From: Actinomycetes bacterium
Lineage (GTDB): Bacteria > Actinomycetota > Actinomycetes > Nanopelagicales > Nanopelagicaceae
Direction: 5' to 3'
Assembly: GCA_025360085.1 (NCBI GenBank)
Contig: JANYCW010000004.1
Location: forward strand, 1-48,011
DNA length: 48,011 nt
Both the position numbers and the translations under genes were made by a program. Shown here in pieces: positions 1 to 48,011 of the stretch (its first letter is position 1; each line of letters begins with the position of its first letter). The notes beneath the pieces were generated by a model. That model worked only from the letters and a program-made list of their open reading frames with translations, was not told the DNA's origin and did no database searches.

Positions 1-70
1 GCCGTCCCTAAACCAAACCGCGAAATCTCTAGACCCGTTCGTAATGTAACTACAGTGTTGTGTGACATCG

Positions 71-985
71 CTATTCTTTAATGGAGCCTGAGAGCATTCC
101 GCGTACTAGGCGCTTTTGTGAGACCAAAAAGACAATCATAATTGGCAGTGCGATCAAAACACCGGCCAAGGCGATCTCAGGTTTATAAATAGGTACCGAC
201 GTCGCACCCACGCCTGGATTAATTGCCGGGGTGGAGTAAAACAAGAAACCTAAACCAATCGGTAGCGTGTAATGCTCACTGGATGGGAGCAAAATATAGG
301 GAAGAAAATAGTTTGCCCAGTTTCCAATAAATGCGAAGAACGCTAAGAGTGAAATCAATGGCCATGACAACGGCAAAGCGATTCGAGAATACAGTCTGAA
401 ATCGTTGCAGCCATCTAAGCGGGCAGATTCATACAGTTCTTTTGGTATCGTCGTTGAGTAATAAATATAGGCAAGGAAAGTTCCAAATGGATACAGCGAA
501 GCAACTAATATCACGCTCATAGGATTATCCATTAAAGATAACTTATCCATCAAAACAAATACCGGGACAACTAACGCCATTGGTGGCACCAGCATCATGA
601 TGAGAGTCGAGATTAGGAAAGCCTTTTTAAACTTTATATTAGATGCAGTTAAAACGAAGCCTGCCAGAGATGCGGTGACTGTTGCGATAACAACAATCGC
701 CGCCGTGTACCAAATGGAGTTCAGCGCCCACTTAAGAACTACCCCATTGTCGAAGAATTGCAGGTTTTTCCAAGCATCGATGTAACCACCTAGGCGGCCA
801 AACATGAGTGGATTCTTATTCGATAAATCGGCATCAGTCTTAGTTGGGGCAAGCAACAACCAAATCATCGGAACAACGCTCACAATGGCAAAAAAGACCA
901 ACCAGATATTGACCAAACTTGAGCCGAGGCGACTCTCTTGTCGCATGCGTGAAGTTCGCTTGTAAGAGGCTAATAAGTTACTCAT
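71..985 (-). CDS. Carbohydrate ABC transporter permease, MalG-type
   Basis: Inner-membrane permease subunit of a CUT1-family sugar importer, 304 residues, the usual length for MalG-like proteins. The N-terminus has a membrane segment (about residues 25-45). Further hydrophobic segments run to a last one near residues 275-293. The cytoplasmic EAA loop that docks the ATPase is visible near residues 187-205 (ESARLDGCNDFRLYSRIALP). It lies 4 bp downstream of the partner permease and two genes after the binding protein, so the three form one operon. No ATPase gene follows within the 70 bases left at the window edge. A shared MsiK-like ATPase encoded elsewhere is therefore likely (inference). The substrate cannot be read from sequence; the divergent fuconate genes suggest L-fucose or a related acid sugar. 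Confidence 0.93.
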   Translation of the reverse strand: MSNLLASYKRTSRMRQESRLGSSLVNIWLVFFAIVSVVPMIWLLLAPTKTDADLSNKNPLMFGRLGGYIDAWKNLQFFDNGVVLKWALNSIWYTAAIVVIATVTASLAGFVLTASNIKFKKAFLISTLIMMLVPPMALVVPVFVLMDKLSLMDNPMSVILVASLYPFGTFLAYIYYSTTIPKELYESARLDGCNDFRLYSRIALPLSWPLISLLAFFAFIGNWANYFLPYILLPSSEHYTLPIGLGFLFYSTPAINPGVGATSVPIYKPEIALAGVLIALPIMIVFLVSQKRLVRGMLSGSIKE

Positions 986-989
986 GGAT

Positions 990-1916
990 TTAAACCTGCG
1001 CTTTCTTCTTGCCTTCGACTTCGGCCTCTTCGAACATGTCAGTTTTGAATATAACTATTAGCGCGCCGATAAGGGCGGGAATTAAGAGTAAAAGTGAGAG
1101 TGCGGCCGCACCACCAAAGTCTCCATTGGTAAAAGCCAATTCAAAGGCAAGTTGATCGGGAGACCAAGACTCTGCAATACCTGTATACACACCCGTATTT
1201 AAAAGTTGAGGCTCGACGAAGAGCTGCAATCCACCTGCAAAAATAAGAACAGCCATGTAGATAATGTATTTCTTAATCAAGGGAAGTTTAATTCGCAGCG
1301 CCAGTTGAAGAGCGGAGCAACCATCCATACGTGCAGCCTCCAAAATTTCATAAGAAATCGATTGGAGAGATCCATATTGAATGAGAATCCAGTTACCTGC
1401 AACGGCAAAAAATGCCATAATGGCAAGGAGGAAGAAGAGATTCTTAGTCTGCCAGACTTGATCACTTTGAATAATTCCAAGCCACTTTAATGGAGTTTTG
1501 ATTGGGCTCAAAGTCGGTTGAAAAATAACATACCAAACTAAAACTGATACACCACCAGAGATAGATGCGGGAACAATGTATGCCATACGCAAATATTTTT
1601 TCCACTTCGAATGCTTTATATCGAGCATGAGGGCCATTCCGATTACGAAAACTAAAGTCAACGGCACAAAAACCGCCATAAACTGAAATACATGTTCAAG
1701 GGCTGGCACGAAGCGAAAATCTTGAGAAACAATTTTAAATGCGTCCCAACCACCATCTGGATTAACTCTTGAAATAGCTGGCACTTCCCGAATGGCCATA
1801 ATGACCGGTACAACTCCAAACATTATTAAGAGAATGAGATAAGGCAAGAGCATCAGGTACATAGCTGGGCTAGTTTTTTGCCGGCTATTTTTTTTCACTT
1901 TTCCCATAATTTCCAT
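990..1916 (-). CDS. Carbohydrate ABC transporter permease, MalF-type
   Basis: First permease of the same sugar importer, 308 residues, with six predicted membrane helices typical of MalF/UgpA-like subunits. The basic N-terminus (KVKKNSRQK) precedes helix 1. The EAA motif is near residues 190-210 (LEAARMDGCSALQLALRIKLP). It pairs with the downstream MalG-type subunit to form the translocation pore. The start codon lies about 60 bases beyond an intercistronic hairpin that separates it from the binding-protein gene. An in-frame ATG three codons further on (the M of MGKVKK) is an alternative start. Family assignment is secure; substrate is inferred only from the neighbouring deoxysugar genes. Confidence 0.92.
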   Translation of the reverse strand: MEIMGKVKKNSRQKTSPAMYLMLLPYLILLIMFGVVPVIMAIREVPAISRVNPDGGWDAFKIVSQDFRFVPALEHVFQFMAVFVPLTLVFVIGMALMLDIKHSKWKKYLRMAYIVPASISGGVSVLVWYVIFQPTLSPIKTPLKWLGIIQSDQVWQTKNLFFLLAIMAFFAVAGNWILIQYGSLQSISYEILEAARMDGCSALQLALRIKLPLIKKYIIYMAVLIFAGGLQLFVEPQLLNTGVYTGIAESWSPDQLAFELAFTNGDFGGAAALSLLLLIPALIGALIVIFKTDMFEEAEVEGKKKAQV

Positions 1917-1950
1917 TACCCCTCAATTGAAAGTCTTCCCGCTCGTAAGG

Positions 1951-1991
1951 AAGAACCAAGTTGGCCGATGAGCTCGACCAACTTGGTTCTT
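1951..1991 (-). promoter_or_regulatory. Intercistronic stem-loop between binding-protein and permease genes
   Basis: A perfect 14-bp inverted repeat (1951-1964 and 1978-1991, arm GAACCAAGTTGG with flanking AA/TT) encloses a 13-nt loop. It sits between the binding-protein stop and the first permease start. No T-run follows on the coding strand, so a simple terminator is less likely. Such hairpins commonly stabilise the upstream binding-protein mRNA or partly attenuate transcription into the permeases. Confidence 0.75.
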
Positions 1992-2008
1992 CACCCCTGT
2001 ACCCCTTG

Positions 2009-3328
2009 TTAGTTCGTTGTTACTTTATATCCAAGCTGCTTTGCAAGGTTTGTTGCATAGGTTGCGAACTCAACGAGTGCTGATTGAGCATTCTTTGTTT
2101 TCTTCAATGCATTTGCATACGTACCTTCCATCGCTCCATTGGAATCATATGAAACTGGCTTTTCTCCAGAGAAGATCTTTGTTGATTGAGCCAACATCGC
2201 AGGATATGGATTCGATGAATACCACTTATCTGCTGAAATCTTCGCTTTCCAATAAGCATTTCCCTTAGCTGAAGCTGGGAAAGTAGGTGCTCCCTTTGAT
2301 CCATCTGGGTTGACTACATCGGTTACATTGCGCTTATCGCTGACCATAAAGATCGCAAAAGCTAGTGCTTCCTTTGGATACTTTGAGTGAGGTGAGACAG
2401 TGTAAATTCCACCGCCCCATTCACCTGAGTAGTTAACTTTCTCCCCTGCCCACATTGGCATCTCAGCTGCAGTAATTTGTCCAGCTGGTACGGCCCATGA
2501 TGAGGCTGGCTTAATAACGAACTCACCAAACCATGAAGGTCCAATGGTCATGACAACTTTATTTGTTTGACCGAAGTCTTTGATAAAGTCGGCATCCCAA
2601 GGTGCAGATGTTGAAAGCACTCCAGAATCGATCATTGGCTGTACCAGTGCTGTTGCACGTGTGCACTTAACCGAAGTTGGGTTGATCTTTACGGCAGTTG
2701 ATGAAGTGGCTTGGTTGGTTGGGCACTGTGATGGCCATAAGTAACCGGAGTACATTCCTTGTGAACCTAGAGCTCCAAGTGAATAACCTGGGTGGTTCTT
2801 AGCAATGTCAGCACCGATCTTTGCAAAGTCATCCATAGTCTTAGGGACTGTGTAACCAAAGTCCTTCATTAACTTTGTGTTAACCCACAAAACATCTTGT
2901 GCAAGGTCATTCTTCACGCAGTAGTACTTACCATCAGAACCCTTACACCACTGGTTTCCACCTTCCATGTCTTTCCAGAATGCAGGAGTTGCATATTTAT
3001 CTAACGCTAGAGCGTTACCTGCATCTTTTAGAACTGATACGTCATTTGGTGGGCCGAATACAACATCTGGCCAGCCTTTTTTAACGCGATTAAATAATGA
3101 AACTTTTTGTACGAGATCTCCCTGCGCGTGAAGTTCTACCTTCACATCAACAGTTGCTTTCATAATCTTTGCATAGAGCTGTGCGCCTGGAAGGCGCGGT
3201 GCATCTACCCAAATTGTTATTGACGGCTTAGCAGCATGTGCTGGCATTGCGGTGAGTGTTGCACCAGCAACAGCAATGGCACCTGCCAAAGCAATCAATG
3301 AGTACTTCTTATTCAAGGTATCCCCCAT
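2009..3328 (-). CDS. Extracellular sugar-binding protein of an ABC importer (family 1 SBP)
   Basis: Substrate-binding protein of the importer, 439 residues. The N-terminus is a clear signal peptide: KKYSLIALAGAIAVAGATLTA, then an AHA-type cleavage site near residue 32. No lipobox cysteine is evident, which is unusual for a Gram-positive ABC binding protein that should be anchored. The mature part has the MalE-like pattern, with ITIWVDAPRL at the start and a KVVMTIGPSWFGEF segment mid-protein. It is first in its operon and is followed by a strong hairpin and two permeases, the usual arrangement for a protein needed in excess. It diverges from the enolase/fuconate genes across a 180-bp region containing palindromes, so co-regulation with them is likely. 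Ligand unknown; L-fucose or another deoxysugar is a context-based guess. Confidence 0.92.
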   Translation of the reverse strand: MGDTLNKKYSLIALAGAIAVAGATLTAMPAHAAKPSITIWVDAPRLPGAQLYAKIMKATVDVKVELHAQGDLVQKVSLFNRVKKGWPDVVFGPPNDVSVLKDAGNALALDKYATPAFWKDMEGGNQWCKGSDGKYYCVKNDLAQDVLWVNTKLMKDFGYTVPKTMDDFAKIGADIAKNHPGYSLGALGSQGMYSGYLWPSQCPTNQATSSTAVKINPTSVKCTRATALVQPMIDSGVLSTSAPWDADFIKDFGQTNKVVMTIGPSWFGEFVIKPASSWAVPAGQITAAEMPMWAGEKVNYSGEWGGGIYTVSPHSKYPKEALAFAIFMVSDKRNVTDVVNPDGSKGAPTFPASAKGNAYWKAKISADKWYSSNPYPAMLAQSTKIFSGEKPVSYDSNGAMEGTYANALKKTKNAQSALVEFATYATNLAKQLGYKVTTN

Positions 3329-3375
3329 TTCGTTTCTGGTGTCAGCAAGTTCTTGCTTAATGGACCAGTTGCGCG

Positions 3376-3414
3376 CATACTATGCCATGAGATACTATTT
3401 CGTATAGTATTTCG
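3376..3414. promoter_or_regulatory. Candidate operator cluster in the divergent promoter region
   Basis: Two palindromic elements lie between the binding-protein gene and the divergent dehydratase gene. One is an 11-bp palindrome, GCATACTATGC, at 3376-3386. The other is ATACTAT / ATAGTAT with a 5-nt centre at 3392-3410, partly repeated as a TTTCG-ending half to 3414. AT-rich short palindromes of this kind suit FCD-type GntR regulators, and such a gene (6699-7469) is in the cluster. The link to that regulator is inference. Confidence 0.55.
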
Positions 3415-3508
3415 AAAAGAATTTTTCTCGGTTTTGCCCGCCCATGAGCCCTAACAAGGCCTCGTTATCAACAAGTTATAGAAGCCGTCCGGAAAGGGGT
3501 TGCTCGCA

Positions 3509-4600
3509 GTGAAGATTACCGATGTCCATGTCGTGCTGGTAGATAACCCTGGATTTAGCCCCACTTTTGTTTGGCGCAAAAATCTTCCCGGCTCAGACCC
3601 TGCCACTGTAGGTGGATGGCTAGTGATTGAAACCGATGCTGGAATAACCGGTTTTGCCCCCGCCCCTCGAGGGGTAATTTTGAAAGACTATGTCGATCGC
3701 AGATTTAGAGCCGAGCTAATAGGTCAAGATCCTTTGCAACGCGAATATCTGTGGGAACGTGCATGGGAGCTCGATCGCATCGAAAGATTTGCTCCGAATA
3801 TGGCGCATGTTGTCGATGTGGCTTTGTGGGATATCGCCGGAAAGTCCGCAGCACTTCCCGTGTATAAGTTGCTAGGTGGATTCCGTGAATCAATTCAAGC
3901 TTATGCATCGACTGTGACTTATTCAAGTATCGAAGAGTTTTTAGATATTGCCGACCAATGTTTGGCCCTTGGCTATCCGGCAATTAAATTACACGCATTT
4001 GGAGATGCTAAAAAAGATGCACTTCTGGCACAGAAATTGCGTGCACATGTTGGAGATGACATTCCATTAATGTATGACGGCTCTGCGGGCTTTGATTTAA
4101 CCGATGCAGTCTTCTTAGGACACGCGCTCGATGACGCGGGATTTTCTTGGTATGAAGAGCCGATGCGCGAATTTAGTATTACCGCATATAAATGGTTAGG
4201 TGAGCGCGTTCGTATTCCACTATTACTGGGAGAAGTTACCGATGGCTCACATATGAGTGCAGGTGATTTTATAGCAACTGGCGTCGCTTCAGCGGTTCGA
4301 GTAAGTACATTTTTGCGCGGTGGGTTTACTGGCGCGATGCGAATTGCCCATTTGGCCGATGCCTATCACCTTCGTGCCGAAACTCATGGAATGGGACTTG
4401 AAAGTATTCATCTTTGTATGGCGATAAAGAACACTACGTATTACGAATCATTAGTTTGGGGAAATCCAACTACGAGAGAAGCCTTCGTAGATGAATTTGG
4501 TTTAGTTCACGCTCCAAGTGATCCAGGCGTGGGTTACGAGGGTCAGTGGAAAATCAAAGGCACACCACAAGGTCTTGAAAGATTTATTAACGGGTCTTGA
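3509..4600 (+). CDS. Mandelate racemase/muconate lactonizing enzyme family protein (probable acid-sugar dehydratase)
   Basis: Enolase-superfamily enzyme of 363 residues from a GTG start at 3509. A TTG at 3500 is in frame, but the strong Shine-Dalgarno GGAAAGGGG ends at 3499, about 9 bases before the GTG and touching the TTG, so the GTG is chosen. The N-terminal capping domain covers roughly residues 1-115 and the TIM barrel the rest. Catalytic residues are visible: K160-x-H162 on strand 2, metal ligands D190, E216 and E242, and H293. This set fits proton abstraction next to a carboxylate in an acid-sugar dehydratase or racemase. It heads the plus-strand operon and couples to the L-fuconate dehydratase gene. 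The exact substrate is not deducible. A 22-bp duplication alters the end of the gene. Confidence 0.88.
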   Translation: MKITDVHVVLVDNPGFSPTFVWRKNLPGSDPATVGGWLVIETDAGITGFAPAPRGVILKDYVDRRFRAELIGQDPLQREYLWERAWELDRIERFAPNMAHVVDVALWDIAGKSAALPVYKLLGGFRESIQAYASTVTYSSIEEFLDIADQCLALGYPAIKLHAFGDAKKDALLAQKLRAHVGDDIPLMYDGSAGFDLTDAVFLGHALDDAGFSWYEEPMREFSITAYKWLGERVRIPLLLGEVTDGSHMSAGDFIATGVASAVRVSTFLRGGFTGAMRIAHLADAYHLRAETHGMGLESIHLCMAIKNTTYYESLVWGNPTTREAFVDEFGLVHAPSDPGVGYEGQWKIKGTPQGLERFINGS

Positions 4601-4614
4601 GAGATTTATTACCG
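4571..4614 (+). repeat. 22-bp imperfect tandem duplication across a stop codon
   Basis: Units 4571-4592 and 4593-4614 match at 20 of 22 positions. The unit length is not a multiple of three, yet each unit read in its own frame gives the same end, G-L-E-R-F-I-(N or T)-G-S-stop. The second unit's stop overlaps the next gene's ATG as ATGA, so the ancestral junction was probably a 4-bp translational overlap. The duplication moved the working stop 22 bases upstream. Confidence 0.9.
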
Positions 4615-4618
4615 GCTC

Positions 4619-5923
4619 ATGACAAAGATCTGCTCATCCGAAAGCTTTGACGTTCGATTCCCCACATCAACCATGCTCGATGGCTCGGATGCAATGAATG
4701 CAGACCCTGATTATTCAGCCGCTTATCTGCGACTTAAGACCGATTCGACAATTTCTGGTGACTCTCTAGTTTTTACCATAGGTCGTGGTAACGAACTCCA
4801 AATCGCAGCAATAAATATTTTGGCACAGAAAGTTATCGGGCTTAACCTCGATGATGCTCTGACAAATATTGGGTCAATCGCAAAAGAGCTCTCATCCGAT
4901 AGCCAACTTCGCTGGCTTGGTCCAGACAAGGGAGTTTTCCATATGGCTGCCGGCGCAGTTCTTAATGCTTTGTGGGATCTCTTTTCAAAGGAAAAAAATC
5001 TTCCGCTATGGAAATTTCTAAGTGATATGTCGCCTGAACAAACTGTTGAAGCAATTGATTTTCGCTATATCAGTGATGCTATGACTCCTGTGCAAGCTTT
5101 GGAAATTCTCAACCGTCAAACTGAAAATAAATCTAAAAATGAAGCCTTCCTTTTATCGAATGGAGTAAGCGCCTATACCACCACTCCTGGTTGGCTAGGC
5201 TATAGCGATGAAAAAATGCTCGCGCTTACACAAAACGCACTCGATGACGGATTCTCGCTTATTAAATATAAATGTGGAAAATCATTAGTAGATGATCGAC
5301 GGCGCCTGAGTAAAATTCGTGAATTAGTTGGTCCTGACTTTCCTATCGCCATTGATGCTAATCAAGTCTGGGATGTAGATCTGGCAATTAGTTGGGTTAA
5401 CTCGTTGCGCGAGTTCAACCTTCGCTGGATAGAGGAGCCCACCCATCCTGATGATGTTTTAGGACACGCCAGAATCGCTCGTGAGGTTTCTCCGACTCCT
5501 GTTGCAACAGGAGAAATGGCAAGTTCACGAATTATTTTCAAACAGTTACTTCAAAGTAAAGCCATCTCTGTTATGCAGATTGATGCCTCACGCGTGGCTG
5601 GAGTTAATGAAAATCTCGCCAATGTATTGATGGCGGCAAAGTTTAATGTTCCAGTCTGCCCACATGCCGGAGGCGTCGGTTTATGCGAAATGGTGCAGCA
5701 CATTGCCATGTGGGATTCTGTCGCCGTTTCTGGACCCCATCAAGAACGTGTTGTTGAGTACGTCGATCACTTACACGAACATTTTGTAGAACCGGTGCGA
5801 ATGAGCGCCGGTCGATATATGCCACCACAACTACCTGGCGCTGGAGCCCACATGCACCAATCAAGTATTGATGAATTTCTATTCCCATCTGGGGAGTACT
5901 GGAAGAATGGAGTAAACAAATGA
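4619..5923 (+). CDS. L-fuconate dehydratase
   Basis: Dehydrates L-fuconate to 2-keto-3-deoxy-L-fuconate in the non-phosphorylating L-fucose pathway; it belongs to the enolase superfamily, ENOSF1 subgroup. At 434 residues it is close to characterised members (about 440). The N-terminus carries the subgroup signature VRFPTSTMLDGSDAMNADPD (residues 12-31). Catalytic residues are all present: K216-x-K218, D246 and N248 (IAIDANQVWD), E272 (WIEEP), E299 (ATGEM) and H349 (CPHAGG). It is followed by an SDR with a 4-bp ATGA overlap, matching the next pathway step. Upstream coupling to the preceding dehydratase gene was altered by a small tandem duplication. I am confident of the family and fairly confident of the substrate. 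Confidence 0.93.
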   Translation: MTKICSSESFDVRFPTSTMLDGSDAMNADPDYSAAYLRLKTDSTISGDSLVFTIGRGNELQIAAINILAQKVIGLNLDDALTNIGSIAKELSSDSQLRWLGPDKGVFHMAAGAVLNALWDLFSKEKNLPLWKFLSDMSPEQTVEAIDFRYISDAMTPVQALEILNRQTENKSKNEAFLLSNGVSAYTTTPGWLGYSDEKMLALTQNALDDGFSLIKYKCGKSLVDDRRRLSKIRELVGPDFPIAIDANQVWDVDLAISWVNSLREFNLRWIEEPTHPDDVLGHARIAREVSPTPVATGEMASSRIIFKQLLQSKAISVMQIDASRVAGVNENLANVLMAAKFNVPVCPHAGGVGLCEMVQHIAMWDSVAVSGPHQERVVEYVDHLHEHFVEPVRMSAGRYMPPQLPGAGAHMHQSSIDEFLFPSGEYWKNGVNK

Positions 5924-6669
5924 GCGCAGAGTTTCAAGGACTCAATGCGGTTGTTACCGGTGCTGGCTCTGGAATAGGCCTTGCCGTAGCAAGAGCTCTT
6001 CACGCTGAAGGTGCGCGCGTATTTGGCTTAGATTTGGCACAAGGTGAGATGTCTGGAGTTGCCACGTGGATTTCCTGCGACGTAGGAGATCTGGATTGTG
6101 TAACCGCGGCCTTTGAAGAGATTGCGAAAGTGACCGACACGATTGACATCGTGGCCAATAACGCAGGTATTGGCGCCGTTGGTAGCGTCGAAGACTCTAC
6201 TGAAGCTGAATGGCAGCGTGTGCTTAATGTAAATGTCGTGGGAATTAGTCGAATTTCAGCTGCAGCGATGCCATTTTTACGAAGAAGTAACTCAGGGGCC
6301 ATTGTAAATACCTGTTCAATTGCGGCAACTGCTGGTCTTCCTAAGCGAGCGGTCTATTCGGCAAGTAAAGGTGCAGTTATGTCATTGACGTTGGCTATGG
6401 CCGCCGATGCTGTCAAAGAGAAGATTCGAGTTAACTGCGTCAATCCTGGAACTGCAGATACGCCATGGGTTGAGCGCCTACTATCTCAAGCAAAAGATCC
6501 CTCACTGGAGCGGCAATCATTAGAAGCCAGGCAACCACTCGGACGGTTAGTATCTGCAGATGAGGTTGCAAATGCAATTCTCTATTTAGCAAATCCACGT
6601 CAAGCCTCAACGACAGGAACGATTTTGGCAGTTGATGGAGGAATGCAAGGTCTTCGACTTCCTAAGTAA
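5920..6669 (+). CDS. SDR oxidoreductase, probable 2-keto-3-deoxy-L-fuconate dehydrogenase
   Basis: Classical short-chain dehydrogenase of 249 residues. The nucleotide-binding glycine motif TGAGSGIG is at 13-20, NNAG at 80-83, the catalytic Ser at 133, and Tyr146/Lys150 (YSASK). The C-terminal part has NPGTADTPWVERLL and ARQPLGRL, a pattern shared with the fuconate-pathway and DHRS6-like SDRs. It starts inside the stop of the fuconate dehydratase gene, so the two are translationally coupled. The likely reaction is NAD-dependent oxidation of 2-keto-3-deoxy-L-fuconate to the 2,4-diketo acid. The hydrolase that would then give pyruvate and L-lactate, and the fucose dehydrogenase and lactonase, are not in this window. 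Confidence 0.87.
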   Translation: MSAEFQGLNAVVTGAGSGIGLAVARALHAEGARVFGLDLAQGEMSGVATWISCDVGDLDCVTAAFEEIAKVTDTIDIVANNAGIGAVGSVEDSTEAEWQRVLNVNVVGISRISAAAMPFLRRSNSGAIVNTCSIAATAGLPKRAVYSASKGAVMSLTLAMAADAVKEKIRVNCVNPGTADTPWVERLLSQAKDPSLERQSLEARQPLGRLVSADEVANAILYLANPRQASTTGTILAVDGGMQGLRLPK

Positions 6670-6698
6670 TCAAACCGAACTTTAAAGTAGGGATAGCA

Positions 6699-7469
6699 AT
6701 GGCAAAGAGCAAAGTTGTAGTGGCCAAAGTTAAGCGTGCGCCACGACGCTCAGTGCTATCAGATGAAATTTACGACATGATTAAAGCGATGATCTTTGAA
6801 CATGAGATCGCTCCAGGAGCTCGAGTAAATATTGATGCACTTGCAGTAGAACTTGAAGTTTCACAGACGCCAGTCAGAGAGGCACTCGCGCGACTTGAAT
6901 CCGATGGGTTAATTGCAAAAAAACCACTCAAGGGTTATACCGCAACAAATTTATTATCGATGGCCGAATTTAATGATCTATTTCAATTTCGTTTGTTAAT
7001 TGAGCCATGGGCAGCCGAACAAGCTGCCCTTAAAATTGATAGCACTGGAAAGGCCGCACTTAAAGGTGAGATGCAGAGTGCGAAAGCGGCGCTTAAATTT
7101 AGAGTAGATGACCAATTTCAAGCACTTACCGAACACGATGCCCGCTTCCATACTTTAATCGCCCACATTTCAGGTAGTAACTCGGTAGCTAACGCCTTTG
7201 AACGCACGCACTGCCACTTGCATTTATTCAGGCTATTTATGGCTAATAAACTTAATCTAATTGAGAGCGAATCACGAACACAGTTTGTTCAAGAATTGTT
7301 TGAGCAGTACTACCAATCTGGCTCAGGTCAGCTAGCAATAAAAGAGCACGATGCAATCACTAAAGTGATTCTCGATCAAAACCCGAAAGCGGCTCGAATT
7401 GCTATGCACTCCCACATTGAGTCATCTTTAAAGAGATTTTCTCCATCGGTGAAAGCCGTTAACAAGTAA
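6699..7469 (+). CDS. GntR-family transcriptional regulator with FCD domain
   Basis: DNA-binding regulator of 256 residues. After a short basic leader, the winged helix-turn-helix spans about residues 18-85 (VSQTPVREALARLESDGLI is the recognition region). An FCD ligand-binding domain follows, with the metal-site motif EHDARFHTLIAHISGS in the middle and a late H-x-H region (AMHSHIE) near residues 236-242. FCD regulators of this group sense sugar acids or keto acids and often repress uronate/acid-sugar operons. It sits inside the acid-sugar cluster, 29 bp after the SDR and before another dehydratase, so local control is likely. Palindromes at 3376-3414 and 7516-7527 are candidate sites; which one it binds is unproven. 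Confidence 0.9.
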   Translation: MAKSKVVVAKVKRAPRRSVLSDEIYDMIKAMIFEHEIAPGARVNIDALAVELEVSQTPVREALARLESDGLIAKKPLKGYTATNLLSMAEFNDLFQFRLLIEPWAAEQAALKIDSTGKAALKGEMQSAKAALKFRVDDQFQALTEHDARFHTLIAHISGSNSVANAFERTHCHLHLFRLFMANKLNLIESESRTQFVQELFEQYYQSGSGQLAIKEHDAITKVILDQNPKAARIAMHSHIESSLKRFSPSVKAVNK

Positions 7470-7515
7470 AATACTGCGCGCTTTCCTTGACCTTAAGTAC
7501 ATGAAGGATTAAGTT

Positions 7516-7527
7516 ATCCTATAGGAT
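7516..7527. promoter_or_regulatory. Perfect 12-bp palindrome upstream of the second dehydratase gene
   Basis: ATCCTATAGGAT lies 21 bases before the start codon of the gene at 7549 and between the regulator gene and that gene. Its core CTATAG resembles the ACTAT/ATAGT cores in the divergent region near 3.4 kb. The position would block or overlap a promoter. It is a candidate operator for the GntR/FCD protein. Confidence 0.5.
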
Positions 7528-7548
7528 TTTAAGAGATGAGGAAGATCA

Positions 7549-8670
7549 ATGAGTGTTTCGATAATCAAGGAGATTGAGATTCGTGCGTGCAGAGGTGGAG
7601 AAGAACTTAACTCACTCGATGCCGTAGATGCCGTGCGACTTCCCGGCGGTTCAAGGCCAGATTTCACCGTTATCACTGTGACTACGCAGGATGGAGTGAA
7701 AGGAACTTCTTTTGGTTTCGGTGCACTCGATGCGAAAGCCGCAGCTGCGGCGATGTCGCAAGTAAAACCATTTTTCATCGGCCGCAGTGCACATAGCTCG
7801 GCCAAGAATATGAAGGACTTCGAATTATTTGACCGGCGATGGAACCATGTTCCAATCTATGCCTACGCCCCATTTGATAATGCGTGTTGGGACATAGTTG
7901 GAAAAATGGCGCACCAACCTGTTTATAAACTTCTTGGAGCCGCACGTGAAAAAGTTCCACTATATGTCTCATCAATGTTTTTGCCTGGCCCTGATGACTA
8001 TGTCAAGCAAGCCCTTGAGGTAAAAGCTAAAGGATATAAGGGTTACAAACTTCATCCTCCGGGAGGACTCGACCTAGATATTGCATGCTATCGCGCTGTG
8101 CGAGAGGCCGTTGGGGATGATTTTACGCTCATGGCAGATCCAGTAATCATGGCCTCATATGAAGAGGCATTAAAAGCCGGTCGCGAGTTAGAGAAACTGA
8201 ATTATAAATGGTTCGAAGAGCCGTTATTAGATGTCAACCTTCATGGCCTGCGAAAACTGCGGGAAAAACTAGATATTCCGATTTGCGGTACCGAGGTTAT
8301 CGCCGGCGCGCACTATACAACTGCCCTCTGCATCGCTGAGGGAATCGTTGACATTGTGCGTACCGATGTTTCGTGGCGTGGTGGAATCACTGCAGTAATG
8401 AAAACTGCGCACTTAGCAGAGTCTTTTGGAGTTCAGTGTGAACTACACACCACGATTTATCACGGACTCGAACAAGTTCAACTGCATCCATCATTAGCAA
8501 TTTCCAACTGTGAGTTCTTTGAAACTCTCTATCCCTTCGATGATTTCGAGTTTGGCACTAAGAGCAAACTCAATATTGTCGATGGCTATGTGATGGCGCC
8601 ACAAGGTGAGGGGCTCTGTATTGATTACGACTGGGAGTTCATTGACAAGCAGACTGTGGCAATTCTCTAA
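7549..8670 (+). CDS. Mandelate racemase/muconate lactonizing enzyme family protein
   Basis: Third enolase-superfamily enzyme in the cluster, 373 residues. A purine-rich Shine-Dalgarno (GAGGAAG) precedes the ATG. Capping domain is about residues 1-130, barrel from about 135. Active-site residues can be read: K167-x-H169 (YKLHPPGG), D197 (MADPV), E223 (WFEEP), E249 (GTEV) and H300 (CELHTTIYHG). The KxH pair plus a late histidine fits an acid-sugar or hydroxy-acid dehydratase/epimerase rather than the KxK type of fuconate dehydratase. It has its own promoter region with a 12-bp palindrome. It converges with the hydroxyacid dehydrogenase gene, overlapping its end by 4 bp. Substrate unknown. Confidence 0.87.
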   Translation: MSVSIIKEIEIRACRGGEELNSLDAVDAVRLPGGSRPDFTVITVTTQDGVKGTSFGFGALDAKAAAAAMSQVKPFFIGRSAHSSAKNMKDFELFDRRWNHVPIYAYAPFDNACWDIVGKMAHQPVYKLLGAAREKVPLYVSSMFLPGPDDYVKQALEVKAKGYKGYKLHPPGGLDLDIACYRAVREAVGDDFTLMADPVIMASYEEALKAGRELEKLNYKWFEEPLLDVNLHGLRKLREKLDIPICGTEVIAGAHYTTALCIAEGIVDIVRTDVSWRGGITAVMKTAHLAESFGVQCELHTTIYHGLEQVQLHPSLAISNCEFFETLYPFDDFEFGTKSKLNIVDGYVMAPQGEGLCIDYDWEFIDKQTVAIL

Positions 8671-9578
8671 CGATTAGGACCGGCAACAATATTTGCAAGT
8701 GGTTCACCGTTAGCAAATCGCACCAGCTGTTTTTCGATTAACGCTCGAACCCGTGGATTAAAGGCGGTTGAATCTCCGCCAACGTGAGGAGTAATAATTA
8801 CATGAGGTGCCTTCCATAACCGGTGCCGCGGTGGCAGTGGCTCCGGATCTGTTACATCCAGACCTGCGGTAATTCGCCCATCTATTAGCGCCTCAACTAA
8901 AGCATCGGTATCGACGATTGCTCCCCGAGCAACGTTGACCAACGTTGCGCCATTCTTCATCGCTTGAATTCTTTGACGGTTCATGAAGTGATGCGTTTGA
9001 GCAGTTAAAGGAAGAATGAGTATGAGAACATCTAAAGTTGGCAAAATTGAATCAAAATCTTCAATGGGGTGCGTTGAATTTCGGCCTGAGCGGGAAAAAC
9101 CAATGACTTCAACGTTAAAAACTTCTAATTGGCGCGCAATAAGCGAACCAATGCTTCCCATACTTACAACTCCTACGCGAGAGTCGGTCAAGGCACTGTA
9201 GCGCTCATGTTTCCACACCTCTTGACTTTGGTTTTTCATAAAATCGGCAAACCCGCGCCTTGCGCTAATAGCAAGAGCAATAGCAAGTTCGGCCGTTGAC
9301 GCATCATGAACACCTTGTGCATTACATAGCGTCACACCGTTCGGGAGAATTGAGAGAACATCATCGACTCCAGCATTGGGGCTTTGAATGACTTGCAGCG
9401 CCGACATCTTCGAGATTGGCTCTAGAGCTCGAGGACCTGACATGTACGGCGGCACATAAAAAGTTATCTGGTCAAGAATATCTGCCGCTGGAAAACCACC
9501 CTGAACGGGGAGTCTTGTTAAAGTGTGCGGAATCCTTACATCTGAAAACTCACACCAAATCATTGATCTACTTCGCAA
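8667..9578 (-). CDS. D-2-hydroxyacid dehydrogenase (NAD-binding)
   Basis: Member of the D-isomer-specific 2-hydroxyacid dehydrogenase family, 303 residues. The catalytic trio is visible: Arg in NVARGAIVDTDALV, Glu in GLDVTDPEPLPP and His in VIITPHVGGDS. The nucleotide-binding turn reads VSMGSIG. The first glycine of the usual GxGxxG is thus a serine, an odd substitution that may alter cofactor binding. The family reduces hydroxypyruvate, glyoxylate or other 2-oxo acids. It is the last gene of the prp operon and overlaps the preceding gene by 11 bp. A role with the glycerate kinase two genes upstream (hydroxypyruvate to glycerate to phosphoglycerate) is a context-based guess. The N-terminal start could also be the ATG at the fifth codon (M of MIWCEF). 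Confidence 0.86.
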   Translation of the reverse strand: MRSRSMIWCEFSDVRIPHTLTRLPVQGGFPAADILDQITFYVPPYMSGPRALEPISKMSALQVIQSPNAGVDDVLSILPNGVTLCNAQGVHDASTAELAIALAISARRGFADFMKNQSQEVWKHERYSALTDSRVGVVSMGSIGSLIARQLEVFNVEVIGFSRSGRNSTHPIEDFDSILPTLDVLILILPLTAQTHHFMNRQRIQAMKNGATLVNVARGAIVDTDALVEALIDGRITAGLDVTDPEPLPPRHRLWKAPHVIITPHVGGDSTAFNPRVRALIEKQLVRFANGEPLANIVAGPNR

Positions 9579-11532
9579 AATTTTCTTCGGGTCGTCCTTG
9601 AATTAAAGGATCCCAATCATTCATCGAAAGAAATGGCGTTTCATAACTTGGTTCATTGACATATCGTCCTACTGAAAAACTCAAAGTAGCTCCGGCTTGG
9701 GGACCTAACTCAATCTGAAACCATTTTGATCCGATTTCAACTATCTCTCGCGTGCCAGAATCGAGAGTGATTTCAACTTGGGTAAAGCTATGTTCACCAA
9801 AAGCACCTGATTGAATGACTAAGGATCTCGTTTGAGTTAAGTGTGTGTTAGCGATTTGAAGACCAATAGTGGTCGCACTCAAACTATCTACCACTGCTGC
9901 GACATCGGAAGGCAAACCTGGGCGTTTCAAAACTGCATCAAAAAACCGCACTTTGCCATGTTGTAGCCCGCCGTGAGAGATATGCATAGGTGCGCCCATC
10001 ACCATCTGCGCTAAACCCTCGAAGTAGATTGGGCTGAACTCTTGCCAGGCATGAATTTGATAACCATCTACGCGCAAATCTAAACCAACCACTTCGTCTG
10101 CGGTTGCTGGATCGTAGGTATCCCATCCACGAGGATCTCCGGTTTTCGAACGCATTTTGCGCAATTGCGTATCAATTAACTCGATATTGGCTTTGAGTAT
10201 CTCGACGGGATAGTTAGGTAATTTGCCTTGAATGAATTGGAACCACGGGAGCGTATTTGCGATGTAATGTTTTGTATCTCGGCCCGTTAACGAGTCTCGA
10301 CCCGACACTCCTGGAATTGCAATCGCATTCCAGTCGTTATCACGTGGCAATTGGTCAATGCGAGCCAAATCTTCTTCGGCCATCGAAGTAGTCCACAAGT
10401 AAATCATGTGGCGAGGTGAAGGTATTCGATAATCTCCCCACCCTGAATCAAAGTGACGATGCGGTGTTTTGATTACTCCATTCTCCTCTTTTCGAAGCGA
10501 CCAAATGAGATCAAACTGCGAACGTGCTAAATCTAAATGTGAAAAGTCGCCTGTTAATAAAACCGCGTTCATCGCAGCATTAGTTAAAGGCTCCATGATG
10601 GTCATAAATCCATGTGGCCAACGCCAACCGTAATATCCGCCCCACCATTTTCCATCGTTGTATTCACCGATTTTTCCACTCAGGCCAATGTTGTCAGGCA
10701 TGATTCCATTGTTTTCTGTGGTGCGCTCCTTCCAAGCTTGAAGATAAGTAAGTAGCCACTCTTTTAATCGGCTCTCATGTGAATACATGAATGCATGGGT
10801 GATAAGCGAGGTTGCATTTAAGTTAAGAGGAACATCACCACGATTCATGCGCGCATTCATTTTCTCTATTAAATCTGCATAAACTTCTGGATCTGACCAA
10901 TGACAGCGCATCGACGAGAAATCGGTTTTTACTACATCTTCATACGGTGCTAAATAATCATCAAGAACGGTTCGATGGGTTTGCCAGTCCTCGTGGGTCA
11001 CCACATAGCGGGGGCCACGGCTTCCAGTTAGCGGTGAGAGAATCATTTTTTTATCGTTATCCCAGTTTCTTGCCTCATTATCTAAACCTGTATACATGTC
11101 GGAAAATCGCTTAGCTCTCCCTCGATCAGTGAGTGATTCAGGTTTAGTAAGACCAAAAAAATAGTGGTAGAGATAGCCTTCGCCGTGGTGCATCCAGTCG
11201 TAATATCCATCAAACTCACGATGAATCTGTCCATAAGCCGTCCATTGCACAGTGATGGCATCCCACATTTTTCGGGCGAGTTCATAGACCTGTTCACTTC
11301 CGCCCATTGTGTAGAGCAGGGCTAAATACATAAAGGCCTCATAAGGATCATCGGAGCCATCCATGCTCCCCCATGTATTGCGCCAAATCAGTGATCCATC
11401 AGGGCGGGTATAGCGTGCTACAAACTCTGGTGCGGCGGCGTTGAGCTTGTCGATAATCTCGCGCTCAAGAATGGCCCACTCAGGAGTCAGAATCTTATGA
11501 TCAATCGAAATGATCTTGATGTCCCGGTTCAT
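9568..11532 (-). CDS. Uncharacterised 654-residue protein, possibly (alpha/alpha)6-barrel carbohydrate enzyme
   Basis: I do not recognise this protein with certainty. It is soluble, with no signal peptide or membrane segment. The first ~450 residues are rich in Trp, Tyr and His in helical repeats (GSMDGSDDPYEAFMYLALLY, YYDWMHHGEGYLYHYFF, WWGGYYGWRWPHGFM, FDSGWGDYRIPSPRHMIYLW). These resemble six-hairpin glycosidase-type barrels with many acidic and His residues that could be catalytic. The last ~130 residues look like a beta-sandwich (QIANTHLTQTRSLVIQ, GATLSFSVGRYV). That pattern fits a glycoside hydrolase or lyase, but no family-defining motif could be named. It lies 12 bp after the glycerate kinase gene and overlaps the hydroxyacid dehydrogenase gene, so it is a true operon member. 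Cytoplasmic location suggests action on an imported small saccharide. Confidence 0.8.
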   Translation of the reverse strand: MNRDIKIISIDHKILTPEWAILEREIIDKLNAAAPEFVARYTRPDGSLIWRNTWGSMDGSDDPYEAFMYLALLYTMGGSEQVYELARKMWDAITVQWTAYGQIHREFDGYYDWMHHGEGYLYHYFFGLTKPESLTDRGRAKRFSDMYTGLDNEARNWDNDKKMILSPLTGSRGPRYVVTHEDWQTHRTVLDDYLAPYEDVVKTDFSSMRCHWSDPEVYADLIEKMNARMNRGDVPLNLNATSLITHAFMYSHESRLKEWLLTYLQAWKERTTENNGIMPDNIGLSGKIGEYNDGKWWGGYYGWRWPHGFMTIMEPLTNAAMNAVLLTGDFSHLDLARSQFDLIWSLRKEENGVIKTPHRHFDSGWGDYRIPSPRHMIYLWTTSMAEEDLARIDQLPRDNDWNAIAIPGVSGRDSLTGRDTKHYIANTLPWFQFIQGKLPNYPVEILKANIELIDTQLRKMRSKTGDPRGWDTYDPATADEVVGLDLRVDGYQIHAWQEFSPIYFEGLAQMVMGAPMHISHGGLQHGKVRFFDAVLKRPGLPSDVAAVVDSLSATTIGLQIANTHLTQTRSLVIQSGAFGEHSFTQVEITLDSGTREIVEIGSKWFQIELGPQAGATLSFSVGRYVNEPSYETPFLSMNDWDPLIQGRPEENFAK

Positions 11533-11544
11533 GATTGAAAAATC

Positions 11545-12618
11545 CTATATGAAATGTGCGAGTTGCACACCGGCCTGCTCGAGATATTTTGCAGTATCTT
11601 GCATTGCCTCCTCAACACTTCCCGCAAGTTGAGCAAGGGATACTCCCCCAAGGCAGGAGGCCGGGAAATTATCCTCAACTGATCCAACACAGTATGCGAT
11701 TGGAATGTGCGAAGCTATTGCGCGCTCGGTTAAGTGTTGAACAACTTTGCCCTTGAAACTCTGTGAATCAAAACGCCCTTCACCTGTGATCACCAGATCT
11801 GCACCATTTATCGCGACATCTAGTTCGACAAGCTCTGCAATTGTTGCTGCACCGCTTTTAATTGTGGCACCCCAAAAAGCGCACAACCCAAATGCAGTTC
11901 CTCCCGCAGCTCCACTGCCTGGAGAATCTGGAAATTCTACGATCGTAGAAAAATGCGACAAAGCCTCTTCAAGTTCTACCACTTGTTGCGGTGTCGCACC
12001 TTTTTGTGGAGCAAAGATGTTTGCGGCGCCTTCTGGACCTAGCAAAGGCGAATCCACATCAACTAAGAGAGTTACACCACCGTGAGGCGGCGCAAAAGCT
12101 GCGATCTTAGAAAAACTCTTAATTTTTGAAAGTTGCCCGCCACCTAATCCAATCGAAATTCCTGAAGCGTCAAAAAACTCAAAACCTAACGCCATAAGTG
12201 CACCGGCTCCAGCATCAGTACTTGCAGAACCTCCAAGCGCGCAGAAAATTCGTTCAACACGAAAATCTGCGGCCGCATGTGCCAGAACTTGCCCAAAGGC
12301 AAAAGTGTGCGCGTTCATCGGGTCAAGTGAATGTAAGAGCGTCAGTCCAGAGGATTGAGCCAGCTCAACAACGGCCGTTATTCCATCGAGTAGTAACCAA
12401 TAAGCATCGGGTGAGATTTCAGGACAGTAAACACGAAGAGCTGCCGGCTGTGCTTGCTCAATTGCCAGCAATGTTCCTTCCCCACCATCGGCAAGTGGAA
12501 TGAGAATTAACTCATCATTGGGACGAACAGATTGCCAACCTTTGGCAATTGCCCTGCATACTTGAATACTCGTTGCACTACCTTTAAAGGAATCGGGAGC
12601 AATAACAATCTTGCTCAT
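11545..12618 (-). CDS. Glycerate kinase (GarK/GlxK family)
   Basis: Phosphorylates D-glycerate, most likely at the 2-position as in the GarK/GlxK family. Length is 357 residues against about 380 in enterobacterial members. The N-terminal signature KIVIAPDSFKGSATSIQVCRAI is characteristic. The glycine-rich LADGGEGT (about residues 43-50), GSASTDAGAGALMALG, and DLVITGEGRFDSQSFKGK near residues 250-270 are the conserved blocks of the family. It starts with a TAATG junction on the prpD stop, so translation is coupled. In a methylcitrate operon it is unusual. With the downstream hydroxyacid dehydrogenase it could channel hydroxypyruvate or tartronate semialdehyde into glycolysis. Confidence 0.92.
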   Translation of the reverse strand: MSKIVIAPDSFKGSATSIQVCRAIAKGWQSVRPNDELILIPLADGGEGTLLAIEQAQPAALRVYCPEISPDAYWLLLDGITAVVELAQSSGLTLLHSLDPMNAHTFAFGQVLAHAAADFRVERIFCALGGSASTDAGAGALMALGFEFFDASGISIGLGGGQLSKIKSFSKIAAFAPPHGGVTLLVDVDSPLLGPEGAANIFAPQKGATPQQVVELEEALSHFSTIVEFPDSPGSGAAGGTAFGLCAFWGATIKSGAATIAELVELDVAINGADLVITGEGRFDSQSFKGKVVQHLTERAIASHIPIAYCVGSVEDNFPASCLGGVSLAQLAGSVEEAMQDTAKYLEQAGVQLAHFI

Positions 12619-14057
12619 TAAAGCGCCATTAAGTCCATGAACTCATTTACTGGAGTCGCACACAATCTCTCATAATCCATTGACAGATCAAGGATTTTCG
12701 CTTGCTTCTGGCTATCAAATACGCGCGCAAGATTTACCTTGTACTTTTCAATTAAGAGTGGAATTCCAGCCACACGTCGACGAGCATGGCCGATTGGATA
12801 TTCGACGACCTCCTCGCCTAACACGCTGCCATCATTGAACTCAATCGTAAGAGCGTTAGCAATCGATCGCTTTTCTGGGTCGTGATAATCGGCTGTGAAA
12901 GACGAGTCTTCCACACAGAAAATCTTTTCACGCAACGCATCGATGCGTGGGTCCACCGCAATGCTATCTTCGTAATCACGGGCAGTTAAGCGACCAAAGA
13001 TGAGCGGCACTGCAACCATATATTGAATGCAGTGATCTCGATCGGCAGGGTTATTGAGCGCTCCCTTTTTATCAATAATTCGTATGCAGGCCTCATGTGT
13101 ACGGATGGTGACTCGTCTGATATCGGCCGCTGTCTTACCGGCGGTTACCATCGCGGCCTGAAGAGTCATCGCCGCTTCCACTGCGGTCTGTGAATGAAAC
13201 TCGGCTGGGAAAGAGATTTTGAATAAAATATTCTCCATCACGTAAGAGCCATACGGACGTTGAAAAGTAAAAGCTTTGCCAGTAAAAGAGACGTCGTAAA
13301 AACCCCATGTTTTCGCCGTCAATGCCGACGGATATCCCATTTCACCAGTCTTAGCAATCAACGCCAAACGGACCGCGCGCGAAGTCGCATCCCCTGCCGC
13401 CCAGGATTTACGTGAACCGGCATTTGGAAAGTGGCGGTACGTGCGAAGAGATTGACCATCTACCCATGCAAGGGAGACGGCAGCCAAGATTTGTTCGCGG
13501 GTAAGACCCATCAACTGAGCAACAACTGCCGTCGATGCAACTTTTACTAAAATGACGTGGTCTAAACCGACTTTATTAAAAGAGTTTTCCAATGCAATAC
13601 AGCCTTGAATCTCATGCGCCTTAATCATCGCCGTTAGAACATCTTTAATTGTGATTTTTTTGTGCGTTGTGCGCGATAACCAATCGGCGGTGGCAAGAAT
13701 GGCACCTAAATTATCGGAAGGGTGTCCCCATTCGGCGGCCAACCACGTATCATTAAAATCTAACCAGCGAATCATGGTGCCGATATTAAAGGCGGCTTGA
13801 ATTGGATCTAAAACATAGTGTGTACCAGGGACTTTGACGCCATTGGCGACACAGATTCCTTCGACAACTGGACCTAGTAACTTTGTGCAGGCCTCATACT
13901 CCAGCGCTTCAAAACCGCAACCTAAAGTGTCGATAAAGCAGTTCCAAGCCGTTTGGTATGCAAGGTCGGAGGTGATTTCATAGTTTTGGACGTAATCAAC
14001 AATGTCAATAATCTCTTGATCATATCTCTGGCCGGAAGCTGTGATTTGACTAGACAT
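12618..14057 (-). CDS. prpD: MmgE/PrpD family protein, probable 2-methylcitrate dehydratase
   Basis: Dehydrates 2-methylcitrate to 2-methyl-cis-aconitate in propionyl-CoA disposal by the methylcitrate cycle. At 479 residues it matches bacterial PrpD (about 480). The conserved N-terminal DYVQNYEITSDLAYQTAWNCFIDTLGCGFEAL and the WLDFNDTWLAAEWGHPSDNLGAILATADW block (near residues 98-126) are typical. The latter contains the DFND-type active-site region. The C-terminal FNDGS and YPIGHARRR segments also match. It lies between prpC (5-bp gap upstream) and the glycerate kinase (coupled). The later hydration/isomerisation step needs an aconitase encoded elsewhere; no AcnD/PrpF is seen here. Confidence 0.93.
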   Translation of the reverse strand: MSSQITASGQRYDQEIIDIVDYVQNYEITSDLAYQTAWNCFIDTLGCGFEALEYEACTKLLGPVVEGICVANGVKVPGTHYVLDPIQAAFNIGTMIRWLDFNDTWLAAEWGHPSDNLGAILATADWLSRTTHKKITIKDVLTAMIKAHEIQGCIALENSFNKVGLDHVILVKVASTAVVAQLMGLTREQILAAVSLAWVDGQSLRTYRHFPNAGSRKSWAAGDATSRAVRLALIAKTGEMGYPSALTAKTWGFYDVSFTGKAFTFQRPYGSYVMENILFKISFPAEFHSQTAVEAAMTLQAAMVTAGKTAADIRRVTIRTHEACIRIIDKKGALNNPADRDHCIQYMVAVPLIFGRLTARDYEDSIAVDPRIDALREKIFCVEDSSFTADYHDPEKRSIANALTIEFNDGSVLGEEVVEYPIGHARRRVAGIPLLIEKYKVNLARVFDSQKQAKILDLSMDYERLCATPVNEFMDLMAL

Positions 14058-14062
14058 AGTAC

Positions 14063-15202
14063 CTATCGCTTTTCTATTGGTAGGAACGGCAAATCTGGCG
14101 GGCCGGTGTAGTTAGCACTTGGGCGGATAATCTTATTATCGATTCTCTGTTCAATGACGTGTGCCGCCCAACCTGTTGTACGAGCGATCACAAATAGCGG
14201 AGTAAAAAACGCCGTAGGAATACGCATTTGGTTATAGGCAACGGCTGAGAACCAATCGGCGTTAGGAAACATTTTTTTAGCATCCCACATCACGCTTTCG
14301 ATTCGAGCAGCGATGTCATAAAGGCCGGTGCTGCCCTGTGCCTCGGAGAGTTCATGGGAAATAACTTTAATGATTGCATTTCGAGGATCAGAGACGGTAT
14401 AGACGGGATGACCAAAGCCAATAATAACTTCCTTTTTTTCAATGCGGGCACGGATATCGCTCTCGGCCTCCTCTGGAGTTGAGTATCGCGTTTGTATCTC
14501 TAAAGCGACTTCATTAGCCCCACCATGCTTTGGGCCACGCAGAGCTCCGATGGCACCGGTGATAGCTGAATAGATATCAGAGCCCGTGCCAGCGATTACA
14601 CGTGAAGTAAAAGTCGATGCGTTGAATTCATGTTCGGCATACAAAATGAGAGAGGCATGCATCGACTTCACCCACAGATCACTCGGTGGGAGACCATGCA
14701 AAAGATGCAGGAAGTGGCCACCAATTGAGTCATCATCGGTCTCTACATTGATTCGTTTTCCTGAAGTGGAAAAGTGATACCAATACATCAGCATGGAGTT
14801 AAAGCAGGCAATTAATTTGTCGGCAATCTCTTGTGCGCCAGCTTCACTGTGAAGAGAATCTTCAGGGGCAACCGCACCAAAGGCCGATACTCCTGTGCGC
14901 ATAACATCCATGGGATGTGCGGATGCAGGGATTTGTTCGAGTATTGCTTTAAGCGCGTTGGGTAGGCTGCGAAGGCTTTGGAGCTTGATTTTATAGGCTT
15001 TTAACTGGCTTTGTGTTGGAAGAAGTCCGTAAATTAATAGATAGGCGACCTCTTCGAATTCACAGTGGGCAGATAAATCAGCAATGTCATATCCACGATA
15101 GTGAAGATCGTTTCCAGATTTTCCTACGCTGCACAGTGCGGTATTTCCGGCCGGCACGCCAGATAGAGCAACGGATTTTTTCGCTTTAAACTCGGTCATC
15201 AA
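14063..15202 (-). CDS. prpC: 2-methylcitrate synthase / citrate synthase family
   Basis: Condenses propionyl-CoA (and often acetyl-CoA) with oxaloacetate. It has 379 residues, the length of the short PrpC/CitZ type. The N-terminal [26 protein letters not shown] is the family signature. The catalytic His/Asp blocks appear as [23 protein letters not shown] (His near 192) and [19 protein letters not shown] (FGHPVY), then a late [20 protein letters not shown] with the substrate-binding Arg. It sits between prpB and prpD with 0-5 bp gaps. PrpC cannot be distinguished from a citrate synthase by sequence alone; the assignment rests on the operon. Confidence 0.93.
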
Positions 15203-16081
15203 CTAACTTTCCAAAAACTTATCCAACGTTTTTTCATACTCATAATAGTTGATTCGCTCATAGAGCTCTTCGCGTGTCTGCATCATGTCGATCACACCAG
15301 CTTGAGTTCCATCGCGGCGAATGCTCTCGTAGACGTTTTCTGCCGCTTTATTCATCGCACGAAAGGCCGAGAGTGGATAGAGAATCATTGAGACCCCGTT
15401 AGCTCCCAGTTCATCTCGGGTAAATAATGGCGTTAAACCAAATTCGGTGATATTAGCTAAAATTGGCTTAGAGACTGCGGCAGAAAACTTTGCGTAATCG
15501 GCTAACGTTATAATCGCCTCTGGAAAAATAAAGTCTGCGCCAGCTTCGATATATGCAACTGCGCGATCTATTGCCCGCTCTAATCCCTCAACTGCGATCG
15601 CATCAGTGCGTGCCATGACTGAAAAATTATCATCGCTACGTGCATCAACGGCGGCTTTAATTCGATCGACCATTTCAGCCGTGCTCACGACCTCTTTGTT
15701 GGGGCGATGTCCGCAACGTTTAGCGCCAATTTGATCTTCAATATGCATCGCCGCAGCGCCAGCTTTAATCAAATCTTTAACGGTTCGCCCGATATTAAAT
15801 GCCGAAGCTCCAAAGCCGGTATCGGCATCAACTAATAAAGGAGTATCGCAAACATTTGTTATTCGGCGAACGTCGGTTAATACATCCTCAAGGGTCGTGA
15901 TGCCAAGATCAGGCACCCCCATAGAACCAGCCGCGACTCCCCCGCCAGATAAGTAGATTGCCCGAAATCCTGCTCGTTTAGCTAAAAGTGCATGGTTGGC
16001 GTTTATTGTTCCAATAATTTGGAGAGGTTTTTCATCGGCAAGCACGGCTTTAAAAGCCAAACCTGGGCTCATTGTTCTCAC
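15203..16081 (-). CDS. prpB: Methylisocitrate lyase
   Basis: Cleaves 2-methylisocitrate to pyruvate and succinate, the last step of the methylcitrate cycle. It has 292 residues, the standard PrpB length. The isocitrate lyase/PEP mutase superfamily motif KRCGH is present near residues 121-125 ([20 protein letters not shown]). The metal-binding DADTGFG block ([18 protein letters not shown]) and IEDQ also fit. It is first in the operon prpB-prpC-prpD-glycerate kinase-unknown-dehydrogenase. A start a few codons later is possible because the first codons (MRTMSPG) include a second ATG. No PrpR-type regulator gene is adjacent. Confidence 0.94.
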
Positions 16082-16142
16082 CGTTGGAGTCTATCTACAC
16101 GCCTTCGCTCTGTAACTAGGGTGAATTACCCGCCCCAAGTAT

Positions 16143-16158
16143 AGTTGAACTTTCAACT
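16143..16158. promoter_or_regulatory. MarR-type palindrome between prpB and the dioxygenase gene
   Basis: A 16-base inverted repeat, AGTTGAA-CT-TTCAACT, lies 22 bases upstream of the dioxygenase start and about 60 bases from prpB. The arms are perfect. MarR-family operators for LigB/pirin-type genes have this form. No MarR gene is in the window, so the regulator would act in trans. Confidence 0.6.
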
Positions 16159-16179
16159 ACTTTACGATAGAATGCTTTT

Positions 16180-16953
16180 ATGCAGACAATGCCGGCGCTA
16201 TACATCGGTCACGGGGCACCGATGCTGCTCGATGATAAATTGTGGATTTCCCAGCTTCGCGAAATTTCGCAATCCATCGAAAGACCAAAAGCAATTCTCA
16301 TAGTCAGTGCGCACTGGGAGTCGCAACCTATAACGCTGAGCAATCCTTCGGCAAATGCTCCCCTTGTTTATGATTTCGGTGGCTTTGATCAAAAATTTTA
16401 TGAGATGACCTATAGAACTCCCGATGCCACTTCACTTTCAAAGCTTGTTGCATCAATCATGCCCGAGACTGAGCCCGTTCATCAATCCGATCGCGGTTTA
16501 GACCACGGTGCTTGGGTGCCCTTGAAAGTTATGTATCCCGATGCCGACATTCCAGTTCTACAAATGTCGATGCCAACGAGTGATCCGGAAAAGTTATTAG
16601 CCCTTGGAAAACGATTGCAACCATTGCGTGATCAAGGTGTACTTATTATTGGTTCGGGTTTTATGACTCACGGACTTCGCTACCTTCGCGATTGGTCAAG
16701 TACGGCGATCGCTCCAAGTTGGTCGAGTGATTTTGATATGTGGGCTGCCCAAGCTCTAGAAAAAGGCGATATCGATTCGCTCTCAAACTTTCGGGAATTA
16801 GCTCCTGGTATGCCTTATGCACATCCAACGGTTGAACATTTCACACCATTGTTTATAACCCTTGGCGCGGCAACCAATACCGATGCATCTCCGCAAACTC
16901 TTATAGATGGCTACTTTATGGGCCTAAGTAAGCGCAGCATTCTCGTGGCTTAA
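16180..16953 (+). CDS. LigB/DODA-type extradiol ring-cleavage dioxygenase family protein
   Basis: Member of the class III extradiol dioxygenase family (YgiD/4,5-DOPA dioxygenase-like), 257 residues against about 260 in relatives. Metal-binding histidines are visible: YIGHGAPM near residue 10, VSAHWES near residue 46 and GSGFMTHGL near residue 165. DRGLDHGAWVPL near residue 112 provides another conserved His. The enzyme would open a catechol-type ring with non-haem iron or zinc. It is a single gene divergent from the prp operon behind a MarR-like palindrome. The true substrate is unknown; homologues are often annotated only from the family. Confidence 0.9.
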   Translation: MQTMPALYIGHGAPMLLDDKLWISQLREISQSIERPKAILIVSAHWESQPITLSNPSANAPLVYDFGGFDQKFYEMTYRTPDATSLSKLVASIMPETEPVHQSDRGLDHGAWVPLKVMYPDADIPVLQMSMPTSDPEKLLALGKRLQPLRDQGVLIIGSGFMTHGLRYLRDWSSTAIAPSWSSDFDMWAAQALEKGDIDSLSNFRELAPGMPYAHPTVEHFTPLFITLGAATNTDASPQTLIDGYFMGLSKRSILVA

Positions 16954-17052
16954 TCACTTCCACATCTTTTACTTTCAAGCACATTGTTACAGAATGTAAT
17001 TGGATGTTGATAACTTTCTAAACTTGTCAGAACCTACCATGAGTCTTAAAAT

Positions 17053-17430
17053 ATGGACAATACTTATAGAAATCTATTGAATCTCTCTGCCTATGTCGAC
17101 GAATCAGTAGACTCTTTAGATAGCAAAAATCCCCACTATGTACTATGCGCAATTATATTCCTAGGAAATGTTCAGATTTCTGAAGACAAATTTTTTCATT
17201 CGGATTTAAAGTTAGGTTTCAAAGCATCAAAATATCGCTCTCCTAAAAAACATCAAAAGGTCAAAACATATGGCACCTGGTTGCAACAATAAGAATTTAT
17301 GGCAGTTTGTACTGCTATTCCAATTACTCAAACCCAAGAAGAACCCATTCGTCGAACCCTATTATTTCAACTTCTCGAGCACCTAAATCTTTTAAGGATC
17401 GAGAGTTTCAAAATGGACAGCAGGGATTCG
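17053..17430 (+). pseudogene. DUF3800-like protein remnant with in-frame stop
   Basis: Two open stretches, 17053-17292 and 17299 onward, are in the same frame and separated only by a TAA and two codons. Joined, they read like a DUF3800 protein: YVDESVD near the start, a KLGFKASKYR region, then EEPIRRTLLFQLLEHLNLLRIE and an SR motif. That order is typical of the family (YIDESG..., then an aR-x-L-x-x-LL-x-x-L helix). Homology fades at about 17400-17430, where sequence of an unrelated minus-strand NYN fragment begins. The gene therefore carries a nonsense change and lacks its C-terminus. An alternative is a real short protein of 79 residues, but the in-frame continuation argues against it. Confidence 0.6.
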
Positions 17431-17640
17431 TTGGCGAAGAGGAAGCGACACCGTGTGCATTACTTCCACGCAGTTGGCCGATATAACTGCCCTATCCCAA
17501 GGCACGAATGCTGGAATATGAGCGACAACCAGCGCGCGTAGATCCAGCCACTTCCATCGCCCGTCACCGGCTAGGCGATTGCCTCCGTAATAGAGGTTGT
17601 AGCCATCGATGTATACGCCGACTCTGAACACACCAGGCAT
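17392..17640 (-). pseudogene. N-terminal fragment of a NYN-domain (PIN-like) nuclease
   Basis: Opens with GVFRVGVYIDGYNLYYGGNRL, the hallmark N-terminus of NYN-domain proteins with its catalytic Asp, followed by WKWLDLRALV and a segment resembling the second strand. Full proteins are around 200 residues. This one ends after 82 residues, just where DUF3800-like sequence starts on the other strand. The acidic residues of the second half of the active site are missing, so it should be inactive. It is probably a truncated gene in a decaying region, not a functional short protein. Confidence 0.65.
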
Positions 17641-17699
17641 TTGAATCTCTCATCTCGCTTTGTATTTTCAAAGTCATACGAAGCACCTATGACAAGAGA

Positions 17700-18015
17700 T
17701 TAGAAATTTAGTTTTACATGTGGGTTCTTTTTGATAGTTGTTATGAACGGACTCCTCTGACTCCACTCTTTGGCACTGATTCGCCTTATATTGACCTCTC
17801 GTCCAAGTACTTTCTCTGCACGATCACTGACATGATCGAGAGAATCGAGTGAAACCGTCCCGATAACAAGTAGGTCAATGTCATTTGGAATTGCCCCTGG
17901 TTTACCTCTATATCGAGCCGCCCAGGAACCGTAGATGTAGGCTGCATCGGAGATCGTTATCTCCTTTTCAGGATTAAAAAAAGCAGCGCCAATCGCAGTG
18001 ATTGACGGGGCTTTT
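17700..18015 (-). pseudogene. C-terminal nucleotidyltransferase-domain fragment (regulator remnant)
   Basis: A minus-strand reading frame ending with TAA at 17700-17702 encodes AFFNPEKEITISDAAYIYGS, then PNDIDLLVIG. That is the GS...DxD signature of MNT-type nucleotidyltransferases. It continues AEKVLGREVNIRRISAKEW and ends PHVKLNF. The same block forms the C-terminal half of ArsR-like HTH regulators fused to a nucleotidyltransferase. Here the frame is closed upstream by a TAG a few codons before the domain, there is no start codon, and the HTH half is absent because nrdJ begins at once. I call it a 5'-truncated remnant. Confidence 0.65.
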
Positions 18016-18031
18016 AGTAACTATTGATAGC

Positions 18032-20863
18032 TTATGAGCAGCCAGATGTGTTGCCACAGCCTTCGCATACATAACAAGCACCCGACATGCGCATTTTGAC
18101 CCCACAGGTCATGCACAAAGGAGCATCGGCCTTGATGCCAGAGAGTGCTTCCATCAACTCCGTCGAAGAACCAAACTGTTGCTTGTTGTCGACTGTAACC
18201 GAAACTGGCTTTGGCGCCGCAATCACTGGTGCCACAGGAGCGCTGACTTCGAGGTTTTCATAATCCTCAACAACGTCCTTGGTGTACTCGCCCGTTTCTA
18301 GTGCGCGAGCGCGTTCAGTGGATGTATATAGACCCATTGAACTTCTAGAATCAAAGGGCAGGTAATCAAGGGCTAAGCGACGGAAGATGTAATCCATCAT
18401 CGACTGCGCCATGCGGATATCTACATCATCGGTCATGCCCGCTGGCTCAAAGCGCAGGTTCGTAAATTTCTCTACAAATGTTTCAAGTGGCACGCCATAT
18501 TGAAGTCCGATCGATACCGCTATGGAGAAGGCATCCATCACTCCGGCCAGAGTTGATCCTTGCTTGCCGAGTTTTAAGAAGACCTCACCTAATGCGCCAT
18601 CGGCATATGCCCCCGAAGTCATATATCCCTCTGCCCCGCCAACGGAAAATGATGTTGTGGTTGCAGGTCGTGTCTTTGGAAGACGCTTTCGGATGGGAGT
18701 AGCTGGATGAGTTGCACTCACCGTTGATGCGTTCTTTGCCGCTTTACCATCAGATAAAGGTTGGCCAACTTTGCAGTTATCGCGATAGACGGCCAAAGCT
18801 TTAATCCCGAGCTTCCACCCTTGGTAGTACACCTCTTCTACCTCTTCAACGGTTGCATCGGAAGGCAAGTTAACGGTCTTTGAAATTGCACCTGATAAGA
18901 ATGGTTGGCAGGCTGCCATCATTCGAACATGTCCCATCGGTGCAATGGACCTGGCACCGAGCGCACAGTCAAAGACGTCGTAATGCTCGGGCTTTAAGCC
19001 AGGTGCATCGATGACGTGGCCGTGGGATGCGATGAATTCAACGATCGCCTCGACGGTTTCTTCTGTATATCCAAGCTTTCGAAGCGCGGCAGGAACCGTT
19101 TGGTTAACGATCTGCATAGATCCGCCACCGACGAGCTTCTTGAACTTAACCAGTGAGAAGTCAGGCTCGATTCCCGTTGTATCGCAGTCCATCATCAGAC
19201 CAATGGTGCCGGTAGGGGCCAGAACTGAGATCTGGGCGTTGCGCCAGCCGTTCTTATCTCCCGTTGAAAGACATGCATCCCAGGCGTTGTTGGCCTCGCT
19301 CCAGACATCTCGATCTAGAGTTGTTTCAGACTTTGCCGCCGATGATGCCGATGCGTGCTTTCGCATCACGCGCGCATGTGGTTTGGCGTTTTGGGCAAAG
19401 CCCTCATATGCCCCAACGATGCCAGCTAGCTCTGCCGATCGTTTGTAAGTAATTCCACTCATGAGAGATGTGATGGCACCGGCTAATGCACGTCCACCAT
19501 CAGAATCATAGGCAAGTCCCGATGCCATCAAAAGCGCACCAAGATTTGCATAACCGATTCCTAATTGACGATATGCCTTTGTTGTATCCCCGATTGCCTC
19601 AGTTGGAAAATCTGCAAAGCAGATGGAGATATCCATTGCAGTAATAATCATTTCAGCGGCGCGACCAAATGTTTTTGCATCAAAGGAGCCATCTGATTTT
19701 AGAAATTTCATTAAGTTAAGCGAGGCTAAGTTACATGATGAGTTATCAAGTGACATGTATTCAGAGCAAGGATTAGATGCGTTGATGCGACCAGTCTCAG
19801 GATTAGTGTGCCAATCATTGATTGTGTCATCGTATTGAATTCCAGGATCGGCGCATGCCCATGCAGCTTGTGCCATCTTTGTAAACAATGTGCGTGCATC
19901 GACGGTCTCTATAACTTCGCCGCTTGCGCGTGCGGTTAAACCAAAGCTTTCGCCTTTTTCTACTGCGCGCATAAACTCATCCGATACTCGAACTGAGTTG
20001 TTTGCGTTTTGATACTGAACGCTAATGATGTCTTTACCACCAAGATCCATATCAAAACCAGCATCGCGCAGTGCACGAATCTTGTTCTCTTCATTGACCT
20101 TAGTCTCAATGAACTCTTCAATATCTGGGTGCGAAACATCCAGAACTACCATTTTAGCGGCGCGGCGTGTGGCACCACCTGATTTAATTGTGCCGGCTGA
20201 TGCATCGGCGCCTCGCATAAAAGAGACTGGCCCAGATGCGGTTCCGCCTGATTTTAGAAGCTCTTTGGATGAGCGGATGCGGGATAAGTTAAGTCCGGCC
20301 CCTGAGCCTCCCTTGAAAATCATTCCCTCTTCGCGATACCAGTTAAGAATGCTCTCCATAGTGTCTTCGACCGAGAGAATAAAACAAGCACTCACTTGCT
20401 GTGGCTCATTTGTGCCGACGTTAAACCAGACAGGTGAGTTGAACGAGAAAATCTGGTGCATCAACATGTGGGTTAGTTCGTGTTCAAAGATCTCTGCATC
20501 GGCATCGGTTGCAAAGTAGCCATGCTCTTTTCCGGCCTTCGTATATGTCAATACAACGCGATCGATAACCTGCTTGAGTGACCACTCACGATTTGTCGCA
20601 CCGACTGCGCCACGGAAATACTTAGTTGAAACAATCGTTGATGCATTTACGGACCAGAAATCTGGAAACTCAACGCCATGTTGTTCAAATACGGTCTCTC
20701 CCGTTTTCCAGTTTTGTTGCACTACATCGCGGCGCTCCCATTTAACTTCGTCATATGGGTGAATACCCTCGTTGGTGTAGATGCGTTCGATCGTTAAGCC
20801 CTTGCCCTTGATGGTGTTGTGAGCTTTGATCTTGACTGGCCGGTTGATAACCGTCTCTGACAT
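18032..20863 (-). CDS. nrdJ: Vitamin B12-dependent (class II) ribonucleoside-diphosphate reductase
   Basis: Makes deoxyribonucleotides using adenosylcobalamin, so no separate radical-generating subunit is needed. It has 943 residues, in the range of actinobacterial NrdJ. Visible motifs are CFILSVEDTMESILNWYREE, the glycine-rich GGSGAGLNLSRIRSS, and the active-site NPCSEYMSLDNSSCNLASLN with the radical-site Cys and Glu. SVLAPTGTIGLMMDCDTTGIEPDFSL binds substrate phosphate. The C-terminal tail CMTCGVKMRMSGACYVCEGC carries redox/zinc cysteines. It lies 36 bp after nrdR, so repressor and enzyme are co-transcribed under a pair of NrdR boxes. No cobalamin riboswitch is seen in the short gap. No class Ia genes are in the window. 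Confidence 0.97.
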   Translation of the reverse strand: MSETVINRPVKIKAHNTIKGKGLTIERIYTNEGIHPYDEVKWERRDVVQQNWKTGETVFEQHGVEFPDFWSVNASTIVSTKYFRGAVGATNREWSLKQVIDRVVLTYTKAGKEHGYFATDADAEIFEHELTHMLMHQIFSFNSPVWFNVGTNEPQQVSACFILSVEDTMESILNWYREEGMIFKGGSGAGLNLSRIRSSKELLKSGGTASGPVSFMRGADASAGTIKSGGATRRAAKMVVLDVSHPDIEEFIETKVNEENKIRALRDAGFDMDLGGKDIISVQYQNANNSVRVSDEFMRAVEKGESFGLTARASGEVIETVDARTLFTKMAQAAWACADPGIQYDDTINDWHTNPETGRINASNPCSEYMSLDNSSCNLASLNLMKFLKSDGSFDAKTFGRAAEMIITAMDISICFADFPTEAIGDTTKAYRQLGIGYANLGALLMASGLAYDSDGGRALAGAITSLMSGITYKRSAELAGIVGAYEGFAQNAKPHARVMRKHASASSAAKSETTLDRDVWSEANNAWDACLSTGDKNGWRNAQISVLAPTGTIGLMMDCDTTGIEPDFSLVKFKKLVGGGSMQIVNQTVPAALRKLGYTEETVEAIVEFIASHGHVIDAPGLKPEHYDVFDCALGARSIAPMGHVRMMAACQPFLSGAISKTVNLPSDATVEEVEEVYYQGWKLGIKALAVYRDNCKVGQPLSDGKAAKNASTVSATHPATPIRKRLPKTRPATTTSFSVGGAEGYMTSGAYADGALGEVFLKLGKQGSTLAGVMDAFSIAVSIGLQYGVPLETFVEKFTNLRFEPAGMTDDVDIRMAQSMMDYIFRRLALDYLPFDSRSSMGLYTSTERARALETGEYTKDVVEDYENLEVSAPVAPVIAAPKPVSVTVDNKQQFGSSTELMEALSGIKADAPLCMTCGVKMRMSGACYVCEGCGNTSGCS

Positions 20864-20899
20864 ATGTCTTTCCCCGTATTTCTATAGTAGGACTTTAAA

Positions 20900-21427
20900 T
20901 TATTTATTCGAAGCTGAACTGCTGGCCGTGAGTTTTTCATTTCGAACATCTACACGGGGCTTATCTGCAGATTTATTACTCGAGGGCAGGGCACGCAACA
21001 GCGCAATCTCACCTTCGAAATCTTCAAGGGAGGCAAAGTTTCGGTATACCGAGGCATAACGAAGGTAGGCCACTTCATCTAACTCTCGAAGCGGCGCCAG
21101 AATCGACATTCCCACTTCTTGGGCCTCGATCTCGGCCTGTCCTGTGCTTCGCAAGTTTTCTTCGACTCGTTGGGCTAGTAAAACCAGATCATCTTCACTC
21201 ACTGGGCGACCCTGGCAAGCTTTGCGCACACCCACCAAAACTTTTTCGCGGCTAAATGGCTCGGTGGCACCGCTTCGTTTGATGATGCTCAAAACCGCGA
21301 CCTCTTGGGTTGAAAAGCGTTGACCACACTGTGGGCATTCGCGTCGGCGACGGATCTGAGTCCCATCTTCTGCTGGGCGAGAGTCGATCACGCGAGAGTC
21401 ATCGTGTCTGCAAAACGGGCAAATCAA
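20900..21427 (-). CDS. nrdR: Transcriptional repressor NrdR
   Basis: ATP-cone repressor of ribonucleotide reductase genes. From a TTG at 21427 the protein is 175 residues and begins [17 protein letters not shown], like typical NrdR N-termini. An upstream in-frame TTG at 21466 adds 13 residues but lacks a Shine-Dalgarno, whereas GGGAG lies about 10 bases before the inner TTG, so I prefer that one. The zinc finger uses Cys3, Cys6, Cys31 and Cys34. The ATP-cone follows ([24 protein letters not shown]...). The C-terminus past about residue 145 is a longer polar tail than usual. It is first in the nrdR-nrdJ operon, with a pair of NrdR-box-like sites upstream, implying autoregulation. Confidence 0.93.
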
Positions 21428-21505
21428 TTCGGCGTGTCTCCCTTCGGCATGCTTGCTTTTTCCCAATTTAGAGGTAAAGAGGGGATTTCCAAAACTACCG
21501 TAAAA

Positions 21506-21552
21506 ACACTACTTATGGAAGTTTTATCTGTTCCTACCCCTATATCTAGTAC
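21506..21552. promoter_or_regulatory. Pair of NrdR-box-like sites upstream of nrdR-nrdJ
   Basis: The site at 21537-21552 contains CTATATCTAGT, which fits the core of the published NrdR box (C-W-A-T-A-T-x-T-W-G-T). A weaker site at 21506-21521 begins ACACTACTTATGG. Their starts are 31 bases apart, about three helical turns, which is the classical spacing of paired NrdR boxes. A further TATATCTAG occurs at 21637-21645 inside the dead space before the PIN gene. Confidence 0.65.
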
Positions 21553-21658
21553 CAACTATAAAGCATTGCACGAGGGTTTGCCTACTGGATATGCATGGAC
21601 ACGGCTCTTGGGCGTGTCGTTTCTATCACCCTCCTATATATCTAGCGCCAAGCCAGGG

Positions 21659-22036
21659 CTAGGCCAGAAAGCGCGAACCTTGATGGGCTTTGGCCAGCGC
21701 CCCATCGCAGGTCCAGAGCTGCGCTTTCGTGAGCGTGGCAGTGGCGCTGATGATGGCATCGGGTGTTCGAAGGCCAGTCTTTGATCTGAGATGTGCGGCT
21801 GAGACTGCAATCTCTTGGCTAACATCGATAATCTGATGCAATTTCTGGGCAAAACTATCGTGTGCCGCTTTAGCCACGCCCTTAGCCACTGCATGAGGCA
21901 AAACTTCCGTCAAAGTCAAAGCCGAAATTGTATACACACTGGAGGTTTCAAAATTTTGCATTATCAGATCATGGTGTTTATCGTCGGGATTGATTAATCC
22001 AATCAGAACAGATGAGTCCAGAAGAACTAATCCCAT
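21659..22036 (-). CDS. PIN-domain ribonuclease toxin, VapC-like
   Basis: Probable RNase toxin of a type II toxin-antitoxin pair, 125 residues. The acidic PIN active site is complete by inspection: Asp7 (LLDSSVLIGL), Glu44 (LTEVLPH), Asp93 (TPDAIISATA) and Asp111 (TCDGALAKAH). It overlaps the upstream AbrB-type antitoxin gene by 10 bp. Codon use and composition look like the neighbours. The pair sits between nrdR and the LysM gene. VapC toxins usually cleave tRNA or rRNA; the target here is unknown. Confidence 0.9.
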   Translation of the reverse strand: MGLVLLDSSVLIGLINPDDKHHDLIMQNFETSSVYTISALTLTEVLPHAVAKGVAKAAHDSFAQKLHQIIDVSQEIAVSAAHLRSKTGLRTPDAIISATATLTKAQLWTCDGALAKAHQGSRFLA

Positions 22037-22344
22037 GCTGCTCTCTCTTTCTCTTGATCAAATGTATCAAAGACGCCAGGGAATGCACCAACCAAATCTA
22101 AAACCGAATTACTACTTCCAACGATTTCTATTTGGATGAAACCAGTGCTACTAACTACGAATTCCACTTCATCTCCTGCCTTAAGTCCAACACTTCGTAG
22201 AATATCTACGGGGACTGTCAATTGATTCTTTGAACTAAGGCGGGAAGTGGATGTACGTCCCTTGCGCTGTGCAGGTTTTTTTACTACAACAAGTTTTCGT
22301 GTAGATTTTATTAGGCTTTTCTTAACCTTTACCTTAGATGCCAT
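22027..22344 (-). CDS. AbrB/MazE-type antitoxin with basic N-terminal extension
   Basis: Partner antitoxin of the PIN toxin, 105 residues. The SpoVT/AbrB swapped-hairpin domain covers about residues 33-75 (SRLSSKNQLTVPVDILRSVGLKAGDEVEFVV). The last ~25 residues are acidic (VFDTFDQEKERAAWD) and would wrap the toxin. Unusually, the domain is preceded by about 30 residues extremely rich in lysine and arginine (KVKVKKSLIKSTRKLVVVKK), like a histone-tail DNA-binding leader. A downstream start is possible, but no obvious alternative with a good Shine-Dalgarno was seen. Autoregulation of the pair is expected from the family. Confidence 0.88.
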   Translation of the reverse strand: MASKVKVKKSLIKSTRKLVVVKKPAQRKGRTSTSRLSSKNQLTVPVDILRSVGLKAGDEVEFVVSSTGFIQIEIVGSSNSVLDLVGAFPGVFDTFDQEKERAAWD

Positions 22345-22383
22345 AAGTAAAGGTTAGCACTTGGACTACTTTCTTAACAAGAC

Positions 22384-22770
22384 CTATTTGATTGGGACGC
22401 GAAGGCGAGCCCCTGCTGCTACGTCATAACTTGGCAGGTTATTAGCTTCGCGGATCCTCTCAACCATCGCCGTAACATCGCCATCGCTATAGGCCGAGGC
22501 GACAGACCATAAAGAGGCACCTACTGGCACAACCACGATTACATATGAGGGTGCGTTAACCACATGAGCACCGGCCCCTGATCTAGCGGCAAAGCCAGCT
22601 GCGATAACGACGGTGAGTGAAAGGATGAACAGAGTGCGAGCAAGACGGCCACGACGCGTCAATCTAGATTCAGATGGAGCATCGCAGGGATTGGCAAGCC
22701 GCTCACTCTGTGAAAACCCTTGATATATACGGCTGTGCGGGGCAATGGAGCTATATGTCACTGCACTCAT
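22384..22770 (-). CDS. SOS-linked LysM membrane protein (YneA/ChiZ/DivS-like position)
   Basis: Protein of 128 residues. The ATG at 22770 is preceded by GAGGA at 7 bases, so I use it and not a more distal in-frame codon. A membrane segment spans about residues 48-66 (TLFILSLTVVIAAGFAA). A C-terminal LysM domain follows (SYVIVVVPVGASLWSVASAY ... LRVPIK), expected outside the membrane on peptidoglycan. It diverges from lexA across two SOS boxes. In Bacillus (yneA), Mycobacterium (chiZ, Rv2719c) and Corynebacterium (divS), a small wall-associated protein divergent from lexA halts division during DNA damage. By position and architecture this is the same type of gene. Direct sequence similarity beyond LysM cannot be judged here. 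Confidence 0.88.
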   Translation of the reverse strand: MSAVTYSSIAPHSRIYQGFSQSERLANPCDAPSESRLTRRGRLARTLFILSLTVVIAAGFAARSGAGAHVVNAPSYVIVVVPVGASLWSVASAYSDGDVTAMVERIREANNLPSYDVAAGARLRVPIK

Positions 22771-22816
22771 GTCGTTTTCCTCAAACTTCTTATTACCTAT
22801 ACCTTGGGGAAGGCCT

Positions 22817-22893
22817 CCGAACACCTGTTCGAATAAGATAATTAAACACCACACCACTGACAAAAGGCAAGTATTTTTCGAACAGGTGTTTGA
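22817..22893. promoter_or_regulatory. Two LexA (SOS) boxes in the lexA/LysM divergent promoter
   Basis: Boxes CCGAACACCTGTTCGA (22817-22832) and TCGAACAGGTGTTTGA (22878-22893) each differ by one base from the Gram-positive consensus TCGAAC-N4-GTTCGA. Their starts are 61 bases apart. One lies close to each divergent gene, so lexA is autoregulated and the LysM gene should be SOS-induced. Confidence 0.9.
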
Positions 22894-22924
22894 ATTTTGC
22901 TCGCAACTCTGTCACTATCTACCC

Positions 22925-23560
22925 ATGAGCACACCCGGCACCCAGCACATGGCAGGTCTTAGCCCCCGACAGTCCGAAATTTTGAGCGTCATCCGAGCCT
23001 CTATGAGTGAACATGGCTACGCCCCTTCGATGCGCGAAATCGGCGCCGCCGTGGGCCTCACGAGTACGGCCTCGGTTAAATACCAGCTCGAAATTCTTGA
23101 GGCCAAAGGCTTTATTCGCCGCGATGAGAGCAAAGGTCGCGCCCTTGAACTAACACCCGATGAATCTGGAATCAGCGTTGATAAAACTCGGTTAATTCCA
23201 CTTGTCGGGCGTATCGCAGCCGGTGGACCCATTACTGCCGAACAAGAAGTAGAAGAGACCTATCCATTACCTGAATCAATCGTAGGTAGTGGAGATTTAT
23301 TTATGCTCAAAGTCATCGGTGAATCGATGATCGATGCCGCCATTTGCGATGGTGACTATGTTGTCATCCGAGCACAGAAAGATTGCAACAATGGTGAAAT
23401 TGTTGCCGCGATGATCGATGGCGAAGCAACAGTAAAAACATTCTCGCGAAAAAACGGCCACATCTGGTTGTTGCCGGCAAACGATGGATTCGCACCCATC
23501 GATGGTGACGCTTGCGAAATCTTAGGCAAAGTTACGGCCGTACTTCGTTCAATTCGCTAA
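22925..23560 (+). CDS. lexA: LexA repressor
   Basis: SOS repressor and self-cleaving serine protease, 211 residues from ATG 22925. Longer upstream in-frame sequence overlaps the SOS boxes and is not coding. The N-terminal winged helix (about residues 11-75) recognises the boxes just upstream (SMREIGAAVGLTSTASVKYQ). The cleavage site is Ala99-Gly100 (RIAAGGPI), and the catalytic dyad is Ser134 (GESMIDA) with Lys171 (ATVKTF). All parts of a functional LexA are present. It diverges from the LysM gene; its downstream neighbour is convergent. Confidence 0.97.
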   Translation: MSTPGTQHMAGLSPRQSEILSVIRASMSEHGYAPSMREIGAAVGLTSTASVKYQLEILEAKGFIRRDESKGRALELTPDESGISVDKTRLIPLVGRIAAGGPITAEQEVEETYPLPESIVGSGDLFMLKVIGESMIDAAICDGDYVVIRAQKDCNNGEIVAAMIDGEATVKTFSRKNGHIWLLPANDGFAPIDGDACEILGKVTAVLRSIR

Positions 23561-23583
23561 TCTCTATGGCAATAAGTGGGAAT

Positions 23584-24249
23584 TTATTGAATTGAATTAA
23601 TTGCGCGGGTGATAATCACTCGAGCTTGGTCTCCAAAATGAAGACTTCCAGATTCATATACATCGATGCAAATAATCTCAGGGCTCTGAATCAATTTCTG
23701 GTTCACCAGAGAATCTAGCTCTGCTGAAAATCCCTTACTTTCAAAGTGCTCATTATTTACGCCAACCACGAACCAGCCCTTATCAACAAGTAACGGCAAG
23801 AGATTGCGCAAACACTCTGGTCCTAAATGTCCGTGGGTAAATGTGCCCGAAGAAAAGAGCGCCTCATAAGGTGAGTTCTCATTAGGAACATGCTGTGTTA
23901 AATCTCGTTCATACACTGCGCGATAGACAACGCTTCCATCATTGCGCTTCTTGCCCCTGGCCTGGGCCAACATTTCAGGTGAAATATCCATTCCATCAAT
24001 AACAAGCTCTGGCCGCAGCCGCGATAGATACATTCCAGTTAGTCCGGTTCCCGTACCAATATCTAACACTCGTTTTACTGGCCCGACAACGTCGTTGAAT
24101 ACTTCGGCAATCGCTTTTGGATATCGATACTGCTGAGCATTAACAAAAGAAGTCTCATACGTTGCCGCCCACTGGGCATATAAACGGCGATTATCATCGG
24201 GAGTCTTTACCGAGTATGCCTGATCTAACCCTAAGACTTCTTCACTCAT
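23584..24249 (-). CDS. Class I SAM-dependent methyltransferase
   Basis: Soluble methyltransferase of 221 residues. Motif I is VLDIGTGTGLTG near residues 60-72, followed by IDGMDISPEMLAQARGK, the acidic-loop region that binds the SAM ribose. Later motifs include SGTFTHGHLGPECLRNLLPLL and a VGVNNEHF block. The opening QAYSVKTPDDNRRLYAQWAATYE resembles the Williams-Beuren WBSCR27-like group, in which YD-x-W precedes motif I. The substrate is unknown. It starts 2 bp after the moaA stop, so it is co-transcribed with moaA, but that need not mean a molybdenum role. Confidence 0.88.
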   Translation of the reverse strand: MSEEVLGLDQAYSVKTPDDNRRLYAQWAATYETSFVNAQQYRYPKAIAEVFNDVVGPVKRVLDIGTGTGLTGMYLSRLRPELVIDGMDISPEMLAQARGKKRNDGSVVYRAVYERDLTQHVPNENSPYEALFSSGTFTHGHLGPECLRNLLPLLVDKGWFVVGVNNEHFESKGFSAELDSLVNQKLIQSPEIICIDVYESGSLHFGDQARVIITRAINSIQ

Positions 24250-24251
24250 TC

Positions 24252-25253
24252 TTAACCACCGATTGCCGACATTGGCCTGGTGGGCTGAATGAAACTTGGA
24301 TCATTAATCCCATGTCCAGGAAGCTTGGCTTTAATCGTTGATTGGAATGCGGCAACAAGTCGTGCACGCTTTTGCTCGGCGCTTAAATCAATATCCCGAA
24401 GAATCAAGCGCGTATCAGTTTCCACCATTGAAAATAAACAGGCTCGAATTTGGCCATCTGAAGTCAAGCGCACGCGATCACACGAGGCACAAAATGGTCG
24501 GGTCACACTGGCAATGATTCCGACAACTGACGGACCGCCATCAATATAAAACTCTTCGGCGGGAGATGATCCGCGTTCATCAACGGGTGTGAGTGAAAAC
24601 TGAATACTTAAATCGGCAAATATCTCATCGGCGGTAACCATCTCTCTGCGCGACCACGAGCCGCCGGCATCAAGTGGCATCTGCTCAATAAATCTTAAGT
24701 TCAAACCCTCTTTTAAAGCCCACTCCAATAAGGCGGTCGATTCATCATCATTGATTCCGCGCATTAAAACTGAGTTAATTTTAATCGGTGCTAAACCCGC
24801 GACCTGTGCGGCCTCGATTCCTGCAAATACATCATCGATACGATCTCTAAAAGTTAACTTTTTAAAGCGCTCGCGATCGAGCGTATCTAATGAGATATTG
24901 ATGCGAAGAAGACCGGCCTCTACTAGCGGCTTTGCTAACTCTGCAAGCGCCAAACCATTAGTGGTCATTGATAACTTCGGCGCATCTGGTATGGAGTTAA
25001 TACGGGCAACGATCTCAACAATATCGGGGCGAAGTAAAGGCTCCCCACCGGTCAAGCGAACCTCATTTATTCCTTGCGAAACCGCCGCTTCAATAACTGA
25101 AATGAGTTCATCGGTTGTAAGCAGATGTTCACTTGGTAGCCAATTGGCAAAGTCCTGCGGCATGCAATACGTACATCGCAGCGAACAACGATCGGTTAAT
25201 GAAACGCGTAAGTCGCGATGCACCCGACCATATGTATCAACGAGTGCACTCAC
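24252..25253 (-). CDS. moaA: GTP 3',8-cyclase (molybdenum cofactor biosynthesis protein A)
   Basis: Radical-SAM enzyme for the first step of molybdopterin synthesis, 333 residues. The N-terminal [4Fe-4S] cluster cysteines are Cys23, Cys27 and Cys30 (CSLRCTYCM). LTGGEPLLR (68-76) is the SAM-binding GGE motif. The second, GTP-binding cluster uses Cys255, Cys258 and Cys272 (FCASCDRVRLTSDGQIRAC). The C-terminal Gly-Gly (332-333), which projects into the active site and is essential, is present. It is two genes away from a molybdopterin oxidoreductase, which explains its location. No moaC or moaE is in the window. Confidence 0.96.
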   Translation of the reverse strand: MSALVDTYGRVHRDLRVSLTDRCSLRCTYCMPQDFANWLPSEHLLTTDELISVIEAAVSQGINEVRLTGGEPLLRPDIVEIVARINSIPDAPKLSMTTNGLALAELAKPLVEAGLLRINISLDTLDRERFKKLTFRDRIDDVFAGIEAAQVAGLAPIKINSVLMRGINDDESTALLEWALKEGLNLRFIEQMPLDAGGSWSRREMVTADEIFADLSIQFSLTPVDERGSSPAEEFYIDGGPSVVGIIASVTRPFCASCDRVRLTSDGQIRACLFSMVETDTRLILRDIDLSAEQKRARLVAAFQSTIKAKLPGHGINDPSFIQPTRPMSAIGG

Positions 25254-25322
25254 TAAATTATCGCTTCAATCAACACACCGCACATACTACTAGGGCGTTT
25301 TGACACCAGTATTTCTTCGCAA

Positions 25323-25931
25323 TTACTTAAGCAGGATTATCTCGCCGTTTTCTTCTAAGCTTCTAAAGATCGTTAAAGCTCGGCCCGCTGGACCCTGTTG
25401 CACCGCGCCATCTAATCCACTGAACTGCGAGCCATGGCAGGCACAGTTTAAATTGGCACCCATAGATGCAACAGTGCAGCCTTGATGAGTACAAGAACTA
25501 CTCATCACCCTCACATTTCCACTAAATCGACTGATCGCATAGATCTGACTAGTGCCATTATTATCTCGGGCTTGAATTATCTTTACGCTGCCCTCATTAA
25601 TCTGTGAAGACTGCGCAATCACCACTCCCTTCGACGTTGGAGTTGGAGTGGGTGTGGGAGTGGGAGTGGGAGTCGCAGATGCAGTTGGAGTGGGCGTTGG
25701 CGTCGGCGTTGGCGTTGATTTTACAACGGGCACCATCGCACCTTTTTTCCACACCAGGTTTCCTTTAGATTTTATGCAACTGTATGTAAATCCTCGATAC
25801 ACAATTTTTTGGCCAACACGAGTGCACTGCAGCGTTGGTCCTACCGCGGCAATCGCCTCTCCACCAAAGAGGGCGATTAACGAGCCGACAAGAGTTTGTA
25901 AGATGGTGCGACGTTTAAAAAGCTTCGACAT
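25323..25931 (-). CDS. Secreted Rieske [2Fe-2S] protein with Thr-Pro linker
   Basis: Exported electron-transfer protein of 202 residues. The start FKRRTILQTLVGSLIALFGGEAIAA contains an RR pair before a hydrophobic core, consistent with a Tat-type signal. A ~40-residue module follows (GPTLQCTRVGQKIVYRGFTY...NLVWKK). Then comes a low-complexity linker of repeated Thr-Pro (about residues 70-98), then a Rieske domain with CTHQGC and CACHGSQF, which supply two Cys and two His ligands. It overlaps the 3' end of the molybdenum oxidoreductase gene by 17 bp, so the two are translationally coupled. It likely passes electrons to or from that enzyme outside the membrane. A paralogue with the same N-terminal module is at 34.9 kb. 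Confidence 0.88.
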   Translation of the reverse strand: MSKLFKRRTILQTLVGSLIALFGGEAIAAVGPTLQCTRVGQKIVYRGFTYSCIKSKGNLVWKKGAMVPVVKSTPTPTPTPTPTASATPTPTPTPTPTPTSKGVVIAQSSQINEGSVKIIQARDNNGTSQIYAISRFSGNVRVMSSSCTHQGCTVASMGANLNCACHGSQFSGLDGAVQQGPAGRALTIFRSLEENGEIILLK

Positions 25932-27426
25932 TTATTGTGTGCCACCCTTCTGCGCCATTTGGTTCAACGGGAACATAAGCCTCAGGTTGGAGTTGGCCGT
26001 CGCCATCGGTGGCGCGTACTGAGATTGCATATTTTCCTTTACGTGGATCCCAATCAATCCACCACTGTCTCCACGTAGTCTTTGCGATCTCAGGGCCAAG
26101 AGTTGCCTCGCGCCACGGTAGTGTGCCAATCCTTACCTCGACCTTTGAAATTCCGCGAGTGGGTGCCCAAGCAACTCCGGCAATGGCCAAACGTCCAGGT
26201 GGAAGTTGAGAACCATCCATCGGTGTATCTATTCGTGATTGAGTTTTAATCGGGGCGCGCTCGGCCCAACCCCGCGAAATCCAGTAGCCATGCTTTTGAT
26301 CAAAGCGTGTGAGCTCAATGCGCGTTAACCACTTCGTGGCCGAAACATATCCGTAGAGTCCGGGAACAATAATGCGCGCCGGAAAGCCATGGGCCAGCGG
26401 CAGAGCCTCGCCATTCATTCCGATGGCAATCATGGCATCGCGCCCATCAAGGGCGGCCAAAGGAAAACCTGCGGCAAAACCATCATGTGAATAACCCATT
26501 ATTTGATCGGCATCGGAAGTAGGGCCTGCCTCACGAATTAAATCATCTAAGCGAATACCTAACCAGCGCGCATTTCCAACTAAAGGACCACCGACTTCAT
26601 TTGAAACACAAGAGATAGTGTCATCGAGTTCAAAAACAGGTCTGGCACTTAACTCTGCATAAGAAAAAGTGCGGGGATTAGCCACCATGCCAATTATCTC
26701 TAAGCTCCAGTCTTCAATCGAAATATTAGGAACCACTAGCGAAGTATCAATTCGATAGAAATCTGCATTGGGAGTAAAAAGTGGAGATAACCCTGGTGTA
26801 GTTAGCGCTGGATCGACTGGTGGATTGGGTAAAAACTTTAACGGTTTGGGCAGGGCTATCTTAATTCGCTCCACTTGAACACTTGCTTTTTGTGCAAGCA
26901 ACTTGGCGGCACCTGTTGCCGCGATGCTCACCGCTGCGATGATTCCAACTACTTTAAACACATCTCGGCGCGAAAATGTCAGACCAGTTTCATCACTCGA
27001 AACGCCTTGCTGGCTCAACCACCGCAACACAATGAGCGTCACGCCGGCTGAAACTAACGCTGGAATAATCGAAAAAAGATTTGATTGAGCGTCCAATAGC
27101 GCGGCCCAGCTCGCAGCGATTGCCATAATCGCAATGAGTGCGTATGCCAAAGTCCTCTTGCCTGTCATAAAGGCACGGCCTACAATAATTGAAAAAACAA
27201 AAACAACTGCCAGAATCGTTGCAATAAGAAAGAGTTTGTCATTGGTACCAAAGATTTGAATGACTAATTTCTTCGCCCACGAAGGTACATGATCAATGAT
27301 GCGATTTCCGAGTGAGATAACTGGACTCTGCCAATTATTATTAAGAGCGGCGACCAGATGGCCGATTGCCACTCCTGCTACGGTTGCAAGTGGTCCAAAA
27401 ATGCTTCCCAAACTCTTAGTTTTCAT
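25915..27426 (-). CDS. Membrane-anchored molybdopterin oxidoreductase (sulfite oxidase/MsrP-like fold)
   Basis: Protein of 503 residues in two parts. The first ~190 residues contain about five hydrophobic segments (for example LFLIATILAVVFVFSIIVG, TLAYALIAIMAIAASWAALL). The rest is an extracytoplasmic sulfite-oxidase-type domain: VPNISIEDWSLEIIGMVANP, the cofactor-ligand cysteine in DTISCVSNEVGGPLVGNARW, and MNGEALPLAHGFPARIIVPGLYGYVSATKWL. An Ig-like C-terminal dimerisation region follows (RLAIAGVAWAPTRGISKVEVR). The reaction (sulfite, sulfoxide or other) cannot be stated. Coupling to a Rieske protein and nearness to moaA support a working molybdoenzyme. Start codon ATG at 27426. Confidence 0.9.
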   Translation of the reverse strand: MKTKSLGSIFGPLATVAGVAIGHLVAALNNNWQSPVISLGNRIIDHVPSWAKKLVIQIFGTNDKLFLIATILAVVFVFSIIVGRAFMTGKRTLAYALIAIMAIAASWAALLDAQSNLFSIIPALVSAGVTLIVLRWLSQQGVSSDETGLTFSRRDVFKVVGIIAAVSIAATGAAKLLAQKASVQVERIKIALPKPLKFLPNPPVDPALTTPGLSPLFTPNADFYRIDTSLVVPNISIEDWSLEIIGMVANPRTFSYAELSARPVFELDDTISCVSNEVGGPLVGNARWLGIRLDDLIREAGPTSDADQIMGYSHDGFAAGFPLAALDGRDAMIAIGMNGEALPLAHGFPARIIVPGLYGYVSATKWLTRIELTRFDQKHGYWISRGWAERAPIKTQSRIDTPMDGSQLPPGRLAIAGVAWAPTRGISKVEVRIGTLPWREATLGPEIAKTTWRQWWIDWDPRKGKYAISVRATDGDGQLQPEAYVPVEPNGAEGWHTINVEAF

Positions 27427-27473
27427 TATTAATCACGACCCATCTTCTCCATAGGCGCTCTCCTTTGACCCCT

Positions 27474-29399
27474 CTAAAGTCTACCGATAGCCCTAAAAAG
27501 CGCCATATGTTTTCGAGAGTGCAACGCATCCACTGGTACTTCAAGGGATGAAAACTTTGCAATAACCGTCTCGGAAGTCGGATCCACCCAGATATATTGC
27601 CCGTAGATTCCAACGCCATATATCTCTCGCGATTGGCTTGCCGTGATCCACCACTGGTTTTTATATGAGCCACCTGGATGCAAAGCCTGTAAATAATCTA
27701 CTGAAGCTACTTTTGGTGAGGCTCCAGCAAAGGTCTCATCTATCCAAAACTGTGGAATTATCTGATTGTTATTGAAGCAACCAGAGTTCAAAATGAGTTG
27801 GCCAAACAACGCTAAATCCCGAGTTGAAGTCGAAATTCCACCGTTACCCACCGATAGGCCTTGGCAATCAAGAATAATGCTGGCGCGATCATGAGCACCC
27901 ATTGGATTCCATAAATAAGTCGAGACTAACTCTGGATAGGAAATACCCGTTACTTCGGCGATAAGCCAAGCAAGAACATCGGTGTTGGCCGAGCAGTATT
28001 GAAATGCCTTTCCATGCTCGTCTTGTATTCTCAAAGTTTTAAGGAAGGGCCGCAACCCACAATCAGTACCTTCTGGAGCGCTTCGCCAGCCCGCAGCAAT
28101 ATCTAATCGAGTCATCTCAGATTGAGGATCCAAATAATCTTCAGAAAAGTAGATTGAAATGCTCATATCCAAGGCTTGCGAGATCGTGGCTTTTCCAAAT
28201 GCTGAATTAATTAATTCAGGTAAGTAAGAACCGATTGTGCGCTCGACATCAATGACTGCCTTTTGCGCCATGATGGCATACAGCGCACCTAAAATTGACT
28301 TAGATACTGACTGCAGAAGATGCGGCGAATTAACGGTCATTTCGTTGAAATACTTTTCATAAACGAGTACGCCTTTGCGCATAATCACAATGGAATCTGT
28401 ATCTAAATCTGCTAAAAGCTCGGGAAAAGTAAAACGCTGATCGGCCACATCAATTTCGATAGCCTCGATTGCAGAATCGATAGCTACAGGTATAGAAGGC
28501 GGATTTAAAGAAGGCTCAATTATCGCCGTAGGCAAAAATTTCTCCACATTTTGAAATGCCCAACGGTTCAGCGGACCGTTTTGCCAAGAATCCAACGTAA
28601 AACCAACCGGTATTTCTCTCTTGTCCAAACCCACCCGTGAATAAGTGCTAATAAGTTCGCGCGTAAAGACATGCGTTGGGTTAGTAATGACCGATTTAGT
28701 ATCGCCAACTTCTACAAACTTTCCATCTTTCATGACCGCCACTCGATCACTCAAATGTGAAACTACATCTAAATTATGAGAAATGATGAAATATGTTAGA
28801 TCAAAGCCTTGTCGCAACTCCTCTAAAAGATTGAGAATCTGAGCTTGTACCGATAAATCTAAAGACGAAGTCGGTTCATCTAACAAAACAATCTTAGGAT
28901 TTGTAGCCAAGGCCCGTGCAATTGCTACGCGCTGACATTGGCCACCTGATAGTTCGTGTGACTTGCGCCTTAATTGGCTTGCGGCCAAACCAACCCGATC
29001 TAGTAATAATTCGACACGCTTATCAATGGCCACGGTATTTTCACCAGCTAACATCAGCGGTTCAGCAATTGCATCTCGCACACTCATTCGTGGGTTAATT
29101 GACCCAGCAGGATCTTGAAAGACAAAACCTAAATTAGCGCGTAACTCACGGGTTGCTTTCCTGGATTTCCCCGCAAGTGTTTGGCCCAAAATTTCTACCG
29201 TTCCACTTGTTGGTGGCGTAATTCCAAAAGCGCACCTTGCCAACGTACTTTTTCCCGAACCCGACTCACCAACCACACCTAGGATTTCGCCTTTCAAGAG
29301 ATCAATTGATATTGAATCAACGGCCTTAAAACCAGCCTTTAACGCTCTCGTTGTGAAAACTTTTGTGACATTTGAAATCGACATAACCACTTCGCTCAT
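27474..29399 (-). CDS. Fusion: oligopeptide-type ABC ATPase + NylB-like serine hydrolase
   Basis: A continuous 641-residue protein from ATG 29399, which has GGAGG at 8 bases and an ATGA overlap with the upstream ATPase gene. Residues 1-260 are a DppF/OppF-type ABC ATPase: Walker A GESGSGKST (44-52), signature LSGGQ (150-154), Walker B VLLDEP (171-176). Residues about 270-641 are a full beta-lactamase-fold hydrolase of the 6-aminohexanoate-dimer hydrolase (NylB) kind. The nucleophile motif is S364-V-S-K367, the catalytic Tyr is in QYCSAN (Tyr468), and GNGGISTSTRDLALFG lies around 517-533. The junction is open in one frame with no stop or repeat. As the ATPase half is cytoplasmic, the hydrolase would act on newly imported amides or peptides (inference). 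It ends the five-gene importer operon. Confidence 0.93.
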   Translation of the reverse strand: MSEVVMSISNVTKVFTTRALKAGFKAVDSISIDLLKGEILGVVGESGSGKSTLARCAFGITPPTSGTVEILGQTLAGKSRKATRELRANLGFVFQDPAGSINPRMSVRDAIAEPLMLAGENTVAIDKRVELLLDRVGLAASQLRRKSHELSGGQCQRVAIARALATNPKIVLLDEPTSSLDLSVQAQILNLLEELRQGFDLTYFIISHNLDVVSHLSDRVAVMKDGKFVEVGDTKSVITNPTHVFTRELISTYSRVGLDKREIPVGFTLDSWQNGPLNRWAFQNVEKFLPTAIIEPSLNPPSIPVAIDSAIEAIEIDVADQRFTFPELLADLDTDSIVIMRKGVLVYEKYFNEMTVNSPHLLQSVSKSILGALYAIMAQKAVIDVERTIGSYLPELINSAFGKATISQALDMSISIYFSEDYLDPQSEMTRLDIAAGWRSAPEGTDCGLRPFLKTLRIQDEHGKAFQYCSANTDVLAWLIAEVTGISYPELVSTYLWNPMGAHDRASIILDCQGLSVGNGGISTSTRDLALFGQLILNSGCFNNNQIIPQFWIDETFAGASPKVASVDYLQALHPGGSYKNQWWITASQSREIYGVGIYGQYIWVDPTSETVIAKFSSLEVPVDALHSRKHMALFRAIGRL

Positions 29400-30346
29400 T
29401 GCTCTGACCTCCAACAAGCAACACTGTGTTCATCCACTTTTACCATCGGGGGCTCATCGACACACCGGTCAATGCGCATGGGGCAACGCTCCACAAAAGA
29501 ACAGCCAACTAATCCCGTTAATTTCGACGGTACATTTCCGCTAATGGCAACCAAGGTTCCTCGCGCTTTATCAGCACTTGGAATTGCCCCCAATAAACCT
29601 TGTGTATAAGGATGTTTAGGGTTATTCATAACCACGGGTGTGGGGCCAGTTTCAACAATTTTTCCCGCATACACCACTGCAATCTCATCAGATGTTTTAC
29701 CAACTGCACTGACATCATGTGAAATAAAGAGCATCGCAAAGCCTTCAGAGATCTGTAGTTCTTGAATAAGCCTTAAAACTTGGTCACCAACAGTTGCATC
29801 AAGGGCCGTCGTTGGTTCATCGGCGATTAATAACTTAGGACTAGAAAGCAAGGACATCGCAATCATGGCTCTTTGCAACATTCCGCCTGAAAGTTCGTGC
29901 GGGTATGAGGCTAAAACTCGCTTAGTATCGTTCAGGCCAACAGAGGTAAGTCGAGATATCAAAAGTTTTTCAATCTCGCTCCGAGCAATATTGCGTCGTT
30001 TAGCCACCATCTTTAACTGCTCACCTATCGTAAAAATAGGGTTGAATGCCGATTGCGGATTTTGAAAAATCATCACAATCTCTTCGCCCCGAATCCTCGC
30101 CATGTCAACGGCAGTAACACGACCATGGTCGGCAAGTTCAATGTCCCCACGCACAACCGCAGTTGATGGCAAGAGGCCCATAATCGCCATCGCAGTTAAA
30201 GTTTTACCACAGCCAGTTTCGCCAACGATTCCTAAGGTTTTTCCCGCTTTAACTTCTAAATTCATCCCGCGCAACGGAGAGTTCATGATGACGCCATTAA
30301 GGCAGAAATCGACCTCTAATTGTGTAATCTTTAAAACGCTGTTCAT
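29396..30346 (-). CDS. Oligopeptide/dipeptide ABC transporter ATP-binding protein (DppD-type)
   Basis: First of two ATPase subunits, 316 residues. Walker A is GETGCGKT near residues 40-47, the signature is LSGGMLQR near 152-159, and Walker B is LLIADEP. The C-terminal oligopeptide-transporter extension with its cysteine motif is present (GCSFVERCPMRIDRCVDEPP), which in DppD/OppD binds an iron-sulfur cluster. It overlaps the permease upstream by 4 bp and the fusion ATPase downstream by 4 bp, so all are coupled. Together with the ATPase half of the next gene it forms the heterodimeric motor. Confidence 0.95.
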   Translation of the reverse strand: MNSVLKITQLEVDFCLNGVIMNSPLRGMNLEVKAGKTLGIVGETGCGKTLTAMAIMGLLPSTAVVRGDIELADHGRVTAVDMARIRGEEIVMIFQNPQSAFNPIFTIGEQLKMVAKRRNIARSEIEKLLISRLTSVGLNDTKRVLASYPHELSGGMLQRAMIAMSLLSSPKLLIADEPTTALDATVGDQVLRLIQELQISEGFAMLFISHDVSAVGKTSDEIAVVYAGKIVETGPTPVVMNNPKHPYTQGLLGAIPSADKARGTLVAISGNVPSKLTGLVGCSFVERCPMRIDRCVDEPPMVKVDEHSVACWRSEQ

Positions 30347-31203
30347 TGACGCGCGATTCTTGGATCAAAGTGATCGCGCAGTGCATCTCCAATAATGTTG
30401 AAAGATAGAACTGCAAGAAAAATCGCTAAACCTGAAAAAGTCGAAATCCACCATTGATCAAAGATTACGGTGCGCCCTTGTGCAACCATCAGGCCCCAAT
30501 CGGCCGTGGGAGGTTGGGCACCTAATCCGATAAATGCTAGTGACCCTGCGGCTAAAATGACGGTACCTAAATCGGCAGCGATCTGCACTATCAACGGCGT
30601 TGTCACATTGCGCAAAATGTGGCGCAGAATAATGATGCGATCTGGAACCCCCATCGCCGCAGCGATTTCGACATACGGCTTAGATCTAACGATGCTGGCC
30701 TCAACGCGAATAAGTCGTGCATACCAAGGCCACCATGAAATCACTAGAGCGATAAGTGCATTGACTAAACCCGGACCTAAGAAAGTTACCGCGACCAAGG
30801 ATAATAAAAGTGGTGGAAATGAAAGAAAAAGTTCACTCACGCGCATAATGACGTTTTCGATCCAACCGCCCCGATATCCGGCGATCAGACCCAATGTTGT
30901 TCCAATAATTGCGGCAAAGCCGACTACAACGAGGGCGATAAGCAAAGCCGGCCTTGCCCCATAAATAATGCGGCTGAGTAAATCGCGTCCAAGTTCATCG
31001 GTACCTAGAATGTGAGAGGCTCCAGGACCGATAAAACTATTATCTACATTCGTTGCCCCTGCGCCCTCTTTGCTATTGGGCGCAATCCACGGGCCAAAAA
31101 TCGCCGAGAAAATAAATATTGCCATCATCGTCGTTGCCATTGTGGTTAATCGATCTTTAATGAGAAAGGAAAATCCTTTGAACTTTTCTCTCATCGAAGC
31201 CAC
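30343..31203 (-). CDS. Peptide-type ABC transporter permease (DppC/OppC-type)
   Basis: Inner-membrane permease of 286 residues with six predicted helices. The N-terminal OppC-type segment precedes helix 1 (TTMATTMMAIFIFSAIFGPW). GTDELGRDLLSRIIYGAR after it is the family hallmark. The EAA loop is near residues 175-195 (YVEIAAAMGVPDRIIILRHI). The C-terminus ends NIIGDALRDHFDPRIA, also typical. It overlaps the DppB-type gene upstream by 13 bp and the ATPase gene downstream by 4 bp. Confidence 0.95.
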   Translation of the reverse strand: MASMREKFKGFSFLIKDRLTTMATTMMAIFIFSAIFGPWIAPNSKEGAGATNVDNSFIGPGASHILGTDELGRDLLSRIIYGARPALLIALVVVGFAAIIGTTLGLIAGYRGGWIENVIMRVSELFLSFPPLLLSLVAVTFLGPGLVNALIALVISWWPWYARLIRVEASIVRSKPYVEIAAAMGVPDRIIILRHILRNVTTPLIVQIAADLGTVILAAGSLAFIGLGAQPPTADWGLMVAQGRTVIFDQWWISTFSGLAIFLAVLSFNIIGDALRDHFDPRIARQ

Positions 31204-32204
31204 ATCCGCGGATCTATCTTGGCTTGAATCAAATCGACGATAAAATTAATGACTAAATAGCCGACCGCAGCAAGAAGGGTTATTCCCATAATCGCGGGAT
31301 AGTCAATACTCAGTAAGGAATTAACTGCAAAGCCGCCAATACCTGGCCATGCATACACTTGCTCAACAAAGAAAGTTCCAGTAATTAGATACGCCGTAGA
31401 TAGACCCGTAACGGTAACAATCGGTGGCAGAGCGTTTTTAAGGGCTAACTTAAAAAAGATGAGCCGCTCCGATAGGCCGTAAGCTCGAGCGACTTTGATG
31501 TAATCAGAGCTCATTACTTCAAGCAGGTTGGCGCGCGCCATTCGAGACAACAGGCCAAAAGAATATGCCGAAAGAGTCAGTGCGGGCAAGACCATATGGT
31601 GCAGCCCATTTAAAGTCGCCGTAAAGTTTCCAGTAATTATTGAATCAAATAACGGGAAGCCAGTAACTTTGCTTATTGGATGTTCATATTTAAGATCGAT
31701 ATCAAACTGCCCCGTCGCCGGAAACCACGCTAAGCGACCTGCGAATAAAAGCTGCAAAAGTAGGCCTAACCAGAATGCGGGCATTGAGACCCCAGCAATG
31801 GCCAGAATGCGAATCACCGAATCCTGTACTCGTCCTCGATATTTCGCGGCATAAACACCTAAAGCTACGCCAAAAATAAACGCAAAACTCATTGCAAAGA
31901 AAATGAGTTCGATAGTTGAAGGAAGTCGATCAATAATCTCTTGAAGAACGGGTTGCTTAGTTGAAAGAGAGTAACCCCAGTTTCCATGCAAGGTCTGCCA
32001 CACATATTTAATGTATTGAACCGGAATAGGTTGATCTAATCCCAAAGTTATTCGAAGTTTTGCCGCATCCGCCGCCGTTGCTTTTGGCCCAATATAGGCA
32101 AGAGATGGGTCATTTGGAATCACTCTGGCCAGTGTGAAGGTTATAAAGCTTGCCGCAATTAATACCAGCAGGGCAGAAGATAGGCGATTCCATACAACCT
32201 TCAT
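31191..32204 (-). CDS. Peptide-type ABC transporter permease (DppB/OppB-type)
   Basis: First permease of the importer, 337 residues from ATG 32204. AGAGGAG lies 11 bases before this ATG, whereas a longer reading frame would run through the intercistronic hairpin, so I trimmed it. Features are an N-terminal helix (ALLVLIAASFITFTLARVIP), the OppB-type PGDP-like start of the periplasmic loop (RVIPNDPSLAYIG), an EAA motif (YIKVARAYGLSERLIFFKLAL) and a C-terminal VDLIQAKIDPRMWLR, all standard. It follows the binding protein after a strong hairpin. Confidence 0.94.
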   Translation of the reverse strand: MKVVWNRLSSALLVLIAASFITFTLARVIPNDPSLAYIGPKATAADAAKLRITLGLDQPIPVQYIKYVWQTLHGNWGYSLSTKQPVLQEIIDRLPSTIELIFFAMSFAFIFGVALGVYAAKYRGRVQDSVIRILAIAGVSMPAFWLGLLLQLLFAGRLAWFPATGQFDIDLKYEHPISKVTGFPLFDSIITGNFTATLNGLHHMVLPALTLSAYSFGLLSRMARANLLEVMSSDYIKVARAYGLSERLIFFKLALKNALPPIVTVTGLSTAYLITGTFFVEQVYAWPGIGGFAVNSLLSIDYPAIMGITLLAAVGYLVINFIVDLIQAKIDPRMWLR

Positions 32205-32252
32205 AGCGATATCAACTCCTCTTTCAAAATAATTTTTCTCCAAGTAATGATT

Positions 32253-32283
32253 GAGAGCGGGCTGCAAACCACAGCCCGCTCTC
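32253..32283 (-). promoter_or_regulatory. Intercistronic stem-loop between peptide-binding protein and permease genes
   Basis: A perfect 12-bp GC-rich inverted repeat (GAGAGCGGGCTG at 32253-32264, its complement at 32272-32283) with a 7-nt loop lies 20 bases after the binding-protein stop. A moderately T-rich stretch follows on the minus strand, so partial termination is possible. The arrangement matches the hairpin at 1951-1991 in the sugar importer. Confidence 0.75.
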
Positions 32284-32303
32284 CCCTCGTTAACCATATC
32301 TAC

Positions 32304-33887
32304 TTATGAAGAGAGCTTTACTCCCGCAAAGAATGCCGAGAATGGATAGTTAATGTTGTACTTAGGAATTGAGAACTTCTTAGGTAGAACACTCACTTGT
32401 GCTTCGTCATAGAGATAGATGCCGGGTGCTTCTTTATAAAGCATCATCATGGCCTGACTGTAGAGTTTTTGTGCCCCAGCCTTATCTGAACCACTGAGCT
32501 CGATTGCATCATCGACTAATTTGTCATATGCAGCGTTCTTCCAATAGCTCAAGTTAAAGAAAGGCTTAGTGCTGCTATGAAAGAGTGACCATAAATTGTC
32601 TACGCCGGCATCACTATAGGTTGGCCAGTATTTAACAATGAAGAGGTCTTGAGCATTTGCCGGATCTTTCTTTGCCGCCGACCATTGCTGACTAAAGAGA
32701 ATGCCTTGTATATCGGCATCGACTCCAATTGCTGCAAACGCATCTTTCATCAGCGGAACAAAGCGAGCTTCGGCCGAGTTCTCAGATGCATAGGTAACCT
32801 TGATCTTGAGATCTTTTACTCCCGCACTTGCAAGAAGACGCTTAGCCTTTTCAACTTGACGCGAGTATTGAGGAATTGCAGGATCATATGGATAGATTCC
32901 AGCAGGGACCGGTCCTCGGGCCTGTGTTGCATAGCCTTGACCACCAACGGTCGTTATTTCACGGTAGTTCAGGGCATAAGAGAGCGCTTGACGAACTACA
33001 GGATTATTGAGAGGCGCGCGCAAAGTATTGAAGTAACCTACATAGTTAAATGGAGACTTATATTTCACAACGGTGTACTTACTGTTTCGCCTAAAACTAG
33101 TCATGCTTGTAAGTGGAACATTCGTCGCCCAATCAACTTGACCCGAAGTCATCATTTGCTGGGCAGTGATTGCATCTGGAACAATAGAAATGTCAATCGT
33201 TGAGTAAGCAGGCTTAACTGCAGCCCAATGCTTGGCATAGGCCGTTAATACAACGGAGCTTCCGGCCTTATAACTATCGATTGTGTAAGGACCCGAGCCG
33301 CCATCTTTGCCCGATTCGTAATATTTAGAATCGGCGGCGACTGCGACAAGAGTCTTTGGATTAACAATGTATGCACCATACGTAGATGAAGCAATGAGAT
33401 CCATCGGTGCGGCATACGATAAATTAAGTACGACCGTGTCACTTGCAGATGCATCTACACTCTTGAGCGCATCCCAAATAAATCCGGCACCACCTATTTT
33501 CTTCGAGGCATCAAAACTTGCCTTCACGGCCGCTGAGTTAACTGGAGAGCCATCATGGAAAGTTGCTCCAGCCCGTAACTTGAAAGTCCAGGTTTTGCCA
33601 TCTGCCGATGATGTCCACGATGTTGCTAATGCAGGTGAGTATTCAGGCGTTACTCCATCTGGATTTTTCCAGAGTAGTGGTTCGTAAATATTGGTCATAT
33701 AAAAAGCTTCAGTTGAAAAAGATTGAACCGGATCCCATGTTGTAACTGCCGCCGATGTCGATACTTTAAAGACCGACGCTGCCTGTGCCGTGCTTGGAAC
33801 TACAAAGGATGCAATCGCAAATAGGGCAATTGTCGCACCTGCGATTAGGCGAATTCGTTGTGACGAAAACGCGATTTTAATTGACAT
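32304..33887 (-). CDS. Peptide/amide-binding protein of an ABC importer (family 5 SBP)
   Basis: Extracellular binding protein of 527 residues, first in the five-gene operon. The signal peptide is clear (IRLIAGATIALFAIASFVVPSTAQAA, cleavage near residue 36), again without a lipobox Cys. SBP_bac_5 features are TWDPVQSFSTEAFYMTNIYEPLLW, FKLRAGATFHDGSPVNSAAVKASFD, VRQALSYALNYREI and the C-terminal YSQAMMMLYKEAPGIYLYDEAQV. The family binds peptides, nickel, or other amides and glycosides. The attached NylB-like hydrolase in the operon hints at an amide-linked substrate. Divergent from a LysR gene. Confidence 0.94.
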   Translation of the reverse strand: MSIKIAFSSQRIRLIAGATIALFAIASFVVPSTAQAASVFKVSTSAAVTTWDPVQSFSTEAFYMTNIYEPLLWKNPDGVTPEYSPALATSWTSSADGKTWTFKLRAGATFHDGSPVNSAAVKASFDASKKIGGAGFIWDALKSVDASASDTVVLNLSYAAPMDLIASSTYGAYIVNPKTLVAVAADSKYYESGKDGGSGPYTIDSYKAGSSVVLTAYAKHWAAVKPAYSTIDISIVPDAITAQQMMTSGQVDWATNVPLTSMTSFRRNSKYTVVKYKSPFNYVGYFNTLRAPLNNPVVRQALSYALNYREITTVGGQGYATQARGPVPAGIYPYDPAIPQYSRQVEKAKRLLASAGVKDLKIKVTYASENSAEARFVPLMKDAFAAIGVDADIQGILFSQQWSAAKKDPANAQDLFIVKYWPTYSDAGVDNLWSLFHSSTKPFFNLSYWKNAAYDKLVDDAIELSGSDKAGAQKLYSQAMMMLYKEAPGIYLYDEAQVSVLPKKFSIPKYNINYPFSAFFAGVKLSS

Positions 33888-33978
33888 ATCTTTCCTCTTC
33901 TCTTACGTAGATGCAGCGGGCCTAAACGAGGGTTTTCATGCAGGGGCTACAAGTGAGTGAGAGTTTAAAGAGGGGGTC

Positions 33979-34027
33979 TATGCCTGTCTATCATAAAACC
34001 TTGCTTTTACTATGCTTTCTAGGCATA
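33979..34027. promoter_or_regulatory. Split inverted repeat upstream of the LysR gene
   Basis: TATGCCT at 33979-33985 and AGGCATA at 34021-34027 are perfect complements 35 bases apart, in the divergent region between the importer operon and the LysR gene. The right arm ends 8 bases before the LysR start codon. LysR regulators commonly bind two half-sites in such intergenic regions. The assignment is tentative. Confidence 0.4.
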
Positions 34028-34035
34028 CTCACTAG

Positions 34036-34911
34036 ATGGATCTGCGCCTACTTTCATACTTCCTAATGATTTTTGAGTCAGGATCTATTTCGGCGGCCGC
34101 TCGCCAACTTCACATTACTCAGCCATCACTATCTAGGCAGATTCGAAAACTCGAACGAGATTTAGGTGTCGTTCTCTTTTCACATGGCGCAAAAGCAACG
34201 GCTACGGCCGCGGCCATCGCCTTCGTGCCTATCGCCCGAGATTTGATTTCGAGGGCCGCGCAAGCCAGCGCAACCATTAAAACGATGAATCATGCCGAAG
34301 CCATCCGCTTAACAATTGCCGGTCCTCCAACGACCGTTGCCGACGTCATCGCGCCTTACATCGCAGCCGCTGGCGCCGATGGACTACTTGCAAATATCCG
34401 GGAAGTACTTCCTAATGCGGTCTACCGCGAATTAGCTGAGTTCCGCGCTGATTTTGTCGTTGGAAGCTCCCCGCCTCCGGCCCACCTTGAGTATGTTGTC
34501 ATTGGATACTCACCAATCTGGGCTCAGTTACCAGAGGATAAAAAGAATGTAAGTAAAAAAGAGATCTCACTCGCCGAAGTATCGAGTTACTCAATAGCAA
34601 TCGTTGACGATAATCACAACGTTCGCAGAATTTTTGATCAAGCGATTTCCGAAGCAGGGCTCTCCGTCAATATCGCCTTTGAAACTCAATCTACTCAAGC
34701 ATCGCAAGCATTAGCGGCTGCAAATCGCGCCGTCTGCATTAGTTCCGATGATCCACGATTCAATTTACATCCTCTGCTTATAAAAATTGCTGGGAGAAAG
34801 AACCCCTTATCGATCACGTTGTACTGTGCGTGGGATCCCAGCCACTTTGCCGCAGAGCAGATTAAAGCAACGGCACTGGCTTTGCATGAATTTTATAAAT
34901 CCCGAAATTAA
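34036..34911 (+). CDS. LysR-family transcriptional regulator
   Basis: Regulator of 291 residues. The N-terminal winged helix-turn-helix covers residues 1-60 (MDLRLLSYFLMIFESGSISA, then LHITQPSLSRQIRKLERDLG). The remainder is the effector-binding domain with two alternating alpha/beta lobes. LysR genes usually control a divergent neighbour, here the peptide/amide importer with the hydrolase fusion. Its 3' end overlaps the convergent Rieske gene by 4 bp. The C-terminal half is diverged, so the effector cannot be guessed. Confidence 0.93.
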   Translation: MDLRLLSYFLMIFESGSISAAARQLHITQPSLSRQIRKLERDLGVVLFSHGAKATATAAAIAFVPIARDLISRAAQASATIKTMNHAEAIRLTIAGPPTTVADVIAPYIAAAGADGLLANIREVLPNAVYRELAEFRADFVVGSSPPPAHLEYVVIGYSPIWAQLPEDKKNVSKKEISLAEVSSYSIAIVDDNHNVRRIFDQAISEAGLSVNIAFETQSTQASQALAAANRAVCISSDDPRFNLHPLLIKIAGRKNPLSITLYCAWDPSHFAAEQIKATALALHEFYKSRN

Positions 34912-35465
34912 ATCTTAATAAAAATAGATCCAGCCTCTTCACTTGCAACAAATTTTCGTAGCGCCGCTTTTGCCGGGCCTTGAGTAACGGCACCGGTAAG
35001 TGAATTAAAAGCAGATCCATGACAAGGACATCCAAGTACGCCCATTTCGGCAGCGACGACGCACCCTTCATGCGTGCAAATTGCACTCAGGACAATGAGC
35101 TCACTACTAGTTCGGGAAACTACGACAGAAAAATTCGGACCCGAGGCAGGCTTAATTTCTTCAACTTTGGTATCCCCTACTCTGACTTCACCAGATTTAG
35201 TTACAAAAGTTAAGGTTGAGGCGGTAGCACTCGGTGAAGCCGTTGGTGTCGTGCTAGGCGAGCTCGCAACTACTTTTGCTCGCTTTTTCCAAATAAGTTT
35301 GCCCTTTAATTTTACGGCCGTGTAGGTAAATCCTTGAAAAACAATCCTCTGTCCTAGCTTTGTGGCTTTAAGCGTTGGCCCTGCCGCGGCCTGTGCGTTA
35401 GCACCAAAAATCGATAGAAATGCAGCTGGGATAATGGCCAAAAGATTGCGCCTCATGAGTCTCAT
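34908..35465 (-). CDS. Secreted Rieske [2Fe-2S] protein, paralogue of the one at 25.3 kb
   Basis: Exported protein of 185 residues from ATG 35465; a second ATG at 35456 (MRRNLL) is equally plausible, and a TTG further upstream less so. The signal peptide is RRNLLAIIPAAFLSIFGANAQAA. The next ~40 residues (GPTLKATKLGQRIVFQGFTY...KLIWKK) repeat the module found in the other Rieske protein. A short Ser/Thr/Pro linker follows, then the Rieske ligands CTHEGC and CPCHGSAF, both complete. It has no redox enzyme beside it, being convergent with the LysR gene, so its partner is unknown. Confidence 0.86.
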   Translation of the reverse strand: MRLMRRNLLAIIPAAFLSIFGANAQAAAGPTLKATKLGQRIVFQGFTYTAVKLKGKLIWKKRAKVVASSPSTTPTASPSATASTLTFVTKSGEVRVGDTKVEEIKPASGPNFSVVVSRTSSELIVLSAICTHEGCVVAAEMGVLGCPCHGSAFNSLTGAVTQGPAKAALRKFVASEEAGSIFIKI

Positions 35466-35611
35466 GTGGCTAACGGTAACCGCCAAGCCTGGTAACTGTC
35501 ATCTCTATTGAATAACTCTAAGCATTAACTCAGGTGCCTTGGGTCAAATTCCCACCTTTATGCCCAATATTTGCCTCCTACCCACTCCTGGGCAAACGAG
35601 AGGCACAATAC

Positions 35612-35851
35612 ATGAAGAAGATTCTAACTACGGTACTAATTTCAGTAGCTCTACTTGCAACTACAACAACAGCAAATGCTCAAACAGCTGCGCCATCTAT
35701 TAAGAAACCATCGTCTCCTGCTAAAGGGGGCACTGCAGCTCCTGCATCAGACACGTCCAAAACTACTGCAAGTGGCGAGAAAGCTACTGGAAAGAAGTCA
35801 ACGATGAACAAAAAGGAAACAACCACATCTTCGACTAAAAAGAAGAAATAA
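35612..35851 (+). CDS. Small secreted Lys/Thr/Ser-rich protein
   Basis: 79 residues from ATG 35612. The first 24 residues are a good signal peptide (KKILTTVLISVALLATTTTANA, cut after ANA). The mature part is a low-complexity, highly basic chain rich in Lys, Thr, Ser and Pro, ending in TKKKK. No domain is recognised. It is a single gene followed by a strong terminator. A role at the cell surface or in binding polyanions is conceivable, but nothing in the sequence proves it. Confidence 0.72.
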   Translation: MKKILTTVLISVALLATTTTANAQTAAPSIKKPSSPAKGGTAAPASDTSKTTASGEKATGKKSTMNKKETTTSSTKKKK

Positions 35852-35876
35852 CGTTTCCTAACCTAGTTTTCCCCAA

Positions 35877-35914
35877 ACAAAAGGCCCGCAAATATCTGCG
35901 GGCCTTTTGTTTTT
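35877..35914 (+). terminator. Rho-independent terminator of the small secreted protein gene
   Basis: A perfect 14-bp stem, ACAAAAGGCCCGCA (35877-35890) with its complement (35897-35910), 6-nt loop, followed by TTTTT. It lies 25 bases after the stop codon. The A-rich left arm means it may also terminate leftward transcripts. Confidence 0.9.
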
Positions 35915-35975
35915 CAAATCATTTGCAGCCACAATCTCCCCTGCACCCAACGCATTTTTTATTGCTTTAGAAAAG

Positions 35976-36437
35976 TTAAGCCAGCGCCTCTTTTATCTGA
36001 TTGCCATGATCGCGCGGATGGTTGGAGTATCCCTTTATCCATTGTGCAACCGTAAAAGCACCGGACTCAGTATGAACTCCCGCTCTATTCAAGTCCGATT
36101 CTTTTAACCGCTTCAATATGTCGAGTGATGCAGCCCGCACGGCGAGAAGGACGGCAATTGAGTTTTCAGTTGGAAGTTCGGTGTATCCCAAAATCTCACT
36201 ATCGGCCCATGCAGATTCGTCATAGCCCTGAATAATTGTTCCCGAAGGTTCTGCGACCAAACGACGCAATCGTGCATATGACTGTGCCTCACTATCGGCC
36301 AAATGATGAATTACTTGACGAGGTGACCATCCTCCGGGTTGGTGCTTATCGAGGTCACTCTTTGAAACTGCGGCAATGATGTCGGCAACATACTGAGTAG
36401 ATGCTTCATATTCGGTGGCTAGCGCTGTTGTATCCAT
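35976..36437 (-). CDS. DinB-like four-helix metalloprotein
   Basis: DinB/YfiT-superfamily protein of 153 residues, the usual length. The helical bundle is marked by SKSDLDKHQPGGWSPRQVIHHLADSEAQSY, where the His in VIHHLAD supplies metal ligands. A late His pair in GYSNHPRDHGNQI completes the likely three-His site. Family members act as metal-dependent thiol transferases or unknown hydrolases; no substrate is evident. A decayed copy lies at 40.0-40.5 kb. Confidence 0.87.
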   Translation of the reverse strand: MDTTALATEYEASTQYVADIIAAVSKSDLDKHQPGGWSPRQVIHHLADSEAQSYARLRRLVAEPSGTIIQGYDESAWADSEILGYTELPTENSIAVLLAVRAASLDILKRLKESDLNRAGVHTESGAFTVAQWIKGYSNHPRDHGNQIKEALA

Positions 36438-36573
36438 TGCAGCAGTCTACTCAAACCATCCCTTAGAATTCATGAATGCCCGAGAAAATAGAACAATTCT
36501 TCTCCGATGGATTAAAAGAAGTAGCGTAAGCGTCAAAAGTCCACCTTGTATGTGTGAGGTGGTCATTTGTATT

Positions 36574-37097
36574 TTAAGAGTTAAAGCTCTTGCCGCCATC
36601 GCGTGATACGAAAATTGCACTACTTGTAACGGCGGCGATAATATTTGCATTCACCGAGAAACTAGAAATATCAGAAGTTAGTGTTGCAATCTTCTTCCAA
36701 CTCTTTCCATTATCAGTTGAGCAATAGATTGATTTTCCGGACGAGGCGTAGAGAGTCGAACCTTCAATTTCAATTGAACTCCATTTAAGCACAGTTTTTA
36801 TCGCCATCGTTTTCGTAAAGGCATCACTTGTTCGCACCAATGCATCCGTTAGCAGACTATAAGCACTGCCACTCTTGGTGCTCGTAACAGCGATATCGGA
36901 GTACTTATTTTCTTCATCGAATTCGCAACTAGATATTGATAGAGCCCCTCGTGCGTATTAAGCAGAACCCGATCTCCAAATACCTTCACATCATGAATAT
37001 GAGAGACCGATCCATAGGTGGCCCCGTAGCTTTGTGGCACCCACGTCAGTGTGCCAGCCAGCGCCAAAGACAACATTGCAATAAATGATTTACGCAT
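36574..37097 (-). pseudogene. BNR/sialidase-like secreted protein, internally deleted copy
   Basis: Decayed copy of the intact gene at 41343-42143. The 5' part (signal peptide and ATYGSVSHIHDVKVFGDRVL) and the 3' part (LVRTSDAFTKTMAIKTVLKW ... AIFVSRDGGKSFNS) align well, but about 110 codons of the middle are gone. The two parts are in different frames, so a reader leaving the first part meets a stop near 36849. The deletion point is near 36905-36920, in a short T/C-rich sequence present at both ends of the lost segment in the intact gene. Start ATG at 37097. Confidence 0.85.
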
Positions 37098-37164
37098 AAA
37101 AAAGGCTACATGAGGCTTAGGCAATCCCGTTCAACTTCAGTGGGTAAAGCAATAAACTCTCACT

Positions 37165-38262
37165 GTGATTATTCAAGCTCCCGGCGCCGTTTTAGACAAC
37201 CAGCTGACGAAGGATCTTTGGATTGAAGTGACTCAGGGACGGATCACTGCCCTTTCTCAAGGGGTTCATGCCGAACCTGACAAAGTCATCAAGGGCATTC
37301 TAATTCCGGGATTTATCGATATCCATTGTCACGGTGGAGGTGGAAGTTATTTTTCAGCCCATTCAACTGATGAAATTGAAAAAGTTATTGCTACTCATCG
37401 CTCCTTTGGGACAACAGGCATTGTGGCTTCTTTGGTAACTGAGTCGATCGAGGATCTCAAAAATCAGATACTGCGACTTATTCCTTTTTTTGTTCGAGGT
37501 GACATTCTTGGAATCCATCTTGAGGGTCCTTATTTATCACATGCACGATGTGGTGCACATGAACCTTCACTTTTATTGGAACCAAATATTGATCAGCTTC
37601 AAGAGTTACTAACTCTCGGACAAGGTGCAATTCAAATGATCACAATTGCACCTGAGCTAAATGGTGCATTGGTTGCGATTCAATTTTTATCAAATAATGG
37701 CATCAAAGTTGCAATTGGACATACTAATGGCAACTATTTTGATGCAGCTGCTGGTACCGATAGTGGTGCGACCATCGTCACCCACTTCTTAAATGCAATG
37801 AGTAAAGAGCGTGATGAAAAAAGTATTGCAAACTTTATATTAAATGATGAACGGCTTTTAGTTGAACTTATTCTTGATGGCCACCACGTTCCTTTCGAAA
37901 CAGCATCAGAAATTCTTACCACCATTGGTTCCAGAGTAATACTTGTCTCTGATGCTATGGCTGCAGCTGCTTCAACTGATGGCGAATACGTAATCGGAAA
38001 ATTGCCGGTACTAGTACGCAATGGGGTTGCTCGATTGACTTCAAATTCGAAATTGGCTGGCAGTACTCTTACAATCTCACAAAGTTTTATTAATGCAATA
38101 CATAAATGCGGTATCTCACTTGTTCACGCGGTAAGAATGGCAGCGACTAATCCTGCACAAGCGCTAGGGATAACGGACCGAGGTGCAATAAAGGTTGGTA
38201 TGCGTGCAGATTTACTGGAGTATCAAGTCAATGAAAAAAAGATTTCACTGATTAATTTGTGA
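37165..38262 (+). CDS. nagA: N-acetylglucosamine-6-phosphate deacetylase
   Basis: Removes acetate from GlcNAc-6-P in amino-sugar and cell-wall recycling, 365 residues. The amidohydrolase metal site is visible: H54-x-H56 (IDIHCHGGGG), Glu in GIHLEGPYLS, His in AIGHTNGN, His in THFLNAM and Asp in LVSDAMAAAA. A GTG start is used; no strong Shine-Dalgarno is seen. It converges with a damaged SIS isomerase gene and is near a GlcNAc-type kinase, so the three form an amino-sugar set. No nagB was found in the window. Confidence 0.93.
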   Translation: MIIQAPGAVLDNQLTKDLWIEVTQGRITALSQGVHAEPDKVIKGILIPGFIDIHCHGGGGSYFSAHSTDEIEKVIATHRSFGTTGIVASLVTESIEDLKNQILRLIPFFVRGDILGIHLEGPYLSHARCGAHEPSLLLEPNIDQLQELLTLGQGAIQMITIAPELNGALVAIQFLSNNGIKVAIGHTNGNYFDAAAGTDSGATIVTHFLNAMSKERDEKSIANFILNDERLLVELILDGHHVPFETASEILTTIGSRVILVSDAMAAAASTDGEYVIGKLPVLVRNGVARLTSNSKLAGSTLTISQSFINAIHKCGISLVHAVRMAATNPAQALGITDRGAIKVGMRADLLEYQVNEKKISLINL

Positions 38263-38952
38263 AAGTGACCTTGCTTAACCCCACAGGTGCATCTGGATTG
38301 AAGCCAGCAGCTACTGAAAACTCCAGCGCAAATCGCTGCAAAACGATCGCATCGACAATTGTTGAGGTAATTTCATCATCGCAATCTGATCCTGGTATCA
38401 CAATGTCGCCTCGCTAATGATCTGCTCGAGATTCACTTTTTTATCTTTCCATGCCGCAACTAATAAGTAAGAAATTAGTAACTGTGCGCTGTAGGACTTA
38501 GTCGCCGCTACTGCCAATTCTGGCCCTGCGAGTAATGAGAAATGATGGTGGGCAATTGTTGCTAGCGGTGACGTATCATCATTGGTCATCGCAATGAGAT
38601 AGGCGTTTGCTTGACGTGCCGCGGTTGCAAACTTAACAAGATCTGGAGACTGTCCGCTTTGGCTGATTGCGATGACTAAGGTATGTGAATATTTGAACTC
38701 TGAACCATAAACAGTCACCGAAGATGGTGATGTAAGGCCTACTGGAAGACCTATCTGAGTTTCAATTAAAGACTTTAAATAGTGAGCGGCGTTGTCCGAT
38801 GTTCCACGAGCAAGAATGAGTACAGATTGAATCTTCTCTTCGATCAACACATTCTTGATAGAAGCAAAGGCATCTTTGTTATCAAGTATTGCCTTAAAGA
38901 CCTTGGGGGTTTCGACGATTTCAGAGGCCATGATTGTGCCGAATTGCGTCAT
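38252..38952 (-). pseudogene. SIS-domain sugar-phosphate isomerase/deaminase, internally deleted
   Basis: From ATG 38952 (GGGAAG at 8 bases) the first part encodes an N-terminal SIS domain of the GlmS/AgaS kind: SVLILARGTSDNAAHYLKSL, then TLVIAISQSGQSPDLV. It stops at 38398 after ISEATL. Further on, in a different frame, 38252-38390 encodes the true family C-terminus: VLQRFALEFSVAAGFNPDAP then GLSKVTFTN. About 100 residues, most of the second SIS domain, are missing between them. A deletion with frame change has therefore disabled the gene. The last 11 bases overlap the nagA end. Loss of this isomerase would leave the nagA pathway without its local GlcN-6-P step. Confidence 0.85.
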
Positions 38953-39129
38953 GTGCTTATCTTCCCACAAATTTTCAAGTACCCACTCGCTATGGCTGTC
39001 CATAAGAAATTAGTCTGATTACTTTTTTGCTGCTCTCTGTCTTTCAGTACTTCCGCCACTAGTATTTGCAACGGCAGCGCAAAAGTTCCTCATAAAGGGC
39101 TTATCTTCGGGTGCAGTTAAGGGGTAAAG

Positions 39130-40017
39130 ATGTTAGTCGTGGATCTTGGTCAGTCTGGTTCACGATATAAATTTGAATCCTCGCGAAGTATTTTGTCACG
39201 GGGCAAATTAAGTTCTGAAAGTGTTTTCGAATCGCTTCGAGCAATTTTCGAACTACTACCTTCAATCAAGTCAGATATTGTCGCGTTATCCTGCACCGGT
39301 TTTAATGGCATTGTTCTTGAGCCAGAAATATATGGCCAGCTATGTGCGAAATACTTTGGGGCAACAAAAGTTGCAGTTATCGATGATGGTTTAGCTGGAT
39401 TTATTGGTGCACTCAATGGAGGCGATGGCGTCGTTTTATCGATTGGCGGCGGAGTTGTTGCAGTTGCGGGCCATGAAGGAAAGTACGCTCACCGAGATGG
39501 ATTAGGCAGCACCTTTGGCGATGAAGGTGGTGGTTTTTGGCTAGGTAAGTTAGCAATAACTAAAGCGCTAGGAATCCGTCAAGGTCGTGGCGATGACAAA
39601 GAGATGCTTGATTACTTCGCCGAAGAGTGTGTTGCTTTCGACAAACTAACGGTAAAAAATGGTGCAGATGCGGCCACCCTTGCAATCAATACCGCGAAGA
39701 GAGTTCTTGATGCCGCCGATGCTGGCATTCCAACGGCGACCACAATAATTGAAGAAGGCTCTCGCCTTCTGGCACAAACGGTTCTCGCTACGTGGCTTGG
39801 TTGTGGTGGCAACAACACTGATTCCCCTGAGATCGTGATTAAAGGCGGTCCAGCCCGCAATGCTTCTTACTACTCAAAGATTGAAATGCAGGTAAATGCA
39901 CAATTGCCGAACGCTGTCATTGTTCAAACAACGGGAGACAATGTAGATGGTGCACAATGGATTGCCGAGAATATGCGCCAGAATAAGCCTCCCCTACTTC
40001 TGTGGTCTGGGCTTTAA
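39130..40017 (+). CDS. BadF/BadG-type ATPase, probable N-acetylglucosamine kinase
   Basis: ASKHA-fold sugar kinase of 295 residues. The phosphate-1 motif is VVDLGQSGSRYKF at the start. The adenosine/phosphate-2 region is VVLSIGGGVVAVAG. The family's hallmark DGLGSTFGDEGGGFWLG (about residues 121-137) is intact. A late EIVIKGGPARNASYY matches GlcNAc kinases of the NAGK group. It would phosphorylate GlcNAc or a related recycled wall sugar, giving the substrate of NagA encoded nearby. It is divergent from the damaged SIS gene. Confidence 0.87.
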   Translation: MLVVDLGQSGSRYKFESSRSILSRGKLSSESVFESLRAIFELLPSIKSDIVALSCTGFNGIVLEPEIYGQLCAKYFGATKVAVIDDGLAGFIGALNGGDGVVLSIGGGVVAVAGHEGKYAHRDGLGSTFGDEGGGFWLGKLAITKALGIRQGRGDDKEMLDYFAEECVAFDKLTVKNGADAATLAINTAKRVLDAADAGIPTATTIIEEGSRLLAQTVLATWLGCGGNNTDSPEIVIKGGPARNASYYSKIEMQVNAQLPNAVIVQTTGDNVDGAQWIAENMRQNKPPLLLWSGL

Positions 40018-40029
40018 TTCAGTAATTGG

Positions 40030-40455
40030 AATCGCTTCCTTTATTTGATTGCCATGGTCTCTTGGATGGTTGATTAATACTTTACCCAATTAGAAATTGA
40101 GTACTCTCCAGAATCTGTATGAACTCCCGCTCTCTCTAAATCCAATTCATCTAATCACTTAAATAAATCTAATGAGGCTGATCTGACAGCCAGAAGTACA
40201 CTCAACGAGTTTTCAATTGGAAGCTCGGTATATCCCAAAATCTCACTGTTCGCCCAAGCGGCTTCGTCGTAGCCCTGAATAACGCTTCCAGTCGGCTCTG
40301 CTATCAGACGACGCAATCTGGCATATGACTGCGCCTCACTATCGGCTAAATGATGAATTACTTGGCGAGGTGACCACCCCTCAGGCTGGTGCTTATCAAG
40401 TTCAGTTTTTGAAAGCGCGGCAATAATGTCGGCTACATACTTAGTAGACCTGTTA
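40030..40455 (-). pseudogene. DinB-like protein, decayed copy
   Basis: Closely matches the intact DinB gene at 35976-36437 (YVADIIAALSKTELDKHQPE, VIHHLADSEAQSYARLRRLI), but has three defects. The first ~12 codons are replaced by unrelated sequence. A TGA interrupts after SASLDLFK. A frameshift follows near 40078, after which NHPRDHGNQIKEA is readable in another frame. It cannot make a functional protein. Bases 40471-40694 to its right hold nothing I can identify. Confidence 0.85.
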
Positions 40456-40694
40456 CACATCCACGTCATCATCACTTGGAACCTCTATTGGATCGGAATT
40501 GTAAAGAAATACAAACTTCTTATTGCTCTCTCCGCTCTGATTGGACGAAACCCCGTCCAATGCAACGCCCAATGTAATTGCCACCCACTGAAATTGGAAG
40601 AGATTTTTAAGGATTCCCACCTGTCTAACGATTGTGTTAGGCAAATAATTACTTCATGTGGGACGGATTCGAAAAGACCGACTAATCTTTTCAT

Positions 40695-41249
40695 GTGCCC
40701 GTCAAAGATCCGACCCGCGAAGCCCACTTTCCCGCCATCGAAAAACGCTATGGCGAAAAAATGGCCTACTGGTTCACAATCATGGAAAAGCTTAAAGACA
40801 GAAAATACCTAGAACAGATCGTACATTTAAAAGATAACTATGGTTTTTCTCAGGCCCACGCTAACGCCCTGGTTATGTACTCCCGCGGATCAACATCATC
40901 ACGGCGATTTGAAAAACCAAGTGACTATTACAAAACTCTCAAACCCCAACAGACCAAGACCATAAAAGCAATCTTCAAGGCGGTCACAACAAAATATCCA
41001 GAGTTGGAACTTGTAATCGCTTGGAATCAACCCATGCTTCGCATTGATAAGAATTACATACTAGGCATATCAGCTTCTTCTAATCACATCCTATTAGCCC
41101 CTTTTAGAACCGAGGTAATAGATGCATTTCGGCCAAGGTTAAAAGAGTTCACCGTCAATAAGAAAACCTTCGCTGTACCCAATGACTGGCAGGTTGATAC
41201 CAAGTTACTGCAGGAGATGGCAAAAATGATATTGGCCCGGAGGCAGTAG
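40695..41249 (+). CDS. DUF4287 + DUF1801/5655-type protein
   Basis: Protein of 184 residues from a GTG start. Residues 1-70 match the DUF4287 pattern (HFPAIEKRYGEKMAYWFTIM ... YGFSQAHANALVMYSRG). From about residue 85 the second domain follows the YdhG/DUF1801-like pattern (IKAIFKAVTTKYPELELVIAWNQPML ... LAPF ... FTVNKKTFAVPNDWQVD). The function of both domains is unknown; DUF1801 relatives are called iron chaperone-like without strong evidence. It sits in the duplicated zone between the decayed DinB copy and the intact BNR gene. No in-frame ATG near the start was seen, and the Shine-Dalgarno is weak. Confidence 0.78.
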   Translation: MPVKDPTREAHFPAIEKRYGEKMAYWFTIMEKLKDRKYLEQIVHLKDNYGFSQAHANALVMYSRGSTSSRRFEKPSDYYKTLKPQQTKTIKAIFKAVTTKYPELELVIAWNQPMLRIDKNYILGISASSNHILLAPFRTEVIDAFRPRLKEFTVNKKTFAVPNDWQVDTKLLQEMAKMILARRQ

Positions 41250-41342
41250 TTTCGCTAAAAACCCACCCCACAAAAATGTAACTTAAGTTCGCTGACTCTC
41301 GTATTTTTAACTTTTAGATGACATTCATCCCGAGCAAATTTC

Positions 41343-42143
41343 TCAGGAAGTAAAACTCTTGCCGCCATCGCGAGAGACGAAGATTGCGTTACTAGTCACG
41401 GCAACGAAAATTTTCGCATTCATCGAGATGCTAGAGACCGCGGTGGATAGTGTTGCCATCTTTTTCCAACTCTTTCCATTATCAGAGGAGCGATAGATCG
41501 ATTTTCCGGATGAGGCATAGAGATTTGTACCTAGAATCTCTACCGAGCTCCACTTAAGCGAAGTTTTTATCGCAACCGTTGTTGTAAAGGCATCACTTGT
41601 CCGCACCAACAATCCTGATCGCAAACCATAGGCACTACCGCTCTTTGCGTTTAGTACGGCGATATCTGAATACTGGTTTTCGCCTAACTTGCGCCATTTC
41701 TTACCGCGATCCGAGGAGTGCATTAATTGACCACTGGTTGAATCGGCGCCATATATATCGTATTTACCTACTTCTAGCATATGAAAATCAACTTTTCCTT
41801 GAAGGGAAACCTTCTTCCAGGACTTTCCTCCGTCGGTGGATGAAAGCAGTCCGATCGGATTGGGTAAATCTGAAGTCACTCCTGGATGTCCACTGGCAAA
41901 GAGGGTTCGACCAAATATCGCTAACCCCATCACATCAAAATCTTCGCTACCTATCTTCTTCATCGAATTCGCGGCCTGATACTGATAGAGCCCTTCGTGC
42001 GTATTAAGCAGAACCCGATCCCCAAATACCTTCACATCATGAATATGAGAGACCGATCCATATGTGGCCGCATAGCTTAAAGGTGTCCAGATCAAAGCCC
42101 CAAAAAGCGCTATAGCAAGTACCGAAAAAGCAGATTTACGCAT
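41343..42143 (-). CDS. Secreted BNR-repeat/sialidase-fold protein (intact copy)
   Basis: Exported protein of 266 residues with a signal peptide (RKSAFSVLAIALFGALIWTP, cleavage after SYA). The mature part has three or four BNR/Asp-box-like repeats: SSTDGGKSWKKVSLQGK, SSDRGKKWRKLG, SSDNGKSWKKMATL and VSRDGGKSFTS. The fold is predicted to be a beta-propeller like F510_1955-type glycosyl hydrolases, though catalytic residues are not recognisable. Its first 105 coding bases are identical, by my reading, to those of the truncated copy at 43.1 kb. A diverged, deleted copy lies at 36.6 kb. A structured repeat is 57 bases upstream. Confidence 0.82.
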   Translation of the reverse strand: MRKSAFSVLAIALFGALIWTPLSYAATYGSVSHIHDVKVFGDRVLLNTHEGLYQYQAANSMKKIGSEDFDVMGLAIFGRTLFASGHPGVTSDLPNPIGLLSSTDGGKSWKKVSLQGKVDFHMLEVGKYDIYGADSTSGQLMHSSDRGKKWRKLGENQYSDIAVLNAKSGSAYGLRSGLLVRTSDAFTTTVAIKTSLKWSSVEILGTNLYASSGKSIYRSSDNGKSWKKMATLSTAVSSISMNAKIFVAVTSNAIFVSRDGGKSFTS

Positions 42144-42199
42144 AAGAAAATGCTACATGGGGTCTATCAACTCCGTGCACCAATTTCATACTTTGAGTA

Positions 42200-42346
42200 T
42201 GGGAGATGCGAAAGGGCCGTCGGAAAAATACCGACGGACCCGATCAGACAGCAACCTGATTTCGCATAAGGCAGTTGAGTCGGGTGTAACAGCCCGGCAC
42301 AACTTCACCAATTAAAGCAAAAACGCTCGTCACGCGGAGTAGTTTT
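42200..42346 (-). repeat. Structured repeat, copy 1 (possible small RNA)
   Basis: About 147 bases shared, at roughly four-fifths identity, with 47581-47726. Read on the minus strand it can fold as an outer stem ATGCGAA/TTCGCAT enclosing two hairpins (ATCAG/CTGAT and CCGTCGG/CCGACGG). It is preceded by a hairpin AGTTG...CGGG/CCCG...CAACT. The stems are kept between copies while loops differ, and a changed pair in the CGGG stem becomes G-U on the minus strand. No coding potential was seen. It does not match any RNA family I know. Confidence 0.7.
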
Positions 42347-42376
42347 ACTAAAAATTCATCAGCACGTAAATAGAAC

Positions 42377-42542
42377 TTACGCCCTATCGCTATCTAAGGC
42401 AAAGGCATCTACTCCATTCACGAACTGCGAAATATTTCCCGGAAAAATCGCGACAAAGAAAACGGCAGTTGCCCAACCAATCTGTACTCGATACTTCCAC
42501 AGCACAATCAGGCCAACACCAAGTGCTATCTCAACAACCCCT
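42377..42542 (-). pseudogene. DoxX-family fragment
   Basis: A minus-strand frame closing with TAA at 42377 reads VVEIALGVGLIVLWKYRVQI, then FFVAIFPGNISQFVNGVDAF, almost identical to residues ~50-105 of the intact DoxX gene at 44474-44884. It has no start codon, with a TGA upstream in frame, and it lacks the N-terminus and the C-terminal helix. Confidence 0.85.
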
Positions 42543-42570
42543 AATGTTCATTTAACCTTGACACGCAAAC

Positions 42571-42597
42571 AAAAGAAGCCTCGCTATCGCCGCGAGG
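42571..42597 (-). terminator. Terminator downstream of tRNA-like copy 1
   Basis: On the minus strand GCCTCGC / GCGAGGC with a 7-nt loop is followed by TTCTTTTGTTTG. The same hairpin with a compensated sequence follows the tRNA at 47301-47374, so tRNA and terminator were duplicated together. Confidence 0.75.
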
Positions 42598-42612
42598 CCC
42601 CTGGTGTGTATA

Positions 42613-42685
42613 TGCCAGTGGTGGGATTCGAACCCACGACCTAACTCTGTGTTATAGAGTTGTTCATCCATTGAGTTACAAAGAG
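42613..42685 (-). pseudogene. Decayed tRNA (copy of the tRNA at 47301-47374)
   Basis: The T arm is perfect (GTGGG-TTCGAAT-CCCAC). The anticodon stem ACTCT/AGAGT pairs, with a loop reading AAC at the anticodon position. The D stem (ACTC against GAAC) and acceptor stem no longer pair, so it should not be charged. Its 3' half and terminator resemble the tRNA at 47.3 kb. Its 5' half instead resembles the displaced half-tRNA at 47459-47490, with the same type of hairpin beyond. Confidence 0.75.
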
Positions 42686-42713
42686 GCCCGTAGGCAACTA
42701 CGGGTCTTTTTCT
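42681..42713 (+). terminator. Terminator-like hairpin beside decayed tRNA
   Basis: GGCCCGTAG / CTACGGGTC with a GCAA loop, followed by TTTTTCTTTT on the plus strand. Similar hairpins sit at 42955-42984 and 47496-47530, each right after a TTGAGTTACA tRNA-half fragment. What plus-strand transcript it would stop is unclear. Confidence 0.65.
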
Positions 42714-42731
42714 TTTGTGAGCGCACAAATG

Positions 42732-42759
42732 AAAAAAACTTCGCCGACGAAGCGAAGCC
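42732..42759 (-). terminator. Terminator of the tRNA at 42772-42845
   Basis: On the minus strand CTTCGC / GCGAAG around a short loop is followed by seven T residues. It begins about a dozen bases after the tRNA 3' end. Confidence 0.8.
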
Positions 42760-42771
42760 TTTTCACACACA

Positions 42772-42845
42772 TGGTCCTGGTGGGAATCGAACCCACAACC
42801 TCCAAGTTCGTCGCACTGGCGCTCTATCCATTGAGCTACAGGACC
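42772..42845 (-). tRNA. tRNA-like gene with expanded anticodon arm
   Basis: 74 nt on the minus strand. Acceptor stem GGTCCTG/CAGGACC, D stem GCTC/GAGC and T arm GTGGG-TTCGATT-CCCAC all pair perfectly, with discriminator A. The anticodon arm is 18 nt instead of 17 (CCAGT-GCGACGA-ACTTGG). It pairs fully only with one bulged T, and the loop then has C instead of the near-universal U at position 33. The nominal anticodon would be GAC, but I do not trust it. It may be a real but unusual tRNA or a recent pseudogene. Confidence 0.6.
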
Positions 42846-42922
42846 ACCCTCGGAACATAGAGGCACACCCAGACATCTAATGTGTCTTTGCAACCCAGTT
42901 GTGGATGGCTACGTGCTAATCT

Positions 42923-42984
42923 TTAGTCGTCGTACTGGTGAGCTATTGAGTTACAAAGAGATCCGCAGGTAACTGCGGGTCTTT
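42923..42984 (+). repeat. Half-tRNA fragment plus hairpin
   Basis: TCGTCGTACTGG at 42927-42938, followed by a D-arm-like TTGAGTTACA, repeats the anticodon-to-D-arm part of the tRNA at 42772-42845, 119 bases away in the same orientation. It is followed by a hairpin CCGCAG-GTAA-CTGCGG inside AAAGA/TCTTT (42955-42984). Confidence 0.7.
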
Positions 42985-43031
42985 CTCATTTACAGACCGT
43001 AGCTTCAAGGCACCCATTACTCGTTATTGCA

Positions 43032-43229
43032 CTAGCCAATCTCATACTTCGACTTAGCCCCTTGATACTCAAAGAGACCTTCATGTGTTCCTAAAAGCGC
43101 CTTGTCACCAAAGACTTTGATGCTATGAATATGAGAGACCGATCCATATGTGGCCGCATAGCTTAAAGGTGTCCAGATCAAAGCCCCAAAAAGCGCTATA
43201 GCAAGTACCGAAAAAGCAGATTTACGCAT
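43032..43229 (-). pseudogene. BNR/sialidase-like protein, truncated third copy
   Basis: From ATG 43229 it encodes the signal peptide and ATYGSVSHIHSIKVFGDKAL, then stops after KYEIG, giving 65 residues with no BNR repeats. The first 105 bases (43125-43229) are identical to 42039-42143 of the intact gene, while the next ~90 bases are clearly diverged. This mosaic points to recent gene conversion or duplication. Confidence 0.85.
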
Positions 43230-43280
43230 GCGCCAATGGTAACTGCGCGACATAGAAGCGGAGTGTGGGAGTAACCATTA

Positions 43281-43319
43281 TTGACAGATTGTGGTATGCT
43301 TTTTTAGAGATAAAAAGCA
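43281..43319 (+). promoter_or_regulatory. Promoter and palindrome upstream of the mobile mystery pair
   Basis: A consensus -35 TTGACA (43281-43286) lies 18 bases before TAGAGA, a weak -10. An inverted repeat GCTTTTT...AAAAAGC (43299-43319) covers the -10 and is a candidate operator for the HTH protein encoded 30 bases downstream. Confidence 0.55.
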
Positions 43320-43350
43320 GACTTTAATATGTCAAAAAGGAAACGACGGC

Positions 43351-43827
43351 ATGAATCAAGGATCCCGAATCCGTGAGAGACGCACACTCGATAATCGTCT
43401 CAATAAATTCCCACAGAAGGATGAGTTTACCGTACCCAAACGAGGATGGATTAAGTCCATTCGCGAAGCGCTTGGGATGAGCGCGGCCGACCTTGGGCAG
43501 CGCATGGGAATTTCTCGACAATCAGTACTCACACTTGAAGAATCAGAGTCAAATGGCAGGGCAGGAATGGATTCGCTCAAACGCGCAGCCGAAGCCATGG
43601 ACTGTTCCTTTGTATATGCCTTTTTACCTAACTCAACTTTGGAAAATATTCTCCGGCAACAAATCGAAAGGGTAATCACGCAGAGATTGGGAGATGTTTC
43701 TCATTCGATGGGACTTGAAGATCAATTAGCCGAGCTCTCTGATTCAACATACGAGGCGTTAGTAAAAGATCTAATGAACTCTCCGAAAGTTTGGCATTCA
43801 ATTATGCCGAAACACAAGCCAAAGTGA
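43351..43827 (+). CDS. Mobile mystery protein A (XRE-type HTH)
   Basis: 158 residues from ATG 43351, which has AAGGA upstream. The protein matches the 'mobile mystery protein A' family: PKRGWIKSIREALGMSAADL, then GISRQSVLTLEESE (helix-turn-helix, about residues 36-80), then the C-terminal helix DVSHSMGLEDQLAEL. The family always pairs with a Fic protein (mystery protein B) on mobile or accessory DNA and is thought to be a toxin-antitoxin-like unit in which A represses the pair. Here B follows with a 37-bp overlap. A palindrome over the promoter is a likely binding site. Confidence 0.9.
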   Translation: MNQGSRIRERRTLDNRLNKFPQKDEFTVPKRGWIKSIREALGMSAADLGQRMGISRQSVLTLEESESNGRAGMDSLKRAAEAMDCSFVYAFLPNSTLENILRQQIERVITQRLGDVSHSMGLEDQLAELSDSTYEALVKDLMNSPKVWHSIMPKHKPK

Positions 43828-44432
43828 CACCGGAGGATATTTTCTCTGGGTCCTCTGGATCAACTCCCCTGACTGAAGAAGAAAAAGAAGGGTTGATCCC
43901 CCGAGTACTAACTAAGAAATCAGAATTAAATGAGGCAGAACAGGAAAATATTCTCAAAGCCACCATTTGGTTGGATCAATCCAATATGAGTGTTGAACAA
44001 CTTTTAACTTCTAAAGTAATGAAGTCCATTCATGGAAGAATGTTTGGTCACGTATGGCTATGGGCGAAACAAATTAGAAAAACAGATAAAAATATCGGAA
44101 TTGCGTGGTGGGAGATTCCCATTCAACTGGATTCTCTCCTTGCTGACACTCTTGCACAAATAAGAGATACAACTACTTCGAGAAGATCAAATGATGAAAT
44201 CGCCGCTCGGTTTCATCATCGACTTGTTCAAATACATCCTTTCGTAAATGGAAATGGCCGCCATGCACGCCTTGTGACTAACAAACTTCTAAGTATTTTG
44301 GGTGAAGAAGAATTCACTTGGGGAAGCTTAACAAACGACGAGATTGGCACAATTCGGAGTAATTACATCCATGCTTTAAAGAACGGCGATAATCATGACT
44401 TTACTGAATTATTTCAGTTTGTGCGTTCCTAA
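43791..44432 (+). CDS. Mobile mystery protein B (Fic/DOC family)
   Basis: 213 residues from a TTG start inside the end of mystery protein A. MAFNYAET then TPLTEEEKEGLIP matches the family N-terminus, which supports this start. The Fic core is HPFVNGNGRHAR (149-160), with the catalytic His149. The usual Asp/Glu before GNGR is Asn153, as I recall for this subfamily, so AMP-transfer activity may differ from classic Fic. REIWxW-like WLWAKQIRKTDKNIGI precedes it. No internal inhibitory (S/T)xxxE(G/N) helix was noticed. Likely toxin or modifier partner of protein A. Confidence 0.92.
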   Translation: MAFNYAETQAKVTPEDIFSGSSGSTPLTEEEKEGLIPRVLTKKSELNEAEQENILKATIWLDQSNMSVEQLLTSKVMKSIHGRMFGHVWLWAKQIRKTDKNIGIAWWEIPIQLDSLLADTLAQIRDTTTSRRSNDEIAARFHHRLVQIHPFVNGNGRHARLVTNKLLSILGEEEFTWGSLTNDEIGTIRSNYIHALKNGDNHDFTELFQFVRS

Positions 44433-44473
44433 CCTTTTACTTAAAATCCATTCGTCACGCCAACTACACAAAA

Positions 44474-44884
44474 TTAATTTCGTGCGCCCCGAGAATGATA
44501 ACTACGCCACGCACCCGTACTCCACAGCGCCCAGACCACCAGCAGCGGCTGAAACACAAGCCGTACTGCGCGGGCAATATCGCTATTTAATCCAAAGGCA
44601 TCGACACCATTTACATACTGCGAAATATTGCCCCAGAAAACTGCAACAAAGAAAACGGCAGTGGCCCAACCAATCTGTACTCGATACTTCCACAGCACAA
44701 TCAGGCCAACACCAAGTGCAATCTCAACAACCCCTGATACCAACACAACAAGATCGGCATGAGGCTGCAACAACGACGGCACCTGTGCTTGAAACTCAAG
44801 ACGGTTAGTAGTTAGGTGACCAACACCTGAATAAGCAAGCAATGCCCCGAGAAGTACCTGAAACGCTTTCTTAAGTAGATTCAT
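44474..44884 (-). CDS. DoxX-family membrane protein
   Basis: Small integral membrane protein of 136 residues with four predicted helices: FQVLLGALLAYSGVGHL, LVVLVSGVVEIALGVGLIVL, WATAVFFVAVFWGNISQY and VFQPLLVVWALWSTGAW. The GH...L and E...G positions fit DoxX/DoxD-like proteins. Function is unknown; relatives are tied to redox stress in some bacteria. A fragment copy sits at 42377-42542. It converges with the Fic gene. Confidence 0.85.
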   Translation of the reverse strand: MNLLKKAFQVLLGALLAYSGVGHLTTNRLEFQAQVPSLLQPHADLVVLVSGVVEIALGVGLIVLWKYRVQIGWATAVFFVAVFWGNISQYVNGVDAFGLNSDIARAVRLVFQPLLVVWALWSTGAWRSYHSRGARN

Positions 44885-45009
44885 CCCCTTAGTTCACACC
44901 CTTCGCTCTCCAAGATTGCTTTACAAAATTAATCCCGCTGTTCTGTGAAATAGAAGTTAACTTGTCTTTGCAATAGCTCATCTCATTGTGCCTCTAAGCC
45001 AGAAGTCTT

Positions 45010-46314
45010 TCATGGTTGGTCATAAAAGATGTATGGATTGAGGAACTCTCGCTTCATAAGACTTTGCGCTTCATGTGCACCAAGTTGCGCATGATCCGTA
45101 GCCTCTTTCCAATTGTTTTGAATTGTTGAAACCACATGATCGATGATTTCATCGGCGTCCTTAACTGAGAGTTGAAAAGAAGCGGCAGCTTTGCGACACA
45201 GGCTTAGTTGGCTCTGGCGTTGCCCATCTCTGGTAATTGCGATGGCTTGGGACGCGGTTTCACCCGAGCGGGGTTGAGGGGTGAGATCGTATGCTGGAGT
45301 AAGCCGCAGGTGCGTTCCATCCCAGAATGCGGCATGGTTACGAAGATGGTCATCGGTGTTTCCGATACAGACATTGAAAACAACTCTTGTGAAAAGTTCG
45401 TGCAGCGTTGCAGATACTTGATCCCAAGGTCCTTGACGTATTGCCTCGGCTAACTCCGGATAAGAACTATGCCGTGCCTCCATCTCGCTGTAACCCAAAA
45501 TCGTAAGTGCCGAGAGCATCTGCTTGCGTTGCCCTAATGTTGTACGGTCGAAGCGCTCGAGTATGAGAACCTTCTTGCCAGATACCGTCCGTACCTCAGA
45601 GCGCGCGACCTGTATGCCTACGCAATCGGCAAGAAATGTCGCTACGGCCTCAGCCTGTATTACGGGCCGAACGTCGGTGGTGGATGCGAATTTAGCAATT
45701 AGTTCTCTGGTGCCATCAGACAACAGAGCCTTAGGCCTGGCACCTCCAATAGAGGTCCCATGTTCTGCTGCGGCCTCGAGCTCAGTGGGGATGGGTTCAC
45801 CCGACTCGATGAGTGAGGCTGCATTCATCAACTGTTCAAGCGTGGCATTCTCACCTCGGTGCGTGTACTTCGTAGGAGAAGGTTGAAAATCAAGTGCTCC
45901 AATGCGGTTACTTCCTGAGTTTGCCAGATATGTAATCTCGTCTAGGTCATACTCTGGATCTTGAAAAAACCTCTGATTGATGACACGGCGCCCCCAAGCA
46001 TCTGGGGCACAATCACGGATGCAACCATGTAAAGCCAGAGCACTACGTCCCAATTGCGGATCCGATGGATAAATCGGTTCATCCTGAAGTGGAAGTTCTT
46101 GTGGAAAGAGCGAGATTCTCTCATCCACATTCTGATAGCTTCTGGCGTAAGTGAAAGAAAGCACGGTCTCATCCCCGACTTTGCGGTCGGTGGGAGCAAG
46201 AACACCTGCGACCACTGGAGTTATCGAATGTGGAAGCCAGACCCAGACATACAACCTATTAGGAGAGCGAGAATCTGCGCTCGCTAGCTTAGAAATCATT
46301 TGAGATTTTGACAC
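45010..46314 (-). CDS. hipA: HipA-family serine/threonine kinase toxin
   Basis: Type II toxin kinase of 434 residues, normal for HipA. Conserved blocks are the flexible P-loop GTSIGGARPK (186-195), the catalytic NTDDHLRN (319-326) and the metal-binding AYDL (341-344). The N-terminal HipA domain includes GRSALALHGCIRDCAPDAWGR. All key catalytic residues are present, so kinase activity is likely; family members phosphorylate glutamyl- or tryptophanyl-tRNA synthetase. The start overlaps the antitoxin gene by 26 bp. An ATG five codons downstream (MISKL) is an alternative start. Confidence 0.94.
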   Translation of the reverse strand: MSKSQMISKLASADSRSPNRLYVWVWLPHSITPVVAGVLAPTDRKVGDETVLSFTYARSYQNVDERISLFPQELPLQDEPIYPSDPQLGRSALALHGCIRDCAPDAWGRRVINQRFFQDPEYDLDEITYLANSGSNRIGALDFQPSPTKYTHRGENATLEQLMNAASLIESGEPIPTELEAAAEHGTSIGGARPKALLSDGTRELIAKFASTTDVRPVIQAEAVATFLADCVGIQVARSEVRTVSGKKVLILERFDRTTLGQRKQMLSALTILGYSEMEARHSSYPELAEAIRQGPWDQVSATLHELFTRVVFNVCIGNTDDHLRNHAAFWDGTHLRLTPAYDLTPQPRSGETASQAIAITRDGQRQSQLSLCRKAAASFQLSVKDADEIIDHVVSTIQNNWKEATDHAQLGAHEAQSLMKREFLNPYIFYDQP

Positions 46315-46630
46315 TCTTGTGGCGAGTACGCGATGGAAGAAGGGCTAGGCGTAATTGCTGCCTCTCGGCGAGCGCGGCCATAGCCCGCACATCATTGGGT
46401 CCAGTCTCGAACAATGGAATTTGGCAGAGCACTGCAGCCTCTAAAACTGTTCCAACACTGCACGAACCCGCCCCGCCTTCAATTCGAGAAACGAGATTAG
46501 GCGTGACACCGAGGCGCTCGGCTAGATCGGCTGCTGTCCAACCTAATTCTCGCCGCGCGAGTGCGATTTGTGCGCCGAGTGTCCTCAGTGCATACGTCGT
46601 CGATGGCAGATATGCCATCCTCTTCTTCAT
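46289..46630 (-). CDS. hipB: HipB-like XRE antitoxin
   Basis: 113 residues; the HTH is at about 18-70 (LGAQIALARRELGWTAADLAERLGVTPNLVSRIEGG). It is the DNA-binding antitoxin and autorepressor expected for the HipA gene downstream. The last third (ALAERQQLRLALLPSRTRHK) is probably the toxin-contact tail. It precedes and overlaps hipA, as in classical hipBA. Confidence 0.9.
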   Translation of the reverse strand: MKKRMAYLPSTTYALRTLGAQIALARRELGWTAADLAERLGVTPNLVSRIEGGAGSCSVGTVLEAAVLCQIPLFETGPNDVRAMAALAERQQLRLALLPSRTRHKSVKISNDF

Positions 46631-46703
46631 AAATTACCCTTCATAAATCGATTGTAAAGGTACTCTACTACAGTTTTATAAACATTATCGGCCCATTAGG
46701 GGC

Positions 46704-47189
46704 ATGTTTGCAAAGGCCATTAGAACGAATTCCACCCACTCCGTGTTCAGGAGTGAGCAGGTACCTCGATTCGTCAGAACTGATGAGATGACTACGTATC
46801 ATGGAAATAAACGGCTCCCAACGCTCAATGATCCTAAGCCCTTTGATGTCGTTGTCTCGCTCTGTGCATATACATTGCCCGTTGGTTGGTTAGTAAAAGA
46901 GCTGCGCTATGCATTCCCTGACTCAGAGATCAATCCAAAGATGTATGCCGACATTGAACACGTTGCAGACTGGGCCTACACCCAATGGAAAGCCGGTAAG
47001 AGAGTATTAATCAGATGCCAAGCCGGGATGAATCGATCATCGCTCGTCACCTGCCTTGTATTAATGCGCGATGGATGGTCAGCCGCCGATGCAATCGCAT
47101 TGATACGAGGTAAACGCAGTGAGTACGTCTTAAGTAATAAGCACTTTCTTGAGTATGTTGAAAATTGGGTCAGACCTGAATCTGAATAA
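46704..47189 (+). CDS. Dual-specificity phosphatase-like protein
   Basis: 161 residues. The protein-tyrosine-phosphatase loop C-x5-R is CQAGMNR with Cys105 and Arg111, followed by Ser112. The helix after it (SSLVTCLVLMRDGWSAADAI) and IRGKRSEYVLSNKHFLEYV are typical of DSP/PTP folds. The general-acid Asp is not certain. Divergent from hipB, so a link to HipA kinase activity is conceivable but only by position. The start could be one of several Met in the first 30 residues. Confidence 0.85.
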   Translation: MFAKAIRTNSTHSVFRSEQVPRFVRTDEMTTYHGNKRLPTLNDPKPFDVVVSLCAYTLPVGWLVKELRYAFPDSEINPKMYADIEHVADWAYTQWKAGKRVLIRCQAGMNRSSLVTCLVLMRDGWSAADAIALIRGKRSEYVLSNKHFLEYVENWVRPESE

Positions 47190-47252
47190 ATTAGAACACT
47201 CGTTACACAGAGTAGTTTCAATAAAACCTCCCTGAAGTTAAACCCTTTAAAC

Positions 47253-47287
47253 ACAAACAAAAGAGGCCCCGCTAACGCGGCGAGGCC
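47253..47287 (-). terminator. Terminator of the tRNA at 47301-47374
   Basis: On the minus strand GGCCTCGC / GCGGGGCC with a 7-nt loop, then TCTTTTGTTTG. It is equivalent to the hairpin at 42571-42597. Confidence 0.8.
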
Positions 47288-47300
47288 CCAGGTGTGTATA

Positions 47301-47374
47301 TGCCCGTGGTGGGATTCGAACCCACGACCTACCTCTGCGTTAGAGAGTTGCTCTATCCCCTGAGCTACACGGAC
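47301..47374 (-). tRNA. tRNA-like gene, anticodon position reads AAC
   Basis: 74 nt, minus strand. Acceptor GTCCGTG/CACGGGC (one G-U), D stem GCTC/GAGC and T arm GTGGG-TTCGAAT-CCCAC pair well, with discriminator A. The anticodon arm has 18 nt (ACTCT-CTAACGC-AGAGGT) and needs a bulged G in the 3' strand. Loop position 33 is T, and the anticodon would be AAC (valine codon GTT), which is rare in bacteria, so the identity is doubtful. A 12-base direct repeat of its anticodon region lies 122 bases away at 47459-47470. Confidence 0.65.
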
Positions 47375-47458
47375 AGTTGCAAAACTAAGGCAAAACCGTG
47401 ACAACGATTTGGGATTCATACTCGTTTGTGGATAAAGAAATTGTGTTAAGATTAAAAT

Positions 47459-47530
47459 GCGTTAGAGAGTAGTTCATTTCTTGAGTTACAGAATTAAACC
47501 CCGTAGAGATTTCTGCGGGGTTTAGTTTTT
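47459..47530 (+). repeat. Displaced half-tRNA fragment with terminator hairpin
   Basis: GCGTTAGAGAGT (47459-47470) repeats 47337-47348 of the neighbouring tRNA exactly. A degenerate D-arm region TTGAGTTACA (47481-47490) follows. Then a hairpin AAACCCCG / CGGGGTTT (47496-47503, 47516-47523) ends in AGTTTTT. The same order occurs at 42657-42713. Confidence 0.75.
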
Positions 47531-47580
47531 GCGTATTGGTGGCAAAACACTCTAGTTATTCACATCTCATAATTCGTTTC

Positions 47581-47726
47581 TGGGAAATGCGAAAGGCCCG
47601 TCGGAAAAACTCCGACGGACCAGATCAGCTAGCCGACTGAGTTCGCATAAAGCAGTTGGGGCGAGCTTAACAGCCCGGCTCAACTTCACTAATTAAAGCA
47701 GAAATACTCGTCACTCGGAATAGTTA
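47581..47726 (-). repeat. Structured repeat, copy 2 (possible small RNA)
   Basis: Second copy of the element at 42200-42346, in the same orientation and 5.4 kb away. The outer stem ATGCGAA/TTCGCAT and the hairpin CCGTCGG/CCGACGG are kept. The inner hairpin is shortened to TCAG/CTGA, and CGGGC/GCTCG (one G-U on the minus strand) replaces CGGG/CCCG. A fragment of its last ~26 bases recurs at 47196-47222. It lies between two tRNA-like genes and has no start codon downstream. Confidence 0.7.
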
Positions 47727-47766
47727 CACTTCAGCACCAATTAAATAAAACCCGCAATATTAGAAG

Positions 47767-47799
47767 TGGCTCCGCGCAATTAAATTACGCAGAGCCACC
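47767..47799 (-). terminator. Hairpin downstream of the tRNA at 47807-47880
   Basis: GTGGCTC...GAGCCAC with additional GCG/CGC pairing around an AT-rich loop, followed on the minus strand by a mildly T-rich stretch. Probable tRNA terminator. Confidence 0.6.
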
Positions 47800-47806
47800 G
47801 AGGTGG

Positions 47807-47880
47807 TGCCCCCGACAGGATTCGAATCTGCAACCTCTATTTTCGCGAGAAAAGTGCTCTATCCATTGAGCTACGAGGGC
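47807..47880 (-). tRNA. tRNA-like gene with expanded anticodon arm
   Basis: 74 nt, minus strand. Acceptor GCCCTCG/CGGGGGC and D stem GCTC/GAGC pair. The T stem is weakened (GCAGA against CCTGT, losing the invariant G53-C61). The anticodon arm is again 18 nt (CTTTT-CTCGCGA-AAATAG), with one bulge. Position 33 is T and the anticodon would be CGC (alanine codon GCG), but the body does not look like tRNA-Ala. Identity is unsafe; possibly a pseudogene. Confidence 0.55.
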
Positions 47881-47978
47881 ACCTCCGCAAAGTAGTTACT
47901 TCGGTGCGAAGCAGATTTTCAAAAATATTTTAGGTGGATAACTCTGAGACAAAGTTTTTCGTGCTAACCTAACCCTAC

Positions 47979-47994
47979 TTCGCGAGAAAAGTGC
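47979..47994 (+). repeat. Anticodon-arm fragment of the tRNA at 47807-47880
   Basis: TTCGCGAGAAAAGTGC repeats 47842-47857 exactly, 137 bases away in the same orientation. After it the sequence departs from the tRNA (ACGGTAG), and the window ends 17 bases later. Confidence 0.7.
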
Positions 47995-48011
47995 ACGGTA
48001 GTTCCGTTGAT

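Follow-up and report, generated by a model that had tools for sequence, protein, structure and literature searches.

Can the ATPase of a peptide importer and an amide-cleaving enzyme be one protein, and what would such a protein do? The question is raised by a gene in the stretch of 48,011 nucleotides analysed here, which we call the window. A preliminary description had joined a complete DppF-type ATPase to a complete NylB-like hydrolase in one open frame and had suggested that an imported amide is hydrolysed at the cytoplasmic face of the transporter. When positions 27474-29399 were read on the plus strand, many stops were encountered; the minus strand gave a single open frame of 641 codons. 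With the strand corrected in this way (29399-27474), the joined frame is real. In this one chain, Pfam recognised ABC_tran at residues 28-178 (8e-34) and Beta-lactamase, PF00144, at residues 335-627 (2.6e-25). The translation and an alignment of 12 fused proteins placed Walker A (G44-T52), the signature (L150-Q154), Walker B (V171-P176), S364xxK367 and Tyr468 exactly where they had been described; the H-loop residue is H208. The features of the gene and its surroundings are listed in Table 1.

Table 1. Features of the fusion gene and the importer operon in the window.
Feature	Position	Strand	Basis
Fusion gene, OppF/DppF-type ATPase and NylB-like hydrolase, 641 aa	27474..29399	-	ATG at 29399, stop at 27474-27476; Pfam
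Nucleotide-binding domain, residues 1-256, oligo_HPY region truncated	28632..29399	-	Motifs, Pfam, fold match
Linker, about residues 257-266	28602..28631	-	Structure model, comparison of 12 fused proteins
NylB-like hydrolase domain, residues 267-641	27477..28601	-	Match to NylB chains, fold search
Hydrolase residues S364, K367 and Y468	28308-28310; 28299-28301; 27996-27998	-	Alignment to 1wyc
OppD-type ATPase, complete oligo_HPY, four C-terminal cysteines	29396..30346	-	Pfam, cysteine count
DppC/OppC-type permease	30343..31203	-	Domain search
DppB/OppB-type permease; true start near 32204 suggested by homologues	31191..32297	-	Domain search, homologues
Family-5 substrate-binding protein (SBP_bac_5)	32304..33887	-	Domain search
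Divergent LysR-type regulator	34036..34911	+	Domain search

The window comes from an assembly of 61 contigs, which leaves room for a join made by the assembly or by a frameshift. The 296 genomes of the window's family were searched with the hydrolase half. Some match at E <= 0.001 was obtained in 167 of them, mostly to distant stand-alone proteins. In 12 genomes, the window's included, from five of the 17 genera, the match was close and fell within an open frame of some 650 codons. In all 12, the frame held both domains without internal stops and lay directly downstream of OppD, which is cut by the contig end in L040. The junction showed neither the frameshift nor the assembly join that had been named as a possible flaw, and the G+C content, 44%, does not change from the ATPase part across the junction to the hydrolase part. 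Since 12 separate assemblies share the joined frame, an artefact was rejected as having a negligible probability. We conclude that the fusion of a peptide-importer ATPase and a NylB-type hydrolase is confirmed.

The rest of the operon was present wherever the contig was long enough; in G096 and G029 it lies on a second contig. When the operon permease was used as the query (E <= 1e-90), it was found in 14 of the 296 genomes, the 12 with the fusion and two more, G209 and G179. The fusion in G209 runs through the first 75 hydrolase residues and then reaches a stop 56 bases before the contig end. In G179 (L199, G179:C16), the frames of permease B and OppD are broken, either by decay or by sequencing errors. 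Among these 14 genomes, no complete stand-alone ATPase gene was found; the G179 contig ends inside the ATPase.

The mean column identity of the 12 fused proteins is 74%, and the hydrolases of the other copies are 50-69% identical to that of the window. The linker varies from 5 to 18 residues in length and also differs in sequence. In six pairs, the ATPase had a dN/dS of 0.034-0.056 and the hydrolase core (residues 331-641) one of 0.043-0.125; residues 267-330 gave 0.115-0.238, and for the linker the codons were too few for an estimate. In two more pairs, synonymous sites were saturated in each of the main domains. Purifying selection acts on both halves.

The ATPase half is closest by sequence to MtbOppD, MtbDppD and the E. 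coli proteins OppF and DppF, and the same proteins were found in the fold search. Its key residues (Walker A, LSGGQ, Walker B, H-loop) either do not vary or vary only conservatively among the 12 fused proteins, and the operon supplies the two permeases, the OppD and the family-5 binding protein expected around a DppF/OppF-type ATPase. The nucleotide-binding domain is complete, but the ATPase as a whole is not, contrary to its first description. Only positions 1-29 of the 65 in oligo_HPY (PF08352) are matched, at 16.1 bits against a cut-off of 27.1, and the Fe-S half of the C-terminal region is gone. Within residues 226-300, no cysteine was present in the seven fused proteins examined of the 12; one occurs in the linker of L033. 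The ATPases of split operons, in which ATPase and hydrolase are separate genes (see below), likewise match only the first 28-33 positions of oligo_HPY below the cut-off (L065, L068 and L166) and have 0, 1 and 1 cysteines in their last 70 residues, where OppD has four in all 14 copies examined. Since the Fe-S half is missing in the split ATPases too, its loss is not tied to the fusion. PMC12136057 reports that a [4Fe-4S] cluster is bound in the C-terminal region of DppD as well as of DppF in E. coli, that both are needed for assembly and that the second ATPase domain of MtbOppD lacks the Fe-S part. This domain is a precedent, and the missing Fe-S part is therefore not decisive against membership in the DppF/OppF type.

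The hydrolase half was aligned to NylB residues 22 to 369 of 392 with an E value of 9e-76, and NylB-type structures headed its fold search. The N-terminal region of the hydrolase, described as kept, is thus kept from NylB residue 22 on, and the first 21 residues are absent. The fusion joins two domains that are each related to a whole protein. When compared with the NylB-type chain 1wyc (135 of 347 aligned positions identical), Ser112, Lys115, Tyr170, Asp181, Trp186, Tyr215 and Asn266 corresponded to S364, K367, Y422, D433, W438, Y468 and N519. These residues are invariant in all 12 fused copies with the exception of K367, which is kept in 11; a methionine stands in its place in G096, which is either a real loss or a single-base error. 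D433 and N519 are matched to Asp181 and Asn266, but the reference 1wyc is titled 'DN mutant' and has both residues engineered. We take it that natural NylB carries Asp181 and Asn266, and presumably Asp181 binds the amino group of the substrate. PMC7019077 names these two residues as important for the hydrolysis of the 6-aminohexanoate dimer. The closely related stand-alone hydrolases keep the same motifs as the fused copies. With the NylB-type catalytic Ser, Lys and Tyr, the hydrolase half is a predicted amidase.

A predicted model of the fusion had a mean pLDDT of 91.6 and was confident inside both domains, and the confidence fell below 50 only over a stretch at residues 254-261. With a pTM of 0.62, the relative placement of the ATPase and hydrolase domains in the model is unreliable. 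Since the orientation of the domains is not confident, the model lends no support to a position of the hydrolase near the permease exit.

The genes of the operon are ordered binding protein, permease B, permease C, OppD and, as the last one, the fusion, with the divergent LysR gene in front. The end of OppD overlaps the start of the fusion by four bases (ATGA). The LysR gene adjoins the operon in nine of the 12 fused genomes; in the remaining three the contig ends earlier. An Rfam search of positions 27000-35000 gave no RNA family.

For a view beyond the family, 84,980 named species genomes were scanned for the pattern, a procedure that can miss relatives, and 75 loci were obtained. Eleven of these hold the fusion and belong to the 11 fused genomes other than the window's. 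By title they are actinobacterial metagenome assemblies, one of them labelled Streptomyces griseus, which we take as a misnomer; judging from isolate names, genome size and G+C content, the carriers of the fused gene are probably freshwater actinobacteria of the Nanopelagicales (acI). Three of the 75 loci have separate ATPase and hydrolase genes in an orthologous operon: L065, a Cryobacterium MAG, L068 from Leucobacter sp. UBA1945, and L095 from Microbacterium sp. NIBRBAC000506063, where frames are broken. A fourth split operon, L166 in genome G643, came from the class sample. LysR is found near all four, upstream in L065 and L166 and downstream in L068 and L095. The identity to the window's proteins is 54-56% for the binding protein, 52-61% for the permeases and 45-50% for OppD. 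Paralogues in the window's own genome reach 30-40% for the permeases and 34-41% for OppD. As the identities of the split operons exceed those of the paralogues, we consider these operons orthologous; for the ATPase, the margin is small (47-50% for the split copies versus 42-47% for the comparison set). The separate ATPase and hydrolase genes overlap by four bases, ATGA in L068 and GTGA in L065. Since the same operon has two genes in these relatives, two neighbouring genes were joined, and we infer that adjacent, translationally coupled genes were fused in this family by a small change at the overlap.

The hydrolase was matched at E <= 1e-60 in 34 of the 394 genomes of the class sample and in 15 of the 396 of the phylum sample. 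Among 231 loci, 192 had a hydrolase match and 47 open frames contained both domains, and all of these are copies belonging to the 12 fused genomes or the truncated one of G209. Outside the family, the class sample, the phylum sample and the 231 loci yielded no joined frame. The frames outside the family, among the matches listed, were mostly shorter than about 590 codons and too short for a fusion, and the longer ones checked (G373, G716 and G821) had no ATPase. The search for chains with both domains, which had been proposed together with a map of their taxonomy, thus confined the joined frames to the window's family over the family, class and phylum samples and the 231 loci. The concern that homologues in close relatives might always be two genes does not apply within the family, where 12 of 296 genomes have the joined gene, but it does describe the relatives found outside, in which the genes are separate. 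A match to a Paraburkholderia plasmid that spanned both halves was rejected: it consists of two separate frames, and its ATPase is only 30% identical.

In a tree of the hydrolase domain, the 12 fused copies grouped with four stand-alone copies of genus g12 with a support of 100/100. The fused copies alone formed one clade in 17% of the bootstrap trees of the first tree and in 14% of those of the second. The fused hydrolases did not have those of the split operons as their nearest relatives. In the stretches read near the four g12 copies, no ABC gene was found, and the operon permease is absent from their genomes; these copies could form a sister line or go back to a later split. The second tree omits five rows of the first, L098, L103, L111 and L116 (Pseudomonadota) and L178. 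The four Pseudomonadota rows had stood on the side of the fused group on a very long branch. L095, with its broken frames, is in neither tree. Of the two alignments of halves, A3 covers 10 of the 12 fused hydrolase halves, and A4, which was used in no search, covers 8 of the 12 fused ATPase halves and three split ones.

What might be cleaved is suggested by the genes behind two of the split operons. Behind the L065 operon lie, in this order, genes for a PucR-type regulator, a class-III aminotransferase and an aldehyde dehydrogenase. The aminotransferase scored above the cut-off as 4-aminobutyrate transaminase; for the dehydrogenase, succinate-semialdehyde dehydrogenase was the best family but its cut-off was not reached. 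The order recurs after the split operon of G643, with identities to L065 of 69% for the transaminase, 52% for the dehydrogenase and 45% over 103 residues for PucR. Of the fused genomes, one in 12 (G029) has the transaminase adjoining the LysR gene of the operon, compared with two of the four split operons; the flank beyond LysR is present in nine of the 12 and is short to very short in some. The transaminase is also near stand-alone NylB-like genes in G527, G301 and G340. In a search of 119 loci, several of which are copies of one another, it was found in five. None was found in the 48 kb of the window or in the 13 kb of L068 and of L095. With homologues in 252 of the 296 family genomes, the transaminase is a core gene of the family, and the window's genome has it on a different contig, so that its position in G029 may be coincidental. 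The stronger point is the gene order, which is identical in L065 and G643. The same route for 6-aminohexanoate oligomers, with the amidase NylB, the aminotransferase NylD1 and the semialdehyde dehydrogenase NylE1, is described in PMC6752018. The proposal that an imported amide is hydrolysed gains from the conserved catalytic residues and from the genes for GABA transaminase and aldehyde dehydrogenase that follow the operon in two split relatives.

A parallel was found on Agrobacterium plasmids, which have an importer operon where the genes for a serine hydrolase and a double ATPase overlap. On one of the two plasmids viewed, adjoining genes encode an aminotransferase, 26% identical to the L065 enzyme, and a protein annotated as succinate-semialdehyde dehydrogenase. 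With only 21-22% identity, the Agrobacterium hydrolase is a parallel and not an orthologue. On the plasmid L227 (9852-12260), the serine hydrolase of the importer operon lies in a frame of 802 codons annotated as creatininase family protein, and on another, L226, the serine hydrolase and the creatininase are two genes.

Taken together, our results suggest the following mechanism, to which we give a probability of about one half: an omega-aminoacyl (GABA-type) amide is imported, cut at the cytoplasmic face of the transporter by the tethered amidase, and the omega-amino acid is then transaminated. The fused protein would serve a DppABCDF/OppABCDF-like importer as its F-type ATPase subunit and carry, fixed to its C-terminus, a NylB-type serine amidase in the cytoplasm. 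The binding protein would catch the small amide outside the cell, and the DppB/C-like permeases with the OppD/fusion ATPases would carry it inward. The amidase would cut it via Ser364, with Lys367 and Tyr468, while Asp433 might hold the free omega-amino group, as is presumed for Asp181 of NylB. The products would be an omega-amino acid, at best guess GABA, and an amine or amino acid; the omega-amino acid would be transaminated by GABA transaminase and then oxidised. Cleavage at the transporter exit would trap the nutrient and keep the intact substrate low inside. Transport, activity, substrate, hydrolysis at the cytoplasmic face and the benefit of tethering are all what we infer from the genes.

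The two proteins may also work just as when they are separate, the fusion being a neutral or economical joining, in a small genome, of genes that overlapped, and bringing no channelling. The four-base overlap in the split operons L065 and L068 points in this direction, and a linker that is variable and poorly modelled is expected if the geometry is loose. Related hydrolase genes elsewhere are separate and lie beside quite different ABC importers. However, the joined state was kept in 12 complete copies of five genera over the hydrolase divergence given above, though one stop would split it. That it was kept in all 12 shows only that splitting was not favoured, and we regard a join with no functional gain as possible but somewhat doubtful. 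Importer ATPases with a regulatory domain at the C-terminus are well established, as in the MetN type, and the hydrolase domain is placed where E. coli DppF has its Fe-S region. Such a domain could act as a sensor that binds or slowly turns over the substrate or product and inhibits the ATPase, which would agree with the loss of the catalytic lysine in G096. However, all 12 copies have the catalytic Ser, the catalytic Tyr and the matched contact residues unchanged, 11 have the Lys, and closely related stand-alone copies have the same motifs; a regulatory sensor is unlikely.

Still less probable, in our judgement very unlikely, is that the hydrolase replaces the missing Fe-S region structurally and holds the OppD/fusion pair together, with catalysis as a secondary matter. 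This would fit the report in PMC12136057 that loss of either Fe-S site disassembled E. coli DppBCDF, and it would fit a fusion without the four-cysteine set beside an OppD that has it in 14 of 14 copies examined. Yet the Fe-S half was already gone in the three split ATPases examined, and since the second ATPase domain of MtbOppD is also without Fe-S, no replacement is needed.

The importer with a tethered amidase shares its operon parts and ATPase fold with the DppBCDF/OppBCDF importers of E. coli and with M. tuberculosis OppABCD, but its F-type ATPase has an enzyme domain instead of the Fe-S half. MtbOppD joins two ATPase domains together and not an ATPase to an enzyme. With NylB (Arthrobacter KI72 family), the hydrolase shares the fold, the identity to 1wyc and the matched positions 112, 115 and 215 as well as 170, 181 and 266; unlike NylB, it forms the C-terminal part of an importer ATPase, has no counterpart of NylB residues 1-21 and stands in no nylon context. 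The split operons L065, L068, L095 and L166 contain the orthologous binding protein, permeases, OppD, ATPase and hydrolase in the same order with LysR nearby, but here ATPase and hydrolase are separate genes. The logic of amidase, aminotransferase and semialdehyde dehydrogenase in the NylB-NylD1-NylE1 route is repeated in L065 and G643. It differs in that the L065 neighbours score as GABA transaminase and, below the cut-off, as succinate-semialdehyde dehydrogenase, and that a dedicated importer is in the operon.

The families of both halves and the split operon are already known. For the fused architecture, an importer ATPase carrying a catalytic hydrolase, no report was found in the open-access literature, a scope outside which most subscription journals lie. 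If the proposed mechanism is true, freshwater bacteria with small genomes would have uptake and the first catabolic step combined in a single machine. Fused and split operons together offer a test of the role of NylB-type enzymes outside nylon waste and a lead on their natural substrates; a substrate class is predicted (omega-aminoacyl amides), and like the importer and the downstream steps it is specified well enough for assays. Our wider suggestion, a tentative one, is that the on-board amidase would make the uptake of omega-aminoacyl (GABA-type) amides in effect one-way and that the scavenging of natural omega-amino-acid amides would have been the original job of NylB-type hydrolases.

NylB-like genes were also seen in other surroundings. 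In L042 (6239-11921), a 2-isopropylmalate synthase gene of the leuA type stands between two of them, of which one is close to the fused group and the other distant; L043-L045 have an equally long frame, a candidate for the same gene, at this place. In L047, a NylB-like gene adjoins a leuA-type gene and a PotABCD-like importer. L048 (3237-11182) has a PotABCD-like importer, by our own reading, a NylB-like hydrolase, an FAD-dependent oxidoreductase and an arginase-family gene in a row, which looks like another unit of importer and hydrolase with a polyamine or guanidino flavour. In the window itself, the importer region is flanked by two similar small proteins on the minus strand (25323-25931 and 34908-35486), both with Pro/Thr/Ser-rich stretches and, by eye, Rieske-like CxH...CxxH motifs. 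Overlapping the first Rieske-like gene, a minus-strand gene at 25915-27426 encodes a molybdopterin oxidoreductase domain, sulfite-dehydrogenase-like below the cut-off, with a long N-terminal part that by eye is apparently membrane-spanning.
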